Shown here in pieces: positions 1 through 64,000 of a DNA stretch of 64,000 bases. The stretch's first letter is position 1, and every line of letters begins with the position of its first letter. A model generated the notes under the pieces. It saw nothing but the letters and a program-made list of their open reading frames with translations. It was not told the origin of the DNA and searched no databases. The position numbers were made by a program, and so were the translations under genes. The DNA comes from Mitsuaria sp. 7 (lineage in GTDB: Bacteria > Pseudomonadota > Gammaproteobacteria > Burkholderiales > Burkholderiaceae_C), in NCBI RefSeq assembly GCF_001653795.1, contig NZ_CP011514.1:2932279-2996278 (forward strand). The letters are read 5' to 3'.

Positions 1-73
1 GTCGGTTTTCTACAAGACCCGGCGGCGCCCTTGTCCGACAGTGAGGCCATCCCCACCCCGCCAAGGAGCTGCC

Positions 74-1261
74 ATGAACACCGCCATCCATCCGTTCCGG
101 ATCGAGATCCCCCAGTCGCAGATCGACGACCTGCGCGCCCGGCTCGCCACCACGCGCTGGCCGCAGCCGGTCGTGCGCGACTTCAGCCACGGTCAGGCCG
201 TGTCGCTGGTGCAGGAACTGGCCGACTACTGGCGCGACGGCTTCGACTGGCGCGCCCAGGAAGCCTGCCTGAACGCGCTGCCGCAGTTCACGACCGAGAT
301 CGACGGCCAGACGATCCATTTCATCCACGTGAAGTCGCCGGAGGCGGACGCGTTTCCGCTGATCCTCACGCATGGCTGGCCGAGCTCGCCGGCGGAGTAC
401 CTGGGCCTCATCGGCCCGTTGACCGACCCGCGTCGCCACGGACGCGATGACGCGCCGGCTTTCCACCTGGTCATCCCGTCGGTGCCGGGCATGGGCCTGT
501 CGTCGCCGCTGGCGTCGGCCGGCTGGGACGCGGCGCACACCGCAGCCGCCTGGGACACCTTGATGAAGCGCCTCGGCTACGAGCACTACGGCGCGCAAGG
601 CGGCGACGTCGGCGCCCTGGTCGCCCGCGAGCTGGGCATCCTAGCGCCGGAAGGCCTGGCCGGGGTCCACGTCCAGCAGATCTTCGCGTTCCCCTCTGGC
701 GCGCCCGACGAGATGCAAGGCCTGACCCCGTTCGAGATGGCGGGCTTCGAGCGCCTGGACTACTTCCGCAAGTACGCGGGTTATGTCGACATCCAGTCCA
801 AGCGGCCCGGCACCCTCGCCTTCGGCCTGGTGGACTCGCCGGCCGCACTGCTGGCCTGGAACGCCGAGCTCTTCTTCGGCTTCGAAGGGGAGCGCGCCGC
901 CGAGGTCGACCGCGACCGTTTCCTCACGCACCTGTCGCTCTACTGGTTCACCGGCACCGGCGGGCAGGCGGCGGAGATGTACTTCGCCAACGCCGCGAGC
1001 GGCGCGGGCTATCGCGAGCTGCCCAATCACACGCCGACGGCGGTGGCCGTCTTCCCCGACGATTTCCGCTCGGTCCGCGGCTTCGCGGCGCGCTCGCATA
1101 CCCGGCTGCTACAGTGGACCGAGATGCCGCGCGGCGGCCACTTCGCCAACGAAACGGAGCCGCAGCTCGTCGTCGACGACCTGCGCCGGTTCTTCGGCGC
1201 GCTGCAGGCATCCGCGTCCCAATCACCCCGAGAGGGTCTGGATGGAAGGACCGATCGCTGA
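74..1261 (+). CDS. Epoxide hydrolase (EHN-type alpha/beta hydrolase)
   Basis: 395 residues from an ATG preceded by AAGGAG at 63-68; the frame is open further upstream, but this ribosome site fixes the start. The first ~110 residues match the epoxide-hydrolase N-terminal lid domain, followed by an alpha/beta-hydrolase fold with an HGWP oxyanion motif. The nucleophile motif is GGDVG with Asp178 (GGDWG is more usual), and a C-terminal GGHF gives catalytic His356. Family members hydrolyse epoxides to diols in the cytoplasm via an ester intermediate; the substrate here is unknown. The 3' end overlaps the next gene by 20 bp, so the two are probably co-transcribed. Confidence 0.9.
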   Translation: MNTAIHPFRIEIPQSQIDDLRARLATTRWPQPVVRDFSHGQAVSLVQELADYWRDGFDWRAQEACLNALPQFTTEIDGQTIHFIHVKSPEADAFPLILTHGWPSSPAEYLGLIGPLTDPRRHGRDDAPAFHLVIPSVPGMGLSSPLASAGWDAAHTAAAWDTLMKRLGYEHYGAQGGDVGALVARELGILAPEGLAGVHVQQIFAFPSGAPDEMQGLTPFEMAGFERLDYFRKYAGYVDIQSKRPGTLAFGLVDSPAALLAWNAELFFGFEGERAAEVDRDRFLTHLSLYWFTGTGGQAAEMYFANAASGAGYRELPNHTPTAVAVFPDDFRSVRGFAARSHTRLLQWTEMPRGGHFANETEPQLVVDDLRRFFGALQASASQSPREGLDGRTDR

Positions 1262-1934
1262 AGAGGAACGTCCGGCGGATTCGCCCCTGGTGGCGAAGAT
1301 CCGCCGCGTCCGCCATCTCGCGGACAGCCGGGAGACGGCGCTTCCTGACGGCTCCTGGGACCTGCTGTTCGTGCGCCGCGGCGACGGTCCGGTGACCGTG
1401 GTCCAGACCGGCCAGATCACCGCGCCGCTCGCCATCGACAACCGCGCGGGCGACGAGATCCTGAGCATCGCCTTCAAGACCGACGTCTACATGCCGCGCC
1501 TGCCGGGTCGGCTGATGGTCGGCCAGGGCGTGGTCTGTCCGGTGGACCGGCAGGGTCGCTTCCACATCGGCGAAGCGCACTTCGAGATCCCCCGCTTCGA
1601 CAACGCCGAGCAGCTGGTGGCGGCGCTGGCGCGCCAGGGCGTGCTGGAGCGGGATCCCGTTGTCCTGCGGGCGCTGCAGGGCGCGCGGCAGAGGCTCGAT
1701 GAGCGCAGCATCCAGCGGCACTTCGCGGAGGTCGCGGGTCTCGGCCTCAAGACGCTGCAGCAGATCGCCCGGGCCCATCAGGCGGCCGCGCTGCTGCGCC
1801 AGGGAACCACCGCCTCCCAGGTCGCCGCCGAGCTCGGGTTCTCCGATCAGGCGCACATGAGCCACTCGCTGAAACGGCTCCTCGGGCGGACGCCGCGCGA
1901 GATCGCGCAGGGGCTGTTGCCAGCGGTGCGCTGA
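1242..1934 (+). CDS. AraC-type helix-turn-helix transcriptional regulator
   Basis: 230 residues starting inside the 3' end of the epoxide hydrolase gene, with AGAGGG just upstream of the ATG. The N-terminal half resembles the small sensor domain of DUF6597-type AraC regulators (PDGSWDLLF, TGQITAP). The C-terminal ~90 residues carry the AraC double helix-turn-helix, including the second-helix pattern ASQVAAELGFSDQAHMSHSL and RTPREI. The overlap suggests it regulates, or is coupled with, the hydrolase. Its ligand is not apparent. Confidence 0.85.
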   Translation: MEGPIAEEERPADSPLVAKIRRVRHLADSRETALPDGSWDLLFVRRGDGPVTVVQTGQITAPLAIDNRAGDEILSIAFKTDVYMPRLPGRLMVGQGVVCPVDRQGRFHIGEAHFEIPRFDNAEQLVAALARQGVLERDPVVLRALQGARQRLDERSIQRHFAEVAGLGLKTLQQIARAHQAAALLRQGTTASQVAAELGFSDQAHMSHSLKRLLGRTPREIAQGLLPAVR

Positions 1935-2140
1935 ACGGCCGCGATTGTTCGGATTTGCGCATACGCAGTCGGCGATTCACTTGAATTGCTGGAAGGCGTC
2001 AGCGCATCCCCATGGAATGAGTCATAGGCGACGAACCGGTCGACAAGTACGGTCACGGGGTCCGCAACGTCCTCTTCGGCATGTTGCATTTCCTAGGTAC
2101 TTGTAGACTTATGCATAGCTTTTCCAACACACTCACCGGG

Positions 2141-2767
2141 ATGCCTCGCCGTCCACCGCGCCCTCCACCTTCTTACGAGCAGGCCGTTCTCGCCCTTGCG
2201 CAGCGACGGTCGCTGCTGCGTGCGCGGGATGTGGTCGAGGAAGGGATTCCGTCGATGGTGCTGAGCCGGATGGTTCGGGCTGACAAGCTCGAACGAGTCG
2301 GCCACGGCATCTACTCGCTCCCGGATCGCGACGTCACCGAGCATGTCTCGCTCGCCGAGGTGTGCATCAGGGTTCCCCAGGCGGTGGTCTGCCTGGTGTC
2401 CGCACTTCGGTTCCACGAAGTGGGTTCCCAACAGCCTTTCGAAGTCTGGATTGCCCTCCCGTCCAACGCGCCAGCGCCGCGCATCGCGTCACCGGCAGTG
2501 CGCGTGACGCGCATGTCCGCCGATGCGCTGTCCCAAGGGGTCATCGAATACGACGTCGACGGGGTGCGTGTTCCTGTCTTTTCGGTGGCGAAGACGATCG
2601 CCGACTGCTTCAAGTTCCGCAACAAGGTAGGGCTCGACGTCGGCATCGAAGCGCTGCGGGACGGATGGACGCAGAAAGCGTTTACCGCCGACGACCTGTG
2701 GAACTGCGCAGTTGTTGATCGGGTGAGCAATGTGATGCGCCCGTACATGGAGAGTCTGATCGTATGA
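2141..2767 (+). CDS. abiEi: AbiEi family type IV antitoxin
   Basis: 208 residues from the chosen ATG. In-frame ATGs at 2081 and 2111 are possible, and none of the three has a clear Shine-Dalgarno. The N-terminal part has a winged-helix pattern (LALAQRRSLLRARDVVEEGI, RADKLERVGHGIYSLPD) and the C-terminal part is the AbiEi antitoxin domain (SVAKTIADCFKFRNKVGLDVG). In known AbiE systems this protein binds inverted repeats and represses the operon, and counteracts the toxin without stable binding. Its stop overlaps the toxin start (ATGA), the usual bicistronic arrangement. Confidence 0.9.
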   Translation: MPRRPPRPPPSYEQAVLALAQRRSLLRARDVVEEGIPSMVLSRMVRADKLERVGHGIYSLPDRDVTEHVSLAEVCIRVPQAVVCLVSALRFHEVGSQQPFEVWIALPSNAPAPRIASPAVRVTRMSADALSQGVIEYDVDGVRVPVFSVAKTIADCFKFRNKVGLDVGIEALRDGWTQKAFTADDLWNCAVVDRVSNVMRPYMESLIV

Positions 2768-3615
2768 GCCGCAACATCGCCGCTTCGGTGCGCGCGCGGC
2801 TCAAGAACATGATCAGCCCCGCCGCCGATTTCAACCTGCTCACCACCCGCTTCGGACTTGAGCGTCTGCTGTATCGCCTGTCAATCTCCAGGCACGGACA
2901 GTCCTTCCTTCTGAAAGGCGCACTGCTCTTCACGCTCTGGTACCAGGACCGCCAGCGCCCCACCCGCGACGTCGACTTGCTCGCCTGCAGTCCAACCGAT
3001 GTCGATCATCTGGTGGCGCTATTCCGCGAGGTCTGCGAAATGGACGTCGATGACGGCGTGAGCTTCGATCCGGAGTCCGTTCGCGGCGTCGGACTCAACA
3101 CGGCCAAAGCTGGCGTTGTCCGGATCACGTTGCTGGGCGATCTCGCGCGAGCGAGGCTGCCGATCCAGATCGATATCGGTCATGGAGACGCGGTGACGCC
3201 TGGCCCCATGTCGGTGACCTTCCCCTGCCTACTGGATGACCTGCCGCCGCCGAGGTTGATGGCCTACCCCAAACCGACGGTGATCGCAGAGAAGCTTCAC
3301 GCCATCTGGTCCCACGGCATGACGAACACCCGGATGAAGGACTTCTACGACCTGGACATCCTGCTTCACGACGAGGAGATCGATGTGGCGGAGCTCCATC
3401 CGGCCATCGAAGCGACATTCGCCAATCGAGGAACATCTCCCCCGAGTGCGTTGGGCGGGGCGCTGCCCGTCGGACTCACGGAGGCCTTCGGGCAACACCC
3501 GATCAAGGCATCGATGTGGGCGGCCTTCCTGAAGAAGAACCACGTGCCGCCGACCCCGTTCGTCGAGGTCATCGAGCGCCTGGTTGTTTCGCTTCGGAGG
3601 CTGTCCGTCCTGTGA
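2764..3615 (+). CDS. abiEii: AbiEii/AbiGii family nucleotidyltransferase toxin
   Basis: 283 residues, start overlapping the antitoxin stop as ATGA. The DNA polymerase beta-like nucleotidyltransferase signature is intact: KGALLFTLWY followed by RPTRDVDLLA, with the metal-binding DVD. A downstream KLHAIWSHG...TRMKDFYDL segment is typical of AbiEii. Members of the family transfer nucleotides to tRNA acceptor ends or related targets and stop growth, giving abortive infection or plasmid stabilisation. The pair lies between ordinary chromosomal genes with no recombinase nearby. Confidence 0.92.
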   Translation: MSRNIAASVRARLKNMISPAADFNLLTTRFGLERLLYRLSISRHGQSFLLKGALLFTLWYQDRQRPTRDVDLLACSPTDVDHLVALFREVCEMDVDDGVSFDPESVRGVGLNTAKAGVVRITLLGDLARARLPIQIDIGHGDAVTPGPMSVTFPCLLDDLPPPRLMAYPKPTVIAEKLHAIWSHGMTNTRMKDFYDLDILLHDEEIDVAELHPAIEATFANRGTSPPSALGGALPVGLTEAFGQHPIKASMWAAFLKKNHVPPTPFVEVIERLVVSLRRLSVL

Positions 3616-3644
3616 AGGCATCGCGCGCCGTCCCGGCGCGTGGC

Positions 3645-4133
3645 TCACTTCGCGACCGTCACACCCTTGTTCGCCAACGCATCCGCACGCTCGTTCCCCG
3701 GATCGCCGGCGTGGCCCTTGACCCAGCGCCAGTCCACCGTGTGCAGCTTGCGCAGCGCATCCAGGCGCTGCCACAGGTCGGCGTTCTTCACCGGCTTGCC
3801 GTCGGCCGTCTTCCAGCCGCGGCGTTGCCAGCCCGAGATCCACTCGGTCATGCCCTTGCGCACGTACTCGCTGTCCGTGTAGATCACGATGTTGCAGCTG
3901 CGCTTGAGCGAGGTCAGCGCCTCTATCACCGCCGTCAGCTCCATGCGGTTGTTCGTGGTGTTGCGCTCGCCGCCGAACAGCTCCTTCTCGTGGTCGCCGC
4001 TCTTGAGCCACGCGCCCCAGCCGCCCGGGCCCGGATTGCCCTTGCAGGCGCCGTCGGTGTAGATGACGACGGGCGGCTTGGCGATCTTCGGCGCGGCGGG
4101 AGCGGGGGAAGCAGAGGAGTCGGTATCGGTCAT
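3645..4133 (-). CDS. rnhA: Ribonuclease HI
   Basis: 162 residues. Removes RNA from RNA-DNA hybrids during replication. The active-site residues are visible: Asp27 ([14 protein letters not shown]), Glu65 (NRMEL), Asp87 (YTDSEYV) and Asp151 (NERADALA), plus His141 in KGHAG. A ~20-residue Ala/Pro/Ser-rich N-terminal extension precedes the domain. Downstream on this strand is the AbiEii toxin gene, converging; upstream is the methyltransferase gene on the same strand, 115 bp away across a 15-bp tandem repeat. Confidence 0.97.
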
Positions 4134-4149
4134 GAACAGGTCGCAGAGG

Positions 4150-4209
4150 AACGGGTCAGGGAAGAACGGGTCAGGGAAGAACGGGGCGGAGAAGAACGGT
4201 GCGGAGACG
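4150..4209. repeat. 15-bp tandem repeat between rnhA and the methyltransferase
   Basis: Four consecutive 15-bp units: two exact copies of AACGGGTCAGGGAAG, then two diverged ones (AACGGGGCGGAGAAG, AACGGTGCGGAGACG). The array fills most of the 115-bp gap upstream of rnhA, so it could change the spacing between the rnhA start and its promoter. Confidence 0.75.
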
Positions 4210-4248
4210 AACAGGGAACGTCGGGGTCAGGTCGACACCGTGTCGACG

Positions 4249-5199
4249 TCAATCGACCTCGGCATCGTCGCGATGATGATGGTGATGGTGGACCGCCGCG
4301 ACCGCCGGCGCGGTCTTGGCGGCGCGCTTCTTGCCGCGCGCCATCCCGATCAGCCGCATGCCGTGCACGCGCTTGACCGCGATGACGCCGTACAGCGCGC
4401 CCAGCACCGTCCACCACTTGCCGCCGGGCTTCTCGATCCACTGCCAGCGCGCGAGCCACGCATCGCTCAGCAGCGGCGGCCGGTAGCAGCCGAACTGCGC
4501 GCGTTCGACATCGAACGACAGCAGCCGCAGCCAGTCCCGCAGGCGCCAGTAGCCGAGGTATTCGCGCTCCTCGGGCAGATAGAGCCGCGGCGGCCGGCCC
4601 AGCATGCGGCCGTTGACGCGGGCGAGATTCTGCCTCACCGCCCACAGGCTGGCCGGGTTCATGCCGAGGATCACGACGCGCCCCTCGGGACGCAGCACGC
4701 GCTCGACCTCGCGCAGGCAGCGGTGCGGATCGGCGGCCTGCTCCAGCGTGTGCGGGAGCAGCACCAGGTCCAGGCTGTTGGACTCGAACGGCAGCGCGTC
4801 GAACTCGCAGTAGACCGCCGCGCGGCCGGCGCCGTTCAGGCCCGGCGCGGACTCGGCCTGGGGCTCGGGCTGGTATTCCAGCGGATGCGCGCTCAGCGAC
4901 TGCCGCGGCGGACCGGCGACGCCGTCCTCGAACGGTTGATGGTTCAGCGCCAGCCAGCGGTTGGTCATCCGGTTGGTTCGCAGGCCGTGCAATTGCGGGA
5001 AGCCGAGCTGCAGCGCGTGATATCCGAACCAGTCGATCACGGCCGCGTCGATGAAGCGCTGTTCCCATGCGAGCAGGTAGCGCCCGGCGGGCGTGCGCAA
5101 CCAATGCGCGAACTCCGCCGCGGCGGTGTCCGGCCGGAAGTGCGCCTCTACAATCGGCGGCTTCTCGTCGCTGTCGTCGTCCTGGCCCGGAGTCTTCAT
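4249..5199 (-). CDS. Class I SAM-dependent methyltransferase
   Basis: 316 residues. The middle contains a Methyltransf_11-like core (EFDALPFESNSLDLVLLPHTLEQ and the VERVLRPEGRVVILG strand), but the glycine-rich SAM motif I is poorly preserved. It occupies the gloB-methyltransferase-rnhA arrangement common in Burkholderiales, where the substrate is not known. The C-terminus ends in VHHHHHHRDDAEVD, a natural six-histidine run. The start is 27 bp from the divergent gloB start, so the two promoters must overlap or lie within the opposite gene. Confidence 0.85.
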   Translation of the reverse strand: MKTPGQDDDSDEKPPIVEAHFRPDTAAAEFAHWLRTPAGRYLLAWEQRFIDAAVIDWFGYHALQLGFPQLHGLRTNRMTNRWLALNHQPFEDGVAGPPRQSLSAHPLEYQPEPQAESAPGLNGAGRAAVYCEFDALPFESNSLDLVLLPHTLEQAADPHRCLREVERVLRPEGRVVILGMNPASLWAVRQNLARVNGRMLGRPPRLYLPEEREYLGYWRLRDWLRLLSFDVERAQFGCYRPPLLSDAWLARWQWIEKPGGKWWTVLGALYGVIAVKRVHGMRLIGMARGKKRAAKTAPAVAAVHHHHHHRDDAEVD

Positions 5200-5225
5200 C
5201 GCTGGGACCTGATCCCCTTGCCTGC

Positions 5226-6011
5226 ATGAACCTGGTCGCCGTTCCCGCCTTCACAGACAACTATCTCTGGCTGCTGCATGACGGCCGGTCGGCGCTCGTG
5301 GTCGACCCGGGCGACGCCGCACCGGTGAAGGAGGCGCTGCGCTCGCTGGGACTGGACCTGCAAGGCATTCTAGTGACCCATCACCATGCCGATCACGTCG
5401 GCGGCGTGCGTGAGTTGATGCCCTTGCTGGCCGAGGGCGCAAAGATCTGGGGGCCCGCTGGTGAATCCATGCCGGTGCCCGTCGAACCCCTGCGCGAAGG
5501 CGACCGGTTCGAGGTCCTCGGCCAGGTCGTCGACGTGCTCGACGTCCCCGGCCACACCGCCGGTCACATCGCTTTCGTGCTGAAGCAACCGACCGACGGC
5601 GGCACGCCCCTCCTGTTCTGCGGCGACACGCTCTTCTCCGCCGGCTGCGGCCGCCTCTTCGAAGGCACGCCCGCGCAGATGCACGCGTCGCTGTCCAAAC
5701 TCGCCGCACTCCCCGGGGAAACCCGTGTCTGCTGTGCGCACGAGTACACCTTGTCGAATCTGCGTTTTGCTCGCACAGTCGAGCCCCAGAACGAGGCGGT
5801 CGCGCGTCACGAGGCCTGGTGTCTGGCCCGGCGCGAGCAGTTGCTGCCTACCCTGCCCTCCACCATCGACGTGGAGCTCCAGATCAACCCCTTCCTGCGC
5901 TGCGACGTCGCCGCCGTCCGCGAAGCCGCCCAGCGCCGCGACCCGGGCGTCACGTCGCAGCCGGTCTCGGTCCTGGCCGGGCTGCGTCAATGGAAGAACG
6001 AATTTCGCTGA
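5226..6011 (+). CDS. gloB: Hydroxyacylglutathione hydrolase (glyoxalase II)
   Basis: 261 residues. The metallo-beta-lactamase fold with the binuclear zinc motif THHHADH gives ligands His52, His54, Asp56 and His57; further ligands lie in GHTAGH and FCGDTLFSAGCGRLFEG. It hydrolyses S-lactoylglutathione to lactate and glutathione, the second step of methylglyoxal detoxification. The frame runs upstream to 5067, but the length and the family N-terminus (MNLVAVPAFTDNYLW) fix the start at 5226. The transglycosylase gene follows after 7 bp. Confidence 0.96.
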   Translation: MNLVAVPAFTDNYLWLLHDGRSALVVDPGDAAPVKEALRSLGLDLQGILVTHHHADHVGGVRELMPLLAEGAKIWGPAGESMPVPVEPLREGDRFEVLGQVVDVLDVPGHTAGHIAFVLKQPTDGGTPLLFCGDTLFSAGCGRLFEGTPAQMHASLSKLAALPGETRVCCAHEYTLSNLRFARTVEPQNEAVARHEAWCLARREQLLPTLPSTIDVELQINPFLRCDVAAVREAAQRRDPGVTSQPVSVLAGLRQWKNEFR

Positions 6012-6018
6012 GCCTCCG

Positions 6019-7794
6019 ATGCAACGACACCTGACCCCGCCCCGCACGATCTCCCGTTCCCACCGCGCCACCACCGGCGCGGATGCCACCTCCCCCACCA
6101 CTCCAGCCGCGTCGACGACGAGGCGCCCCGCGCTGACCTTGATCGCCGCGCTGCTGCCGCTGGTGCTGGCCGCGTGCGCGACGAACCGTCCGCAAGCCGA
6201 CAACCAGGAGGCCCAGGCCGTCGCGCAGCAGACGGTGGCCGCGGTCGAGGCCGCGGCCTCCGCCGTGCCCTCGCCGGCCACGCCGGTGGCGCGCGTCGCG
6301 ACGGCCCCGGAAGAGAAGCTGGACGTCCTGCTCGAGGACAACCTGAACCCCGGCGAGAAGGTCGACCTCGACGCCCCGAAGACGCACGTCGACCTGTGGG
6401 CGCGGATGCGCGCCGGCATGGCGATGCCCGAGCTCGACAACGACCTGGTCCGCAAGGCCGAGGACTGGTACAGCAGCCGGCCGGACTACGTCGGCCGCAT
6501 GACCGGCCGGGGCAGCCTCTACCTCTATCACGTGGTCGAGGAAGTGCAGAAGCGCGGCATGCCGATGGAGCTGGCGCTGCTGCCCTTCGTCGAGAGCGCG
6601 TTCCGCAACGACGCGCAGTCCAGTGCGAAGGCCGTGGGCATGTGGCAGTTCATGCCCGCCACGGGCCGCGATTTCGACCTGAAGCAGAACATCTTCCGCG
6701 ACGACCGCCGCGACGTGCTGGCCTCGACCAAGGCGGCGCTGGACTACCTGCAGCGCCTGAACAAGATGTTCGACGGCGACTGGCAGCTCGCGCTGGCCGC
6801 GTACAACTGGGGCCAGGGCAACGTCAGCAAGGCGGTCGCGCGCAACCAGAAGGCCGGCCTGCCGATCGACTACGACAGCCTGCGCATGCCCGACGAGACG
6901 CGCTACTACCTGCCCAAGCTGCAGGCGGTGAAGAACATCCTGATGCGCCCGGAGGCCTTCGGCATCCAGCTGCCGGCGGTGGCGAACCACCCGTACTTCC
7001 TGTCGGTCAACATCGACCGCGACATGGACGTCACGCGCGCGGCGCAACTGGCCGAGCTGGACGAGGAGACCTTCCGCCAGTTCAACCCGTCGATGAACAA
7101 GCCGGTGATCCTGGCGGCCAGCAGCGGGCAACTGCTGCTGCCCTACGACAACGCCAGCACCTTCGTCGCCAACCTCGAGAAGCATCGCGGCCCGCTGGCC
7201 TCGTGGACGGCGTGGGTCGTGCCCAGGACGATGAAGCCGGCCGACGCCGCCCAGCAGGTCGGCATGAGCGAGACCGGCCTGCGCGAGATCAACCGCATCC
7301 CGGCGCGCATGCTGGTGACCAAGGGCTCGACGCTGCTGGTGCCGCGCACGGCGTCGCGCGACCAGGACGTGTCCGAGCATCTGGCCGACAACGCCCGCAT
7401 CGGCTTCGCGCCCGACGTGCCGCCGATGCGCCGCGTCACGCTGAAGGCCAACAAGGGCGACACGGTGGCGAGCCTGGCGCGCCGCTATCGCCTGGGCACG
7501 ACGCAGCTGGCGCAGTGGAACCGGGTGAGCACGAAGGCGACGTTCAAGCCGGGGCAGCAGGTCGTCGCGTATGTGCGTGAAGGCCAGCAGCTCGCGGAGG
7601 CGGGACCGTCGGCGGCGTCGTCGAAGTCCTCGACCCCGGCGAGCAAGGCCTCGAAGTCGGGCAAGGTCACCAAGGTCGCGTCGAGCGCGGCGAACAAGCC
7701 CGCCAAGGGCGGCGCGAAGACGCGCAGCGCCAAGGTCGCCGCCAGCGAGGGCAAGGGCGCTCGTACCGTCGCGACGAAGACGGCGCTGCGCTGA
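6019..7794 (+). CDS. mltD: Membrane-bound lytic murein transglycosylase D-like lipoprotein
   Basis: 591 residues. A basic N-terminus and hydrophobic stretch lead to a lipobox (LVLAAC, Cys about residue 53), so it should be an outer-membrane lipoprotein. The SLT domain includes ALLPFVESAFRNDAQS (catalytic Glu) and AVGMWQFMPATGRDF. LysM-type repeats follow, the clearest being RVTLKANKGDTVASLARRYRLGTTQLAQWN. The last ~60 residues are a Lys/Ala/Ser-rich tail. It cleaves peptidoglycan to 1,6-anhydro products. The unusually long N-terminus before the lipobox leaves the exact start slightly uncertain. Confidence 0.9.
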   Translation: MQRHLTPPRTISRSHRATTGADATSPTTPAASTTRRPALTLIAALLPLVLAACATNRPQADNQEAQAVAQQTVAAVEAAASAVPSPATPVARVATAPEEKLDVLLEDNLNPGEKVDLDAPKTHVDLWARMRAGMAMPELDNDLVRKAEDWYSSRPDYVGRMTGRGSLYLYHVVEEVQKRGMPMELALLPFVESAFRNDAQSSAKAVGMWQFMPATGRDFDLKQNIFRDDRRDVLASTKAALDYLQRLNKMFDGDWQLALAAYNWGQGNVSKAVARNQKAGLPIDYDSLRMPDETRYYLPKLQAVKNILMRPEAFGIQLPAVANHPYFLSVNIDRDMDVTRAAQLAELDEETFRQFNPSMNKPVILAASSGQLLLPYDNASTFVANLEKHRGPLASWTAWVVPRTMKPADAAQQVGMSETGLREINRIPARMLVTKGSTLLVPRTASRDQDVSEHLADNARIGFAPDVPPMRRVTLKANKGDTVASLARRYRLGTTQLAQWNRVSTKATFKPGQQVVAYVREGQQLAEAGPSAASSKSSTPASKASKSGKVTKVASSAANKPAKGGAKTRSAKVAASEGKGARTVATKTALR

Positions 7795-7820
7795 TCGCTC
7801 GCGCTCCTTCAGCCCGGAAT

Positions 7821-7851
7821 GACAACGGCCGCTCGATGAGCGGCCGTTGTC
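7821..7851. terminator. Perfect 14-bp stem-loop, probable bidirectional terminator
   Basis: A perfect 14-bp GC-rich stem with a 3-nt loop (arms 7821-7834 and 7838-7851) lies between the converging mltD and MAPEG genes. There is no strong T-tract on either side, so its efficiency as an intrinsic terminator is uncertain. Confidence 0.65.
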
Positions 7852-7867
7852 GTCTGGAGCGGCGAAG

Positions 7868-8257
7868 TCAACCGAAGAAGAGCGCCACGGAGAGCGCCGT
7901 ACCGACACCCCACGCCAAGCTGCGCAGACTCGGCTGATCCGCGATGTAGAGCGCGACGTAGACCACCCGCGTCACGATGAACGCGATCGCCAGCAGATCG
8001 ATGCGCGACTGCGCATGCTGCATCTGCTGCGCCGCCAGCACGCCGGCGATGAACAGCGGCAGCGATTCGAAGCTGTTGGCCTGCGCCGCATTGGCGCGGG
8101 CCTGCCAGCCGCTCTGCCGCGTCAGCCAGCCGCGCGGGTCGTGGTTGTCGAAGCCGCCGTCGCGGCGGCGTTTGCCGAAGCCTCGGGACTTCGCCAGCGC
8201 GGCGCACAGCACCGGCATCAGGCAGGCGACGATCAGGCAGTAGTTAGCGATGGTCAT
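7868..8257 (-). CDS. MAPEG family integral membrane protein
   Basis: 129 residues from the ATG at 8257, with GGGAG a few bases upstream; the open frame extends further but reads as non-coding. The pattern ANYCLIVACLMPVLCAALAK, then RANAAQANSFESLPLFIAGV, is typical of the membrane-associated proteins in eicosanoid and glutathione metabolism; the RANAAQxNSFE segment is the usual glutathione-site helix. Four hydrophobic segments are apparent. The bacterial function is not established. Confidence 0.85.
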   Translation of the reverse strand: MTIANYCLIVACLMPVLCAALAKSRGFGKRRRDGGFDNHDPRGWLTRQSGWQARANAAQANSFESLPLFIAGVLAAQQMQHAQSRIDLLAIAFIVTRVVYVALYIADQPSLRSLAWGVGTALSVALFFG

Positions 8258-8312
8258 GGCGGACTCCCGCTTCTCGTCGAATCGCGATCGGAGGCCGACG
8301 GCAGCCGGCGGA

Positions 8313-8900
8313 TCAGGTCGACCGCCTATCCACCAGCGCATGCGCGATGGTGCCGAGGTCGACGTATTCCAGCTCGCTGCCCACCGGCACGCCCCGCGCC
8401 AGCCGCGTGCTGCGCAGGCCACGCGCGCGCAGTGCCTCGGCCAGCACGTGCGCGGTCGCCTCGCCTTCGGCGGTGAAGCTGGTGGCGAGGATCACCTCCT
8501 CCACCTGCCCGTCGGTCGCCCGCGCCAGCAGCTGATCGACGCCGATCTCGCGCGTCGACACACCGTCCAGCGGACTGATACGCCCCTGCAGCACGAAGTA
8601 GTAGCCGAAGTAGGAGGCCGTGCGCTCCATCGCGGCCTGATCGGCCGGCGACTCCACCACGCACAGCAGCCGCGCGTCGCGATGCCGGTCCGAGCAGATC
8701 GAGCACAGCGGCGCCTCGCTGAAGGTATGGCAACGCTCGCAATGGCGCACGTTGCTCGCCGCGCCCTGCAGCGCACGGGCCAGCGCGTCGATGCCGGCGC
8801 GGTCGTGCTGCAGCAGGTGGTAGGCCATGCGCTGGGCCGACTTCTGGCCCACGCCGGGCAGGCGCCGCAGGGCCTCGATCAGTTGGTCGAGCGCGGTCAC
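8313..8900 (-). CDS. recR: Recombination mediator protein RecR
   Basis: 195 residues. Order of parts: helix-hairpin-helix ([19 protein letters not shown]), a four-Cys zinc finger (CERC...CSIC), a Toprim domain ([14 protein letters not shown]) and the C-terminal Walker-B-like region. With RecF/RecO it loads RecA at gaps. The order dnaX-ybaB-recR on one strand is the conserved bacterial arrangement. Confidence 0.97.
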
Positions 8901-8934
8901 CGCAGTCCGATCCGATCGATGATCAGAACGGCGA

Positions 8935-9261
8935 TCAGAACGGGAACTTCATGCCCGGGGGCATGGGCATGCCGGCGCTCAGCTTGGCCATCTTCTCGGA
9001 GCTGACCTGTTCGGCGCGGCGCACGGCGTCGTTGAACGCGGCGGCCACGAGGTCCTCCAGCATGTCCTTGTCATCGGCCAGCAGGCTGGGGTCGATGGCG
9101 ACACGCTTGACGTCGTGCTTGCAGGTCATCGTGACCTTCACCAGGCCGGCGCCGGACTGGCCTTCGACCTCGATGTTGCCGAGCTCGTCCTGCGCCTTCT
9201 TCAGGTTGTCCTGCATCGCCTGCGCCTGCTTCATCAGGCCTGCGAGTTGACCCTTCATCAT
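8935..9261 (-). CDS. ybaB: Nucleoid-associated protein YbaB/EbfC
   Basis: 108 residues. It begins [17 protein letters not shown], the amphipathic helix of the YbaB/EbfC family, and contains the [15 protein letters not shown] strand. It is a small dimeric DNA-binding protein, encoded here between dnaX and recR as in most bacteria. ATG at 9258 is an equally good start one codon later. The C-terminus is Met/Pro-rich, as is usual. Confidence 0.96.
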
Positions 9262-9432
9262 GATCGTGATTCCTTGTTCAGAGATTCAATGGGCCGGTGG
9301 AGGGCCGACCCGGTGATGACCCGGAGGTCGATGCGATGGACAGATTGTCGCCCACGGCGCGCCCCTGCGCTGACGACGCCGTCCTGTCAGCCCGCCAGAC
9401 GTTCGGGCGGCCGGACGAGCGGACGTCCAGGC

Positions 9433-9464
9433 GGTCGGACGGTCGGACGGTCGGGCGGTCAGAC
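9433..9464. repeat. 8-bp GGTCGGAC tandem repeats at the dnaX stop codon
   Basis: Four adjacent 8-bp units (GGTCGGAC twice, then GGTCGGGC and GGTCAGAC), with related GCGGACG motifs just to the left. The last unit overlaps the dnaX stop codon. The array lies in the 197-bp dnaX-ybaB gap and looks like slippage-generated low-complexity DNA. Confidence 0.6.
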
Positions 9465-11687
9465 GGGCTTGATCGAGCCGGGCAGGATCCGCGCCGTCTT
9501 GAACTGCGCGAGCAGCTGCTGGACTTCCGGATCTTCCAGGATGATGGATTCGGCCAGGCGTTGACGGGCGCGCGTCGACTGCGTGTCGCGCAGCGCGGGC
9601 GAATCGGAGGCGCGACCCGCCTCGATGTCGACCCGCACCGACTTGCCGGCGAAGGTGGCCAGCACCGACTGGAGCTTCTCCAGCAGACCGGGCTGGCGCA
9701 GCGATTCACGCTCGACGCGGAAGCGCCAGCGTTGCGGCTCGGCGCTCTCGTCGATCTCCAGGCATTCGGCCTGCAGCGCCAGCTCGCGCGCCAGCGCGTT
9801 CAGACCCAGTTGAGGGACGATCGCGTACCAGCGCTCGCCCAGCGGCGTCGGCACGAGATCGACTTCTTCAATCGCGGTCGAGACATAGATGCCGCCGCCA
9901 CCGCCGCTGCCGGACTCGGCGGACGCCGGGCTCGGATCGTCCATGTCGGGCATCGACAGGCCGACCGAGGCTTCCTCGTCGGTCGGCGGCGGCACGTCCA
10001 TCCAGGGCGGCGGGCCGTTGTCGTCGTGCGGCGGGGACAGGTCCTCGGGCTCCTCGGCGTCGGACTCGACCTTCACCGCAGGCGGCGGTCCCGCACGCGG
10101 GCGCAGACGTTCGCTGAAGCGGGTCGCGGGCGCACCCGCCTGCGCGGCGCGCAGCGGGCCGGACGGGGCACGCGGCGCTGGCGCCTCCACCGGCGCAGGC
10201 GCGGCGCGGGGCGGCTCAGCAGCCACGACGGGCGCAGGTGCTGGCGCAAGAGCCGGCGCTGATGCCCGTATCGGCACTGGCTCAGGCTCAGGTTCCGCTT
10301 CAACAGCGGCTTCGACGATCGCCGGCGGCACCTTGGCCGGCGCCACTTCGGGCGCTGCGACTACCGGCGCCGCTACAGGCGCTTGCGCAGGCTCTGGTTC
10401 GGGTTCAGGCGCGGCCGCCTCGGCGACACGCGGCACGGCGGGCGCCGGAGCGGGCGCGGCCGGCATCGGCACAGGCGCTTGTGCCGCAGACGCGGGCTGC
10501 GGACGAGTCACCGGCGCGGCACTCACCGCAGGCGCCGGGGCCGGGCGCGCGGCGCCTTCCGGCACCGACGGCTGACGTGCGCCCGGCCCGTTCGGCCGGA
10601 ACGCCATCATGCGCAGCAGGACCATCGTCAGGCCGGCGTATTCATCCGGCGCCAGCGGCAGTTCCTGCCGTCCGTGCAGCGCCATGCTGTACATCAGCTG
10701 GACCTCGTCCGCCGGCAACTGGCTCGCCAGCGGCAGCAGTTCGGCCAGATCGGGATCGCCCGCGTCGAGCGCGCCCGGCGCCGCCTGCGCGACCGCCAGA
10801 TGCTGCAGCGACACCGCCAGGTCTTCCAGCGTGCCGCCCGCCGACAGGCCCATGTCGCGCAGCCGGTCCGAGGCACCGACCAGCGAGGCGCCGTCGCCCG
10901 CGATCAGCGCGTTCAGGATGCCCAGCACATGGCCGCGATCGACGCTGCCCAGCATCTGGCGCACGCCGGCTTCCTTCAGCTCGCCCGAGCCGAAGGCGAT
11001 CGCCTGGTCGGTCAGCGACAGCGCGTCGCGCATGGAGCCCCGCGCCGCGCGCGCCAGCAGACGCAGCGCGCCGGGCTCGTTCGGGACGCTCTCGTTGGAG
11101 AGCACGCGCGTCAGGTGTTCCAGCACCGTCTGCGGCGCCATCGGCCGCAGGTTGAACTGCAGGCAGCGCGACAGCACCGTCACCGGCACCTTCTGCGGAT
11201 CGGTGGTGGCCAGCACGAACTTCAGGTACTCGGGCGGCTCCTCCAGCGTCTTCAGCATCGCGTTGAAGGCGGTGTTCGAGAGCATGTGCACTTCGTCGAT
11301 CATGTAGACCTTGAAGCGCCCGATGACCGGCTTGTAGACGGCCTGGTCCAGCAGCTGGGAGATCTCCTCCACGCCGCGGTTGGAGGCGGCGTCCAGCTCG
11401 ACGTAGTCGACGAAGCGGCCGGCGTCGATGTCGCGGCAGGCGTCGCAGACGTTGCACGGCTGGGCGGTGATGCCGCCGGTGCCGTCCGGGCCGACGCAGT
11501 TCAGCGACTTGGCCAGGATGCGCGACACCGAGGTCTTGCCGACACCGCGGGTGCCGGTGAACAGGTAGGCGTGGTGCAGGCGCTGCTGCGTCAGCGCGTT
11601 GGCCAGGGCCTGGACGACGTGTTCCTGACCCATCAGCTCCTCGAACGTGCGGGAGCGGTACTTGCGTGCGAGGACCTGGTAGCTCAT
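9459..11687 (-). CDS. dnaX: DNA polymerase III subunits gamma/tau
   Basis: 742 residues from the ATG at 11687; upstream in-frame sequence lacks family similarity. The N-terminal AAA+ clamp-loader ATPase has Walker A GTRGVGKTS, a zinc-binding CNVCDAC cluster, Walker B VYMIDEVHML and sensor 1 LATTDPQKVP. A long Ala/Pro/Glu-rich linker (roughly residues 370-560) leads to the tau C-terminal domain that binds DnaB and the alpha subunit. I did not see an A AAA AAG slippery site, so a separate short gamma product is not supported by inspection. Confidence 0.97.
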   Translation of the reverse strand: MSYQVLARKYRSRTFEELMGQEHVVQALANALTQQRLHHAYLFTGTRGVGKTSVSRILAKSLNCVGPDGTGGITAQPCNVCDACRDIDAGRFVDYVELDAASNRGVEEISQLLDQAVYKPVIGRFKVYMIDEVHMLSNTAFNAMLKTLEEPPEYLKFVLATTDPQKVPVTVLSRCLQFNLRPMAPQTVLEHLTRVLSNESVPNEPGALRLLARAARGSMRDALSLTDQAIAFGSGELKEAGVRQMLGSVDRGHVLGILNALIAGDGASLVGASDRLRDMGLSAGGTLEDLAVSLQHLAVAQAAPGALDAGDPDLAELLPLASQLPADEVQLMYSMALHGRQELPLAPDEYAGLTMVLLRMMAFRPNGPGARQPSVPEGAARPAPAPAVSAAPVTRPQPASAAQAPVPMPAAPAPAPAVPRVAEAAAPEPEPEPAQAPVAAPVVAAPEVAPAKVPPAIVEAAVEAEPEPEPVPIRASAPALAPAPAPVVAAEPPRAAPAPVEAPAPRAPSGPLRAAQAGAPATRFSERLRPRAGPPPAVKVESDAEEPEDLSPPHDDNGPPPWMDVPPPTDEEASVGLSMPDMDDPSPASAESGSGGGGGIYVSTAIEEVDLVPTPLGERWYAIVPQLGLNALARELALQAECLEIDESAEPQRWRFRVERESLRQPGLLEKLQSVLATFAGKSVRVDIEAGRASDSPALRDTQSTRARQRLAESIILEDPEVQQLLAQFKTARILPGSIKPV

Positions 11688-11806
11688 GGCGAGGCATTCT
11701 ACGGGGGCGGTCTCCTCCGACCGGACGGCCCGAGGGCGAGGCACGTCCGGGTTTGTCAGGAGAGTCCTTCCGGGAGTCAGTCAGCGCTGACGGATAATCC
11801 GCGCCC

Positions 11807-12931
11807 ATGAGCACCCCGCACGACCCCTCCTCCGGCACGCTGAGCTACGAACAGGCCGGCGTCAACTACGACCTGATCGACCCGCTGAAGATCAGCGCCC
11901 AGCGCGCCGCGGCCGCGACCGCCGGCCACCTGAGCGCCCATGGCTTCACCGAAGTGAAGGCCTCGCGCGGCGAGTCGGCGTACGTCGTCGACGTGGGTCC
12001 GTTCTACATCGCGTCCATCGTCGAGTGCCTGGGCACGAAGACGCTGGTGGCCGACGAGATGGCCACGCTGACCGGCAAGAGCTACTACGACGGCATCGCG
12101 CAGGACACGATCGCGATGGCGGTGAACGACCTGATCACCGTCGGCGCGACGCCGCTGGTGGTGCAGGCCTACTGGGCCGCGGGCGGCTCGGACTGGTTCG
12201 GCGACGCGCAGCGCGCGCAGTCGCTGGTGGCGGGCTGGAAGAAGGCCTGCGACGTCTGCCAGGTCGCCTGGGGCGGCGGCGAGACGCCGGCGCTGGCGGG
12301 CATCGTCGAGGGCGGCCGCATCGACCTGGCGGCGTCCTGCACCGGCCTGATCAATCCGAAGGAACGTCTGTCGGTCGGCGACAAGCTGGGCGCGGGCGAC
12401 GCGATCGTGCTGCTGGCCTCGTCCGGCATCCACGCCAACGGCCTGAGCCTGGCGCGCAAGCTGACGGAGCGTCTGCCTCAGGGCTACCTGACCGAAGTGC
12501 AACCGGGCCTGACCTACGGCGACGCGCTGCTGGCGCCGACGGCGCTGTACTCGCCGGTGACCGAGGCGCTGTACAAGGCCGGCATCACGCCGCACTACTG
12601 CGCCAACATCACGGGCCACGGCTGGCGCAAGCTGCTGCGGCACCCGGGCAAGTTCACGTACCGCATCCACACGGTGCCGCCGGTGACGCCGGTGCTGAAG
12701 TTCATCCAGGACCACGCGCAGCAGGACGACCGCGAGGCCTATTCGACGCTGAACATGGGCGCGGGTTTCGCGATCTTCGTGAAGGCGGACCAGGCGGCCA
12801 AGGTGGTGGAGATCGCCAAGGCCTGCGGCATCGATGCGTGGGACGCGGGCCGCGTCGAGGACGGCGAGAAGCAGCTGCTGATCGAGCCGTTGGACATCCG
12901 TTTCGGGGATGACGATCTGCAGCTGCGCTGA
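11807..12931 (+). CDS. PurM-family protein (AIR synthase-like)
   Basis: 374 residues with the PurM/AIR-synthase layout: YEQAGVNYDLID near the start, GGGETPALAG in the middle, and SSGIHANGLSLARK, which parallels the SSGPHSNGYSLVRK motif of PurM. The ATP-site region differs from E. coli PurM (VECLGTKTLV in place of SGTDGVGTKL). It may be a divergent phosphoribosylformylglycinamidine cyclo-ligase or a paralogue with another role. It is divergent from dnaX, with a 119-bp promoter region between them. Confidence 0.75.
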   Translation: MSTPHDPSSGTLSYEQAGVNYDLIDPLKISAQRAAAATAGHLSAHGFTEVKASRGESAYVVDVGPFYIASIVECLGTKTLVADEMATLTGKSYYDGIAQDTIAMAVNDLITVGATPLVVQAYWAAGGSDWFGDAQRAQSLVAGWKKACDVCQVAWGGGETPALAGIVEGGRIDLAASCTGLINPKERLSVGDKLGAGDAIVLLASSGIHANGLSLARKLTERLPQGYLTEVQPGLTYGDALLAPTALYSPVTEALYKAGITPHYCANITGHGWRKLLRHPGKFTYRIHTVPPVTPVLKFIQDHAQQDDREAYSTLNMGAGFAIFVKADQAAKVVEIAKACGIDAWDAGRVEDGEKQLLIEPLDIRFGDDDLQLR

Positions 12932-12953
12932 GCGGGGTCAGGTCTGAAGGAAT

Positions 12954-12975
12954 GAAGGGCGCTGCGGCGCCCTTC
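12954..12975. terminator. Stem-loop terminator after the PurM-family gene
   Basis: A 9-bp GC-rich stem (12954-12962 with 12967-12975) and TGCG loop, followed by GTTGTTT. It lies 23 bp after the PurM-family stop codon. The T-tract is weak. Confidence 0.6.
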
Positions 12976-12990
12976 GTTGTTTCCGAGGCT

Positions 12991-13203
12991 TCAACTCGTC
13001 ACGACATCTGTGGAAACCAGTGCCCGATAGTTGGCGCGTCCCTCAATCACCTTCAACGCCATACGAAGGCGGCGGGAGATCGCCATGGCCTGCAGACACC
13101 TTGCCGGGGTCACGCGGATGCGCGTCTCGTAATCCGCCCGATTCCTTTCGTCTCGCAGCGTCCAAAGATCATCGGCGATGTCTTTCTCGCCGAGTGCATC
13201 ACT
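12991..13203 (-). pseudogene. Remnant of a HEPN-like protein C-terminus
   Basis: About 70 residues in one frame ending at 12991 with no start codon of their own, directly after the stop of the gene at 13199-13726. The segment LWTLRDERNRADYETRIRV closely resembles the conserved RxxRNxADYE signature of HEPN-domain toxins and nucleotide-binding partners. The upstream part of this frame is only the shadow of the neighbouring gene. I read it as a decayed or rearranged fragment, but fusion by frameshifting with the upstream gene cannot be excluded. Confidence 0.4.
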
Positions 13204-13726
13204 CCTTATCCGATACGTGCCGGTCCTCGAATGCACACCATTCCATCGACACGCCGACGCGGCAGAACAGATGATCAAGCGCGGGAACCGCATTGCGCGC
13301 TCGCTTGAAGCCCAACATCCGGCCGTCGTCCTCGTCCGCATCGTTCCGATCAAACCCCCAGGCGGTAAACCATGGATAACGGTCTTGCGTATCGATGTCG
13401 TGATGGATCTGGACACTGATCTGGCGATCTCCGACGTACTGGAGCAACAGCTCCAGATACAGATTCAGATCCTCGCGAGTCACGTCGGGATACTTCCCGC
13501 AGTGCCATGCAAGGATGTCCTCAAAGTCCTCCGTGCCGCGCAGGGCCTCGAGGTTGTACGGCCACTCGTTCGGCGAACACGGACTTACCCAGGGCAAGAA
13601 CTGGTACGGCGCCTGACCCTTGCTGTAGACCCAAACCCCTTTTTGCTCCGGCCACGAAGTACCCACCTCGGTCGCCACAGTCGCCCTGGGTGGCTTCACT
13701 TCTTCAAACTCGACTCGATTCAACAT
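13199..13726 (-). CDS. Hypothetical protein
   Basis: 175 residues from the ATG at 13726, with AAAGG upstream. It is acidic and rich in Trp, Tyr and Asp, with no signal peptide or membrane segment. Segments such as EDILAWHCGKYPDVTREDLNLYLELLLQ suggest a soluble alpha/beta protein. I do not recognise the family. It stops where the HEPN-like remnant begins in another frame. GC content and style differ from the flanking housekeeping genes, suggesting acquisition. Confidence 0.6.
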   Translation of the reverse strand: MLNRVEFEEVKPPRATVATEVGTSWPEQKGVWVYSKGQAPYQFLPWVSPCSPNEWPYNLEALRGTEDFEDILAWHCGKYPDVTREDLNLYLELLLQYVGDRQISVQIHHDIDTQDRYPWFTAWGFDRNDADEDDGRMLGFKRARNAVPALDHLFCRVGVSMEWCAFEDRHVSDKE

Positions 13727-13946
13727 CGTCACTGCCTTTCGACCACCGACCCACGTCGATGCAATGCGCTCATTTTCGAAATCGGAACGCGTTCTGCCAT
13801 GACTCAAACTTGTGGGCGGCGGGGGATGTGAAGGGGGCCCTCTTCCGAGGGGAATCGAGGGGAATCGGGGTGATCGCCCGGAGCCCTGCCCCGCCTCGCG
13901 TTCCCCAGGTTGACATCCCTCCGCCGGGTGACGAAGCTCCCCGGTC

Positions 13947-14324
13947 ATGGACTGGTTCTACGGCCCGATGGTCAAGATGCATGCGCTGCTGGCGTGGTGC
14001 AGCATCGGGCTGTTCCTGGTCCGCGGGCTTGCGCATCAGTTCGGCGCCGCGTGGGTGACGGACGAGCGGCTGCGCACGCTGGTGTTCAGCAGCCACGTGC
14101 TGATCGTCGTGTCCGGCCTCAGCCTGTGGGGAGCGTTGCACCTCGACCCGCGCTACGAGACCTGGATGACGGCGAAATTCATCGCGCTGGGAATCTACTT
14201 CGCGACCGGACACTGGGCCTTCGGACGCGGGGAGTTCCGACTCCTCGGCTACGTGCTCGCGCTCTTGGCGCTGGCGTATGTGATGGCGGTGTCGATGACG
14301 CGTCAGGTCTTGCTCGGACTCTGA
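13947..14324 (+). CDS. SirB-family inner-membrane protein
   Basis: 125 residues with four hydrophobic helices. The opening WFYGPMVKMHALLAWCSIGLFLVRG and WMTAKFIALGIYFATGHWAF segment match the SirB2/invasion-regulator-like membrane family. The molecular function of that family is not known. It stands alone, 78 bp before the methyltransferase gene. Confidence 0.8.
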   Translation: MDWFYGPMVKMHALLAWCSIGLFLVRGLAHQFGAAWVTDERLRTLVFSSHVLIVVSGLSLWGALHLDPRYETWMTAKFIALGIYFATGHWAFGRGEFRLLGYVLALLALAYVMAVSMTRQVLLGL

Positions 14325-14402
14325 TGAACGGACGCCGACGCGCGATCGAGCCGATGACGCGGGCTTGACGCCTCCTCGGCCGGCCCGGCGTAGGATCGTC
14401 CG

Positions 14403-15188
14403 ATGCCTGCGAACACCCCCATCCACGACGCCGCCCAGCGCGGCTACACGAGCGCCTCCGACAACTACCAGCGCGGCCGCCCCGAGTACCCCGACGCCCT
14501 CACCGGCTGGCTGGGCGAGGCGCTCGGCGTCCGGGCGGGTGCGCGGGTCGTCGATCTCGGCGCGGGCACCGGCAAGTTCACGAAACTGCTGGCGCGTACC
14601 GGCGCGACGGTGACGGCGGTGGAGCCGGTCGATGCGATGCGCGCGCGACTGTCGGAAAGCCTGCCGGACGTGCGCGCGCTCGCGGGCACCGCGGAGGCGA
14701 TCCCGCTGGCCGACGGCGACGCCGACGTGCTCGTCTGCGCGCAGGCCTTCCACTGGTTCGCGAACGCGCAGGCGCTGCGCGAGATGCACCGCGTGCTGCG
14801 CGCGGGCGGGCGGCTGGGTCTGATCTGGAACGTCCGCGACGAATCGCGCGACTGGGTCGCCGAGATCACCGACATCGTCACCCCCTACGAGGGCGATGCG
14901 CCGCGCTTCTACAAAGGCACGTGGAAGCAGCCTTTCGAGGGACAGACGCTCTTCGGTCCGCTGCAGCGGACGGTGTTCCCGCACAGCCACGTGGGATCGT
15001 TCGAGCAGGTGGTGCTCGACCGCATCCTGTCGGTGAGCTTCATCGCGTCGCTGCCGGAGTCGGAACAAGCCGTCGTCGCGGATCGGCTGCGCGCCTTGAA
15101 GGACCGCTACGCGGAGCTGCGCGAGCCGACGATCGCCTTCCCCTACGCCACCGAGGCGTGGCTCGCGGAGCGGCTCGTCACGGCGTGA
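14403..15188 (+). CDS. Class I SAM-dependent methyltransferase
   Basis: 261 residues. SAM-binding motif I is VVDLGAGTGKFTKLL, motif II is VTAVEPVDAMRARL, and motif III is ADVLVCAQAFHWF; the HWF pattern is typical of the SmtA/trans-aconitate-like branch. The substrate is unknown. The last 11 bp overlap the 3' end of the opposing alpha/beta hydrolase gene. Confidence 0.88.
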   Translation: MPANTPIHDAAQRGYTSASDNYQRGRPEYPDALTGWLGEALGVRAGARVVDLGAGTGKFTKLLARTGATVTAVEPVDAMRARLSESLPDVRALAGTAEAIPLADGDADVLVCAQAFHWFANAQALREMHRVLRAGGRLGLIWNVRDESRDWVAEITDIVTPYEGDAPRFYKGTWKQPFEGQTLFGPLQRTVFPHSHVGSFEQVVLDRILSVSFIASLPESEQAVVADRLRALKDRYAELREPTIAFPYATEAWLAERLVTA

Positions 15189-16083
15189 ACGCGGCCGCGA
15201 GGTCGGGGACGCACGTCGGCCTGTCCAGGCGACTCGCGAAGAAGGCGGAGACCCGCCTCGCGTAGTCCTCCGGCGCGAAGTCGAACAGGTCCACATGGGC
15301 GGCGCCCGGGACCATCCACAGCGACTTGGGTTCGGCCGCGGCGGCGAAGAGCCGCTGCGTTTCCGCGGCGCTGGTATGGCGGTCGCTGCTGCCCGAGATC
15401 ACCAGCAGCGGCGCATGCAGTTCGGCCATGTGATCGATGGGGCGCAACTGCTGCGCGGTGATGTCGAGCTGGAGCGGCAACTGCGACAGCAGCAGCGGCG
15501 ACAGGCCGCCGGCCCACTCGCCGAGATGCAGCTTGAGGCGGTCGGAGACGGCGTCCTCGATCGTCGGGTACATCGACTCCAGCACCACGGCGTCGATCCG
15601 GGGCAGGCCGCGTGCGAGCACGGTCGACGCGGCGCCCAGCGAGACGCCGATGACGGCGCGCCGCTCGCAGGGCGCCTCCTTGGCGAGGAACTCGAGCGCG
15701 GCGACGACGGCCTCGGACTCACGCCATCCGAAGGTGATGGCGGTGCCGCCGCTCTCCCCGTGGCCGGGCAGATCGATCAGCAGCGCGCCGCGTCCCTGAC
15801 GATGCAGCAGTTGCGCGCGATGCAGCATCTGGCGGCGGTCGCCGCGCACGCCATGCAGCAGCAGGACGGTGCCGAGGCCGGGACGGCCGGGGCTCCACCA
15901 GCCCGACACGAGCACGTCGGAGGAAGTGACCAGCTGGATCTGTCGCGCCTGCAACGCAGGCGGCGGCGCGCCGATCGCGCGGAAGGCCGGCGCCGCGAGT
16001 TCGCGGCCCGCGGACCAGAGCGCCCCGGCACCGAGGACGGCGAGCGCAGCGATCACCAGGAGGATCCGCGCCAACCGCCTCAT
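15178..16083 (-). CDS. Alpha/beta hydrolase with N-terminal membrane anchor or signal
   Basis: 301 residues from the ATG at 16083. An N-terminal hydrophobic stretch (ARILLVIAALAVLGAGALW) indicates membrane anchoring or export. The fold shows LLLHGVRGDRRQM, the nucleophile elbow IGVSLGAAS (Ser) and the C-terminal PGAAHVDLF (His); DLPGHGESGG is typical of esterase/lysophospholipase-like members. The substrate is not predictable. Confidence 0.85.
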   Translation of the reverse strand: MRRLARILLVIAALAVLGAGALWSAGRELAAPAFRAIGAPPPALQARQIQLVTSSDVLVSGWWSPGRPGLGTVLLLHGVRGDRRQMLHRAQLLHRQGRGALLIDLPGHGESGGTAITFGWRESEAVVAALEFLAKEAPCERRAVIGVSLGAASTVLARGLPRIDAVVLESMYPTIEDAVSDRLKLHLGEWAGGLSPLLLSQLPLQLDITAQQLRPIDHMAELHAPLLVISGSSDRHTSAAETQRLFAAAAEPKSLWMVPGAAHVDLFDFAPEDYARRVSAFFASRLDRPTCVPDLAAAFTP

Positions 16084-16093
16084 CGTGATCCGA

Positions 16094-16525
16094 TCAGGCC
16101 AGCTTCCAGCCGGCCAGCCAGAGCTGTTGGACAGCCGCGGCGTGCAACTCGCGGCGCAGGGCGGCGGGCCTTTCGCCGGGGCGGGCGACGCGCGGCGAGC
16201 TGAGCCACTGCGGGCCGACATCACGCGAATAGCGGGCGCGTCCATGGCGATCGGCACGCAGCAGCGCGAGGCGCCAGGCGGCGTTCAGTCGATGGGACTG
16301 GCCATCGTCGGCGAGCGGGCCGATCCAGTCGTCCGCCTGGAGGCGGAACGCGGCCTTGAGCAGCGCAAGGTCGGACGGGAAGCGGGAGAACTCGGCGACC
16401 GGTTCGCCCCAGGGGTCGCGCAGGGTGCGCGGGGGCTGGACGGGCGAAGTGTTGGTCGTGGTGGTGGTGCGAGCGGCGCGGCGGCGCGACAGCAGCGAGT
16501 CGAACTGGGCCAGACGAGCGGACAT
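16094..16525 (-). CDS. Hypothetical protein
   Basis: 143 residues, Arg/Ala/Leu-rich, with an RRRAARTTTTTNTS run near the N-terminus and no signal peptide or clear domain. It lies 10 bp upstream of the membrane-anchored hydrolase on the same strand, so the two are likely an operon. The coding pattern fits its neighbours. I do not recognise it. The 291 bp between its start and ffs hold the ffs promoter and no gene that I can see. Confidence 0.55.
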   Translation of the reverse strand: MSARLAQFDSLLSRRRAARTTTTTNTSPVQPPRTLRDPWGEPVAEFSRFPSDLALLKAAFRLQADDWIGPLADDGQSHRLNAAWRLALLRADRHGRARYSRDVGPQWLSSPRVARPGERPAALRRELHAAAVQQLWLAGWKLA

Positions 16526-16803
16526 GAAAAAACTCCGAGCCCACAGAGATCACCGGCGTTTGCCGGCCCGGGGGCAGTCGGAGCCGCAACGCTTTAGCCG
16601 CATTTGTTGATCGCCCGCAAGTAGTTGGTAAATCGGCGATGGCACTGGAGGGCTGGCGCCCACGAGATCCGGAACGGATTTAACCACAGGCGCCGGGCTT
16701 GAGTCGACGGCGGGCCGGCGTTGTTCGCACGCGGGTCGCACGGCCAAGCGCACGAGGAGGCGCGGTCGAAGGCGGCTCGGTCGGAGCCCCTCGAAAGCTC
16801 GGA

Positions 16804-16809
16804 TAGAAT
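16804..16809 (+). promoter_or_regulatory. Candidate -10 box of ffs
   Basis: TAGAAT lies about 8 bases upstream of the inferred SRP RNA 5' end; the matching -35 region is weak. Positioned by homology to the RNA fold rather than by a mapped transcript. Confidence 0.4.
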
Positions 16810-16816
16810 GCGAAGT

Positions 16817-16917
16817 GACGGGCCTCCTCGCATGGAAGCGCGGCCAACCGGGTCAGATGGGGAACCAAGCAGCCCTAACCGTTGTGACCAGTGCCGAGGG
16901 TAAGGCTCGTCAACCTC
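16817..16917 (+). ncRNA. ffs: Signal recognition particle RNA (small 4.5S type)
   Basis: About 100 nt. The apical SRP motif is visible: GTCAGATGGGGAACCAAGCAGCC, i.e. a GGGA tetraloop flanked by the asymmetric internal loop bound by Ffh. The 5' arm GACGGGCC pairs with GGCTCGTC near the 3' end, and CCTCG pairs with CGAGG. The RNA directs Ffh/FtsY co-translational targeting. Everything from 16844 rightwards belongs to the duplicated attachment-site segment, so the 3' three quarters of this copy came with, or were rebuilt by, the integrated island. No intrinsic terminator follows. Confidence 0.9.
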
Positions 16918-16919
16918 AT
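16844..16919 (+). repeat. attL: 76-bp direct repeat within ffs
   Basis: Identical base for base to 32077-32152. Identity starts at CCAACCGGG and ends at CAACCTCAT. It spans the SRP RNA apical loop and 3' arm, so crossover anywhere in it preserves a complete ffs on the left side. Confidence 0.92.
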
Positions 16920-16979
16920 CTAACAAAAGGCTTAAGAATCAAGCATTTAGCGTCGCGATGACGTCGGATGCGGGCCTTT

Positions 16980-16999
16980 TGTATCACTTGCTGTGTCAC
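16980..16999 (+). repeat. Candidate integrase arm-type site, left
   Basis: TGTATCACTTGCTGTGTCAC, itself two GTRTCAC heptamers 12 bp apart, 60 bp inside attL. It matches 18 of 20 bases of a segment 73 bp inside attR, in the same orientation. Confidence 0.5.
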
Positions 17000-17032
17000 T
17001 TCTGGGTCTCAGGTCTTCACCTGGAGATCCCG

Positions 17033-18298
17033 ATGTCGACCCTGACCGGCCTGTTTTCTCGCGGCCCCAGCTTCTACCTACGCGTCGTGTTGCCCCTGGA
17101 CCATCCGGGGCGGTCGCGCTATCGCAGCGGACGCGTCGTGCTGTCCCTCGGGGCCTGCAGCCGCCGCGAAGCGATCAGCAAGGGCATCATGCTGCGCGCT
17201 GAAGTCCTTCGCGGGGAACTGCCTCCAACGGCATCAGCGGGCCATCCCACTGCCACTGGGCAACTCCTGCCCCTCCCGGCAGCTTCGGGCAACTACGCGA
17301 CCACCCTGCCTCCCACTGCGCCCCCTCCGGCATACCTGCGGGAAGTCTTCGGCAAATGGACTGAAGCCAAGTCCCGCAACAAGGACACCGTCGCAGCCTG
17401 CAAACGGGCCTTGGCGCTCTTCGAACAGCAGACAGGCAACCCTCCCCTTGCCGCGCTCTCGCGGGCCCATGGCGTCGAGTTCCGGGCTTGGCTACAGCAC
17501 CCCGATCGCGGCACCACGACCAAGACGGCGCACGACCGCATGACCTGGGTGAAGTCGCTGCTGAAGTTCGCCCATGTCGACCTGGAGCTGATCCATCGCC
17601 AGCCCTGGGAGGGGCTGGACATCGACTCGTCGACGACACACCGACGGCGTCCTTGGTCTACGGAAGAACTGCAGACCCTGCTGAACGCGCCGCTCCATGC
17701 GCAATACGCCTTGCCAGCGGACATCAAGAGCGGCGGCGCAGCGGCGTACTGGGTCCCGTTGCTGGGCATGTTCAGCGGCGCCCGCATCAGCGAGTTGATC
17801 CAGCTGCGGCGGCGGGACATCGAGTTGATCAATGGCACGCTGGTCCTGAACATCACCGACGACGGTGACGACCTGCGACTGAAAACCAGCGCTGCAGTTC
17901 GGAAAGTACCGGTGCACAGCGAACTGATCCGGCTGGGCTTCGGCGACTACGTCAATGGCATTGCGAGCCCAGACCTGTCGATGTGGCCTGACGTGCCGCG
18001 TCGCGACGGCAAGACCGGCGGGTACTTCAGTCATTGGTTTGGTCTACATCGCCGCGCGCTGGGTCTGGGCCGATATCCGGACTTCCACTGCTTCCGACAC
18101 ACGGTCCGCAGCGCGCTCGCGAACGGCGAAGTCGCGGAGACCTTGATCGACGCGTTACTGGGGCATGAGGCGAAGGGCAGCACGGGCGCCCGCGTCTACA
18201 CGCACCGCGCGCTGGCGGACCTGCGAACAGCTATAGAGAAGATCGAGTACCCGGGGGTCACCGCTTCCGTTGCCTACCTTCGGCATCTTCTACTTTGA
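17033..18298 (+). CDS. int: Tyrosine site-specific recombinase (island integrase)
   Basis: 421 residues from the ATG at 17033, which has GGAG 6 bp upstream; an upstream ATG at 16958 lacks a ribosome site. Catalytic residues are in order: Arg251 (SGARISEL), His352 and Arg355 (FHCFRHT), His378 (LLGH) and nucleophile Tyr389 (RVYTH). The central part is a SAM-like core-binding domain (roughly 100-200), preceded by a Pro/Ala-rich linker. It should catalyse recombination between the ffs attachment site and the island circle. There is no terminator between ffs and this gene, so ffs transcription could feed its expression. Confidence 0.93.
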   Translation: MSTLTGLFSRGPSFYLRVVLPLDHPGRSRYRSGRVVLSLGACSRREAISKGIMLRAEVLRGELPPTASAGHPTATGQLLPLPAASGNYATTLPPTAPPPAYLREVFGKWTEAKSRNKDTVAACKRALALFEQQTGNPPLAALSRAHGVEFRAWLQHPDRGTTTKTAHDRMTWVKSLLKFAHVDLELIHRQPWEGLDIDSSTTHRRRPWSTEELQTLLNAPLHAQYALPADIKSGGAAAYWVPLLGMFSGARISELIQLRRRDIELINGTLVLNITDDGDDLRLKTSAAVRKVPVHSELIRLGFGDYVNGIASPDLSMWPDVPRRDGKTGGYFSHWFGLHRRALGLGRYPDFHCFRHTVRSALANGEVAETLIDALLGHEAKGSTGARVYTHRALADLRTAIEKIEYPGVTASVAYLRHLLL

Positions 18299-18396
18299 TC
18301 GACATTTGAGGCGCCCGAACGTCTTCGCCTACGCCACCACGCAGCGGCTGAGCATTCCAGCGAATCCGCACGCTCGGTGCACGTGCGCTGTTGCAC

Positions 18397-21378
18397 TTAC
18401 ACGGCAACACGCAGCCGCTTCGCACGTTCCTGGAAAGCACGCTTACCACCCTCCAGGATGGCGCACACTGCTTCCCGGATCGCCGGCTCCTCCAGCCCCC
18501 CAGAGACATAGGTCATTTGAGGCAAGCGGCCCGGCTCGTGGCTACCGCAGCGAGCAACGATCACCTGATCCGCATCGGTGTTGACGACCAAGTTCGCGTT
18601 ATGGGTCACGATGATCACTTGGCGGCGCAGCTTCGCACGCTGGAACTCGACCACAAGTTCATCGTAGATCGACTGCGGGTCCAGGTTCTCCTCAGGCTGG
18701 TCGACGATCAGAGGACGGTCGTCCTGGGCATCCACAGCCAAGTACAGCAGCAGCAGCACGATGCCGCGCGTTCCCGGGGACAGTCGTTCGATAGATACAC
18801 CGTCGAACTCCAGACCGTACCCGACCGAGATGTGATGTGTACTGAACAACCACGCCGAAACGCGCCGCGACCATTCCTTGATCTCCATTTGCTCTGGACG
18901 ATGACCGCGCAGGTCGGCGGAATGCGCAGCGATGAACTGCTGCAGCGCTTCTCCAGCCTGCGCGGCATCGCCCGTTCGCCAAGCATCGAGCAATGCCAAT
19001 GACGCTATGCTGCGCAGGCTTCCTTTGCCCTTGAAGGCTCCCGCCGAACGCAAGTCCAGCAGCGACTCGCCCTCCTCGCACCACGCGTCGAGGTCCACAT
19101 CGCGCCGCACGGTGAATGCGAGCTTGGCAAGCGATCCTTGCGCCTGAGCGATCTGCGCTTTCAGCGGCTGATACAGCGCTTGCAGGGCCTTCTCTTCCTC
19201 CAACACAGCCTGGAAGACACCGACATAGTCCGAACGCCTTTGCTGGCGCAACGTGTCAATGCGCTCGTTCGCGCCCTGGCCCTTCGTGATCTCGGCGTCC
19301 AGCTTGGTCAGCGCAATCTTGGCCGTCGCAACGCGGTCGCTCATCTGCTTGAAGCGTCTTGCGTTCTGCGCATCCATGCCCACCAGCGTGCGCAACCGCG
19401 CAAGCTCGCGCTCCAGCAACTTCAGTGGCTGCCTGGTCAGATCATCGGTGTCAGCCAGCAAGGGAACACTGGAATCAGTCGCGACGGCTGGCGCAGTCGG
19501 CGCCGTCAAATCTCCTTCGAGCATGCGCAGCTGGCGCTTTGTCTCTTGCAGTCGCTGCGTGAGCACCGCGTCCACATCTCCCGCAAAGACCAACTTGAAC
19601 TTATCCCAGTCCGCTGCCGGCAGCGCCGCGTCTGCTCGCTCAAGCCTCAAGACTTCGAGCATTTCCGGCAGCTCGCGCTCGCGCAGGTTTTTGACGTCGG
19701 CCACGAGGTGCTGCAGTGCTTCAAGCCTGACCTTGACTGCGATCACCTCGCCCCGTTTGGCCTCCACGGCATCGGCGACCTGGTCGTGACGCTGCGCTCG
19801 TGCGGCATCGCCTTTGGGCATCAACGCCTTCATGCCAGCCTCGTCGGTCTGGATGGCCGTCTGCTTAGCCGTACGCTCATTGACCAGGGCAGGCAGCCCG
19901 TCTTTGCGCGCCTGCTCGGAGGTCATCATCTCTGAAGTGCGTGAAATGGCCTGGACATGCCGGTTACGGCTGGTTCGAGCCCCCTCCAGGCGTATGTTCA
20001 GAAGTTCGTCGAACGAAGTAGCGTCCAGTCGGTCACCCTCCGAGTGCGCATCGAACACGACGCGTTCGATCTCACGTACCAGCGGATCCTCCAGCCCCTC
20101 CGCCGAACACAATTGATCGACGAACTGCTGGGACAGGTACTGCACGTGCGGCGCGTCAACGAGGTCCTCCATCTCTAGCCCGGCGAAGGAATTGGAGGTG
20201 GTGTCACCGGATTCCCACTGCAGCTGGACCTCGGACTGCTGCAGGTGCTCGCCTGCCCTCCGCAGGAAGGACTTGTCACTCAGGTGTTGGAAAACCGCGC
20301 AGCCGCCCATGGCGATGAAATCCGCCAACGCGGTCTTGCCAGATCCACGGGCTCCGATGATGGCAATAAGTCCAGCGTTCAGCTCGATCCTCGCCGGCTT
20401 CATCCACGGCGCGTGGCTGACTTCTACAGATCGGATGGCGCTATTGGGTAGCGCGCCACGCGGCGGTTCCTTGCCGATGAAGGCGCGCCCATCGGGGTTC
20501 ATGCAGGTCTGACGCAGGGCTTCGAAGGTCACCGCGCCTTTGAGCCAGCAATAACGATCCATCAGCGGATTGCCGACCCTGCTGTGATCATGAGCATCCG
20601 ACCCGTGTAAACAAGGCTTGACGCCACCCCACTTGGCGTTGAGTTCGTCTAGCGTCGCTTGCCCTTTTCCCGCATAGAAGGCCGCCTGCTTGGGATTACC
20701 GCTGAAAATGATGTGTGCAAAGGCCTCGATGTTGGTGCGCGTCGCGGCAAAAGATCCAGTCGGATCCCGCAGCCCCGATGTTCCGTCGCGCTCGCCGGCA
20801 GCCATAGCGACCAAGCAATTGGCGCGGAACCAGTCGTTGGTCTCCCAGGTCTTGCGCAGGTCCTCGAAGTCGATCTTGAACTGGTTCACCCCAGCCGTGA
20901 GTGCCACGCCGTCGTCGACAATTGCGACGTCATGCGCACGCCCTAGGCGCATAAGTTCTGAACGCTCGCAGCGAAACTCATCCTTCATGTAGCGGAACTT
21001 GAAGCCCGACAGCAGGCGGCGAATACGCTCGACGTGGTCCTTCTCGTCCGGTGAGAACAGCAGATGCGCGTTGATCGCCGAGTTGGTCCCCGTGCCTAGC
21101 GACAGGCGGATTTCAACGTTGGGGAACAGGAGTTCGACGCCCGGCAAGCGCCCGGCGGCCTTCGCCTCGCAGGCCTTCTCGTAGGTGTCAACGAGGAAGT
21201 AGTCCGTGATGCCCAGGGCGCGAATGGCCGGCTGCTGCTGGTCGACACGAGTGAAGAATTCGGACCAGGGATCGGCACCGCCATACTGGTCGTTCATCGC
21301 CGTACCAGGCGCATGGATGTGGGGGTCCCAGCGATGCCACAACGAACCCCGCGAGGTATCGACCGCGCTTTTGCTCAT
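18397..21378 (-). CDS. TrlF-family PHP-SMC ATPase (putative defence protein)
   Basis: 993 residues from the ATG at 21378. The N-terminal PHP phosphoesterase domain has DPHIH (His20, His22) and HGSDAH (258-263). It is fused to an SMC/ABC-type ATPase with Walker A GARGSGKT (342-349), a long central coiled-coil region (about 480-800), signature LSPGTRG and Walker B PLIVDQPEENLD near the C-terminus. TrlF-like PHP-ATPase proteins are scattered in mobile elements and regarded as defence-associated. The PHP metal site suggests nucleic acid or nucleotide phosphodiester hydrolysis controlled by the ATPase. It is divergent from the HEPN/AbiU2-like gene at 21657. Confidence 0.85.
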   Translation of the reverse strand: MSKSAVDTSRGSLWHRWDPHIHAPGTAMNDQYGGADPWSEFFTRVDQQQPAIRALGITDYFLVDTYEKACEAKAAGRLPGVELLFPNVEIRLSLGTGTNSAINAHLLFSPDEKDHVERIRRLLSGFKFRYMKDEFRCERSELMRLGRAHDVAIVDDGVALTAGVNQFKIDFEDLRKTWETNDWFRANCLVAMAAGERDGTSGLRDPTGSFAATRTNIEAFAHIIFSGNPKQAAFYAGKGQATLDELNAKWGGVKPCLHGSDAHDHSRVGNPLMDRYCWLKGAVTFEALRQTCMNPDGRAFIGKEPPRGALPNSAIRSVEVSHAPWMKPARIELNAGLIAIIGARGSGKTALADFIAMGGCAVFQHLSDKSFLRRAGEHLQQSEVQLQWESGDTTSNSFAGLEMEDLVDAPHVQYLSQQFVDQLCSAEGLEDPLVREIERVVFDAHSEGDRLDATSFDELLNIRLEGARTSRNRHVQAISRTSEMMTSEQARKDGLPALVNERTAKQTAIQTDEAGMKALMPKGDAARAQRHDQVADAVEAKRGEVIAVKVRLEALQHLVADVKNLRERELPEMLEVLRLERADAALPAADWDKFKLVFAGDVDAVLTQRLQETKRQLRMLEGDLTAPTAPAVATDSSVPLLADTDDLTRQPLKLLERELARLRTLVGMDAQNARRFKQMSDRVATAKIALTKLDAEITKGQGANERIDTLRQQRRSDYVGVFQAVLEEEKALQALYQPLKAQIAQAQGSLAKLAFTVRRDVDLDAWCEEGESLLDLRSAGAFKGKGSLRSIASLALLDAWRTGDAAQAGEALQQFIAAHSADLRGHRPEQMEIKEWSRRVSAWLFSTHHISVGYGLEFDGVSIERLSPGTRGIVLLLLYLAVDAQDDRPLIVDQPEENLDPQSIYDELVVEFQRAKLRRQVIIVTHNANLVVNTDADQVIVARCGSHEPGRLPQMTYVSGGLEEPAIREAVCAILEGGKRAFQERAKRLRVAV

Positions 21379-21656
21379 CTTGTTGTCCCTCTCCCTGTCG
21401 CGCAAGTCTACCGGCACGATCCGGGCGTCCGCTAGGGCCAAGGGGGCAACGGGTCAACGGGTCAAGGCCAGGATCTCCAGGGCTTCGGGCATCACGATTT
21501 CAGGCGCGCCCTCGGGGCAACTACAGTAGCGACGCCGCGCTGGGCTGCGCTATGTGACGAGCGAGGTTGCGCGCCCGAGATGGATTAACTATGCCGGTTG
21601 GCAGTCGTCATGGATCGACGGACCGAGCCGCGACGCATTACTGCGGGAGAGCCTCA

Positions 21657-22253
21657 ATGGCATCGGACGATCTCAGGGAAACCTTCTTGGCATTGCGCGA
21701 ACAGTGCATCTGGATCCGGACCTGCTTCAACACGTTTATCGGGTTGTTCGAGTCCGGGGGAGTACGCCATCAGCTGATGGACAAGACGGCGCCGCTGTTC
21801 TTCCAAGAAATCAATCGGATCCTTTACGAGAACTACATCCTCCAGGTCTGCAAGCTGACAGACAAGGCCAGCACCCCTGTCAAGGGCGGCAAGCGCCTGA
21901 ACTTGACCGTCGCCCACGTGAACGAGCTGCTAAACGCGGAGGGGATGATGAACCAGGCGATTCAGGACGCGACGGTCGGCCTAGATCGATTTAGGACCCT
22001 GATCGAAGAAGCCCGCAACAGGCTGGTGGGCCACAGTGACAAAGTGGCCGTCCTCTCATTCGTTCCGCTTGGCACCCACACTCAGCAGGAGTCGCTGGCC
22101 TTCTTCGGGTACATGTTCAACTATGTGGACGCTGTCGGGAATGCGATCGGCGTAGGTCCGCTGGACTTCGGCACCACCTCCTCAAGCGGAGACGTGCACG
22201 ATCTGTTTAAGGCTCTCAACGGCGGACAGTATCCGCACGAAGACGGCGGCTGA
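21657..22253 (+). CDS. HEPN/AbiU2-like protein
   Basis: 198 residues from the ATG at 21657, preceded by GGGAGAG. The region ILYENYILQVCKLTDKAST, followed by EEARNRLVGHSDKVAV, resembles AbiU2-like HEPN proteins; the Arg120-Asn121-x4-His126 motif (RNRLVGH) matches the HEPN ribonuclease signature. HEPN proteins commonly act as toxins or abortive-infection RNases. It is divergent from the PHP-SMC ATPase gene, with 278 bp between the starts. That spacing allows shared regulation but does not prove a joint system. Confidence 0.6.
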   Translation: MASDDLRETFLALREQCIWIRTCFNTFIGLFESGGVRHQLMDKTAPLFFQEINRILYENYILQVCKLTDKASTPVKGGKRLNLTVAHVNELLNAEGMMNQAIQDATVGLDRFRTLIEEARNRLVGHSDKVAVLSFVPLGTHTQQESLAFFGYMFNYVDAVGNAIGVGPLDFGTTSSSGDVHDLFKALNGGQYPHEDGG

Positions 22254-22266
22254 AGTCAGATGCCGT

Positions 22267-22578
22267 TCATAGGACAGATGCGCCTGAAATGGTGTGAGTC
22301 CCATCGGTTTGCTGCTTGACTGGGATTCCAAGGCGGATCGTCACAGGCGCCGTAGACGGTGCGTCCATGTCGAGGGCGCGGCGCTTCGGGGCCACGTACT
22401 GCGCTAGCTCCGAAAACATGCGCCCGCGCAGCTCCGGCGGGTTCGACTCGTCCATCGCGATCAGGGCCATGCCCTCGATGGGATCGCAGCCCAGTTCTTC
22501 GAGCCGCTCGATGACATCCGCAGTCCTCCGATTCGGAGTTCCCGCTACGCGTCCGCCGGTCTTTCGTCCCATCGCCAT
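22267..22578 (-). CDS. Small phage-like protein (GTPN-motif family)
   Basis: 103 residues. The N-terminus MGRKTGGRVAGTPNRRTADVIE is the basic GGRxxGTPNK-type segment often seen in short phage and terminase-small-subunit-like proteins, followed by a helical region (NPPELRGRMFSELAQYVAPKRRAL). No terminase large subunit or other packaging gene is present, so a packaging role is not supported. Its start faces the AlpA gene across a 242-bp gap in which I see no gene. Confidence 0.55.
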   Translation of the reverse strand: MAMGRKTGGRVAGTPNRRTADVIERLEELGCDPIEGMALIAMDESNPPELRGRMFSELAQYVAPKRRALDMDAPSTAPVTIRLGIPVKQQTDGTHTISGASVL

Positions 22579-22820
22579 CCAAGAATTTTAGGGAGCGTTG
22601 GATCAGTTCGACGCATGGTCAACGCGGACGTTGACGATCTGTGACTTCGAGGATGTACCACCCAGGGCTGACCGATGTCTCCCACGATCAGGCCTTCCCC
22701 CAACCAGCGAATCAGGGGTCTGTTGCGCATGCGCCAAGGCCCCAAAAAAGGACGGCCTGAGATCGATTGAATCAATGTGGCATGCCGTGAAATTGCTGTT
22801 CCTTTCACTCCCGGACCCGC

Positions 22821-23072
22821 ATGTCCATGTCCTTCAAGATCCTTCGACTCCCCTCGGTCTGCGCCCTCATGGGATGCTCCCGATCGACCATCTATCGCCT
22901 CGTCGCTGACGGCCTGTGGACGAAACCTGTGAGCCTCTCCTCGGGCTGCATTGGCTGGCCCGAAGACGAAGTCCAGACCATCCTCGGCGCGCGTGTCGCG
23001 GGCATGGCCGACGGCGAGATCCGCCGTTTGACTACAGCGCTGCAGGCGCAGCGGGAGGCGTTCAGCGCATGA
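22821..23072 (+). CDS. AlpA-type MerR-like DNA-binding regulator (excisionase-like)
   Basis: 83 residues (ATG at 22827 is also possible). The segment LRLPSVCALMGCSRSTIYRLVADGLWTKPVSLSSGCIGWPEDEV is the AlpA/phage-regulator winged helix. Such proteins control excision and early transcription of integrated elements. The stop codon overlaps the start of the polymerase-like gene (ATGA), so the two are translationally coupled. Confidence 0.85.
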   Translation: MSMSFKILRLPSVCALMGCSRSTIYRLVADGLWTKPVSLSSGCIGWPEDEVQTILGARVAGMADGEIRRLTTALQAQREAFSA

Positions 23073-24649
23073 CCCCGTCGAACCTGTCCGCCAACATCGC
23101 CAGCCGCGTACCCCACTTCCGTACTTTGGCGGAGACCGAGCAGTGGGCGATCACGCGCATGGCGTGGGCCTGGGCATCGGGCCCATCCCACGATGTGTAC
23201 GCCGGTTACTGCGCGTTCCCCAAGCAGCGCTTGCGCACCCTGTGGAAGTCGGATCAACGGGCCCGCGATCGCCTGCAGTACCACTACTTCCACGTCCTGC
23301 CCGGGATTCGCGGCCAGAGGGTGGCGCACGCGTGGAGGCCCAAGGCCGAGCTGTTGGAAGCCATCCAAGCGTCCTGCGACGACCCGCAGCCCTGTGACCT
23401 GCTCGACGACAAAGGAAGGCCGATCAGGCGCTTGCAGACGGCTTTACCAGCCCGGCGGGGACCGTCGAAAAGCTCCTATGTCGGCCTCGCCTGCACCAAC
23501 GCTGTAGAGATCAACGTCGCGGCCCTGCAGTACTGCAGCGCAGTCGCGCCACGGGAACAGGATCGAAAATTCGCCAAGGCACTGCTGCGCTTGGCCAACA
23601 ACAAGCTCGCGCCGGGCCGCGTGCCAATCAGGTACGAGGAGAAGGACACGGGCCGCCTGTTCGCGCGCGGTGGCGTCCTGCAGGGATACAGCCGGGAAGC
23701 TCGGAAAGCCGCGTTGTCGGGCGCTTGGGACTACGACATCTCCAATTGCCACTTCGCGGTCCTGCGCCACTTTGCGATCCGCCTGGGGATCGAGACCCCG
23801 ACCGTCGCCGCATACCTGGTCAGCAAACGCGAAACACGTGAAAGGCTCAGCCGGACATGCAATGCGGATGTCGATGCGGTGAAGCAGGCACTGATCGCGC
23901 TGGTCTACGGGATGTCCCTGTCCCCTCGCCTGCACGGCTCCCTCGCTCGAACCCTCGGGTCGCAGGACGCAGCGAAGCGCTTCGGACAGGACAAGTTCGT
24001 CCGCAGCCTCCTGACCGAGATCAAGACGCTGATCGCCCCATTGATCGAACTCCATGCGAAGCCCTTTGGCCGCGTGGTCAACGCGATTGGCCGGGCGGCG
24101 CCCATGAGTCGCGGCAAATGGCGCTTGCTAGCCCACCTCCTCCAGGGGGTCGAGGCATCGGCACTCAGGGCCGTCCTAGATGCGCATGGGGGCGACGTAT
24201 TGCTCGCAGTGCACGACGGCTGGATCTTCAAGCGTCACGTCGAGCCAGCCGCCGTGGAAGCGTTGATCGAGCGGGCGACCGGCGTGCGACTTTCGCTGGA
24301 ATGCCAACCCCTACAAACCCCGGTGAATGATCAGACGATATCCAGCATTTCCCATTCAAATCAACAAGTTACAGAACACAGCCTTCAGATCTGTGCCAGT
24401 ACTGAAGGAAGCCTCCAAACACAAGGACAAGATCCCCTCCAGGCCCAGCCCCTCCCCCAACCCCCTCTCGTCCCTGACATCTTCTACAACACTGATCCCG
24501 TCAAGGACCGACCCCGGGGACTGGTTCTGTCAGGCTGTGTGTCCTGGTCGGTTCCGACGCACGTCACCGGCGTCGAGTGGAGCAGCGGGCGGCGCAGAAG
24601 AACGGCAGCGCCCGCCGTTGAAGCCGTCGCCATGAACCAGACCGACTAA
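23069..24649 (+). CDS. Family-A-like single-subunit polymerase (element replication protein, putative)
   Basis: 526 residues. The ordered motifs of the Pol I/T7 RNA polymerase superfamily can be read: TGRL at 194-197 and LQ at 204-205; motif A DYDISN at 221-226 (Asp221, Asp223); motif B Lys272 and Tyr280-Gly281 with exactly the Lys-x7-Tyr-Gly spacing of T7 RNA polymerase; a QG pair at 359-360 in the position of the PIQG motif; motif C VHDG at 381-384, like the VHDE of Pol I. There is no 3'-5' or 5'-3' exonuclease domain. The N-terminal 170 residues and the Gln/Pro-rich tail are unassigned. I infer a DNA polymerase or primer-synthesising replicase for the island; RNA synthesis is also possible. 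Confidence 0.65.
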   Translation: MTPSNLSANIASRVPHFRTLAETEQWAITRMAWAWASGPSHDVYAGYCAFPKQRLRTLWKSDQRARDRLQYHYFHVLPGIRGQRVAHAWRPKAELLEAIQASCDDPQPCDLLDDKGRPIRRLQTALPARRGPSKSSYVGLACTNAVEINVAALQYCSAVAPREQDRKFAKALLRLANNKLAPGRVPIRYEEKDTGRLFARGGVLQGYSREARKAALSGAWDYDISNCHFAVLRHFAIRLGIETPTVAAYLVSKRETRERLSRTCNADVDAVKQALIALVYGMSLSPRLHGSLARTLGSQDAAKRFGQDKFVRSLLTEIKTLIAPLIELHAKPFGRVVNAIGRAAPMSRGKWRLLAHLLQGVEASALRAVLDAHGGDVLLAVHDGWIFKRHVEPAAVEALIERATGVRLSLECQPLQTPVNDQTISSISHSNQQVTEHSLQICASTEGSLQTQGQDPLQAQPLPQPPLVPDIFYNTDPVKDRPRGLVLSGCVSWSVPTHVTGVEWSSGRRRRTAAPAVEAVAMNQTD

Positions 24650-24760
24650 AGACGCCAAGCAGACGGTCCGGTGATGCGGCACCGGATCCATCGGCGCACG
24701 GGCGCGCGATCGTCGCCCTACTCCCCAGATGATCCGGGGATTTGACTATTCATTCCATCT

Positions 24761-24776
24761 TTCGAGTAAAGTCGAA
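24761..24776. promoter_or_regulatory. Putative ArsR operator in the ars promoter
   Basis: TTCGA-6 bp-TCGAA inverted repeat ending 2 bp before the arsR ATG. A TTGACT -35-like hexamer sits at 24742-24747, so repressor binding here would cover the -10 region. The arsR start has no Shine-Dalgarno, which may mean a leaderless mRNA. Confidence 0.55.
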
Positions 24777-24778
24777 TA

Positions 24779-25105
24779 ATGGAAGAAAACGAAGTCGTCA
24801 AAGCCCTCGGTGCTCTCGCCCAACCGCTGCGGCTCCAGGTGTTCCGCGCCCTGGTCGTGGTCGGCCAGAGCGGCCTGACCCCCGGTGCAATCCAGGAAGC
24901 CCTCGGCGTACCTGCCGCCACCCTGTCGTTCCACTTGAAGGAACTGGTCGCGTCGGGGCTGGTAACGCAGGAACGCGCCAGCCGCAACCTGATCTACCGC
25001 GCCGCGTACGACCAGATGAACGCCCTGCTTGGATACCTGACCAAGAACTGCTGCCAGGGTGATGCCTGCGCGGTGGACAACGACCCGGCCAAGTGCGGCT
25101 GCTGA
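24779..25105 (+). CDS. arsR: ArsR/SmtB-family arsenic-responsive repressor
   Basis: 108 residues. The winged helix-turn-helix includes LTPGAIQEALGVPAATLSFHLKELVASGLV. As(III) ligands are expected in the C-terminal NCCQGDAC segment (Cys91, Cys92, Cys97), which resembles the arsenite site of the Acidithiobacillus-type ArsR rather than the alpha-3 ELCVCDL type; Cys106 and Cys108 add a second pair. It is first gene of the ars operon, followed after 9 bp by arsC, and is preceded by a matching dyad. Confidence 0.94.
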   Translation: MEENEVVKALGALAQPLRLQVFRALVVVGQSGLTPGAIQEALGVPAATLSFHLKELVASGLVTQERASRNLIYRAAYDQMNALLGYLTKNCCQGDACAVDNDPAKCGC

Positions 25106-25114
25106 AAGGCCCCC

Positions 25115-25609
25115 GTGAAGACACCCACCTACAACGTCCTGTTCATCTGCACCCGGAACTCAGCCCGGTCCATCCTCGCGGAAGGCCTGTTGAATCACAT
25201 GGGCGGCGGACGCTTCAAGGCGTTCTCCGCAGGCAGCGCGCCCAGCGGGCAAGTTCACCTGATGGCCATGGAGGAACTGCAGCAGCTGGGCATCGCGACG
25301 GATGGCCTTCGCTCCAAGGGCTGGGATGAATTTGCAGTCGCCGATGCGCCCGTGATGGACTTCGTCTTCACCGTCTGCGATCAGGCTGCTGGCGAGACTT
25401 GCCCCGTATGGCCGGGTCAGCCCCTGACCGCTCACTGGGGCATGCCCGATCCGGGGACGGTCGAGGGCCCGGAGGCCACACGTCGGCTGGCCTTCCGCAA
25501 TGCAGCAATCACCTTGAAGCGGCGCCTGGAATTGATGATGGCGCTGCCCCTGCCAGCGCTCGACCGCATGGCGATCCGCCAGGAAATCACCACCATCGGC
25601 AATCGCTGA
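25115..25609 (+). CDS. arsC: Arsenate reductase, low-molecular-weight phosphatase type (copy 1)
   Basis: 164 residues. The catalytic loop CTRNSARS (Cys12-x5-Arg18) is at the N-terminus, with a downstream CDQAAGETCPVWPG segment carrying further cysteines. Reduces arsenate to arsenite for export. It is larger than the ~130-residue thioredoxin-coupled ArsC of Gram-positive bacteria and belongs to the proteobacterial branch often found with ACR3 and ArsH. A second arsC follows after 4 bp. Confidence 0.92.
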   Translation: MKTPTYNVLFICTRNSARSILAEGLLNHMGGGRFKAFSAGSAPSGQVHLMAMEELQQLGIATDGLRSKGWDEFAVADAPVMDFVFTVCDQAAGETCPVWPGQPLTAHWGMPDPGTVEGPEATRRLAFRNAAITLKRRLELMMALPLPALDRMAIRQEITTIGNR

Positions 25610-25613
25610 CGCC

Positions 25614-26102
25614 ATGGCCACCAACGTCCTCATCCTGTGCACCCACAACTCGGCGCGAAGCGTGCTGAGTGAAGGCATGCTGAATCACTGGGCATCACGG
25701 CTGGGCAAAGACCTGCGCGGATTCAGCGCCGGCAGCGCGCCCAGCGGACGGATCAACCCGCACGCCCTGCACGCGCTTGCGGCTGCTGGTGTCGACGTTG
25801 CCGGATTCCGCAGCAAGAGCTGGGACGAATTCATCGGCCCCGAAGCGCCGCAGATGCGCATCGTCATTACCGTCTGCGACAGCGCCGCCGCCGAGCAATG
25901 TCCTTACTGGCCGGGCAGCCCCGTGAAGGTGCATTGGGGTTACGCCGATCCGTCCGCTGCCCCCGAGGCCGATCGGGCGGCCGCCTTCGAACTGACCCGG
26001 GAAGCCATTGCCTATCGCATGCTTCAACTCACCCTGCTCCCCGTCGCGACGATGACCGACGCGGCGTTGCAGGATGCCTTGATCCGCATTGGCCGCTCAT
26101 GA
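25614..26102 (+). CDS. arsC: Arsenate reductase, low-molecular-weight phosphatase type (copy 2)
   Basis: 162 residues; catalytic loop CTHNSARS (Cys9-x5-Arg15) and the parallel segment CDSAAAEQCPYWPG. It is clearly paralogous to the gene just upstream (shared NSARS, FSAGSAPSG, SKGWDEF/SKSWDEF, HWG), but differs at many positions, so the duplication is old or the copies were acquired separately. It overlaps the ACR3 start (ATGA). Confidence 0.92.
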   Translation: MATNVLILCTHNSARSVLSEGMLNHWASRLGKDLRGFSAGSAPSGRINPHALHALAAAGVDVAGFRSKSWDEFIGPEAPQMRIVITVCDSAAAEQCPYWPGSPVKVHWGYADPSAAPEADRAAAFELTREAIAYRMLQLTLLPVATMTDAALQDALIRIGRS

Positions 26103-27187
26103 TGGACAAGGTCACGGCTCTCCCATCGGCCAAGGTCACCGCCCCACCGGCTCGCATCGGCTTCTTCGAGAAGTACCTGAGCGTATGGGTGATGGCGTGC
26201 ATCGCCATCGGGGTCGGACTCGGACAGGTCGCCCCCGGCCTCGCTCATTCCGTAGCCTCGCTGGAGGTCGCACAAGTCAATGTGCCGGTCGGCGTGCTGA
26301 TCTGGATCATGATCATCCCGATGCTGCTGAAGGTCGACTTCGCCGCACTGGGTCAAGTGAAGACGCATGCGAGGGGCATCGGGGTCACGCTGTTCATCAA
26401 CTGGGGCGTCAAGCCATTTTCGATGGCCGTCCTTGCATGGATGTTCATCCGTCATCTGTTCGCGTCCTGGCTGCCCGCCGAGCAGCTCGACAGCTACGTC
26501 GCGGGTCTGATTCTCCTGGCGGCAGCACCGTGCACGGCCATGGTCTTCGTCTGGAGTCAGCTGTGCAAAGGTGATCCACTTTTCACGCTGTCGCAGGTCG
26601 CGCTGAACGACGCGATCATGGTGATCGCCTTCGCGCCCATCGTCGCGCTTCTCCTCGGGTTGTCCTCGGTCACCGTGCCGTGGGACACGTTGATGACCTC
26701 GGTCGGGCTCTACATCGTCCTCCCGGTCGTCATGTCCCAGCTCTGGCGCAGATGGCTCCTGCAGCGCGGCCAAGCCCGCCTGCAGGCAACGCTCGCGAAG
26801 CTATCGCCCTTCTCCATCAGCGCGCTGTTGTTGACACTGGTACTGCTCTTCGCCTTCCAGGGCGGCCAGATCATTGAACAACCGCTGGTCATCGCTCTGC
26901 TCGCCGTACCCATCCTGATTCAGGTCATCTTGAACTCGGGGCTGGCGTACATCCTCAACCGCAGGTTTGGTGTCCAGCACTGCGTCGCCGGTCCATCCGC
27001 ACTCATCGGTGCCAGCAACTTCTTCGAGTTGGCGGTCGCGACTGCCATCAGCCTCTTCGGGTTCCAGTCCGGCGCCGCTTTGGCGACCGTGGTTGGTGTT
27101 CTGGTCGAGGTCCCCATCATGCTGGCCATCGTCAGCATCGTTAATCGCAGCCAATCCTGGTACGAGCAAGGAAGCCGAAATGCCTGA
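26099..27187 (+). CDS. acr3: ACR3-family arsenite efflux permease
   Basis: 362 residues, about ten hydrophobic helices. The conserved cysteine of ACR3 proteins is Cys145 in [13 protein letters not shown]; the [18 protein letters not shown] segment is also family-typical. Exports As(OH)3 using the proton motive force. The start overlaps the arsC stop and the 3' end overlaps arsH by 8 bp, so translation is tightly coupled. Confidence 0.94.
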
Positions 27188-28040
27188 ACTGGACCTGACC
27201 TTCCCCGCCCTCGACACAGGCGTCTTTGAAGTGCCTGACCCCGAGCGACTCAAGCCCATTGACCCATCCCGGCACAAGCCGCGGTTCCTGTTGCTTTATG
27301 GTTCGCTCCGCGTCAGGTCCTACAGCCGACTGCTGGTATTTGAGGCCGCGCGACTGCTTGAGGCCATGGGCGGGGAGGTCCGTGTCTTCGACCCGTCCGG
27401 CCTGCCGCTGCCGGACGACGCCGCTGACACCCATCCCAAGGTCCAGGAACTGCGCCAGTTGGCCGCTTGGTCCGAAGGCATGGTGTGGTGCTCGCCGGAG
27501 CGCCACGGCGCCATGACGGGCGTGATGAAGGCACAGATCGACTGGATTCCGCTGACCTCGGGCGCGATCCGTCCGACGCAGGGCAAGACGCTTGCGGTCA
27601 TGCAGGTATCCGGTGGGTCGCAGAGCTTCAACGCGGTGAACCAGATGCGGGTGCTGGGCCGCTGGATGCGCATGCTCACGATCCCGAATCAGTCATCCGT
27701 CGCCAAGGCCTACGACGAGTTCACCGAAGAAGGCCGGATGAAGTCTTCGGCCTACTACGAACGCGTCGTCGACGTGGTCGAAGAGCTGTTCAAGTTCACG
27801 TTGCTGACGCGAGACCTGTCCCCCTACCTGGTCGATCGCTACAGCGAGCGGAAGGAAGCATCGAAGAAGGCCCCGCAGGCGACCATCAAGCCGGTCGACA
27901 ACGGCGTTCCTGTCCAGGGTGACAGCTGTTGCAGCCCAGCTGCAACACAGCCGATCGCCGTCACGCGGAAGAGCGGTTGCGCCCCAGCAGGCAAGACAGC
28001 GGGCGATCCAGCCACCGCATCTACAAGCTGCTGCAGCTGA
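27180..28040 (+). CDS. arsH: ArsH NADPH-dependent FMN reductase (organoarsenical oxidase)
   Basis: 286 residues. The flavodoxin-like FMN-binding loop [14 protein letters not shown] and [20 protein letters not shown] are diagnostic. ArsH oxidises trivalent methyl- and aromatic arsenicals. The usual protein is ~230-250 residues; here a ~40-residue C-terminal extension contains three cysteine clusters (SCCSPA, SGCAPA, TSCCS), which may bind arsenic or be a linker from a lost fusion. Confidence 0.93.
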
Positions 28041-28045
28041 CTCGA

Positions 28046-29242
28046 ATGCCGTTGGCCCGGGCCGGAACCACTGCCGCCCTGGGCGTGGCCCAGACACTGG
28101 CGTGGGCGTCGACGTACTACCTGCCTGCGATGCTGGCAGCGCCGATGGCGATCGACCTTGGTGTCAGTACTTCGACCGTGTTCGGCGCGTTCTCGATGGC
28201 GCTGGTGGTCTCCGCCTGTGTCGGTCCTGCTGCCGGGCGGGCCATAGACCGGCACGGCGGGCGTCCCGTGTTGATGATCAGCAGTCTGGTGTTCTTCGCT
28301 GGTCTGGCGCTGCTGGGAAGCGCGCGCAGCACTGCCGGCATGGTCGCTGCCTGGATCGTCTTGGGTGTCGGCATGGGAGGCGGCCTCTATGAAGCAGCGT
28401 TCGCGGCCTTGGTCCGCTTGTGGGGTCAAGACTCCAGGGCGGCAATAACTGGAGTGACGCTGCTTGCAGGATTCGCGAGCACCGTCGGGTGGCCGCTGAC
28501 CAGTCATCTCGAAACCACACTCGGCTGGCGATCGACTTGCTTTGTCTGGGCCGCACTTCACCTGTGCCTCGGCCTGCCGCTCAATGCATTGATCGCCGGG
28601 GTAGAGAAGCCCCTCAGCGCCATCGGCGCGCCGCCCATGGACGTGATCGCCCATGTCGCGGCCTCCAAGCCCTCGCGGTACACCACGGCCTTGCTGGCAT
28701 GGGTCTTCGCCGCCACACTGTTCATCAGTACGGCGATGGCCGCGCATCTTCCGCGACTCCTGCAGGCACAAGGCGCGTCGCTTGAAGGCGCTGTCATGGT
28801 CGGCGCACTTATCGGTCCGGCTCAAGTCGCCGCAAGACTGACGGAGTTCGGCCTGATGCGGCATCTACACCCATTGATCGCAGCACGCCTTGCCGCAGCC
28901 CTACATCCGTTCGGTGCGATTCTTCTGGGAGTCTTGGGCGCCCCTGCAGCCGCAGTCTTCGGACTGCTACACGGGGCTGGCAACGGGATTCTTACCATCG
29001 CCAAGGGAACGCTTCCCCTGTCGATCTTCGGCGCCCAAGGATATGGCAGACGTCAGGGCGTCCTGATGATTCCTGCCCGGTTGGCTCAGGCGATTGCGCC
29101 TTGGTCCTTCGGTCTCGCGCTCGATGCGTCCGGTCGCGGGGCACTTGCGATTTCCGGTGCCATCGGTGCACTCGCGTTCGCCAGCCTGTTCGCCCTGACA
29201 CCCCCGGCGCCTGAAAAGTCATTGCGGGGCATCAAACCTTGA
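28046..29242 (+). CDS. MFS transporter at the end of the ars operon
   Basis: 398 residues from the ATG at 28046, 5 bp after the arsH stop, with about 12 hydrophobic segments and the inter-helix motif GRAIDRHGGRPVLM typical of the major facilitator superfamily. The operon context suggests export of an arsenical. No gapdh-like gene is adjacent, which argues against the ArsJ (1-arseno-3-phosphoglycerate) type; an ArsK-like or organoarsenical exporter is possible. Confidence 0.82.
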   Translation: MPLARAGTTAALGVAQTLAWASTYYLPAMLAAPMAIDLGVSTSTVFGAFSMALVVSACVGPAAGRAIDRHGGRPVLMISSLVFFAGLALLGSARSTAGMVAAWIVLGVGMGGGLYEAAFAALVRLWGQDSRAAITGVTLLAGFASTVGWPLTSHLETTLGWRSTCFVWAALHLCLGLPLNALIAGVEKPLSAIGAPPMDVIAHVAASKPSRYTTALLAWVFAATLFISTAMAAHLPRLLQAQGASLEGAVMVGALIGPAQVAARLTEFGLMRHLHPLIAARLAAALHPFGAILLGVLGAPAAAVFGLLHGAGNGILTIAKGTLPLSIFGAQGYGRRQGVLMIPARLAQAIAPWSFGLALDASGRGALAISGAIGALAFASLFALTPPAPEKSLRGIKP

Positions 29243-29293
29243 GCGAAGGATCTCAACGCAACCGCGTCGCAGTCAGCCCCTTCGACTGGAGCG

Positions 29294-29536
29294 CTACAAC
29301 CCTGCCTGCGCCACCAAGTCTGCGACCGACACGTCCATAGCCCCCGCAAGCTTCACCAGCGTCAACACCGCTGGATTGTTCTTCCCGGTCTCGATGTGGC
29401 TGACATAGGACCGGTCCACCTGGGCTTCCAGCGCCAGCCGTTCCTGCGAGATCCCCTTGGCTTCGCGGATACGACGCACTGCAGCCCCCAGCGCAAGAAG
29501 CGCCGGGTCGCCTGCAAGCGGGGACCGATGAGCCAT
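29294..29536 (-). CDS. XRE-family helix-turn-helix regulator
   Basis: 80 residues from the ATG at 29536. The whole protein is a HTH_3 domain: VRRIREAKGISQERLALEAQVDRSYVSHIETGKNNPAVLTLVKLAGAM, nearly identical in pattern to restriction-controller and phage Cro/C1-type proteins. It converges on the ars operon end and may control the divergent small genes at 29731-30563 or the nuclease gene beyond. Confidence 0.85.
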   Translation of the reverse strand: MAHRSPLAGDPALLALGAAVRRIREAKGISQERLALEAQVDRSYVSHIETGKNNPAVLTLVKLAGAMDVSVADLVAQAGL

Positions 29537-29667
29537 CGCTCGATCTTTCCCGGGACGTGAGGCACAATCCACGGGACTTGTCCAACAGACAAGCCGGCCC
29601 ATGCGGCCAACGCTTTATGCCTGAGCGCTCCCCAGGCACGTGTCCACGGCACCACCCGTGAAGCATC

Positions 29668-29688
29668 GCTCCCGTCGCGCGTGGGAGC
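29668..29688. other. Stem-loop upstream of the 29731 gene
   Basis: GCTCCC-9 bp-GGGAGC inverted repeat in the leader of the hypothetical gene at 29731. It could be a weak terminator, an attenuator or an operator. Confidence 0.35.
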
Positions 29689-29730
29689 GTCTTCAACCTA
29701 TTTCGCCATCGGCGGGAAAGGACGTGGGCC

Positions 29731-30258
29731 ATGAAGACCGCCCCGTTCCAGCAGATCAAGATCGAACCCTCGGGCAGCTTCCCGGTGAAGTTCAGGGGTC
29801 GCCAGATCGCACACCATCTGGACATGAACGCGGCTGAGCGACGCGGCGTGAAACTCACTATCTTCGAGACCGACGGCAGCGCGCTGATCGCCCAGCTCGA
29901 CTTCGTCACCGAAGATCCGACGGAGCGTCCGGCAACCTACTGCAGCGGCCTGAAGCAGAAGCGGGACACGTCCCTGCCTGCGCATAAGTCCGGTGCCCCG
30001 CGCCCGTCGCAGGTCTGGCCGGTGTTCGAGGAGAACCGCCGCGAGCAGGAAGAACGAGTCGCTGAATGGGTTCGGATGCAGGCCGACGACGTCCTGCCGC
30101 CCGGCGCAGGCCACCCCGTGACAACCGTATGGCCCTTGGCGCAAGAGAAGCTCAAGGGGATTCTGAAAAGCAGTGCACTGCACTGCCTGACCCGGGTGCT
30201 GGGTCAGTTAGACGATCTCGAAGGCAAGGCCAAGGCCTCGCGCGGGAGCGCAGCATGA
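29731..30258 (+). CDS. Hypothetical island protein
   Basis: 175 residues, no signal peptide or membrane segment. The N-terminal half (PVKFRGRQIAHHLDMNAAERRGVKLTIFETDGSALIAQLDFVTED) looks like a compact beta-rich domain; the rest is charged and helical. The start is supported by GGGAAAGG upstream. Its end overlaps the next gene (ATGA), so the two are co-translated. Family not recognised. Confidence 0.6.
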   Translation: MKTAPFQQIKIEPSGSFPVKFRGRQIAHHLDMNAAERRGVKLTIFETDGSALIAQLDFVTEDPTERPATYCSGLKQKRDTSLPAHKSGAPRPSQVWPVFEENRREQEERVAEWVRMQADDVLPPGAGHPVTTVWPLAQEKLKGILKSSALHCLTRVLGQLDDLEGKAKASRGSAA

Positions 30259-30563
30259 CCACCGGAACGACGACAGAGCAGGATCATCCGCATCTGATCG
30301 CGTTCACGGAAATCTGTGGCCTTTTCAACTGCACGGAATCCAGTTTGATCTCGATGTTGCGTTCAGGTGAACTGCCAGGTGTCAAGTTGGGCAGAGACTG
30401 GCGCATCCCCCGCCAGGCGTTCTGGCAACGCCTGAACGAGATGGCGCTGGAGAAGGCCGCCGAGCGGCGTCAGGTCATGGCAGATCTGGATCACACCCCA
30501 TCCCCGACTTCCGAAGTACCGGTTTATCCGCGTACGCGTGGCCGACCGCGACTTCCCCGCTGA
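30255..30563 (+). CDS. Helix-turn-helix (excisionase/MerR-like) DNA-binding protein
   Basis: 102 residues; the start overlaps the upstream stop. ICGLFNCTESSLISMLRSGELPGVKLGRDWRIPRQAFWQRL is the HTH_17 excisionase-type DNA-binding fold. It may act with the integrase in excision or regulate neighbouring genes. The tail is Arg/Pro-rich (YPRTRGRPRLPR). Confidence 0.75.
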   Translation: MTTGTTTEQDHPHLIAFTEICGLFNCTESSLISMLRSGELPGVKLGRDWRIPRQAFWQRLNEMALEKAAERRQVMADLDHTPSPTSEVPVYPRTRGRPRLPR

Positions 30564-30658
30564 GCGCGCGCACTGATCAATCAGAACCTTCCCTGAAGTG
30601 ACCAGCGGTGGTCGGATCTGCGACCATTCCCGTCAAAACGAAACTGGCGGGGGACGGC

Positions 30659-31765
30659 ATGGCCGACGATGTTTACAGCGACTCCATTCGAAAATCTGGC
30701 TTCGTACTCGAACATCAGGTTGCCCAAGACCTGAAGATCGCGGGCTGGACTGTCATAAGCAACAAGTACTACGTCGACGACCAGTCAGACGCAGTTCGTG
30801 AAGTTGATCTTGTGGCCTACCGCACTCGGAAGGTCCAGCACTTCGACGTCTGCACTGTGTTGATCGTCAGCTGCAAGAAGAGCGCAGACAACGCCTGGGC
30901 GTTCCTCGCTCGGCCCATAAATCTCAATGACAAGAACTCGGATTGGTGGCCGGTCCACATCTGGTCGAATGACCCTGCCCTTCAATACGTGCTTGGTCAG
31001 CCCGGGGTCGGCAAGCAGTTTCACGGCGACGCTCTGCAACACGGAGTGACCGAAGTACTAGAGACGCCGACGGTCGAGGTGTTCGCGTTTCAGGAGATGA
31101 AGAAGGGATCCGGTGCAGTCCAGAACGACAAGGCAATCTTCTCGTCCATTACGGGACTGATGAAAGCGCAAGCTTATGAAATGCAGTCACTGCCGGGCAG
31201 GAAGAAGGACCCCTGCGTCTATCAGTTCAATCTTGTTTCCGTCGTCGACACCGACCTAGTTCGGATTCACTTTGACGGCGACGGGATCACAAGCGCCCAA
31301 GTGCATGGCGAACACTACATCGGGCGCTACATCATCAACAAGGCGGAGACCTTCGCGCGCATCCGACTCGTCGCTGCGACGGCCTTCCAGGATCTGCTTG
31401 AAGACTTCGCACGTTTGCATCGATCAAACTGCGACTGGTTTGCCTCCGAATGCACTTCGTTCTATCAAGACATCGTCAAGGATCCGAAGCGCGTCGACGC
31501 CCTTGCCGATCTCTTCAACCGCAAAACCTTGCCGATGGTCAACTTCTTTGTACGGCGCAAGTTCGGATCCGAAAAGAAGGTAGGTCCCGCGTTCCTATAT
31601 TTTGATGAAGCTGATGACATGGTGCGCATCGGCTACGAAGCCGACGACGACGTTACCGATTTCATGGACTCGAACGATGGCGTTCGCGGGACGGTGCAGG
31701 CAGGCCTGAAAGCGATTTACCGGTATGAAGGGGATTTCAGCCTTCTTTTCGACATCCCCTTCTAG
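30659..31765 (+). CDS. PD-(D/E)XK nuclease-like protein (putative restriction/defence)
   Basis: 368 residues from the ATG at 30659, which has GGGGGA upstream. The N-terminus follows the Mrr-like restriction fold: GFVLEHQVAQDLKIAGW, then REVDLVAY (Asp50) and LIVSCKKS, where Ser71 occupies the usual catalytic Glu position before Cys72-Lys73. The remainder (~270 residues) is unassigned and may recognise the target. GC content is visibly lower than in neighbouring genes, pointing to recent acquisition. No methylase is adjacent, so this is not an ordinary restriction-modification pair. Confidence 0.6.
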   Translation: MADDVYSDSIRKSGFVLEHQVAQDLKIAGWTVISNKYYVDDQSDAVREVDLVAYRTRKVQHFDVCTVLIVSCKKSADNAWAFLARPINLNDKNSDWWPVHIWSNDPALQYVLGQPGVGKQFHGDALQHGVTEVLETPTVEVFAFQEMKKGSGAVQNDKAIFSSITGLMKAQAYEMQSLPGRKKDPCVYQFNLVSVVDTDLVRIHFDGDGITSAQVHGEHYIGRYIINKAETFARIRLVAATAFQDLLEDFARLHRSNCDWFASECTSFYQDIVKDPKRVDALADLFNRKTLPMVNFFVRRKFGSEKKVGPAFLYFDEADDMVRIGYEADDDVTDFMDSNDGVRGTVQAGLKAIYRYEGDFSLLFDIPF

Positions 31766-32076
31766 GCCGTGCGAAAACTGAAAATCCAGCTCGATATTCA
31801 CCGACCAACTGCGTCAGACATCAATCTTGAGCGCAAGGAACATCCTTCATGAGACTCTAGGCCCCGGGGCCTGTTTGCCTTGGTCCGCATGGGGGGGGGG
31901 GCGGGGTAGCGCGCAGTGGGTTGCGTCAACTGCACCCGGCGTTGCATCTGATCGCCTTCAGGCATACGATCCGCGCCTTGTTGTGTATCACCTCCTGTGT
32001 CACCCAGGCAGTGAATTGCAGCTCGTGAAGAATGACGATGACGGCTTCAAGCTCTTGCTCGCATGGGGCGCGCCCT
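31766..32076. other. Right-end island DNA without a gene
   Basis: 311 bp from the nuclease-like gene to attR. It contains an 11-G run (31891-31901), a candidate integrase arm site (31984-32003), and a stretch resembling a diverged ffs 5' arm (CTCGCATGG at about 32059-32067) just before attR. I see no credible coding region. Confidence 0.6.
31984..32003 (+). repeat. Candidate integrase arm-type site, right
   Basis: TGTATCACCTCCTGTGTCAC, 18/20 identical to 16980-16999 and in the same orientation, 73 bp inside attR. Confidence 0.5.
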
Positions 32077-32152
32077 CCAACCGGGTCAGATGGGGAACCA
32101 AGCAGCCCTAACCGTTGTGACCAGTGCCGAGGGTAAGGCTCGTCAACCTCAT
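32077..32152 (+). repeat. attR: 76-bp direct repeat, 3' fragment of ffs
   Basis: Exact copy of 16844-16919. Upstream of it the sequence no longer forms the 5' arm of the SRP RNA, so this is not a second working ffs gene. It is followed by the terminator that must originally have served ffs. Confidence 0.92.
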
Positions 32153-32159
32153 TCAAGTG

Positions 32160-32183
32160 AAAACCGCCGGGAGGCGGTTTTTT
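32160..32183 (+). terminator. Intrinsic terminator, originally of ffs
   Basis: Stem AAAACCGCC/GGCGGTTTT with a GGGA loop and a run of six T (32178-32183), 7 bp after the ffs 3' fragment. A textbook Rho-independent terminator, separated from the intact ffs by the island. Confidence 0.92.
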
Positions 32184-32276
32184 CGCTTGGGCAGTTCAGG
32201 ACGCTAGAACGCCACTTCAGCCGCGCGCGCCGTCTCGTGCTCTCTCAAGTTCGGAACACCCGCGTCGCGACGATCA

Positions 32277-32314
32277 AGAAAAAGAGCGTCGAGGACTTCC
32301 GCCCATCGACGCTC
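32277..32314 (-). terminator. Intrinsic terminator for the two small minus-strand genes
   Basis: Arms GAGCGTCGA (32284-32292) and TCGACGCTC (32306-32314); read on the minus strand the stem is followed by a TTTTTCTT tract. It lies just downstream of the DUF1508 gene. Confidence 0.8.
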
Positions 32315-32331
32315 TCAGACCTCAGAGGTCT

Positions 32332-32502
32332 CTAGACTCCGTACACGGGCGTGTTGCCCGTACCTTTCACCAGATTGATTGCCGACAGGCAATCTGCCTT
32401 GTTGTTGTAGCCCTCTCCGCTGTCGGCAATCTTGCGATTGTTCCCAGCAAGAAGGTACCAGCGCCACTGACTGAGGTTGTCGCGATAAACATGGAATGCC
32501 AT
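32332..32502 (-). CDS. DUF1508 (YegP-like) small protein
   Basis: 56 residues, read directly from the minus strand. MAFHVYRDNLSQWRWYLLAG, followed by NRKIADSGEGYNNKADCLSAI, is the DUF1508 fold: a short beta-alpha unit with the conserved WRW and GEGYxxKxDC pattern. E. coli YegP contains two such units; this is a single-unit member. Its function is unknown. GGGGG precedes the start, the YjzC-like gene lies 9 bp upstream and an intrinsic terminator follows. Confidence 0.85.
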   Translation of the reverse strand: MAFHVYRDNLSQWRWYLLAGNNRKIADSGEGYNNKADCLSAINLVKGTGNTPVYGV

Positions 32503-32511
32503 GTTGCCCCC

Positions 32512-32682
32512 TCAGCGACCGCTCTTGTGCTTGGTCGGATCCACGAGCGTATAGCTCTGTCCCGGCTTCGGCGTAGGCGGCAGGGGATTGCCACGAGTAC
32601 CGGTCACTTCGTTACCGGTATTGTTGTTCCGGTATTGGCCGGAACGCGGTGTCGGAGTTCCCGGCGTCAATTTTCCTGGCAT
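32512..32682 (-). CDS. Small Pro/Gly-rich conserved protein
   Basis: 56 residues from the ATG at 32682 (ATG at 32697 adds five). The sequence MPGKLTPGTPTPRSGQY... ending PLPPTPKPGQSYTLVDPTKHK is a short, proline-rich, basic protein of a type I have seen as a conserved YjzC-like hypothetical. No function known. It forms a two-gene unit with the DUF1508 gene. Confidence 0.7.
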   Translation of the reverse strand: MPGKLTPGTPTPRSGQYRNNNTGNEVTGTRGNPLPPTPKPGQSYTLVDPTKHKSGR

Positions 32683-32697
32683 TTTTGTGCCTTTCAA

Positions 32698-33350
32698 ATC
32701 TGCGATTTCGGTTCTCGGAAAACGAGAGGCGCATTGTGCGCAGGCTCACTAAGGGTTTACCGAGGAATGCGTAGACAAGAAAATGTTGCACTGCCACACT
32801 TCAAGACCGCGCCTAGGCAACGCTAAGCGCGGCGAGAAGGTCAGGCTGTTTTCATAGGCTTTACTTTCTCGTTGCTCAAGTCCACAACGTTGGACGCTTT
32901 CGGGGCATCAGTTGCACAAGAAAGGCTGGTAGCTGGCAGGCTCCAGCCTTTCGCGTTTTGGCACTCTTGGTTCGAGAGTGCTACTCCCAACATTACCGAA
33001 TTATCCGGTCGAGTGCAAGTCTCTCACGAAGAACTATCCACAGGAAAGTTCAGATCTAGATCGCACCTAGAAGAGAGTTTTCCATTGCCAGCATTGGAGT
33101 TTTTTAGCATTCGCTAAATTTCGATGGAAATCGACGCCCACTTGTAAACAGCTTAACAACAGCCGTCCAGCCCTCTTAGAGCCTAGCATTGATGCTGTAC
33201 TAATCCACAGGCATGCTGACCGCTGTTGAGATACGTAAGGCGTCTGGCGTTGAAGCGGACACAGGTGATAAGAACCACAGCGCTGGACATCGGTCGCGCC
33301 AAAATTCCAAGCTATCCCTGCCAGCGCAGCTTGGTCAACACTTCTCCGCT
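32698..33350. other. Lower-GC intergenic stretch
   Basis: About 650 bp with clearly lower GC than the rest of the chromosome. An 81-codon frame at 32872-33117 has no recognisable family and no good ribosome site. An inverted repeat GCACTCT-7 bp-AGAGTGC lies near 32961. I see no supported gene. Confidence 0.5.
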
Positions 33351-33773
33351 ATGCCCAGTCTGTCTGCCCTTGACCGATTCAGCACTGCGCAAGCTCCGCA
33401 GGTCGCCGACGTCCTCGCCGAGCTCAAGCGCGGCCGCAAGCTCAGCCATTGGATGTGGTACTTCTTCCCCCAGCTCCGTGGGCTGGGCGTGAGCAGCACG
33501 GCGCAGTTCTACGGGATCGAGTCACTGGACGAGGCGATCGCCTACCTCGACCACGACGTCCTCGGCCCGCGCCTGCGCGAGTGCGTCGCGCTGATGAACA
33601 CCCACCGCAACAAGACCGCCGAGCAGATCCTGGGCTCCGTGGACGCAATGAAGTTCCGCTCATCGCTGACGCTCTTCGCGAAGGCGTCGGGCGACGAGGC
33701 CGTGTTCATCGAAGCGCTCGATCGCTACTTCAGCGGCCAGCCGGATCCGCGCACGCTGGATCTCCTGCGCTGA
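33351..33773 (+). CDS. DUF1810 family protein
   Basis: 140 residues from the ATG at 33351; an upstream in-frame ATG at 33213 lies in lower-GC non-family sequence. ALDRFSTAQ, followed by ELKRGRKLSHWMWYFFPQLRGLG and YGIESLDEAIAYLDHDVLG, is the DUF1810/YcfA-like calpastatin-family signature. Function unknown; soluble. Confidence 0.9.
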   Translation: MPSLSALDRFSTAQAPQVADVLAELKRGRKLSHWMWYFFPQLRGLGVSSTAQFYGIESLDEAIAYLDHDVLGPRLRECVALMNTHRNKTAEQILGSVDAMKFRSSLTLFAKASGDEAVFIEALDRYFSGQPDPRTLDLLR

Positions 33774-33809
33774 CTGCGTTCCGCTGCCTCCGGCATCACG
33801 TCTCTTTCC

Positions 33810-34514
33810 ATGACCACACACCGCCCCTCGCGCAACGGCGCCCTGCTGCTCGCAGCCTCCTGCTTCGCCACCCTCGTGCACAGCGCCCCGACGACGGCTG
33901 TCGAGCGGCCCACCAGCATCTGCAACTTCGGCGCCTTCGTCGCCGAGACCGACCCCGCCGGACTCAAGGTCCGCGCCGCGCCGGACCCGCGCGCCAAGGT
34001 CCTCGGCACGCTGCCGCCCACCTTCATCGAGCCGTCGGCCGGCTATGGCGTGCGCGTCGAGGTCGACGTCGCCGGCGCGCGCAACGGCTGGTTCCTGATC
34101 CGCAACGCCAGCGACAACGAGGCATTGACCGACCGCCCCGCACGGCCGATGTTCTCGGGCGAAGGCTGGGTCAGCGGCAGCAGGTTGACCGTGAAGTCGC
34201 AGGCCGATGTCGGACGCGCAGGACCGAGCCCGAAGGCCGTCGCCGTGCTGCGCATCGGCGACAACGAGACCTTCGACAACGACATCGTCATCGAGGCTGG
34301 ACGCCTCGCGGACTGCAACGGGAAGTGGGCGCAGGTGGAGTTCGCCGACCAGCGCTTCCCGGCCAAGGATCGACGCTCGCTGAAGATCGACGCCGCCGCC
34401 CGCGCAGGCCTGCCGCCGGGCCGGTTCCGGGCCTGGGTGAACCGGATCTGCGCGATCCAGGAAACCAGCTGCGATGGCCTCGCCGGCGACGAGGCCGCCG
34501 ACGCCACGCCCTGA
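33810..34514 (+). CDS. Secreted SH3-domain protein
   Basis: 234 residues. The N-terminus RNGALLLAASCFATLVHSAP is a Sec signal peptide. The following ~70 residues contain a bacterial SH3-like unit (AGLKVRAAPDPRAKVLGTLPP), usually involved in binding peptidoglycan or cell-wall peptides. The rest is unassigned, with a few cysteines that could form disulfides in the periplasm. Monocistronic between DUF1810 and an AraC regulator. Confidence 0.75.
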   Translation: MTTHRPSRNGALLLAASCFATLVHSAPTTAVERPTSICNFGAFVAETDPAGLKVRAAPDPRAKVLGTLPPTFIEPSAGYGVRVEVDVAGARNGWFLIRNASDNEALTDRPARPMFSGEGWVSGSRLTVKSQADVGRAGPSPKAVAVLRIGDNETFDNDIVIEAGRLADCNGKWAQVEFADQRFPAKDRRSLKIDAAARAGLPPGRFRAWVNRICAIQETSCDGLAGDEAADATP

Positions 34515-34564
34515 GCACGTAACGCGCAGGGGTTGTTAGAGTCGCAGCATCCCCCGCGCCGCCC

Positions 34565-35371
34565 ATGCCCGCCTTCACCCGCCTCCCCTGCCCACTCCCC
34601 GGCGTCGACATCGTCAGCGCCGACAGCGCGAAGGCGTTCCCTCGTCACATCCACGATGAATTCGGCATCGGCCGCATCGATCGCGGCGCGCAGAAGACCG
34701 CGAGCGGCCGCGGCATGGTCCAGTCCGTCGCCGGCGACGTCATCACCGTCAACCCTGGCGAGGTCCACGATGGCCTCCCGCTCGGCGATCACGGCCGCGC
34801 CTGGCGCATGCTGTACCTGTCGCCCGATCTCGTCGGTGATCTCGTCGCCGACATCGCCGAGGGCCGCGCCGTCGGCGACGTCGAGTTCCATCGACCCACA
34901 CTGCACGACGATCGCATCGCCGGTCGCTTCGAATCGCTCTTCCACGCGATGGCCAGCACGCCGACCGCGTCCACCGACACACTCCGCGTCGACGGCGCGC
35001 TGCTCCTGCTGTTGCAGTCGCTGCTCCAGCCGCGCGCCGTCGCGCTGCCCGCGATCCCAGCAGGCATCGCGATCGCCCGCTCGCGGCTCGACGACGACCT
35101 CACCGCCGCGGTCAGCCTCGCAGACCTCGCTCGCGAGGCCGGGTTGAGCCGATTCCAGTTCCTGCGCGGGTTCACCCGCGCGACGGGACTTCCGCCTCAC
35201 GCCTACCTCGTGCAACGCCGCTTGCAGCAGGCACGCCGACTGATCGCGCTCGGCACGCCGCTCGCGGATGTCGCCGCCGCCAGCGGCTTCTTCGACCAGA
35301 GCCACCTGACACGCCACTTCGTCCGATGCTTCGGCATCGCGCCGGGCGCGTACGCCGCCGCGCTTCGTTGA
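34565..35371 (+). CDS. AraC-family transcriptional regulator
   Basis: 268 residues. The N-terminal cupin-like sensor includes FPRHIHDEFGIGRIDRG and NPGEVHDG; the C-terminal double HTH has VSLADLAREAGLSRFQFLRGFTRATGLPPHAYLVQRR and ADVAAASGFFDQSHLTRHF. This subfamily is often encoded next to a LysE exporter and is inferred to activate it, as here (107 bp downstream, same strand). Confidence 0.88.
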   Translation: MPAFTRLPCPLPGVDIVSADSAKAFPRHIHDEFGIGRIDRGAQKTASGRGMVQSVAGDVITVNPGEVHDGLPLGDHGRAWRMLYLSPDLVGDLVADIAEGRAVGDVEFHRPTLHDDRIAGRFESLFHAMASTPTASTDTLRVDGALLLLLQSLLQPRAVALPAIPAGIAIARSRLDDDLTAAVSLADLAREAGLSRFQFLRGFTRATGLPPHAYLVQRRLQQARRLIALGTPLADVAAASGFFDQSHLTRHFVRCFGIAPGAYAAALR

Positions 35372-35477
35372 GTCGGCTGAGCGTGAGTCAGCCGAGATCG
35401 CCTGCAATTTCGTCCAAGACGCGCCGCCGGCGCGCCTCGACCATGACCTCCCCGCCTTCAACGCCCCGAGGTCCGTC

Positions 35478-36107
35478 GTGCCCTTCTCTTCGCTCTCGAA
35501 TCCCGAGTTCCTGATCACCTCGCTGATCGTCGTGGCCTCGCCCGGCACCGGCGCGCTGGTCACCCTTGCCGCCGGGCTGTCGGGCGGCGCGCGGGCCTCG
35601 ATCCACGCCGCCCTCGGCTGCACGATCGGCATCGTCCCCCACATGCTGGCCGCGATCACCGGCCTGGCCGCCCTGCTACACGCCAGCGCCGTCGCCTTCG
35701 ACGCGGTGAAGTACGTCGGCGTCGTCTACCTGCTCTACATGGCCTGGATGTCGCTGAAGGACAGCGGACCGCTCGCCGTCGACACTGACAGCCCGCCGCG
35801 CTCCGCGCGCGAGGTCGTGGCCAACGCGGCCCTCGTGAACCTGCTCAACCCGAAGCTCTCGATCTTCTTCCTCGCCTTCCTGCCGCAGTTCATCGCCCGC
35901 GACGAGCCGCACCCGACGCCGTTGATGGTCGAGCTCTCCCTCGTCTTCATGGCCATGACCTTCGCCGTGTTCGCGGTCTACGGCGTCTTCGCCGCCGCGA
36001 TGCGCGACCGCGTGCTCACGCGCCCTCCCGTCCTGCGCTGGATGCGCCGCGGCTTCGCGGCCGCCTTTGTCGGACTGGGCGTGAAGCTCGCGCTGGTCCA
36101 GCGTTGA
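35478..36107 (+). CDS. LysE-family amino-acid/metabolite exporter
   Basis: 209 residues with five to six hydrophobic helices. The N-terminal SPGTGALVTLAAGLSGGARASIHAALG and central NAALVNLLNPKLSIFFLAFLPQF are the LysE/RhtB hallmarks. Probably exports an amino acid or similar compound across the inner membrane. Confidence 0.9.
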   Translation: MPFSSLSNPEFLITSLIVVASPGTGALVTLAAGLSGGARASIHAALGCTIGIVPHMLAAITGLAALLHASAVAFDAVKYVGVVYLLYMAWMSLKDSGPLAVDTDSPPRSAREVVANAALVNLLNPKLSIFFLAFLPQFIARDEPHPTPLMVELSLVFMAMTFAVFAVYGVFAAAMRDRVLTRPPVLRWMRRGFAAAFVGLGVKLALVQR

Positions 36108-36155
36108 AGGGCGCCCCCAGCGGACCCGGTCGACGCGTGTCGGCCCTGGTCGATC

Positions 36156-36659
36156 CTAGTCGGCCGCGCCCGCCGCCGGCATCACGCCGTCGAAGTCGAA
36201 CAGCTCCACCTTCTTGGGCTGCCCCGACCGCCGCTCCACCTTGTGCTGCGGCCCGATCGCCTTGCCGGTGCGGGCGTCGATGAGCTTGAGCTCCACCGGC
36301 TCCCCCGTCTCGGTGTCGACCAGCCGCACCGGCTTGTTCTTCAAGGCCGCGTGCTTGTTGCCCCAGGTCAGCAGCGCCAGCATCACCGGTCGCAAGTCCC
36401 GACCCTTGGGCGTCAGCACGTACTCGTAGCGCGGCGGCTTGTCGCTGTAGAGCCGCTTCTTGAGCAGCTCCCGCTCCACCAGTTCCGCCAGCCGGCGCGT
36501 CAGCGTGTTGGAGGCGATGCCCAGTTCGGTCGCGAACTCGTCGAAGCGGTGGTGACCGTAGAACACCTCGCGCAGGATCAGCACGCTCCAGCTGTCGCCC
36601 AGCATGTCCGTCGCCCTCGCCACCGGACAGGCCATGTCTTCGAAGCTCGTGCGGCGCAT
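36156..36659 (-). CDS. HxlR-family winged-helix regulator
   Basis: 167 residues from the ATG at 36659. The opening SFEDMACPVARATDMLGDSWSVLILREVFYG and RFDEFATELGIASNTLTRRLAELVE match HxlR-type regulators. The C-terminal 60 residues after the HTH are unusual in length and contain a VDTETGEPVELKLID strand pair. It is divergent from the efflux operon; two identical-pattern palindromes lie in the shared promoter region, so it probably represses that operon and itself. Confidence 0.92.
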   Translation of the reverse strand: MRRTSFEDMACPVARATDMLGDSWSVLILREVFYGHHRFDEFATELGIASNTLTRRLAELVERELLKKRLYSDKPPRYEYVLTPKGRDLRPVMLALLTWGNKHAALKNKPVRLVDTETGEPVELKLIDARTGKAIGPQHKVERRSGQPKKVELFDFDGVMPAAGAAD

Positions 36660-36739
36660 CGGGGATCTCCTTGTGGGTGACCAGCCCCGCCGCACCCGAT
36701 CGGCGCGACGGCGGTCCGGCCGTCCCGCGATTCTCACTG

Positions 36740-36756
36740 ACTTTCATCATGGAAGT
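36740..36756. promoter_or_regulatory. Palindromic operator 1 (HxlR-type, putative)
   Basis: ACTTTCATCATGGAAGT fits the perfect palindrome ACTTNCATNATGNAAGT. It lies between the HxlR gene start and the efflux operon start. Confidence 0.7.
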
Positions 36757-36795
36757 TAGTTGACGAATCAGCAACAGTGCATTCCCAAGCCAGTG

Positions 36796-36812
36796 ACTTC
36801 CATGATGCAAGT
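36796..36812. promoter_or_regulatory. Palindromic operator 2 (HxlR-type, putative)
   Basis: ACTTCCATGATGCAAGT, the same 17-bp palindrome pattern as 36740-36756, centre-to-centre 56 bp. Confidence 0.7.
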
Positions 36813-36869
36813 GACGTTCCTATAGTCCGCTCCATCGCTCGCCACCCGGCGGGCCTTCGGAGTCCTTCC

Positions 36870-38021
36870 ATGACCGCTTCAACGCCTTCCGCTTCCTCTT
36901 CAGCCGCCACGCCGCCGCGCCGCGCCCTCGGACGCGCCTCGCTGAAATGGGCCGTGCTGACGGCCGTCGTGCTCGGGATCGCCGCCTACGGCGCGCACTG
37001 GTGGACGGTGGGCCGATTCCATGAGGAGACCGACGACGCCTACGTCGGCGGCGACGTGACCGTGATCGGCGCGAAGGTCACGGGCTACATCACCGAGCTG
37101 CCGGTCACCGACAACCAGTTCGTCCACGCCGGCGACCTGCTCGCCCGCATCGACAGCCGCGACTACCAGGCCGCGCTGCAACGTACCATCGCCGCGGTCG
37201 AGGCGCAGGACGCCGCGATCGCCAACCTCGGCGCCTCCGCCGCACTGCAGCAGGCGGTGATCGCGAAGGCCCGCGCCGGCATCGACGCCGCTTCGGCTGA
37301 AGAGCAGCGCGCGCGCGACGATTTCGCGCGCTACAAGGACCTCGTCGGCCGCGCGGCCGTGTCGGTCGAAAGCAGCCAGCGCGCCGAAGCGAGCTTCAAG
37401 ACCGCGCAGGCCGGCTCCGCACGCGCCCGCGCCGAGCAGCAGGCCGCGGAGCGCCAGCTCGACGTCATCGCCACGCAGAAGCGCCAGGCGCAGGCCGCGC
37501 TCGCCCAGGCCCGCGCCGAACGCGACATCGCCCAGCTCAACCTGGGCTACACCGAGCTGCGCGCACCGCGCGACGGCTACATCGGCAACCGCAAGGCGCG
37601 GCTCGGCACCTACGTCGGCGTCGGCACGCCGCTGCTGTCGGTGGTCCCGGCACAGGGCCTGTGGATCGACGCGAACTTCAAGGAGGACCAGCTCGCGCGC
37701 ATGACCACCGGCCAGCCGGTGAACATCCGCGCGGACGCCTGGCCCGGCGTCGTGCTGCACGGCACGCTCGGCAGCCTCGCGCCGGCAACGGGCGCGCAGT
37801 TCAGCGTGCTGCCCGCGGAGAACGCGACCGGCAACTTCACCAAGATCGTCCAGCGCGTGCCGGTGCGCATCCAGCTCGATCCGGCCGATGAGCGCCTGGG
37901 CCGGCTGCGTCCGGGCCTGTCCGTCGTCGTCGAGGTCGACACCAACCACGCTGGCGCCGGCACCAAGAGCGCCAGCGCGGACGCCACCAAGACCGCGACG
38001 ACCACCGCGAGCGTGCAATGA
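36870..38021 (+). CDS. emrA: EmrA/HlyD-type membrane fusion protein
   Basis: 383 residues from the ATG at 36870. One N-terminal membrane helix (LKWAVLTAVVLGIAAYGAHWW), then EETDDAYVGGDVTVIGAKVTGYI, the lipoyl-type hairpin with a long alpha-helical coiled coil (about 95-220), and GYTELRAPRDGYIGNRKARLGTYV. Periplasmic adaptor linking the DHA2 pump to the outer-membrane channel; first gene of the operon. Confidence 0.93.
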   Translation: MTASTPSASSSAATPPRRALGRASLKWAVLTAVVLGIAAYGAHWWTVGRFHEETDDAYVGGDVTVIGAKVTGYITELPVTDNQFVHAGDLLARIDSRDYQAALQRTIAAVEAQDAAIANLGASAALQQAVIAKARAGIDAASAEEQRARDDFARYKDLVGRAAVSVESSQRAEASFKTAQAGSARARAEQQAAERQLDVIATQKRQAQAALAQARAERDIAQLNLGYTELRAPRDGYIGNRKARLGTYVGVGTPLLSVVPAQGLWIDANFKEDQLARMTTGQPVNIRADAWPGVVLHGTLGSLAPATGAQFSVLPAENATGNFTKIVQRVPVRIQLDPADERLGRLRPGLSVVVEVDTNHAGAGTKSASADATKTATTTASVQ

Positions 38022-39661
38022 GCACCGCCCTTGCCACGGCGGACGACGGGTCGGCGCCACCCCCACCGGCGCGCAAGCGCCCGCCCTTCTGGTCCGACAT
38101 CGTCGTCCCCATCGACCAGCTCACCACGCGCGACAAGGTGCTGGCCTTCGCCACCATGTGCGTGGGCATGTTCATCGCGCTGCTGGACATCCAGATCGTG
38201 TCGGCGTCGCTGCGCGACATCGGCGGCGGCCTCTCGGCCGGCGCGGACGACACCACCTGGGTGCAGACCAGCTACCTGATCGCCGAGATCATCGTGATCC
38301 CGCTCTCGGGCTGGCTCGCGAGCGTGGTCTCGACGCGATGGCTGTTCGCCGTCTCGGCGCTGGGCTTCACGCTGACCAGCCTGCTGTGCGGCCTGGCCTG
38401 GAACATCCAGAGCATGATCGCCTTCCGCGCGCTGCAGGGCTTCCTGGGCGGCTCCATGATCCCGATGGTCTTCACCACCGCGTTCATGTATTTCAGCGGC
38501 AAGCAGCGCGTGATCGCGGCGTCCACCATCGGCGCGATCGCCTCGCTGGCGCCCACGCTCGGTCCCGTCGTCGGCGGCTACATCACCGACGTGCTGTCCT
38601 GGCAGTGGCTCTTCTACATCAACCTGCTGCCGGGCCTGGTCGTGACCGTCGTCGTGCCGCTGATGGTGCGCGTCGACAAGCCCAATCTCTCGCTGCTCAA
38701 GGGCGCGGACTACCTGTCGATGGTGCTGCTCGCGGTGTTCCTCGGCTGTCTGGAATACACGCTCGAAGAGGGGCCGCGCTGGAACTGGTTCAGCGACTCG
38801 ACCATCGTCGCCACCGCGTGGATCGCCGGCGTGACGGGCATCGCGTTCATCGCGCGCAGCCTCACGCACGCGCATCCCATCGTCGACCTGCGCGCGCTCA
38901 AGGACCGCAACTTCGCGCTGGGCAGCCTGTTCTCGTTCATCACCGGCATCGGGATCTTCGCCACCATCTACCTGACGCCGCTGTTCCTCGGCCGCGTGCG
39001 CGGCTACGGCGCGCTCGACATCGGCTTGGCCGTGTTCTCCACCGGCGTGTTCCAGGTGATGTCGATCCCGCTGTACGCCTTCCTCGCCAGCCGCTTCGAC
39101 CTGCGCTGGATCCTCTTCGCGGGGCTCTCGCTCTTCGCGCTGTCGATGTGGGAGTTCGCGCCGATCACGCATGACTGGGGCTCGCATCAGCTGCTGCTGC
39201 CGCAGGCGCTGCGCGGCATGGGCCAGCAGCTCAGCGTGCCGCCGGTGGTGACGCTGGCGCTCGGGGCGCTGCCGCCGGCCCGGCTGAAGCTGGCCTCGGG
39301 GCTGTTCAACCTGATGCGCAACCTCGGCGGCGCCATCGGCATCGCGGCCTGCGCGACCATCCTCAACGACCGGACCAACCTGCACTTCCAGCGCCTGTCC
39401 GAGCACCTGACCACCCGCAACGAGGCGATGACCCAACTGCTGGCATCGACCGGCGCATCGCTGTCGGCCTCGATGCCATCGGGCGACGCCGCCACCGCCG
39501 CGCTGCGCCAGCTCTGGTCGCTGACCTACCGCGAGGCGCTGACGATGACCTTCGCCGACGCCTTCCTGATCGTGATGGGCTGCTTCATCGTCGCGCTGGT
39601 CTTCGTACCGATGCTGCGCAAGATCGCGCCGCCCGCCGCGCCCTCCGCCGATGCGCATTGA
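38018..39661 (+). CDS. emrB: EmrB/DHA2-family drug efflux permease
   Basis: 547 residues with 14 predicted hydrophobic segments. MCVGMFIALLDIQIVSASLRDIGGGL and WVQTSYLIAEIIVIPLSGWLA are DHA2 motifs. A proton-driven exporter of hydrophobic compounds. The start overlaps the adaptor stop (ATGA), so the two are translationally coupled. Confidence 0.94.
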   Translation: MSTALATADDGSAPPPPARKRPPFWSDIVVPIDQLTTRDKVLAFATMCVGMFIALLDIQIVSASLRDIGGGLSAGADDTTWVQTSYLIAEIIVIPLSGWLASVVSTRWLFAVSALGFTLTSLLCGLAWNIQSMIAFRALQGFLGGSMIPMVFTTAFMYFSGKQRVIAASTIGAIASLAPTLGPVVGGYITDVLSWQWLFYINLLPGLVVTVVVPLMVRVDKPNLSLLKGADYLSMVLLAVFLGCLEYTLEEGPRWNWFSDSTIVATAWIAGVTGIAFIARSLTHAHPIVDLRALKDRNFALGSLFSFITGIGIFATIYLTPLFLGRVRGYGALDIGLAVFSTGVFQVMSIPLYAFLASRFDLRWILFAGLSLFALSMWEFAPITHDWGSHQLLLPQALRGMGQQLSVPPVVTLALGALPPARLKLASGLFNLMRNLGGAIGIAACATILNDRTNLHFQRLSEHLTTRNEAMTQLLASTGASLSASMPSGDAATAALRQLWSLTYREALTMTFADAFLIVMGCFIVALVFVPMLRKIAPPAAPSADAH

Positions 39662-39706
39662 TGCCCTCGCCTGTTCCGAATCCTTCGACTTTCTAGGAGA
39701 CCCGCC

Positions 39707-41251
39707 ATGACGCTCCTGCATTCCGTCTCTCTCCGCCCGCTGATCCGGCTCGCGCCGCTGGCCCTCGCCGCCTTTCTCGTCGCCTGCGCGCAGATGCCCG
39801 GGCCCGGTGAACGCCCCCGCGCGCTCGACGACCGCTTCGCCGGCCAGTCCCTGATCGCGCAGCACCAGGACGGCGTCGCGCCGGCCACGCTGGGCACCTG
39901 GTGGCAGGACTTCGACGATCCGGCGCTGACCGCGATCGTCCAGCGCGCGCTGGACCAGAACCTGGACCTCGCCATCGCGCTGGCACGGGTCGACCAGGCG
40001 CGCGCCGCGGCGCAAGGCGCCGGCGCGCAGCGCCTGCCGCAGGGCGCGGTGCAAGGACAGCTGCTCACTCAGCGCCAGTCGCTGAAGAGCCCCGAGGGTT
40101 CGCTCGCCCATGGCTTCCCGGGCTACGACCGGAATCAGACCTTGCAGACGCTCGGCGTGGGTGCGAGCTGGGAGGCCGATCTCGCCGGCGGTTTGCGACA
40201 AGGCGAGACCGCCGCGGTCGCCGAGTGGCAGGCCGCGGAAGCCGCGCGGCTGGGTGCGCGCGTGACCGTGGCCGCCGAAGCCGCCGATGCCTACTTCCGT
40301 GTGCGCGGCGCGCAGGCCCGCATCGAGGTCGCCAAGGCCCATCTGCGCACGCAGTCGCAATTGCTGCAATTGATCCAGGACCGGTTCAAGGGCGGGCTCG
40401 CCGCGCAGCGCGAAGTCGCGGAGGCCCAGGCGTTGCAGCTGCAGGCGCGTGGCACGCTGCCGCCGCTGAGGACCGAGCTCGCGCAGCAGCAGCATCGCCT
40501 CGACGTGCTGATGGGCGAGCAGGCCGGGACCTATGCGGCGAAGCTGATGTCGGCATCGCAGGCGCAATCGCAATCGCAATCGCAATCGCAAGCCTCATCG
40601 CTGACAGCCTCGCAGGCGACCTCGCGGTCATCGACGTACCGCGTCCCCACGCTGCCCGGCGACCTGACGCCCGCCACGCTGATGCGTCGTCGTCCCGACG
40701 TCATCGCCGCCGAGCGCCAGCTCGACGCCAGCCAGGCCCGCATCGGCGTGGCGACGGCCGAGTACTACCCGCGCCTGACGCTGGGCGGGGTGCTGGGCGC
40801 GTCCAGCCTGCACGGCGGGCTGTTCAGCTCGCAGGCGTTCCAGCCGCAGGCGCTACTCGGCCTGCACTGGCGGCTGTTCGACTTCGGCCGCGTCGATGCC
40901 GAAGTCGCGCAGGCGCGTGGCGCGCGGGCCGAGGCGCTCGCGCAGGTGCGGCAGCGGATGCTACGGGCGACCGAGGATGTCGAGAACGCCCTCGTCACGC
41001 TGTCCGAGCTGGAGCAGCAACGCGGCGACCTCGCGAAGGAAGTCCGCGCGCATCAGGTCGCGCGCGACGCGGCCGAGGACGCCTACAAGGGCGGCGCCGC
41101 CAGCCTGATCGAAGTGCTGCAGGAAGATCGTCTGCTGCTCGGCGCGCGCGACCAGCTCGCGCAACTGGACGCGAACCATGCACGGGCCGCCGTGTCGGCG
41201 TTCCGCGCCTTCGGCGGCGGTTGGGACGCTGCGGAAAACCCGACGCGCTAG
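39707..41251 (+). CDS. Outer-membrane efflux channel lipoprotein (OprM/NodT family)
   Basis: 514 residues. Lipoprotein signal with lipobox FLVAC. The TolC-like repeat halves are visible (WWQDFDDPALTAIVQRALDQNLDLAIALARVDQARA; DLTPATLMRRRPDVIAAERQLDASQARIGVATAEYYPRLTLGG). A Gln/Ser-rich insert near residue 285-305 comes from a CAATCG hexamer array. It completes the tripartite pump, 45 bp after emrB. Confidence 0.92.
   Translation: MTLLHSVSLRPLIRLAPLALAAFLVACAQMPGPGERPRALDDRFAGQSLIAQHQDGVAPATLGTWWQDFDDPALTAIVQRALDQNLDLAIALARVDQARAAAQGAGAQRLPQGAVQGQLLTQRQSLKSPEGSLAHGFPGYDRNQTLQTLGVGASWEADLAGGLRQGETAAVAEWQAAEAARLGARVTVAAEAADAYFRVRGAQARIEVAKAHLRTQSQLLQLIQDRFKGGLAAQREVAEAQALQLQARGTLPPLRTELAQQQHRLDVLMGEQAGTYAAKLMSASQAQSQSQSQSQASSLTASQATSRSSTYRVPTLPGDLTPATLMRRRPDVIAAERQLDASQARIGVATAEYYPRLTLGGVLGASSLHGGLFSSQAFQPQALLGLHWRLFDFGRVDAEVAQARGARAEALAQVRQRMLRATEDVENALVTLSELEQQRGDLAKEVRAHQVARDAAEDAYKGGAASLIEVLQEDRLLLGARDQLAQLDANHARAAVSAFRAFGGGWDAAENPTR
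40565..40588 (+). repeat. In-frame CAATCG hexamer repeat
   Basis: Four perfect CAATCG units inside the outer-membrane channel gene, encoding Gln-Ser dipeptides. Copy-number change keeps the frame and alters linker length only. Confidence 0.85.
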
Positions 41252-41291
41252 CCGCCCGGTCGACGACCCGGCCTCGTTAGCATCGGGCCCC

Positions 41292-42215
41292 ATGAGCCCG
41301 CCGCCTGCCTCGTCATCACCGTCGTCCAAGCTTCCCGCCCCACCCGCGCGCGGCGCCGGCGGCCTGCTGCCGCTGCTCTTCGTCGCCGTCTGGAGCACCG
41401 GCTTCATCGGCGCGAAGTTCGGCCTGCCGGACGCGGAGCCGCTGACCTTCCTCTCGTGGCGCTACGCCGCGGTGATCGCGCTGATGTTGCCGGTGGTGCT
41501 GGTGTTGCGCGCGCCCTGGCCTCGCTCGATGGCCGCGTGCGGGCACATCGCGGTGACCGGCCTGCTGGTGCACGGCGTGTATCTGGGCGGCGTGTTCACG
41601 GCGATCTCGCATGGATTGCCGGCGGGCATCACCGCCCTGGTCGTCGGCTTGCAGCCGCTGGTCACGGCGCTCGGCGCGCGCGCGTTCCTCGGCGAGCGCA
41701 TCGACCGCATGCAGTGGCTGGGCCTGGCGCTGGGCTTCCTCGGCGTCGGCCTCGTCGTCGCGCAGAAGATCGCGGCCGTTCCGGGCAACGCGTTGCTGAC
41801 GATGCTGCTGCCCGCCGTCATCGCCTTGATCGGCATTACCGCCGGCACGCTCTACCAGAAGAAGTTCTGTCCTTCCTTCGACCTGCGCACCGGCTCGATC
41901 ATCCAGTTCGTGCCGAGCCTGCTCGTCACCGCCGCGATCGCCGCGATGACCGAGACCATGGACGTCCACTGGACCGGTCAGTTCGTCTTCGCGCTGGCGT
42001 GGCTGGTGCTGGTGTTGTCGCTGGGCGCGGTCAGCCTGCTGAATGTGCTGATCCGCCGCGGCAGCGCCGTGAACGTCGCCAGCCTGTTCTACCTGACGCC
42101 GCCGACGACCGCGTTGATCGCCTGGGCGCTGTTCGGCGAGACGCTCAGCGGCCTCGCGATGGCCGGCATGGCGCTGGTCGCGATCGGCGTGTGGCTGGCG
42201 CGCAGGACGCGCTGA
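41292..42215 (+). CDS. EamA/DMT-family transporter
   Basis: 307 residues from the ATG at 41292. About ten hydrophobic helices with two EamA repeats: VAVWSTGFIGAKFGLPDAEPLTFLSWRYA in the first and LFYLTPPTTALIAWALFGETLS in the second. An inner-membrane permease for an unidentified metabolite or drug. It starts 41 bp after the efflux channel and could be read through from that operon. Confidence 0.9.
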   Translation: MSPPPASSSPSSKLPAPPARGAGGLLPLLFVAVWSTGFIGAKFGLPDAEPLTFLSWRYAAVIALMLPVVLVLRAPWPRSMAACGHIAVTGLLVHGVYLGGVFTAISHGLPAGITALVVGLQPLVTALGARAFLGERIDRMQWLGLALGFLGVGLVVAQKIAAVPGNALLTMLLPAVIALIGITAGTLYQKKFCPSFDLRTGSIIQFVPSLLVTAAIAAMTETMDVHWTGQFVFALAWLVLVLSLGAVSLLNVLIRRGSAVNVASLFYLTPPTTALIAWALFGETLSGLAMAGMALVAIGVWLARRTR

Positions 42216-42216
42216 C

Positions 42217-42243
42217 GAAAAAGGCGGCCACGCGGGCCGCCTT
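42217..42243. terminator. Convergent terminator
   Basis: Stem AAGGCGGCC/GGCCGCCTT (42221-42229, 42235-42243) between the DMT transporter and the opposing small secreted-protein gene. On the minus strand it is followed by a T run, so it mainly ends that gene. Confidence 0.8.
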
Positions 42244-42263
42244 CCTCAGTGATGACAGCGGGA

Positions 42264-42692
42264 TCAGTTGCGGTCAGCGCGAGCCGGCAGCGTGGTGTCC
42301 GTGCTCTCGGTGCTCATCGTCGACGAGTCCGTCGACGACGTGCCGGCGCTCGGCGCGCTCATCGGCATCGGATCGGTCTGCGTGCGGACGTTCGGGTCCT
42401 GACGCTGTTCCGTCGTCTGGTTGTTGCCGTTGTTCTGGCTGCTGGTGGCCGGTTGGCTGTTCTGCCAATCGTTCGTCGTCGCGGGCTGGCCCGTGCTCGG
42501 ATTGGCGGCCGGCGTCGCAGGTGGCGCCTTGCCCTGGTCGTTGTTGTTGGACAGCGGATCACTGGTCTGATCGCGCGCGCCGACGGAGCCGGAGCTGCCG
42601 CCCTGGCCGCCGCTCTGGGCGTGAAGGAAGCCGACGCCGGAAGCCAGCGCAATCGCCATTGCCGCGGTGGTGATCTTGGAACGTGGGTTCAT
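42264..42692 (-). CDS. Secreted low-complexity Ser/Thr/Asn/Gln-rich protein
   Basis: 142 residues from the ATG at 42692, with AGGAGA upstream. A Sec signal peptide (KITTAAMAIALASGVGFLHAQ) is followed by a mature region almost entirely of Ser, Thr, Asn, Gln, Gly, Pro and Ala. No fold is expected. Proteins of this type may be envelope-associated or stress-related; no function is known. Confidence 0.7.
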   Translation of the reverse strand: MNPRSKITTAAMAIALASGVGFLHAQSGGQGGSSGSVGARDQTSDPLSNNNDQGKAPPATPAANPSTGQPATTNDWQNSQPATSSQNNGNNQTTEQRQDPNVRTQTDPMPMSAPSAGTSSTDSSTMSTESTDTTLPARADRN

Positions 42693-42834
42693 GGTGGATC
42701 TCCTGGGAACTGTGGATTGAAAGGTCTTGCCGGGGGCCGCCGCGCGGTTCGCATCGCGTCCTGTCGCATCGCGAACCGTCGCAGCACCCTTGCAAGGAAA
42801 GACCGGCAATCCCGATGCCCGCGCGATGTGCCGA

Positions 42835-43662
42835 TCACCCGTTGAATACGGCAGGCCGTGCGGGCGAAGGCTGGAGTTCATCGAGGACCGCGCGGATCGC
42901 GACCGGCGCGATGGGCGTGGCCGGCGAGACGGCCTCCTGCGCCAGGGGCTGAACGAGCGCACGCGCCTGCGCCGCACCGCGCGACTCCATCGGCGCCGCG
43001 AGACCTCGCAGCCGTTGCCCGATGGCATCGAGACTGTCCACGCCCGTGTCGTCGTCGGCCTCCGCATCGAAGGGATCGAGGCTGATCCGGTCCGGCGACA
43101 GTCCCAGACCCAGCGCGTGGAAATAGCTCGCTTCCGTGACGACGCTGAGCTGGCTTGCGATCAGGCGATGCACTTCCAGATCCGGCATGTCCAGCTGCAC
43201 GCCCTGCACCGTGGCCAGCACCGGCGTGCGCGTGATGCCGCCGGCCAGCCCCGCGAGGCGATGCGCGTTCGGCAGATGTGCGTGCAGCACGGCGGCCTGC
43301 TTGTTGCGGATCAGGCCGATGAGCACCTGGATCGCGTGCCACGGCGGATCGTCAGGCATCGCGACGATCACCGTCTCCGCGCCGAGTTCACGCAACCGTT
43401 CCGCGTACGGTCCGTCAGCGGGACAGACGACGGTGAAACGCACGTTGCCGCCGTTCCCGTGCCGTTGCACGAGCCGCTCGACCAGCCGCGTGGCGCCGAG
43501 TCGGTCGGATGCGGACACGAGCGGGCATGCCTCCTCCGGCGTCTCGTCCGACGGCACGGCGCCGACGATCTCGACGACATGCAGCGAGGGCACGGGGTTC
43601 CCCGCCGTCACGGCGGAGAGCGTCGGCGTCGCGCCGGGGCGTCGTTGTGCAGGGCGGTCCAT
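42835..43662 (-). CDS. Glycosyltransferase family 4-like protein lacking the C-terminal catalytic half
   Basis: 275 residues from the ATG at 43662. The N-terminal GT-B half is recognisable: LHVVEIVGAV, GATRLVERLV, FTVVCPADGPYAERLRELGAETVIV, VLHAHLPNAHRLAGLAGGITRTPVLATV. The typical GT4 C-terminal domain with the EX7E donor-binding motif is absent; the protein ends in an Ala/Pro-rich tail. It may be a truncated relic or a non-catalytic sugar-binding protein. Confidence 0.65.
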   Translation of the reverse strand: MDRPAQRRPGATPTLSAVTAGNPVPSLHVVEIVGAVPSDETPEEACPLVSASDRLGATRLVERLVQRHGNGGNVRFTVVCPADGPYAERLRELGAETVIVAMPDDPPWHAIQVLIGLIRNKQAAVLHAHLPNAHRLAGLAGGITRTPVLATVQGVQLDMPDLEVHRLIASQLSVVTEASYFHALGLGLSPDRISLDPFDAEADDDTGVDSLDAIGQRLRGLAAPMESRGAAQARALVQPLAQEAVSPATPIAPVAIRAVLDELQPSPARPAVFNG

Positions 43663-43766
43663 CGCGTGCCTCTTGAAACCGCACCATGCGGTGAACACGC
43701 ATGGCAAGGGCCATACCCGCCGGTCCCGCCATGCCCGGGCGGCCTCACGGAGGCCTCAGCAGCGGC

Positions 43767-45164
43767 TCACAAGGGCTTCAAGGACTGCAGCACCGTCGGC
43801 AGGAGTTCGCTCACCGTCGGGTGGATGCGCACGCCGCCGGCGGTGACATCGGTGTACGGCCGCTTCGAGGCGATGACGTCGAGCAGCGATTGCACCGCCT
43901 CGTCGCCATCGACGCCGAGCACCATCGCGCCGAGGATCGCCTTCGACTCCGCATCGACGAGGATCTTGATGAAGCCTTCGGTCTCGCCCTTCTCGATCGC
44001 CCGGCCCACGCGCGCCATCGGCCGCGTGCCGATCAACGCGGGACGACCGCTGGCGCGCACCTCCTGCTCGCCCAGGCCGATGCGCGCGAGCGGCGGATCG
44101 GTGTACAGCGCGTAGGTCACGACGCGATCGCCCACGCCACGATCCGCGCCGTCGAAGAGATTCGCCGCGGTGACCTCGAAGTCGTTCCACGACGTGTGCG
44201 TGAACGCGCCGCGGCCGTTGCAGTCGCCGAGCGCCCAGATGTGCGGCACGCTGCTGCGCAGCTGGTCGTCCACGACGATGTTGCCGCGTTCGTCCAGACG
44301 CACGCCGGCCAGGTCCAGGCCCAGGTCGTCGGTATTGGGTTTGCGGCCGGTGGCGATCAGCACGTGGCTGCCGCGGACTTCGGGCTCGCCGGTCTGGCAG
44401 TTGACCTGCACGGCGACGCCCTCTTCCGCCGGCGCCAGCTTCACGCATTCGGCGCCGGTGCGGATGGTGAGGCCTTCGCGCTCCAGGATCCCGCGCAGGG
44501 CTTCGGAGACGTCGGCGTCCTCGCGCGGCACGAGCCGCGGACCGCGCTGAACGACGGTCACCTCGGAGCCGAAGCGCCGGAACATCTGCGCGAACTCCAG
44601 TCCGATGTAGCTGCCGCCCACGACGACCAGGTGCCGGGGCAGTTCTTCGAGCTTCATGATGGACGCGTTGGTCAGCCAGGGCACGCTGTCCAGGCCCTCG
44701 ACGCCGGGCTGCGCCGGGCGACCGCCGACGTTGATGAAGAAGCGCTCGGCGCGCAGGCGTCGTCCGCCGACGCTGACGGTGTGCGGGTCTTCGAAGCGGG
44801 CGTGGCCCATGATGAGCTCGACATGGGGCATGCCGCGCAGCCACTTCTCGACGTTCTCGCGGGACTGGCCGGAGATGCGCTCCTTGCGTGCGACAACGGC
44901 GGGGAGGTCGACGCCGACTTGCGCCGGCACCCGCACGCCCCAGCGCGCCGCTTCGCGCACGACCCAGGCCGCATGGGCGCTGGCGACCATCGCCTTGGTC
45001 GGGATGCAGCCGGTGTTGACGCAGGTGCCACCGACGCGCGAGCGCTCGATGACCGCGACGCGCCAGCCGGCCTGGGACATGCGCTCGGCCAGCGCGGGGC
45101 CGGCCTGGCCGGCCCCGATGACGATGGCGTCGAAAGAGTCGGGGGACCCGAGGGATTCACTCAC
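43767..45164 (-). CDS. FAD-dependent pyridine nucleotide-disulfide oxidoreductase (mercuric-reductase-like)
   Basis: 465 residues. FAD-binding motif IVIGAGQAGPALAERM, redox-active CVNTGCIPTK, NAD(P)-binding VVVGGSYIGLEFAQMF, ALGDCNG for the second FAD contact, and the C-terminal dimer interface with the His-Pro pair (RIHPTVSE). No N-terminal HMA domain or C-terminal vicinal Cys pair, so it is probably not a true MerA. It could act as a soluble disulfide or quinone reductase. Confidence 0.9.
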   Translation of the reverse strand: MSESLGSPDSFDAIVIGAGQAGPALAERMSQAGWRVAVIERSRVGGTCVNTGCIPTKAMVASAHAAWVVREAARWGVRVPAQVGVDLPAVVARKERISGQSRENVEKWLRGMPHVELIMGHARFEDPHTVSVGGRRLRAERFFINVGGRPAQPGVEGLDSVPWLTNASIMKLEELPRHLVVVGGSYIGLEFAQMFRRFGSEVTVVQRGPRLVPREDADVSEALRGILEREGLTIRTGAECVKLAPAEEGVAVQVNCQTGEPEVRGSHVLIATGRKPNTDDLGLDLAGVRLDERGNIVVDDQLRSSVPHIWALGDCNGRGAFTHTSWNDFEVTAANLFDGADRGVGDRVVTYALYTDPPLARIGLGEQEVRASGRPALIGTRPMARVGRAIEKGETEGFIKILVDAESKAILGAMVLGVDGDEAVQSLLDVIASKRPYTDVTAGGVRIHPTVSELLPTVLQSLKPL

Positions 45165-45228
45165 GGCAACACTCCTGGAGAAGGATCGTCGCGGAGTCTG
45201 CCACCGTCGGGCGGCGCGTCAATGTGCG

Positions 45229-45480
45229 TCAATGCGCCTCGAGCAACGCGCGCAGGCGGTCGTCGCGGACGTCGAGGACGTCGAACAACCCCAGTTCGCG
45301 CAGCGCGGGCAACGCTTCCACGATGTCGTGCTCCGCATCGGCGCGCTGACCAGCTTCAGCGGTCGCATCGCTCCATGTCTTCACGTTGACGAGGAAAGCG
45401 CCGACGGTGCCCTTGCGGATCACGGTGCCGTTGCGTTCGATCTGGTTCTGCCCGTCGGGCAACATGTCTTGGGCCTTCAT
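45229..45480 (-). CDS. Small conserved hypothetical protein
   Basis: 83 residues from the ATG at 45480, with AGGAG upstream. Acidic, soluble; GTVIRKGTVGAFLVNVKTW, followed by an Ala/Glu-rich helix and LRELGLFDVLDVRDDRL. No family that I can name. It is divergent from the AraC regulator at 45568, with 87 bp between the starts, so it may be the regulator's target. Confidence 0.65.
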   Translation of the reverse strand: MKAQDMLPDGQNQIERNGTVIRKGTVGAFLVNVKTWSDATAEAGQRADAEHDIVEALPALRELGLFDVLDVRDDRLRALLEAH

Positions 45481-45567
45481 GCGTCTGCTCCTGGTGATGA
45501 ATGGATGAATGCATCGTAGGCAGCCATCCTTGGCCTGGGTACGGCATTGAGGACATAAGATAGTCCG

Positions 45568-46380
45568 ATGACGCCACGACGAGCCATCGCGGCTGGAAGC
45601 TCGAAGTCCTTCGAGACTGCCGCCCATGCTGAAACGCTGCTGCTGCGCGCGGTCGAGCAGACCGCCATCGAAGGCCGTTCGACGCGACGTCATCGGCACG
45701 CGAGCGGGCAGATGCTCGGTGCGATCGAGGGTCTGCTGACGGTCGAGGTGAGCGACGGCCGCTGGGTCGTGCCCGCCACGCATGCGCTGTGGATTCCGCC
45801 CGACATCCCGCATGGTCTGCGCTCCCACGGGCCCTTCGCCGGATGGAGCGTCTATGTCAGCCCCGAGGGCAGCGAGGCGTTGCCGGCGGCGCCGCAGATC
45901 GTGGCTGTCTCCGGTCTTCTGCGCGAAGCGGTCGCACGGGCCGCCCTGTGGCCGGAGACCGCTACTGCACTCGATGCGGCGCAGACGCGGCTTGCGGGCG
46001 TGATCCTCGATGAGATCGCTGCGGCTGAGCCCGTGGCGCTCGGGCTGCCGATGCCTTCGGACGCGCGGCTGCTCAAGATCGCCCGCGCGCTGTCGGCCAG
46101 GCCCGACGACGAGCGCCGACTCGACGAATGGGCCGGCTGGGCAGGCATCGCGCCGCGCACGTTGACGCGCCGCTTCGCCGACGAGACCGGCTTCAGCTTC
46201 ACCGAATGGCGCCAGCGTGTGCGGCTGTTGCGCGGGCTCGAACTGCTCGCCGCGGGCAAGCCGGTGACGACGATCGCGCTGGAACTCGGCTACGACAACG
46301 TCAGCGCCTTCATCGCGCTGTTCAAGCGGACCTTCGGTGTGACGCCGGGCAGGTACGGCGTCGACCGGCCCGACCTCTGA
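45568..46380 (+). CDS. AraC-family regulator with cupin sensor
   Basis: 270 residues. The N-terminal RmlC-like cupin includes GRSTRRHRHASGQMLGAIEG and PPDIPHGLRSHGPF; the C-terminal HTH includes LDEWAGWAGIAPRTLTRRFADETGFSFTEWRQRVRLLRGLELL and YDNVSAFIALFKRTFGVTPGRY. Usually a regulator of an adjacent efflux or metabolic gene. Confidence 0.9.
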   Translation: MTPRRAIAAGSSKSFETAAHAETLLLRAVEQTAIEGRSTRRHRHASGQMLGAIEGLLTVEVSDGRWVVPATHALWIPPDIPHGLRSHGPFAGWSVYVSPEGSEALPAAPQIVAVSGLLREAVARAALWPETATALDAAQTRLAGVILDEIAAAEPVALGLPMPSDARLLKIARALSARPDDERRLDEWAGWAGIAPRTLTRRFADETGFSFTEWRQRVRLLRGLELLAAGKPVTTIALELGYDNVSAFIALFKRTFGVTPGRYGVDRPDL

Positions 46381-46410
46381 GGCGCCTGCGGCTGCGGGAG
46401 CCGCATCCGT

Positions 46411-47220
46411 TCAAGTCGCTCCGTGGCGACGTCGGATCGCGGCCAGCGCGCCCCGTTGCTCCAGCACCTGGATCGCCTGGTCGATGCGCGTGAGATCGCG
46501 CTCGTCGAGCCGACGGCGGCTCAGCATCAGGCACACGGGCTGCACGCTGTGGCCGAAGGGCTGCCGCAGCAGCCGCACACCGGACACGCGCGCCTGCGCC
46601 TGGACATCCAGATCGTCACCGAGGATCAGCGGGGCGCGGCCAAGCCTCAGCATGTCGACGCCCTGGCGCGTGGTCTGGTACGGGAGCAGCAGGCCGGCCT
46701 CGGCGAGGCGCGGTCGCCAGTCCTCGAAGTCGGCACCGAGGCTGAGCGCATCGACGTGCAGCAGCGGAACGCGGCGTTGCAGTACCTGCTCGAATCCCGA
46801 CAGCCCGTCGAGCCGAGGATCGCGGCGATCCGTGGCGGCGACCATGAACGTCTCGTTGCGGTAGTTCCGGCTGTACATGACCGTCCGTTCGCGACCCGGC
46901 ACCGGCGTCGCCGAGAAGATCACGTCGAACTGGTCGTTCAGCAGTTCGCGGTATCGCCGCTTGCGCCACTGCGCCGATCCGTGGATCCAGTTCAGTTCGA
47001 AACCAGCCTGCGTGCAGATCGCCTGCAGCAGCTCGGCATCGAGGCCGCGCACGCTGCCATCCGCGCCGGGCACCAGGTAAGGCGGCCAGGACTCCACCAG
47101 CGCCCGCAGCACGCGGGGCCGCGGACTTCCCCACACGGAGGGCCCCCAGGCGAGCGCCAGGCCGCCCACGACGGAGCGACGACGGGGTCCTCGATCGACG
47201 GACGGGCCGGATGGATTCAT
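46411..47220 (-). CDS. Periplasmic solute-binding (SBP_bac_3-like) protein
   Basis: 269 residues from the ATG at 47220, chosen for the AGAGG 5 bp upstream (ATG at 47238 is the alternative). The N-terminus RRRSVVGGLALAWGPSVWGS is a signal peptide. ALVESWPPYLVPGADGSVRGLDAELLQAICTQAGFELNWI and FDVIFSATPVPGRERTVMYSRNY match type-II amino-acid-binding proteins. No permease is adjacent, so it may be an orphan sensor. Divergent from a stand-alone response regulator. Confidence 0.78.
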   Translation of the reverse strand: MNPSGPSVDRGPRRRSVVGGLALAWGPSVWGSPRPRVLRALVESWPPYLVPGADGSVRGLDAELLQAICTQAGFELNWIHGSAQWRKRRYRELLNDQFDVIFSATPVPGRERTVMYSRNYRNETFMVAATDRRDPRLDGLSGFEQVLQRRVPLLHVDALSLGADFEDWRPRLAEAGLLLPYQTTRQGVDMLRLGRAPLILGDDLDVQAQARVSGVRLLRQPFGHSVQPVCLMLSRRRLDERDLTRIDQAIQVLEQRGALAAIRRRHGAT

Positions 47221-47397
47221 TGCCTCTTTGAGAGCCATCTCGGTAGGGGTTCGGACCAGTGTGCGCCTGGCTCCTCGGAGCCACAAGGCGGGGGAGGCAT
47301 GTCCTCCGGCGACGCCCCCCGGATGGGGGCTGGTGGGCGCCCGCCTCCAGAGAAAGTCACGTGATAGCGCAACCGTTCGGTTTTCCACATGGTTTTG

Positions 47398-47421
47398 TCA
47401 ATTTTAAAAGTGCAAAATTGA
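47398..47421. promoter_or_regulatory. Perfect inverted repeat just before the response regulator
   Basis: TCAATTTT-8 bp-AAAATTGA, ending 3 bp before the ATG at 47425, where a Shine-Dalgarno would normally lie. Either an operator or an mRNA hairpin at the start codon. Confidence 0.55.
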
Positions 47422-47424
47422 TAC

Positions 47425-47838
47425 ATGAAAGTCGTTCTCGTCGAAGACTCGCCGCTGGTCCGCAAACACCTGTTGGCGGCCCTGAAGGACCAGCCCTTCC
47501 TGTCGGTCGTCGGCCTCGCCGCCACCGAGGCCGAGGCGCTGTGCACCGTCGGGCTGACGCGTCCGCACGTCGTCGTGCTGGACCTGGCGCTGGCGTCGGG
47601 CTCCGGGCTGGAGGTGCTGCGCAAGTTGCGCCTGGCCGGCTACGGCGGAACCATCCTGGTCCTCAGCAACCGCGAGTCGGAGATCTACGGGCCGCTGTGC
47701 GTGCGCAACGGCGCCAACGCCTTCTACGACAAGGGCCGCGAGTTCGAGCAGTTCCTCGCCGACCTGAACGTGCTGGCCGAGGCCCCGCGGCTGGCAGCGA
47801 GCCAACCGATGAGCTTGAGTTCGCTGCATATGCGATGA
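47425..47838 (+). CDS. Stand-alone response-regulator receiver protein
   Basis: 137 residues: one receiver domain with acidic Glu7-Asp8, phospho-acceptor Asp53 (VVLDLALASGSG) and the conserved Lys in ANAFYDKG. No output domain, so it acts like CheY by protein contact or receives phosphate in a relay. No histidine kinase gene is in the window. An inverted repeat replaces the ribosome-binding region. Confidence 0.88.
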   Translation: MKVVLVEDSPLVRKHLLAALKDQPFLSVVGLAATEAEALCTVGLTRPHVVVLDLALASGSGLEVLRKLRLAGYGGTILVLSNRESEIYGPLCVRNGANAFYDKGREFEQFLADLNVLAEAPRLAASQPMSLSSLHMR

Positions 47839-47844
47839 GGCGGT

Positions 47845-47888
47845 ATTCCCCGGCCATTCCCCGGCCATTCCCCGGCCATTCCCCGCGA
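47845..47888. repeat. 11-bp tandem repeat after the response regulator
   Basis: Three perfect ATTCCCCGGCC units and a fourth diverged one, starting 6 bp after the stop codon. Confidence 0.8.
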
Positions 47889-47940
47889 ATCGCGAGCAGG
47901 CCGCTGAAGTAACCCCGGTCGCTTCGGTCGATCTCTTGCG

Positions 47941-47972
47941 GAAAAAAGAAAACCCGCTCTAGGCGGGTTTTC
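47941..47972 (-). terminator. Intrinsic terminator of tRNA-Ser
   Basis: Stem GAAAACCCGC/GCGGGTTTTC (47948-47957, 47963-47972). Read on the minus strand it is followed by a T-rich run, 38 bp after the tRNA 3' end. It also works as a stem for plus-strand transcripts of the response regulator. Confidence 0.85.
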
Positions 47973-48009
47973 TAATCGCTCGCCGAATACTTGATTCGAC
48001 GCGCTTTTC

Positions 48010-48097
48010 TGGAGGAGAGGGGGGGATTCGAACCCCCGAGACGTTTCCGTCCGCCTGATTTCGAGTCAGGTACATTCAACCACTCTGCCACCTCTCC
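48010..48097 (-). tRNA. tRNA-Ser (anticodon CGA)
   Basis: 88 nt including an encoded CCA. Acceptor GGAGAGG pairs with CCTCTCC; the anticodon stem-loop CTGA-CTCGAAA-TCAG gives CGA, reading UCG codons; a long variable arm and GGTTCGAATCC T-loop are present. The base before CCA reads U rather than the G usual for serine tRNAs. Confidence 0.95.
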
Positions 48098-48244
48098 GGA
48101 ATTCGGTGATCGCTGTGGTTGTTAGCGACTAAGCCTAAGAGTATAGCGAGGTTTTTGAGGCCTTGGCAAGAACCCGCGCGAGTTTGTGCGAAAACCGCGT
48201 CGGTGACGGTTGCAGCCACCGCCCTGCCCTTGCTCGCCGCCGGC

Positions 48245-49612
<1,368 letters not shown>

Positions 49613-49647
49613 TCAGCGGGCGCCCCTCCGAAGAGGGAGCGCGACGA

Positions 49648-50631
49648 TCAAGATCGGCCGCTGGTGACCTCGGCCATCGACTTGTCGCCCAGCCCCATCG
49701 GCAACGGGAAGCGCACGTGCTCCTCGACGCCCGGCAGCGTGCGGACCGTCGTCGCGCCCAGCTCGCGCAGACGCGAGATCACGGCCTGGACCAGCACGTC
49801 CGGCGCCGAGGCCCCCGCCGTGAGACCCACCTTCGAGCGACCGTCCAGCCATTCGGCCTGGACGTCCTCGGCCGCGTCGACCATGTAGGCCGGCGTGCCC
49901 AGGCGCTCGGCCAGCTCGCGCAGGCGGTTGCTGTTGGAGCTGGTCGGGCTGCCGACCACCACCACCACGTCCACCTGCGGCGCCATCACCTTGACGGCGT
50001 CCTGGCGGTTCTGCGTGGCGTAGCAGATGTCCTGCTTCTTCGGCTCGCGGACTTCGGGGAAGTGCTTCTTCACGGCGCGCAGGATCTCGGCCGCGTCATC
50101 GACGCTCAGCGTCGTCTGCGTGACGACCGCCAACCGGCTCGGGTCCTTGACCCGCACGTGCGGCACGTCCGAGGCTTCCTCGACGAGGTAGATCCCGTCG
50201 CTGAGCTGGCCCATCGTGCCTTCGACCTCGGGATGCCCCTTGTGGCCGATCATGATGAATTCGTAGCCTTCGCGGTGCAGCTTGGCGACCTCGACGTGGA
50301 CCTTGGTCACCAGCGGGCAGGTCGCGTCGAAGATCTGGAAGCCGCGCGCCTGCGCTTCCTTGCGCACGGCCTGGCTGACCCCGTGAGCCGAGAACACCAG
50401 CGTCGCGCCGGCCGGCACGTCGGCCAGGTCCTCGATGAAGATCGCGCCCTTGGCCTTCAGGTCATTGACGACGTAGGTGTTGTGCACGATCTCGTGCCGC
50501 ACGTAGATCGGCGCGCCGAACTTCTTCAGCGCGCGCTCGACGATCTCGATCGCCCGGTCCACGCCGGCGCAGAAGCCGCGCGGCTCGGCCAGCACGATGT
50601 CCTTCATGTTCACGTCCATCGCCGTCATCAC
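49648..50631 (-). CDS. ispH: 4-hydroxy-3-methylbut-2-enyl diphosphate reductase
   Basis: 327 residues. The three cluster cysteines lie in [22 protein letters not shown] and [10 protein letters not shown]; substrate-binding HEIVHN and GHKGHPE are intact. Last step of the MEP isoprenoid pathway. The start overlaps the fkpB stop; three in-frame Met codons (MMTAMDVNM) leave the exact start open, with [15 protein letters not shown] the usual family start. Confidence 0.96.
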
Positions 50632-51074
50632 AGCACCCCGATCAGCTGCACCTCGAAGCTGACGGGCTGTCCCGCCAACGGGTGATTGAAGTCGAACAGC
50701 AACCAGTCCTCCCCCAGCTCACGCACCACGCCGGCGTACTGGCCCTGGCCGTCCGGCGTCGGGAACTGCACGACGTCACCGACGTGGTACTCCTCGTCCG
50801 GATCGCCCAGCTGGCGCATCAGCGCGCGCTTCACGCGCTGCAGCAGCTCAGGGTTGCGCTCGCCGAAGGCCTCGCCCGGCGCCAGTTCGACGCGGGTGTG
50901 CGTGCCCTCGGCCAGGCCGACCAGGCGCGCCTCGATCGCGGGCGCCAGCTCGCCGGCGCCCAGCGTCAGCGTGGCCGGCAGCTTGTCGGCGAAAGTGTTG
51001 ATCAGGTCCTGGCCGTCCGGCCCGCTCAGCCGGTAATGCAGGGTCAGGAAGGATCCTGGTTGAACGAGGGTCAC
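50628..51074 (-). CDS. fkpB: FKBP-type peptidyl-prolyl isomerase SlpA/FkpB
   Basis: 148 residues. [32 protein letters not shown] and [15 protein letters not shown] are typical of the SlyD/FkpB branch, with the IF (insert-in-flap) domain between. A cytoplasmic proline isomerase and chaperone. The fkpB-ispH order with overlapping genes is conserved in proteobacteria. Confidence 0.95.
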
Positions 51075-51147
51075 TAGTCAGGGGGATTTTGGGAATCGAA
51101 GCGTGATTTTAGGCTGGAGCGCCAAGGTCCTTCCGCCAAGAGCTGTC

Positions 51148-51822
51148 ATGCCCCTTTCAGACCTGCCTCCCGAACTCCGTCCGCGCGAGCGGATGCTTTC
51201 CCTGGGGCCCGCCGCGCTGACCGACTGCGAGCTGCTTGCCATCGTCTTGCGCACCGGACTTCCAGGCGAATCCGTCCTTGATCTGGCGGTCAGGGTCCTC
51301 AAGCATTCCGGCGGATTCGATGGGCTGATGAGGGCGGACGACGCGGCGCTGAAACGCATCAAGGGCCTGGGGCCAAGCAAGCGCAGCCTGTTGCTCGTCA
51401 TCATGGAAGCGGCACGCCGCTCTCTGCGTAAGCCCCTGGAGGACAAGCCCGTCTTCGAATCCGCGGAATCCGTTCGCACCTACCTGCGACTGCAGTTCGA
51501 CGACATGCAGCATGAATGCTTCGCCGTCATGTTCCTGGACATCCAAAATCGGCTGATCGCCCTGGAGACCCTGTTCCATGGCACCCTTTCCCATACCATT
51601 GCCTATCCCCGCGAGGTGGTGAAGCGCGCGATGGCGTTGAACGCCGCCGCAGTCATCCTGGTCCACAACCATCCGTCCGGCAGTACCAAGCCGTCCCCCG
51701 AGGACGTCAAGCTCACCCACGTGATGCTGCAATCGTTGGCGCTGGTGGATGTCAAAGTACTGGATCACTTCATCGTCGGCGCGGGCGACGCCGTACCGTT
51801 GACCGACCTGGGCCTGCTGTGA
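51148..51822 (+). CDS. radC: RadC-family JAB-domain protein
   Basis: 224 residues from the ATG at 51148 (AGAG upstream). N-terminal helix-hairpin-helix (IKGLGPSKRSLLLV) and C-terminal JAMM metal motif HNHPSGSTKPSPED. The family is conserved, but its role is uncertain; the old link to DNA repair is disputed. The stop overlaps the start of the Smr gene (GTGA). Confidence 0.93.
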   Translation: MPLSDLPPELRPRERMLSLGPAALTDCELLAIVLRTGLPGESVLDLAVRVLKHSGGFDGLMRADDAALKRIKGLGPSKRSLLLVIMEAARRSLRKPLEDKPVFESAESVRTYLRLQFDDMQHECFAVMFLDIQNRLIALETLFHGTLSHTIAYPREVVKRAMALNAAAVILVHNHPSGSTKPSPEDVKLTHVMLQSLALVDVKVLDHFIVGAGDAVPLTDLGLL

Positions 51823-52457
51823 CCGACCGACTGCGCAGCCTGCAAGACCTGCAGACGCTGCACCGAGAACTGAAGCTCCGCCAACGCGCGGAGGAAGAGC
51901 GCCGCGAGCGCGAGGCCGCGCTTGCGCGGCTGCGCGACGAGGAAGCCCGCATTTTCGAGCGCACCGTCGGCAAGGTCGTGCCGCTGCCCGAGACCAACCG
52001 CGTGATCCTGAATCTCGGCAGACCCGAGCCCGAGCCGCGCCAGCGCGAACTCGACGAGCAGATGGCCTGGAAGCAGGCGCTGTCAGACGATTTCGACGTC
52101 GACTCGCTGCTGGAGACGGACGAGACGCTGTCCTTCCGCAGACCCGAGGTCTCGGCCGAATCGGTGCGCAAGCTCAGACGCGGCCACTGGTCGCTTCAAG
52201 CGCAGATCGACCTGCACGGCCTTCGCCGCGATCAGGCGCGCGAGGCGCTGGGTACCTTCATCCACGACAGCGCCCGCCGCGGCCTGCGCTGCGTGCGCGT
52301 GGTCCACGGCAAGGGCAACGGCTCGCCGGGGCGCGAGCCCGTGCTCAAGGCGCGCGTGCGCCGATGGCTCGTTCAGAAACAAGAAGTCCTGGCCTTCGTC
52401 CAGGCCCGCGCCAGCGATGGCGGCAGCGGCGCGTTGATGGTCCTGCTCAACTCCTGA
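51819..52457 (+). CDS. Smr-domain endonuclease-like protein
   Basis: 212 residues from a GTG that overlaps the radC stop. A charged helical N-terminus (RELKLRQRAEEERREREAALARLRDEEARIF) precedes the C-terminal Smr domain: DLHGLRRDQAREAL and the HGKGNGSPGREP loop. Smr domains nick branched DNA or cleave RNA in ribosome rescue (SmrB). Coupled translation with radC is suggestive but unexplained. Confidence 0.9.
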   Translation: MTDRLRSLQDLQTLHRELKLRQRAEEERREREAALARLRDEEARIFERTVGKVVPLPETNRVILNLGRPEPEPRQRELDEQMAWKQALSDDFDVDSLLETDETLSFRRPEVSAESVRKLRRGHWSLQAQIDLHGLRRDQAREALGTFIHDSARRGLRCVRVVHGKGNGSPGREPVLKARVRRWLVQKQEVLAFVQARASDGGSGALMVLLNS

Positions 52458-52583
52458 GCGTCGCCGCGCTCCCCCGTCCTCGCCCACGCGGGCTTTCCCC
52501 TCCCCCGAAGCGCGTTGTTTTCCGGAACACGCGATTGCGTCGCCCCGCCCGCGTGGCTAGTCTGCGGACATGCCGGCGTAGTC

Positions 52584-52596
52584 GAGAACCGTTCTC
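52584..52596. promoter_or_regulatory. Fur-box-like palindrome
   Basis: GAGAACCGTTCTC, a perfect palindrome that keeps the GAGAA...TTCTC core of Fur boxes, 55 bp before the TonB-like gene start. Confidence 0.45.
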
Positions 52597-52651
52597 AACA
52601 AATTGAGTTTCGCAACCACGCAGCCATCGTTTCGATGGGGAGGGAATACGC

Positions 52652-53290
52652 ATGTCGATGCACGCTCCGAACGCCCGCACCACGGGGCTTGTCCTCGTCG
52701 GGCTCGTCCACCTCCTGATGGTGGGCGCACTGGTCAAGGGCTTCCAGCGCCACGCCGTCGAGGCACCGCCGCTCATCAAGATGAAGACGATCGTCGAACC
52801 CGAGGACAAGCCCAAGCCTGTCGAGCCGCCGCGCATCCCCGAGCCGGCGATCCAGACCCCTCGCATGGTCGAAGTGCCGATTCCTCCCGTGGAGATCACC
52901 CAGACGAAGGAGCCGGTCATCGTTGCCACTGGGGTAACCGACGGACGGACAAACACCCCTTTCGAGGTGACGGAAGCCGGATCGAAGCAAGACGTGACCC
53001 CCAACAGGGCGCCACCGGACACCGCCATCAAAACACCTGGCGCCGTCTGCACGCAGATGGCGGCGCCGGAGATGCCTGCGGTGAGTTGGACCGGCGAGGC
53101 GTTGTTCCGCGCCGTGGCTGACGTGCAGGGCGGCCGCGTCGTCTCGGTGCAGCTCCAGGCCCTCGGCGGCTCGATGGACGCCCGCACCCGCCGAGCGTTC
53201 TCCAACGCCATCGAGGGCACGTTGAAGTCGCGCTACGTCTGCCCGGGCGACCACCGCTTCCAGCAGGATTTCGCCTTCCGCATGGACTGA
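52652..53290 (+). CDS. TonB-like energy transducer
   Basis: 212 residues from the ATG at 52652 (GGGAGGG upstream). One N-terminal membrane helix (GLVLVGLVHLLMVGALVKGF), a Pro/Glu/Lys-rich linker with PKPVEPPRIPEPAIQTP, and a C-terminal domain (SWTGEALFRAVADVQGGRVVSVQLQALGG...MDARTRRAFSNAIEGTL) similar to the TonB periplasmic fold. It lacks adjacent exbBD. The upstream Fur-like site suggests a role in iron or haem uptake. Confidence 0.75.
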   Translation: MSMHAPNARTTGLVLVGLVHLLMVGALVKGFQRHAVEAPPLIKMKTIVEPEDKPKPVEPPRIPEPAIQTPRMVEVPIPPVEITQTKEPVIVATGVTDGRTNTPFEVTEAGSKQDVTPNRAPPDTAIKTPGAVCTQMAAPEMPAVSWTGEALFRAVADVQGGRVVSVQLQALGGSMDARTRRAFSNAIEGTLKSRYVCPGDHRFQQDFAFRMD

Positions 53291-53328
53291 CCCCAAGCCG
53301 GCCTCGCGCAGAGGCCGAAATGACAAAA

Positions 53329-53358
53329 ACGCCGGCACGCGCATCGCGTGGCCGGCGT
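53329..53358 (+). terminator. Terminator after the TonB-like gene
   Basis: GC-rich stem ACGCCGGC...GCCGGCGT (53329-53358) with an imperfect extension, followed by CTTTCTTC. Shared with the converging gene at 53402. Confidence 0.7.
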
Positions 53359-53401
53359 CTTTCTTCGTGCCGTTGGTGCATCGCCCTTCCGGGCGACCTC
53401 G

Positions 53402-53827
53402 TCAGTGCAGCATCAGGCTGCCGTAGGGCGAAACGGGGGTCGTGAAGGCCATCAGCAGCCGTTCGGGGCGGAATTCACCGACCGACTCCGCGCCTTGCCA
53501 GTGCGTTTCGATCGCGTGCTCCAGGCCCTTGAGCACGCAGAACGACATGAAGGCGTGCTCCGCCTCCTCGCCGTCCATGTCCACATGCTGCAGCCGCACG
53601 CAGGCCGCGCGCAGGAAGTTCAGCATCTGGATGGGGCTGTCGGTGTCCGGACAATAACCAGCGCAGACCTCGATGTCTTCCCGGGCATCTTCGGACAGCC
53701 ACAGTCGGCCGTCGTCGATCCGGACATGCATCAGGTCGGGATTGGCTTCGATGCCGACCTCATCGTCGTGGAGCAGCGTGTACATGATGGTTCCGACGGT
53801 AGACGAAGCCGGCAGGGCCGTGTTCAT
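53402..53827 (-). CDS. Hypothetical acidic protein
   Basis: 141 residues; ATG at 53785 is an alternative. No signal or membrane segment. DEVGIEANPDLMHVRIDDGRLWLSEDAREDIEVCAGYC and the Cys-containing helix MLNFLRAACVRLQHVDMDGEEAEHAFMSF show a compact soluble alpha/beta protein. Family not recognised. Codon use fits the host. Confidence 0.65.
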   Translation of the reverse strand: MNTALPASSTVGTIMYTLLHDDEVGIEANPDLMHVRIDDGRLWLSEDAREDIEVCAGYCPDTDSPIQMLNFLRAACVRLQHVDMDGEEAEHAFMSFCVLKGLEHAIETHWQGAESVGEFRPERLLMAFTTPVSPYGSLMLH

Positions 53828-53937
53828 CGGTGCCCTGACGCGGCCCGCGTCAGTGTCAGATATGCACGGCGAAAGCGCCGTTTACATCATTTCCAGTCAT
53901 TGCAGTCGATGCCCGGAGGTGACCGGAACCCCGCAAA

Positions 53938-54366
53938 TCAAACGTTGCGCATCCAGTCCGCCGTGTTGGCGAAGGAGGCCGCCAGACGCCGCTGCAGCTC
54001 GACGTCGAGCTCGCACTCCGCCATCGCCTGCGTCATCGCCGTCATCCATTGGTCGCGCTCGGCGATGCCGATGCGGTAGGGCATGTGGCGCGCGCGCAGG
54101 CGCGGATGGCCGAAGCGCTCGACGAAGTGGTCCGGGCCGCCCAGCCAGCCGCACAGGAACCAGAACAGCTTGTCCCGCGAGCCGTCCAGCGTCGTCGGAT
54201 GGATCGCCCGCAGCTGCGCGAAGCGCGGCTCCAGGTCCATCAGGTCGTAGAAGCGGTCGACGAGTCGTCGGACGGCGTCCTCGCCGCCGACCCACTCGAA
54301 AGGGGTGGCGGGGGCGGCCCCCGTCTGAGTGCCTTCGGCGGCACCGGTCTCGGTGGAATCGGTCAT
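53938..54366 (-). CDS. Group II truncated haemoglobin
   Basis: 142 residues from the ATG at 54366; an acidic Thr/Ala-rich 20-residue lead precedes the globin. FEWVGGEDAVRRLVDRFYDLMDLEP, DKLFWFLCGWLGGPDHFVERFGHPRLRARHMPYRIG and RDQWM match TrbO/YjbI globins with the proximal His in the HPRLRARH segment. It binds O2 or NO, probably for nitrosative stress protection. Confidence 0.93.
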   Translation of the reverse strand: MTDSTETGAAEGTQTGAAPATPFEWVGGEDAVRRLVDRFYDLMDLEPRFAQLRAIHPTTLDGSRDKLFWFLCGWLGGPDHFVERFGHPRLRARHMPYRIGIAERDQWMTAMTQAMAECELDVELQRRLAASFANTADWMRNV

Positions 54367-54400
54367 CAGCGAGCGGGAACGGAAATCGGGAAGCGGAGGG

Positions 54401-55213
54401 TCAGGCGTATCCGGCGGAATATTCCAGCACCTTGGATGCGAGCCCGCGGATCCCCTGCGCCGCGTCGCAGCCGGGGTAATGCTCCAGTAGCAGTTGCCGC
54501 TTGAGCACGGCCTGCCGGACCATCGGATCATTCTTGACCTCGCCGAGCAGTTCCAGCTTGAAGGTCTGTCCCGACGTCGGTCCGACGAAACGCTGCAGCA
54601 CCTGCTGCAGTTGGCCGCAGATGAGCTTGCCCTCGCCTGGCCGGTTGGCCTGGTTGACGACCAGGCGCACCAGGCGGCGCTCCTGCTGCGTCGCCAGCAC
54701 CTTTATCGTGGCGTACGCGTCCGTCAGCGAGGTCGGCTCCGGCGTCGCGACGACGAGCACGTCGTGCGCCATCGACACCGAGAACAGCACCACGTCCGAG
54801 ATGCCCGCACCCGTGTCGAGCAGCACGTAGTCGAAGCGCGGCCGCACGACCTCCAGGATATGCAGCAGCTTGTCGCGGACGTCGGGCGTCAGCCGCGAGT
54901 ACTCGACCATGCCCGAGCCGGCCAGCAGCACGTGGAAGCCACCCGGGGCCGGCAGGATCGCCTGCTCCAGGGTGCATTGCTCGGTGAAGACGTCGTGCAG
55001 CGTGAGCTTGGGGTGCAGGTTCAGCACCACGTCCAGGTTGGCCAGGCCGAGGTCGGCATCCAGCACCAGCACGCGCTCGCCGCGCGCGGCCAGGGCCGCC
55101 GCCAGATTGGCGGTGACGAAAGTCTTGCCCACGCCGCCCTTGCCGCTCGTGACGGCCAAGGTGCGCGCGCCTCCGCGGGCATTCGATGCAGCAGGAGCTG
55201 TTGTATTGCTCAT
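54401..55213 (-). CDS. flhG: FlhG/FleN-like MinD-family ATPase
   Basis: 270 residues. Deviant Walker A SGKGGVGKT, Walker A' VLVLDADLGLANLDVVL, ATPEPTSLTDAYATIKVL. This set, including the ADLGLANLD and TSLTDAYA patterns, is typical of FlhG/FleN regulators of flagellar number and placement. No flhF or flagellar genes are in the window, but the neighbouring diguanylate cyclase and che genes suit a motility role. Overlaps the cyclase gene (ATGA). Confidence 0.85.
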   Translation of the reverse strand: MSNTTAPAASNARGGARTLAVTSGKGGVGKTFVTANLAAALAARGERVLVLDADLGLANLDVVLNLHPKLTLHDVFTEQCTLEQAILPAPGGFHVLLAGSGMVEYSRLTPDVRDKLLHILEVVRPRFDYVLLDTGAGISDVVLFSVSMAHDVLVVATPEPTSLTDAYATIKVLATQQERRLVRLVVNQANRPGEGKLICGQLQQVLQRFVGPTSGQTFKLELLGEVKNDPMVRQAVLKRQLLLEHYPGCDAAQGIRGLASKVLEYSAGYA

Positions 55214-55944
55214 TCACTATCCTGTTGCGTTACGGCGAACAACATGCCCTTTTCCTCGGCGCTGACCAGCGAGTCCACATGGCTCTCGAGGCAAGCGCGG
55301 TTCCGGCCTTCGGCCTTGGCACGGTAAAGCTGACGGTCCGCCCGTTCCGTCCAGATCAGTGTCGACGACCGCACCCACTGCGGCGCGAACGCCCCGCCGA
55401 TGCTGATCGTGCAGGTCAACGGCGGCTGTCCGCCGCCCGCGCTGATGGCCAGGGCCTGCACCCGGGCCCGGATCCGTTCCGCGACCGTCACCCCGAACGA
55501 CGTCGGGCAGTTGGGCAGGATGATGGCGAACTCTTCGCCGCCGATCCGCGCCACCGTGTCCATCGGCCGCACCGTCTGCGCGATCGACTGGGCGACCGCG
55601 CGGATCACCAGGTCGCCGGCCGCATGGCCGTGCTGGTCGTTGACCGCCTTGAAGTGGTCGATGTCCAACATCAGCAGCAGCGCCGGTTCCCCGGAGCGCG
55701 CCACACGATCGACCTCGCGCGCCAGCGCCATCTCGAAGCTGCGGCGGTTGACCAGTCCGGTCAACGCGTCCTTGCTGGAGAGATCGCACAAGGCGTCGAG
55801 GATGCCCTGCAGCCACGGCTCCGAATACGGCTCCGCGTCGGGCAGCATCGCACCGGCCTGCTGCAGCAGCTGCAGGGCCAGGTCCAGGCGCAGCTTGTGG
55901 GCTGCAATGAGACTTTGCGGAGCGTCCAAGATCGAATCAGGCAA
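55210..55944 (-). CDS. GGDEF-domain diguanylate cyclase
   Basis: 244 residues. Active-site GGEEF in VARIGGEEFAIILP; the inhibitory I-site RPMD lies exactly five residues upstream, so product feedback by c-di-GMP is expected. DALTGLVNRRSFEMAL and DIDHFKAVNDQHGHAAGD are intact. The N-terminal 55 residues are helical and unassigned, without membrane segments: a cytoplasmic enzyme. Confidence 0.94.
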   Translation of the reverse strand: MPDSILDAPQSLIAAHKLRLDLALQLLQQAGAMLPDAEPYSEPWLQGILDALCDLSSKDALTGLVNRRSFEMALAREVDRVARSGEPALLLMLDIDHFKAVNDQHGHAAGDLVIRAVAQSIAQTVRPMDTVARIGGEEFAIILPNCPTSFGVTVAERIRARVQALAISAGGGQPPLTCTISIGGAFAPQWVRSSTLIWTERADRQLYRAKAEGRNRACLESHVDSLVSAEEKGMLFAVTQQDSE

Positions 55945-56050
55945 TTTCGAGGGCAGTCTAGCGGCTTCCCCCCCAAATGAGCGCGCAGAAAAGAGGGGTT
56001 CCCCCCACCTCTTTCACACATCAAATGGACCAAACACAATCAAACTAGCT

Positions 56051-56062
56051 ATTGTCGACAAT
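56051..56062. promoter_or_regulatory. ATTGTCGACAAT palindrome upstream of cheR
   Basis: Perfect 12-bp palindrome 50 bp before the cheR ATG, in the 168-bp region divergent from the diguanylate cyclase gene. It could be an operator; no matching regulator is evident. Confidence 0.3.
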
Positions 56063-56112
56063 GGTGATCACCCGGTGCTACGGCATCTCATCGAAGAAAA
56101 CCAAACAGCCCC

Positions 56113-56982
56113 ATGCGCCAAGGTCAACCGGCCCCGTCTGCCGCCCCCTCGCCAGTGGAGGCGATCGATCATGAGTTCAGCTTCAGCAAAGCCGACTTCG
56201 AACGCGTCCGCCAGCTGATCTACCAGCACGCCGGCATCTCGCTGCACGACGGCAAGCATGCGATGGTCTACAGCCGGCTGTCGCGCCGCCTGCGCGACAC
56301 CGGCCACAAGAGCTTTGCCGACTACCTCCAATGGCTGGAGGGCGTCACCGGTCCGCAAGGCGACCAGGAGTGGCAGGAGTTCGTGAACTGCCTGACCACC
56401 AACCTGACCTCGTTCTTCCGCGAGGACCACCACTTCCTGTCGCTCACCGACGACCTCAAGACGCTGACCGGCAAGCCGATCCGCATCTGGTGCTGCGCGG
56501 CGTCGACCGGCGAAGAGCCCTACTCCATCGCGATGACCTGCCAGGAGTCCCTGGGCGCCAGCAGCGGTGTGCAGATCGTCTCCAGCGACATCGACACCAA
56601 CGTGCTGAACACGGCGCGCAAGGGCGTCTACGCGGCGGAGTCGCGCGGCCTGTCGCCGCAGCGGCTCAAGCAGTTCTTCCTGCGCGGTACCGGCGCCAAC
56701 GAGGGCCGCATCCGCGTCCGCCCTGAGCTGGCGAAGATGATCGACTTCCGCCCCCTGAACCTGATGCACGCCTCGTGGTCGCTGGGGGATCCCTTCCACG
56801 TCGTGTTCTGCCGCAACGTCATGATCTATTTCGACGCCCCGACGCAGCGCAAGGTGCTGGAGCGCATCCACAAGGTGATGCGTCCGGGCGGGCTGCTGTT
56901 CGTCGGGCATTCCGAGAACTTCACCGATTCCCGCGATCTCTTCCGCCTGCGCGGCAAGACGATCTACGAGCGCGTCGGCTGA
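56113..56982 (+). CDS. cheR: Chemotaxis protein methyltransferase CheR
   Basis: 289 residues. N-terminal helical domain (FERVRQLIYQHAGISLHDGKHAMVYSRLSRRLR), then the SAM core with NLTSFFREDHHF, RIWCCAASTGEEPYSIAM, DIDTNVLNTARKGVY and VVFCRNVMIYF. It methylates glutamates of chemoreceptors. First gene of cheR-cheD-cheB; no cheA, cheW or cheY is in view. Confidence 0.97.
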   Translation: MRQGQPAPSAAPSPVEAIDHEFSFSKADFERVRQLIYQHAGISLHDGKHAMVYSRLSRRLRDTGHKSFADYLQWLEGVTGPQGDQEWQEFVNCLTTNLTSFFREDHHFLSLTDDLKTLTGKPIRIWCCAASTGEEPYSIAMTCQESLGASSGVQIVSSDIDTNVLNTARKGVYAAESRGLSPQRLKQFFLRGTGANEGRIRVRPELAKMIDFRPLNLMHASWSLGDPFHVVFCRNVMIYFDAPTQRKVLERIHKVMRPGGLLFVGHSENFTDSRDLFRLRGKTIYERVG

Positions 56983-57039
56983 TCGCCACGAACGATCCGC
57001 CGCACGACGATCCGAAGAACCTTCATTCAGCGACACCCC

Positions 57040-57711
57040 ATGACCCTGCCCTCCGCCTCCTCCGCGATGCAGCAAAGCGCGGCGCTGGCCAGCGCCGGCG
57101 CGGCCCGCGTGGCCCAGCTCAAGACGGTGACGCGCAAGAACGGCGAGGCGTCGTTCTTCTTCTACGAAGCGCACTTCAAGAACGCCGCGGTCAAGGTGCT
57201 GCCCGGCGAGTATTTCGTCGACAACGACGATCTGCTGGTCATGACCACGCTGGGCTCGTGCATCGCGGCCTGCCTGTGGGACCGCCACGCGCAGATCGGC
57301 GGCATGAACCACTTCATGCTGCCCGAGGGCCACGGCGACTCCGGCCGCTACGGCTCGTACGCGATGGAACTGCTGATCAACGAGATGATGAAGCGCGGCG
57401 CGTCCAAGAGCCGCATGGAAGCGAAGATCTTCGGCGGCGGCGCGGTGATCGCCGGCATGAACACGATCAACGTCGGCGAGCGCAACACCAACTTCGTCAT
57501 CGATTTCCTGAAGCTCGAACGCATCCCCATCGTGTCCAAGGACGTGATGGACGTCTATCCGCGCAAGGTGTGCTTCCTGCCCAAGAGCGGCAAGGCGATG
57601 GTCAAGCGACTGGCGCCGACCAACACCGACGCGCTGGTGCAGCAGGACCGGACCGCGGCGCAGCAGGCACAGCCGGTGGCGAGCACGGGCGGTTCGATCG
57701 ATCTGTTCTGA
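57040..57711 (+). CDS. cheD: Chemoreceptor glutamine deamidase CheD
   Basis: 223 residues. The cysteine protease-like catalytic pair lies in TLGSCIAACLWDRH (Cys) and GGMNHFMLPE (His), with FGGGAVIAGMNTINVGERN downstream. It deamidates receptor glutamines. A ~50-residue N-terminal extension includes a Lys/Arg-rich stretch. 57 bp after cheR. Confidence 0.96.
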   Translation: MTLPSASSAMQQSAALASAGAARVAQLKTVTRKNGEASFFFYEAHFKNAAVKVLPGEYFVDNDDLLVMTTLGSCIAACLWDRHAQIGGMNHFMLPEGHGDSGRYGSYAMELLINEMMKRGASKSRMEAKIFGGGAVIAGMNTINVGERNTNFVIDFLKLERIPIVSKDVMDVYPRKVCFLPKSGKAMVKRLAPTNTDALVQQDRTAAQQAQPVASTGGSIDLF

Positions 57712-57783
57712 TTCAACACTGAGGCCGCACTGAGGCCACACTGAGGCAGCCGCGAGCCTGGCAGTACCGAGGAGTAAAAAGAC

Positions 57784-58899
57784 ATGGCCAAGACCACCGT
57801 CGTCGTTGTCGACGATTCCGCGCTGGTGCGGAGCATCCTGACCGAGATCATCAACCGCCAGCCCGACATGCAATGCGTCGGGGCCGCCAGCGACCCGCTG
57901 GTCGCGCGGGAGATGATCCGCAACCTCAACCCCGACGTGATCACGCTCGACGTCGAGATGCCGAAGATGGACGGCCTCGACTTCCTGCAGCGCCTGATGC
58001 GATTGCGGCCGATGCCGGTCGTGATGGTGTCGACGCTGACGGAGCGCGGCGCGGAGGTCACGCTCAAGGCGCTGGAGCTGGGCGCGGTGGACTTCGTCGC
58101 CAAGCCCAAGATCGGCGTGGCCGACGGCATCCGCGCGCTGGCGCAGGACATCACGGACAAGGTCCGCATCGCCGCGAAGGCGCAGATCCGGCGCCTGCAC
58201 GCACCGGGGCCGGCCGCCGCGCCGGGCGCGCCCGCGGCGAGCGGCGGCGCCACGCCGCCGCTCAAGCCGGCCTCGCCGATCGCGAGCCTGGGGCGGCTGT
58301 CGACCGAGAAGATCATCTTCATCGGCGCGTCGACCGGCGGCACCGAAGCGACCAAGGACGTGCTGATCAACCTGCCGGCCGACTGCCCGGCGGTCTGCAT
58401 CACGCAGCACATGCCGGCGGGCTTCACCCGCAGCTACGCGGCGCGGCTGGACGGCCTGTGCAAGATCCGCGTGAAGGAAGCGCAGGACGGTGAACGGATC
58501 CTGCCCGGCCACGGCTACATCGCGCCGGGCGGCATGCACTTCAGCGTGGAGCGCTCCGGCGCCAACTACATCGCCCGCGTGCAGGACGGCGAAGCGGTGA
58601 ACCGGCACAAGCCGTCGGTGGAGGTGCTGTTCAACTCCGCCGCGCGCGTGGTGGGCCAGAACGCGCTGGGCATCATGCTCACCGGCATGGGCGCCGACGG
58701 GGCCAAGGCGATGAAGACGATGAAGGACGCCGGCGCCTACAACCTCGTGCAGGACGAGGCGACCTGCGTCGTCTTCGGCATGCCGCGCGAGGCGATCAAT
58801 GCCGGCGCCGCCGACGAGGTCCTGCCGCTGCACCAGATCGCCACGCGCCTGATCGAACGCCTGCGCAGCACCGCCGGCATGTCCATGAACCGCGTCTGA
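57784..58899 (+). CDS. cheB: Chemotaxis response regulator protein-glutamate methylesterase CheB
   Basis: 371 residues. Receiver domain with Asp10-Asp11, phospho-acceptor Asp56 ([12 protein letters not shown]) and Lys in VAKPK; a Pro/Ala linker near 145-165; catalytic domain with Ser in [10 protein letters not shown], His in [11 protein letters not shown] and Asp in [12 protein letters not shown]. Removes methyl groups from receptors. Confidence 0.97.
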
Positions 58900-59091
58900 T
58901 GCTGGTCCGATCCGGTTCGACCTCGCGTCGGGCCTCCCGCGTCGCGCACGCCTGATCGCGCACCGGCGCGGCCGCCTGACGGGTGGCCGCCGCCTCGACT
59001 TCGAACCAACCGCCCAGAACACCTCCACGGAGAAGCGCTTCGAACAGCACCCGCTGCTCGCAAGCGTCCATCAACCGTAGGAGGAGCGCTC

Positions 59092-60594
59092 ATGCGCCTG
59101 GCCGGATTCCACGTCGAGAACTTCAAGAGCATCGGCCCGTCGGGCTGCCTGATCCGGATCGACGAGATCGTCGTCCTGATCGGCCGCAACAAGGTCGGAC
59201 TGTCCACCATCCTGGACGCGTACGAGGCGCTCGCCTCGGGCGGGAAGGCGCTGAGCCTCAGCCACTTCCACAACCAGGACCCGGGCGTCCCGATCGCCAT
59301 CACCGGCTACTTCGACCAGGTCTCGACCGGCGACGAAGCGCGTATCGGCCAAGGCTGGCAGTTCGACCATCCCGACTTCGGCGCCTGCGTGGCCTTCCGC
59401 TATGTCTGGAGAGCCCAGGACGACCAGGCCCGTCTGCAAGCTTTCGATCCGGACAGCGATGACTTCGTGGAAGGCGCACCCGGGATGCCTGACGGCTTTC
59501 ATTCGATAGTCACCGGCCGCATCCCGCAACCGGTGCGCATCCGTCCGACAGACCCGAAGGACACGACCCGGACCAGGCTGCTGACCATGCGCCAGGATCA
59601 CCTCAAGCAGCACCTGATGGCCAACGAGAGCCAGACGCTGGCGGCGCTGCTGTGGTCGACGCTGTCGATGATGTGCGTCAGCGAGGAGAAAACAGAGACG
59701 GCGAAGAAGACGGACGCGGACGTCGGATCGCCGCGCATCCTGCTGATCGACGAACCGGAGGCCTTCCTGCATCCGCCGACGATCCGCGGGGCGCGAGAGA
59801 CGCTCTACGACTTTGCGGTGCAGAACCCGCACTGGCGGGTGATCGCGACGACACGCTCGCCGTTCTTCATCGACCTGACGAAGGACCACACGACGCTCAT
59901 CCGCATCGGCGACGCACCGGGCGAATGCCACCACGTCCTCTCGACCGACCGGGTCGCCTTCGACGAACGGGAACGCGAGCGGCTGCGGATGATCCGGGCC
60001 TGCAACCCGCTGGTGAACGAATTCTTCTTCCACGACGACATCGTGCTCGTCGACGGCGTGACCGAGCAGATCGCCATGCTGCACATGGCCCGCAACATGG
60101 GCCGCGCGGTGCACGTCATCAACTGCCTGGGCAAGGCGAACCTCCCGATGTTCGCGCGCCTGCTCAACGACTTCCAGGTTCCCTATACCGTCATCCACGA
60201 TGCCGACACCCGATTCGTGAAGCGCGCGCACGGCTACCGGCGCAACGGCCTGTGGGCGACGAACGATCACATCCGTGCCACCGTCGAGGCCGGCGGCATC
60301 GGCCGCATCCACACGCAGTTCCCGCACTTCGAGGGCGAGTGCTTCGGCGAGACGATGAAATCGGGCAAGGTGGACCGCGTGCTGCGCGCGCTGGAGGATC
60401 CGGACTCGGAGGACTTCCGGCGCATCGTCGAAGCCTACGCCCCCATCATCAACCGCGACCCGAGCGGTTCCACCACCACCCGCGCCGCCTTCGATCGCAA
60501 GCTGGACGCCTACCTGACGCATCGCGTGTCGCTGGGCGATCCGCTCTGGTACCAGCTGCATCTTCCGCCCGCGGACCAGGGCGTCGACGACTAG
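59092..60594 (+). CDS. OLD-like ATPase/Toprim protein with non-canonical P-loop
   Basis: 500 residues. It starts like OLD-family ATPases (MRLAGFHVENFKSIG), but the P-loop is GRNKVGLST at 31-39, with Leu37 where Lys is expected. Walker B is intact (RILLIDEPEAFLHPP), followed by the Toprim half: DIVLVDGVTEQIAML and YTVIHDADTRF. OLD proteins are ATP-dependent DNases, some in Gabija defence. Either this member has lost ATP binding or it binds differently. No UvrD-like helicase partner adjoins. GC content is host-like. Confidence 0.75.
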   Translation: MRLAGFHVENFKSIGPSGCLIRIDEIVVLIGRNKVGLSTILDAYEALASGGKALSLSHFHNQDPGVPIAITGYFDQVSTGDEARIGQGWQFDHPDFGACVAFRYVWRAQDDQARLQAFDPDSDDFVEGAPGMPDGFHSIVTGRIPQPVRIRPTDPKDTTRTRLLTMRQDHLKQHLMANESQTLAALLWSTLSMMCVSEEKTETAKKTDADVGSPRILLIDEPEAFLHPPTIRGARETLYDFAVQNPHWRVIATTRSPFFIDLTKDHTTLIRIGDAPGECHHVLSTDRVAFDERERERLRMIRACNPLVNEFFFHDDIVLVDGVTEQIAMLHMARNMGRAVHVINCLGKANLPMFARLLNDFQVPYTVIHDADTRFVKRAHGYRRNGLWATNDHIRATVEAGGIGRIHTQFPHFEGECFGETMKSGKVDRVLRALEDPDSEDFRRIVEAYAPIINRDPSGSTTTRAAFDRKLDAYLTHRVSLGDPLWYQLHLPPADQGVDD

Positions 60595-61022
60595 GCGGGA
60601 CGCTCGTCGCCGAACACGAATCGGGCGCTGACGATGCGGCCGACGGCGGTGGCGCCCCCGGTGCCGACCGACGGCGTTCCGTCGATCTCGTAGATCGCGA
60701 TCAGCTCGCGGACGACGGGGCCGTCGGGCGTCTGGTTCACGATGCGCTCATGGTCGATGACGGTGTTTCCAAGCGCGATGCGGTGCAGCAACTGCGCGTG
60801 CGGACGCGAGGTGTCGAAGCGCGTCGCCATCCGCTCGCGCAAGGCCTGCACGCCCTTCGCGAGCAGCCGATCCGGATACTCGTATTGGCGAGCATCCGTC
60901 GCATAGGTGGCGATCAGCGCCTCGACGTCATGCGCGTTGTAGGCGTCGAGTTGCGCCTGGACCAGATCGGCTGCCAGCGAGGTCGCCTCGGGAGTGGCCG
61001 ATGCCATCGTTGCGGTGCTCAT
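60591..61022 (-). CDS. SnoaL/NTF2-like protein
   Basis: 143 residues from the ATG at 61022; longer upstream frame is not family-like. VQAQLDAYNAHDVEALIATYATDARQYEYPDRLLAKGVQALRERM is the SnoaL-like polyketide-cyclase fold. May be an enzyme or a binding protein; substrate unknown. Its start overlaps the upstream gene stop (ATGA); its 3' end overlaps the OLD-like gene by 4 bp. Confidence 0.82.
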   Translation of the reverse strand: MSTATMASATPEATSLAADLVQAQLDAYNAHDVEALIATYATDARQYEYPDRLLAKGVQALRERMATRFDTSRPHAQLLHRIALGNTVIDHERIVNQTPDGPVVRELIAIYEIDGTPSVGTGGATAVGRIVSARFVFGDERPA

Positions 61023-61402
61023 TGGGCGCGGCCCTTCTTCTCTTCGTTGCTGCGGTTCACGACCGGCTGCGCGCGCGGCGTCGCGGCCCCTTGCCGGTCG
61101 TTGGCCGTCGCGACGAGCGTCGCCTGACGCGCGGCCTGCTCGCGGGCGACGCGTTGCGCCTCGACCCGCGCGACGCGCTGCTCGCGGGCGGCGATCTGCA
61201 GCTCGGCATTGACGTCGTTGAACGCGTTGGCGTTCGAGACCAGCGCCAGCGCCGAGAGGATGGCGATCAGCACGGTCAGCGCCGGGCCGATCACCGGAAA
61301 GCGCGCCCACGGCGAGTAGGCGTAGCACGGCACCTGCGGGGTCACCCGGGCGCGGAGGCAGGAGGTGATGTCGGGCTCGTTCATGGTCGTTCCTTCGTTC
61401 AT
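61019..61402 (-). CDS. Single-membrane-helix protein of unknown function
   Basis: 127 residues (ATG at 61384 is an alternative). One membrane helix (FPVIGPALTVLIAILSALALVSNA), then a charged Glu/Arg/Ala-rich helical tail (LQIAAREQRVARVEAQRVAREQAARQA) that could form a coiled coil. CYAYSPWARFPVIGPALTVLIA looks like DUF4395-type short membrane proteins, but I do not assign it. Coupled to the SnoaL-like gene; divergent from the LysR regulator. Confidence 0.6.
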   Translation of the reverse strand: MNEGTTMNEPDITSCLRARVTPQVPCYAYSPWARFPVIGPALTVLIAILSALALVSNANAFNDVNAELQIAAREQRVARVEAQRVAREQAARQATLVATANDRQGAATPRAQPVVNRSNEEKKGRAQ

Positions 61403-61539
61403 CGGGAGGGAGTTCTGGATCAGTGCTGGTAATGCTAGATGCCCAACAATCGGTCTCCAAACGCTATATCCTTGCCTCCTTGTGCAGTCTGGCTACTCGA
61501 TCGCAGCCATTCCTGATCCAGAACGAGGACGAACGACCG

Positions 61540-62502
61540 ATGCGCATCCCCCGCCTCCCGCTCCAGTACCTGGCCGCTTTCCGGGCCGCCGCGCTGCACC
61601 AGAACCTGCGCGCCGCGTCCGAGGAGCTCAATCTCACGCACAGCGCCGTGAGCCAGCAGATCCGCGCTCTGGAGCTGCAACTCGGCTTTCCCGTCTTCGA
61701 CCGCCAGGGACGGCGGGTCGTGCTCAACGCGGCGGGCGGCGCGTTGCTGCGCGGCGTGGAGCGCGCCTATCAGGAGCTCGACCAGGGCCTGCGCGCCGCG
61801 ACGGCCGCGCACGGCGTGGAGCAGCGCAGCCTGCGCGTGACGGTACTGCCCTCCTTCGCGCAGCGCTGGCTGCTCCCGCGGCTGGGCCGGTGGCACGCGC
61901 GGCATCCGGAGGTGACCATCGAGATCGAGGCCTCTCCGCGCCTCGTCGACCTGGAGCGCGAGAACTTCGACATCGCCTTGCGCCAGGGACTGGGCCCGTG
62001 GCCGGGCCTCGACAGCGAGCCGCTCTTCGACCTGTCGATGCTGCCCGTGGCCTCGCCCGCGCTCGCGCATCAGCTGATCGGGGAACCGCTGGAAGCCCTC
62101 GCGCAAGCGCCGCTACTCGGCGACGCCGCGCAATGGGAGGACTGGTTCTCGCAGGCCGGGCTGCGGCGTCAGGTCGTGCCGGTGGCGATCTTCAACGACT
62201 TCGGCATCCTGCTGCAGGCGGCGGAGCAAGGCATGGGCGTCGGACTGACGCGCGAGCTGCTGGCGGCGGATGCCCTGCTCGACGGCCGCCTCGTGCGCGT
62301 CGCGCCGCGGCAGGCGATGCTCAAGGAGCCGCAGCGGTATCACATCGTCTATCGGCCGAAGTCGCGCGAGGAGCCCGCCGTCTGCGCGTTCGTCGAGTGG
62401 CTGCATGAGGAGACCGCGCAGTCGCGTGCGGCGCTGGACGGCGCGAAGACCTGCCTGGCGACCGGCAAGGTCACGCCGGGATCGACGCCGGTCACGACCT
62501 GA
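61540..62502 (+). CDS. LysR-family transcriptional regulator (GcvA-like)
   Basis: 320 residues from the ATG at 61540. N-terminal winged helix: LQYLAAFRAAALHQNLRAASEELNLTHSAVSQQIRALELQLGFPVFDRQGRRVVLN, followed by the two-lobed effector domain. The PRLPLQYLAAFRAAA opening is typical of the GcvA branch. It is divergent from the SnoaL-like/membrane gene pair and probably regulates it. Confidence 0.92.
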   Translation: MRIPRLPLQYLAAFRAAALHQNLRAASEELNLTHSAVSQQIRALELQLGFPVFDRQGRRVVLNAAGGALLRGVERAYQELDQGLRAATAAHGVEQRSLRVTVLPSFAQRWLLPRLGRWHARHPEVTIEIEASPRLVDLERENFDIALRQGLGPWPGLDSEPLFDLSMLPVASPALAHQLIGEPLEALAQAPLLGDAAQWEDWFSQAGLRRQVVPVAIFNDFGILLQAAEQGMGVGLTRELLAADALLDGRLVRVAPRQAMLKEPQRYHIVYRPKSREEPAVCAFVEWLHEETAQSRAALDGAKTCLATGKVTPGSTPVTT

Positions 62503-62531
62503 GCATCACGCGCTCAGGTCACCTGCTCAGA

Positions 62532-63734
62532 TCACGCGCTCAGGAAGAGTTCCTGCAGATCGCTGAGGAAGTCGAAGCCACGCGGCGTCGCGCGGATCAC
62601 GGCAGGATCGAGGTCGAGCAAGCCCTTCGCGCGCCCTTGCTCCATCGCCTTCGCGATCGCCGACGGCGGCAGGCCGGTGCGTTCGAGGAAGCTCTGCATC
62701 GTCACGCCCTCGCGCAGGCGAAGCGCGTTCAGCATGAACTCGAACGGGAGCTCGTTGCGGGCGACCTCGTTCTCGTTGGACACGGCCTGACCCTCGGCGG
62801 CCTTCTGCATGTAGGTCGCGGGATCGCGCCAGCGCACCTGACGCAACAGCCGGTGCGCGAAGCTGAGCTTCGTGTGCGCGCCCGCGCCGATGCCGAGGTA
62901 GTCGCCGAACTGCCAGTAGTTGGTGTTGTGCGTGCAGCGATGGCCGTCGCGCGCATAGGCCGAGACCTCGTAGCGCGACATGCCCTTCGCGCCGGTGCGC
63001 GCAGTGATCAGGTCCAGCATCTCGCTGGCGAGATCCGGATCGGGCAGGTGTTCCGGCGGCGAGTTCGCGAAGCGCGTGTTGGGCTCGATCGTCAGGTGAT
63101 AGACGGACAGATGCGGCGGCTCGAACGCCAGCGCGATGTCCAGGTCCTGGTCGAGCTGCTCCAGCGTCTGTTCCGGCAGCGCGTACATCAGGTCGATGTT
63201 GAAGGTCCCGAACGAACGGGCCGCCTCCTCGATCGCCGCGCGCGCCTGCGTGCCGCTGTGGATGCGGCCGAGCGCCTGCAGCTTGGCGTCGTCGAAGGTC
63301 TGCACGCCGATCGACAGCCGCGTCACGCCCGCCTGCGCGAAGCCCGCGAAGCGGTCCTTCTCGAAGGTGCCGGGATTGGCTTCCATCGTGATCTCGCAGC
63401 CCGGCTCCAGCGGCAGCCGTGCGCGCAGATCCGAGATCAGCTCGGCGATCTGCTCCGGCGCGAACAGGCTGGGCGTGCCGCCGCCGATGAAGATCGACAC
63501 GACGGAACGTCCCCAGATCAACGGCAGCGCCGCTTCCAGATCCGATCGCAGCGCGGCGAGATAGGCCCGCGCCGTCTCCACGTCGAGCTCGCGCCCGTCG
63601 CGGTATTCATGCGAGTTGAAATCGCAGTACGGGCACTTGCGGATGCACCACGGCAGGTGCACGTACAGCGACAGCGGCGGCAGCGCCGACAGCGTCAGCG
63701 TGCCGGGCCGCATCATGCGGATGATGTCAGCCAA
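62532..63734 (-). CDS. hemW: Haem chaperone HemW (coproporphyrinogen dehydrogenase-like radical SAM protein)
   Basis: 400 residues. Radical SAM cluster motif CIRKCPYCDFNSH; GGGTPS and the HemW-diagnostic HNTNYWQFGDYLGIGAGAH are present, with the C-terminal wing domain. It inserts haem into target proteins rather than catalysing haem synthesis. Its start overlaps the rdgB stop by 8 bp, as in many proteobacteria. Confidence 0.95.
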   Translation of the reverse strand: MADIIRMMRPGTLTLSALPPLSLYVHLPWCIRKCPYCDFNSHEYRDGRELDVETARAYLAALRSDLEAALPLIWGRSVVSIFIGGGTPSLFAPEQIAELISDLRARLPLEPGCEITMEANPGTFEKDRFAGFAQAGVTRLSIGVQTFDDAKLQALGRIHSGTQARAAIEEAARSFGTFNIDLMYALPEQTLEQLDQDLDIALAFEPPHLSVYHLTIEPNTRFANSPPEHLPDPDLASEMLDLITARTGAKGMSRYEVSAYARDGHRCTHNTNYWQFGDYLGIGAGAHTKLSFAHRLLRQVRWRDPATYMQKAAEGQAVSNENEVARNELPFEFMLNALRLREGVTMQSFLERTGLPPSAIAKAMEQGRAKGLLDLDPAVIRATPRGFDFLSDLQELFLSA

Positions 63735-64000
63735 GGTGCCAGCTCTCGCGCATCTGGCGCAGCAGGTCTTGCGACGCGAGCGCGCGATGGCTCAAGCGGT
63801 TCTTCACCTCGGCGCCGAGCGCCGCCACGCTCTTCCCGAGCTCGGGAATGAACAGCAGCGGGTCGTAGCCGAAGCCGCCCTCGCCTTCCTCGGCGAGCAT
63901 GATCTTCCCCTGCCAGCGGCCCATCGCGATGAGCGGTTCCGGGTCGTCGGCCGAGCGCACCGCGACCAGCGCGCAGACGAAGCGTGCGCGTCGATCCTCG
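63727..64000 (-). CDS. rdgB: XTP/dITP diphosphatase, C-terminal part (partial)
   Basis: Only the last ~91 residues are inside the window; the gene continues past the right edge. RRARFVCALVAVRSADDPEPL and GGFGYDPLLFIPELGKSVAAL...KNRLSHRALA are the RdgB/HAM1 signature, with the base-recognition loop. It removes deaminated purine nucleoside triphosphates from the pool. Confidence 0.95.
   Translation of the reverse strand, partial: EDRRARFVCALVAVRSADDPEPLIAMGRWQGKIMLAEEGEGGFGYDPLLFIPELGKSVAALGAEVKNRLSHRALASQDLLRQMRESWHLG

Follow-up and report, generated by a model that had tools for sequence, protein, structure and literature searches.

The open reading frame at the centre of this study encodes a TV-Pol-type family-A polymerase carried by an integrative element of 15.2 kb. 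With a probability of roughly 0.6 we regard it as the putative primase-polymerase that replicates this element; this function is one that we infer. It lies within a 64,000-nucleotide stretch of Mitsuaria sp. 7 DNA, the whole of which is referred to here as the window (Table 1). The class of enzyme is already known, and what sets this case apart as a variant is a layout in which the polymerase is paired with AlpA and has no recognised helicase, together with an altered nucleotide gate. The initial annotation had described a minimal family-A polymerase that lacks an exonuclease domain and sits beside AlpA on a small integrative element, and this description, as regards a full exonuclease domain, is borne out by the motifs, the predicted fold and the attachment repeats. 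Its further suggestion of an undescribed replication module was too strong, as TV-Pols have been known on mobile elements since 2008 (PMC2579912) and assays of a relative are published (PMC7581432).

Table 1. Features of the integrative element and of the polymerase, in window positions.
Feature	Position	Strand	Basis or remark
attL, left copy of 76-nt direct repeat, 3' part of SRP RNA gene	16844..16919	+	100% identical to right copy
Tyrosine integrase, just inside attL, predicted start	16958..18298	+	Pfam PF00589 E 3.9e-9; PHROG 1 E 2.4e-31
TrlF family AAA-like ATPase	18397..21441	-	NCBIfam NF045780 628.5 bits, cut-off 350
AbiU2-like HEPN protein	21567..22253	+	Pfam PF18734 E 4.5e-25
Small basic protein, 103 aa, divergent from alpA	22267..22578	-	PHROG 15261 (unknown function) E 2.9e-8
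AlpA regulator/excisionase-like protein, 83 aa	22821..23072	+	Pfam PF05930 E 2.3e-10, 40.6 bits, cut-off 21
TV-Pol-like family-A polymerase, 526 aa	23069..24649	+	ORF, family alignment, predicted model
N-terminal domain, aa 1-118	23069..23422	+	mostly helical, two wing-like strands; at best weakly winged-helix-like
Polymerase domain, aa 119-417	23423..24319	+	palm with D223 and D383, fingers with K272 and Y280, probable thumb
Disordered C-terminal tail, aa 428-526	24350..24646	+	pLDDT <50 at 428-490 and 502-526
Arsenic-resistance-type cargo	24779..29242	+	Pfam PF12840, PF01451 twice, PF01758, PF03358, PF07690
385-aa ORF without Pfam family	30608-31765		restriction-endonuclease-like acidic/lysine pattern near N terminus, by eye
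attR, right copy of repeat, then hairpin and T-run	32077..32152	+	repeat; congener comparison

Motifs, fold and family of the polymerase

The ATG of the polymerase overlaps the stop codon of alpA by 4 nt (ATGA) and is preceded, 10 nt upstream, by GGGAGG. The series of motifs claimed earlier is present in the same order, with TGRL at 194, LQ at 204, YDIS at 222, K272-x7-Y280-G, LQG at 358 and VHDG at 381. A loose pattern of this motif order occurs in one of the 314 stop-to-stop frames of at least 100 aa in the window, namely the polymerase frame itself, and in none of 100,000 shuffled protein sequences; since the pattern was composed after the family had been seen, this shows only that composition does not explain the order. 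Residues were counted over 25 aligned family rows and nine distant relatives. D223 of motif A, which aligns with Pol I D705, is kept in 25/25 rows, and D383 of motif C, which aligns with D882, in all 24 rows that have a letter there. The fingers lysine K272 is kept in 24 of the 25 rows and the hairpin arginine R196 in 23/23 rows with a letter, as well as in 9/9 distant rows, some of which are hard to align. The Y280 position is occupied by Y or F in 23 of 24 rows with a letter, while for the remainder of motif B (R-x3-K-x3-F-x3-Y-G) the R is found in 0/25 rows and the F in 1/25. Of the catalytic residues listed in the initial annotation, the positions of D223, Y280 and D383 are kept but Asp221 is not invariant, being D or E in relatives (a tally from an earlier alignment in which L050 and L052 were in wrong frames). 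A decayed, inactive gene is scarcely credible: an internal stop interrupts the match of one distant relative, in congener G687, but the window gene is intact and catalytic residues are kept among relatives at 26-45% identity.

A predicted structure without a right-hand fold had been named as the result that would count against a polymerase. The model has palm, fingers and a probable thumb in that arrangement, and a Pol I-like right-hand fold is well supported by it. Model and alignment together place the two aspartates in an RRM-like palm; the strands of a beta-hairpin are predicted at 184-186, 189-191 and 197-199, and helices 150-159 and 163-176 fall inside the span matched to Pol I, where they likely form a thumb of two helices. 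No nuclease domain is matched in Pfam, and the protein is too short to hold a complete 3'-5' exonuclease. In several fold alignments the match starts, at residues 119-130, inside the exonuclease domain (Klenow 361, T7 DNA polymerase 12), and the model may thus retain a short vestige of that domain. Additionally, the protein has an N-terminal portion of ~118 residues and a disordered tail of ~100 residues that were absent from the earlier description. The tail contains a short GL...W motif, a loose pattern of which is seen in 9 of the 15 tails examined.

Profile searches, which had been proposed as a check, gave no Pfam family for the polymerase at E <= 10, PF00476 included, and a PF00476 search of its own genome gave a single match at a different place. 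NCBIfam and PADLOC yielded no credible family at E <= 1, PHROG 34692, of unknown function, gave a weak match (E 6e-4), and phmmer found nothing among PDB sequences. A 21-row profile searched against PDB sequences returned only a ribosomal-protein match (E 0.93), which was rejected. Alignment by hhalign of the family profile with gp030 of cyanophage Ma-LMM01 and its MaMV homolog gave a probability of 97 (E 9.5e-11); the gp030 gene of LMM01 adjoins two transposase genes. Alignments with single T7 RNA and DNA polymerase sequences were not significant, nor were those of two small TV-Pol-like sets with PolA (7 of 13 PolA loci), with the T7 enzymes or, in one pairing, with each other, so the link to PolA rests on the 18-row family profile and the fold. 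A T7-like single-subunit RNA polymerase that transcribes the element is very improbable. In its favour, both E710 and F762 of Pol I are replaced and the model weakly matches mitochondrial (E 0.013-0.033) and phage (E 7.7e-4) RNA polymerases, but family-A DNA polymerases are far better fold matches and the hhalign result against T7 RNA polymerase (prob 0.5, single-sequence template) is not significant.

TV-Pols were defined in 2008 by Iyer, Abhiman and Aravind as a minimal family-A domain carried by transposons, by viruses and by elements with an integrase or resolvase, for which both primase and polymerase activity were predicted (PMC2579912). Their features include a beta-hairpin arginine, a thumb of two antiparallel helices, an RRM-like palm with two aspartates, and fingers formed by an HTH with a conserved aspartate and RxxxK; they have no nuclease domain, and either a fused or nearby D5-like helicase or a TV-PolN domain (PMC2579912). 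The set includes a protein of cyanophage Ma-LMM01 (PMC2579912), which is presumably gp030. The window polymerase shares with TV-Pols the minimal family-A domain, the hairpin arginine, the two aspartates, the absence of a nuclease fusion and a location on a mobile element with an integrase, and it likely shares the thumb. It differs in that RxxxK is half present, with the K only (R at -4 in 0/25), and in that it is paired with AlpA on an element with no recognised D5-type helicase. Its sequence similarity to TV-Pols is very low. Judged from these sequence features, it represents a TV-Pol-like divergent lineage and not an undescribed kind of enzyme.

The integrative element and its cargo

The two copies of the repeat lie 15,233 bases apart and delimit an element of ~15.2 kb that is inserted in the gene for SRP RNA (Rfam RF00169 match at 16817-16914, 61.5 bits). 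An empty site is found in congener G688 (L058), in which both flanks join at one repeat copy, with the left flank at 94.8% over ~420 bases and the right flank at 98.3% over 117. In a comparison of eight congener loci, the match to the right flank continues beyond the repeat in five and is confined to the repeat in three. GC content is 0.623 inside the element as against 0.687 and 0.677 in the flanks. The hairpin and T-run at ~32160-32190 directly follow the SRP RNA gene in congeners and are here split off by the island; the host SRP RNA gene is still full, with its likely terminator now 15 kb distant.

Cargo occupies much of the element. The divergent pair of genes for the TrlF ATPase and the AbiU2-like protein (18397-22253) is likely phage-defence cargo, and the adjoining 103-aa protein could, at a guess, be a regulator or a DNA-packaging-type protein. 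The arsenic-type genes code for an ArsR-like regulator, two LMWPc-fold proteins, an SBF-family carrier, an FMN_red protein and an MFS carrier, among which we take the first to be ArsR-like, the SBF carrier Acr3-like and the FMN_red protein ArsH-like in the usual ars nomenclature. Further genes encode a Cro/C1-type regulator and an HTH_17 protein, and some ORFs have no assigned family. A Pfam scan of 16 chosen element ORFs, four of which (the polymerase among them) have no Pfam family at all, recognised no replicative helicase (D5 included), no primase (Pri-Rep, prim or alpha) and no SSB. Downstream of the polymerase there are only 129 nt before the ArsR-like gene (24649 to 24779), leaving no OB-fold partner or helicase gene there, and no helicase family follows. 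We found no iterons, and no packaging or helper-phage gene was recognised on the element.

Relatives and their neighbourhoods

Twelve other proteins, scored among 7,997 candidates from 5.8 billion proteins, share 27-45% identity with the window polymerase across 42-100% of the latter, and a second protein search, with a 13-row profile, brought up 12 proteins, none of them outside the original 13. Scans of genome contigs gave six relatives and those of viral contigs one. At E <= 0.001, and with G000 included each time, the 13-row profile matched 10 of 299 genomes in the family and 2 of 399 in the order, and the 21-row profile matched 5/398 of the phylum, 1/369 of the class and 2/16 of the genus; in the family of G941 the count was 2/216. 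The counts, which include several partial or distant matches, are lower bounds because few first-look candidates were scored per genome in the large samples. The gene is rare and patchy, as expected of a mobile gene. A distant relative is also seen in Nitratidesulfovibrio phage SRB7757 (L047:3164-5467; 142 kb, an unannotated record), and the distant relative of congener G687 (L069:4733-7564), with its one internal stop in the match, adjoins a serine recombinase-like ORF.

Ten family loci have readable upstream DNA (the window, L001-L004, L021, L022, L024, L054 and L055), and four of them have AlpA on the upstream side of the polymerase; the search profile was built from three of these AlpA proteins and may have overlooked more divergent AlpA-like genes. 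The four are the window, L001 (Pelomonas sp. V22), L002 (Roseateles violae) and L054, which belongs to the same class and another family. The four-base overlap with alpA, in line with the coupling proposed earlier, is seen in the window only: in the two named relatives nearest to it the genes are 87 nt and 411 nt apart, and the larger gap, in L002, contains one doubtful ORF. The order integrase-AlpA-polymerase recurs in L002 and L054. The latter is a second Int-AlpA-Pol island (L054:8699-12726), consisting of an integrase, an ORF, AlpA, a small ORF and the TV-Pol-like protein, with a tmRNA at 12890-13247 beside the integrase. The 103-aa divergent gene is kept at the same place in L001 (L001:9105-9407, phmmer E 7.6e-44). 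On Polaromonas plasmid pW9NP1 repA is 10 bases from the polymerase homolog, and a serine recombinase is encoded on the same DNA as a homolog in pH8NP1, L003 and L005. The nearest islands, L001:11654-18553 and L002:14334-21425, have in common an NYN-LOTUS gene (by Pfam and by eye, respectively) and, by eye, an apparent type I restriction system, oriented in opposite ways with respect to the polymerase.

Such neighbours bear on whether the polymerase is itself cargo, a defence or accessory enzyme that acts on invading DNA or RNA and not on replication of the element. TrlF and AbiU2 share its island, a type I restriction subunit adjoins the homolog in L024 (Pfam), and restriction genes are near the homolog in L001 and L002 (sequence reading only). 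However, in the loci read it is alpA or a plasmid repA that stays near the polymerase while defence genes vary, and PADLOC has no match to it at E <= 1, leaving this explanation decidedly unlikely.

Proposed role and comparison with known systems

We propose that AlpA would switch the element on by activation, excision or both, as in PICIs and PICMIs, after which the N-terminal domain or a host protein would bring the polymerase to the excised circle. There it would start, and perhaps also extend, DNA strands on a single-stranded template of the circle, filling the slot of Pri-Rep, PICMI prim or P4 alpha, with helicase, SSB and Pol III supplied by the host. The N-terminal domain and the tail motif could be speculated to contact the origin or host proteins. 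A non-replicative role is possible, given that AlpA lies upstream in only four of the ten readable loci and that the island holds mostly defence and metal genes.

CcPol of SCCmec is among the closest known systems. According to Rice (PMC10061031) it was counted among the TV-Pols, and it is described as a DNA polymerase that gains priming activity by binding MP and otherwise performs primer extension only (PMC7581432). Like the window polymerase, CcPol-MP and the PolA-SSB primases place a family-A domain on an integrative element with a proposed role in replication, and CcPol likewise is without exonuclease domains, according to the same passages (PMC7581432, PMC10061031). In contrast, these passages give CcPol a partner with a predicted OB fold and a Cch2-type helicase, and none such is recognised for the window polymerase; TV-Pols and CcPol are typically tied to a D5-type helicase. 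CcPol is also reported, in that part of PMC7581432, to keep E710 and F762, the Pol I residues that discriminate against ribonucleotides, and to prime with dNTPs. Both are replaced in the window lineage: among 25 aligned members the E710 position is H in 21, Q in 4 and E in none, and F is found at the F762 position in one; none of the nine distant relatives, whose rows are hard to align, has E or F at these positions. With both residues replaced, it is plausible from the alignment that the window polymerase, unlike CcPol, makes ribonucleotide-containing primers.

The CcPol findings also bear on a primer-dependent or gap-filling enzyme that does no priming and serves repair or the completion of host-started replication. 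Pol I-type, primer-dependent enzymes are the nearest solved folds to the model, CcPol without MP extends primers only (in the passages of PMC7581432), and no MP-like partner gene is recognised by Pfam among the scanned ORFs of the element. Nevertheless, the absence of a full exonuclease domain, the extra N-terminal domain, the precedents among TV-Pols and the position beside alpA or repA argue against this reading, which we consider unlikely. A primase-polymerase remains our preferred reading. More tentatively, and with somewhat doubtful prospects, islands under AlpA control may have exchanged the customary primase-helicase for a TV-Pol working alone. Such an enzyme would use ribonucleotides or mixed primers for priming and would draw in replication proteins of the host by means of its extra N-terminal domain and its C-terminal tail, yielding a helicase-free replication module of a satellite-like element.

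Among the matches listed for the open-access literature (titles, starts of abstracts and passages), we found no pairing of AlpA with a TV-Pol or other family-A polymerase, no Int-AlpA-Pol core lacking a recognised helicase or SSB partner, and no loss of both Pol I gate residues; this is weak evidence that the AlpA-polymerase pairing is novel. If our reading is true, TV-Pol replicases would extend to AlpA-carrying, PICI-like islands of Pseudomonadota, in which the satellite primase would be replaced by an unrelated enzyme. With the window polymerase, the primer synthesis predicted for TV-Pols in 2008 could be tested cleanly, and so could the idea that members without the Pol I ribonucleotide gate prime with RNA, as against the DNA-priming CcPol.

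The element resembles I55-type Pseudomonas tmRNA islands, one of which was moved by a jumbo phage, in having a tyrosine integrase, AlpA and defence cargo with no recognised transfer genes; the word polymerase is absent from the main text describing those islands (PMC12595487). It also resembles PICI, PICMI and P4-like satellites, which are small elements, each inserted at a conserved site, that combine a replication gene with an integrase and AlpA (PMC6092414, PMC10803314, PMC10111431). As described there, the conserved genes of Gram-negative PICIs, essential for induction and transfer, are int, alpA and pri, and expression of AlpA alone triggers excision and replication, both of which need int and pri (PMC10111431, PMC6092414). 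PICMIs similarly carry int, alpA and prim, loss of prim reducing copy number (PMC10803314). The replication gene of these satellites is Pri-Rep, prim or alpha, whereas the window element has a TV-Pol-like protein in that place.
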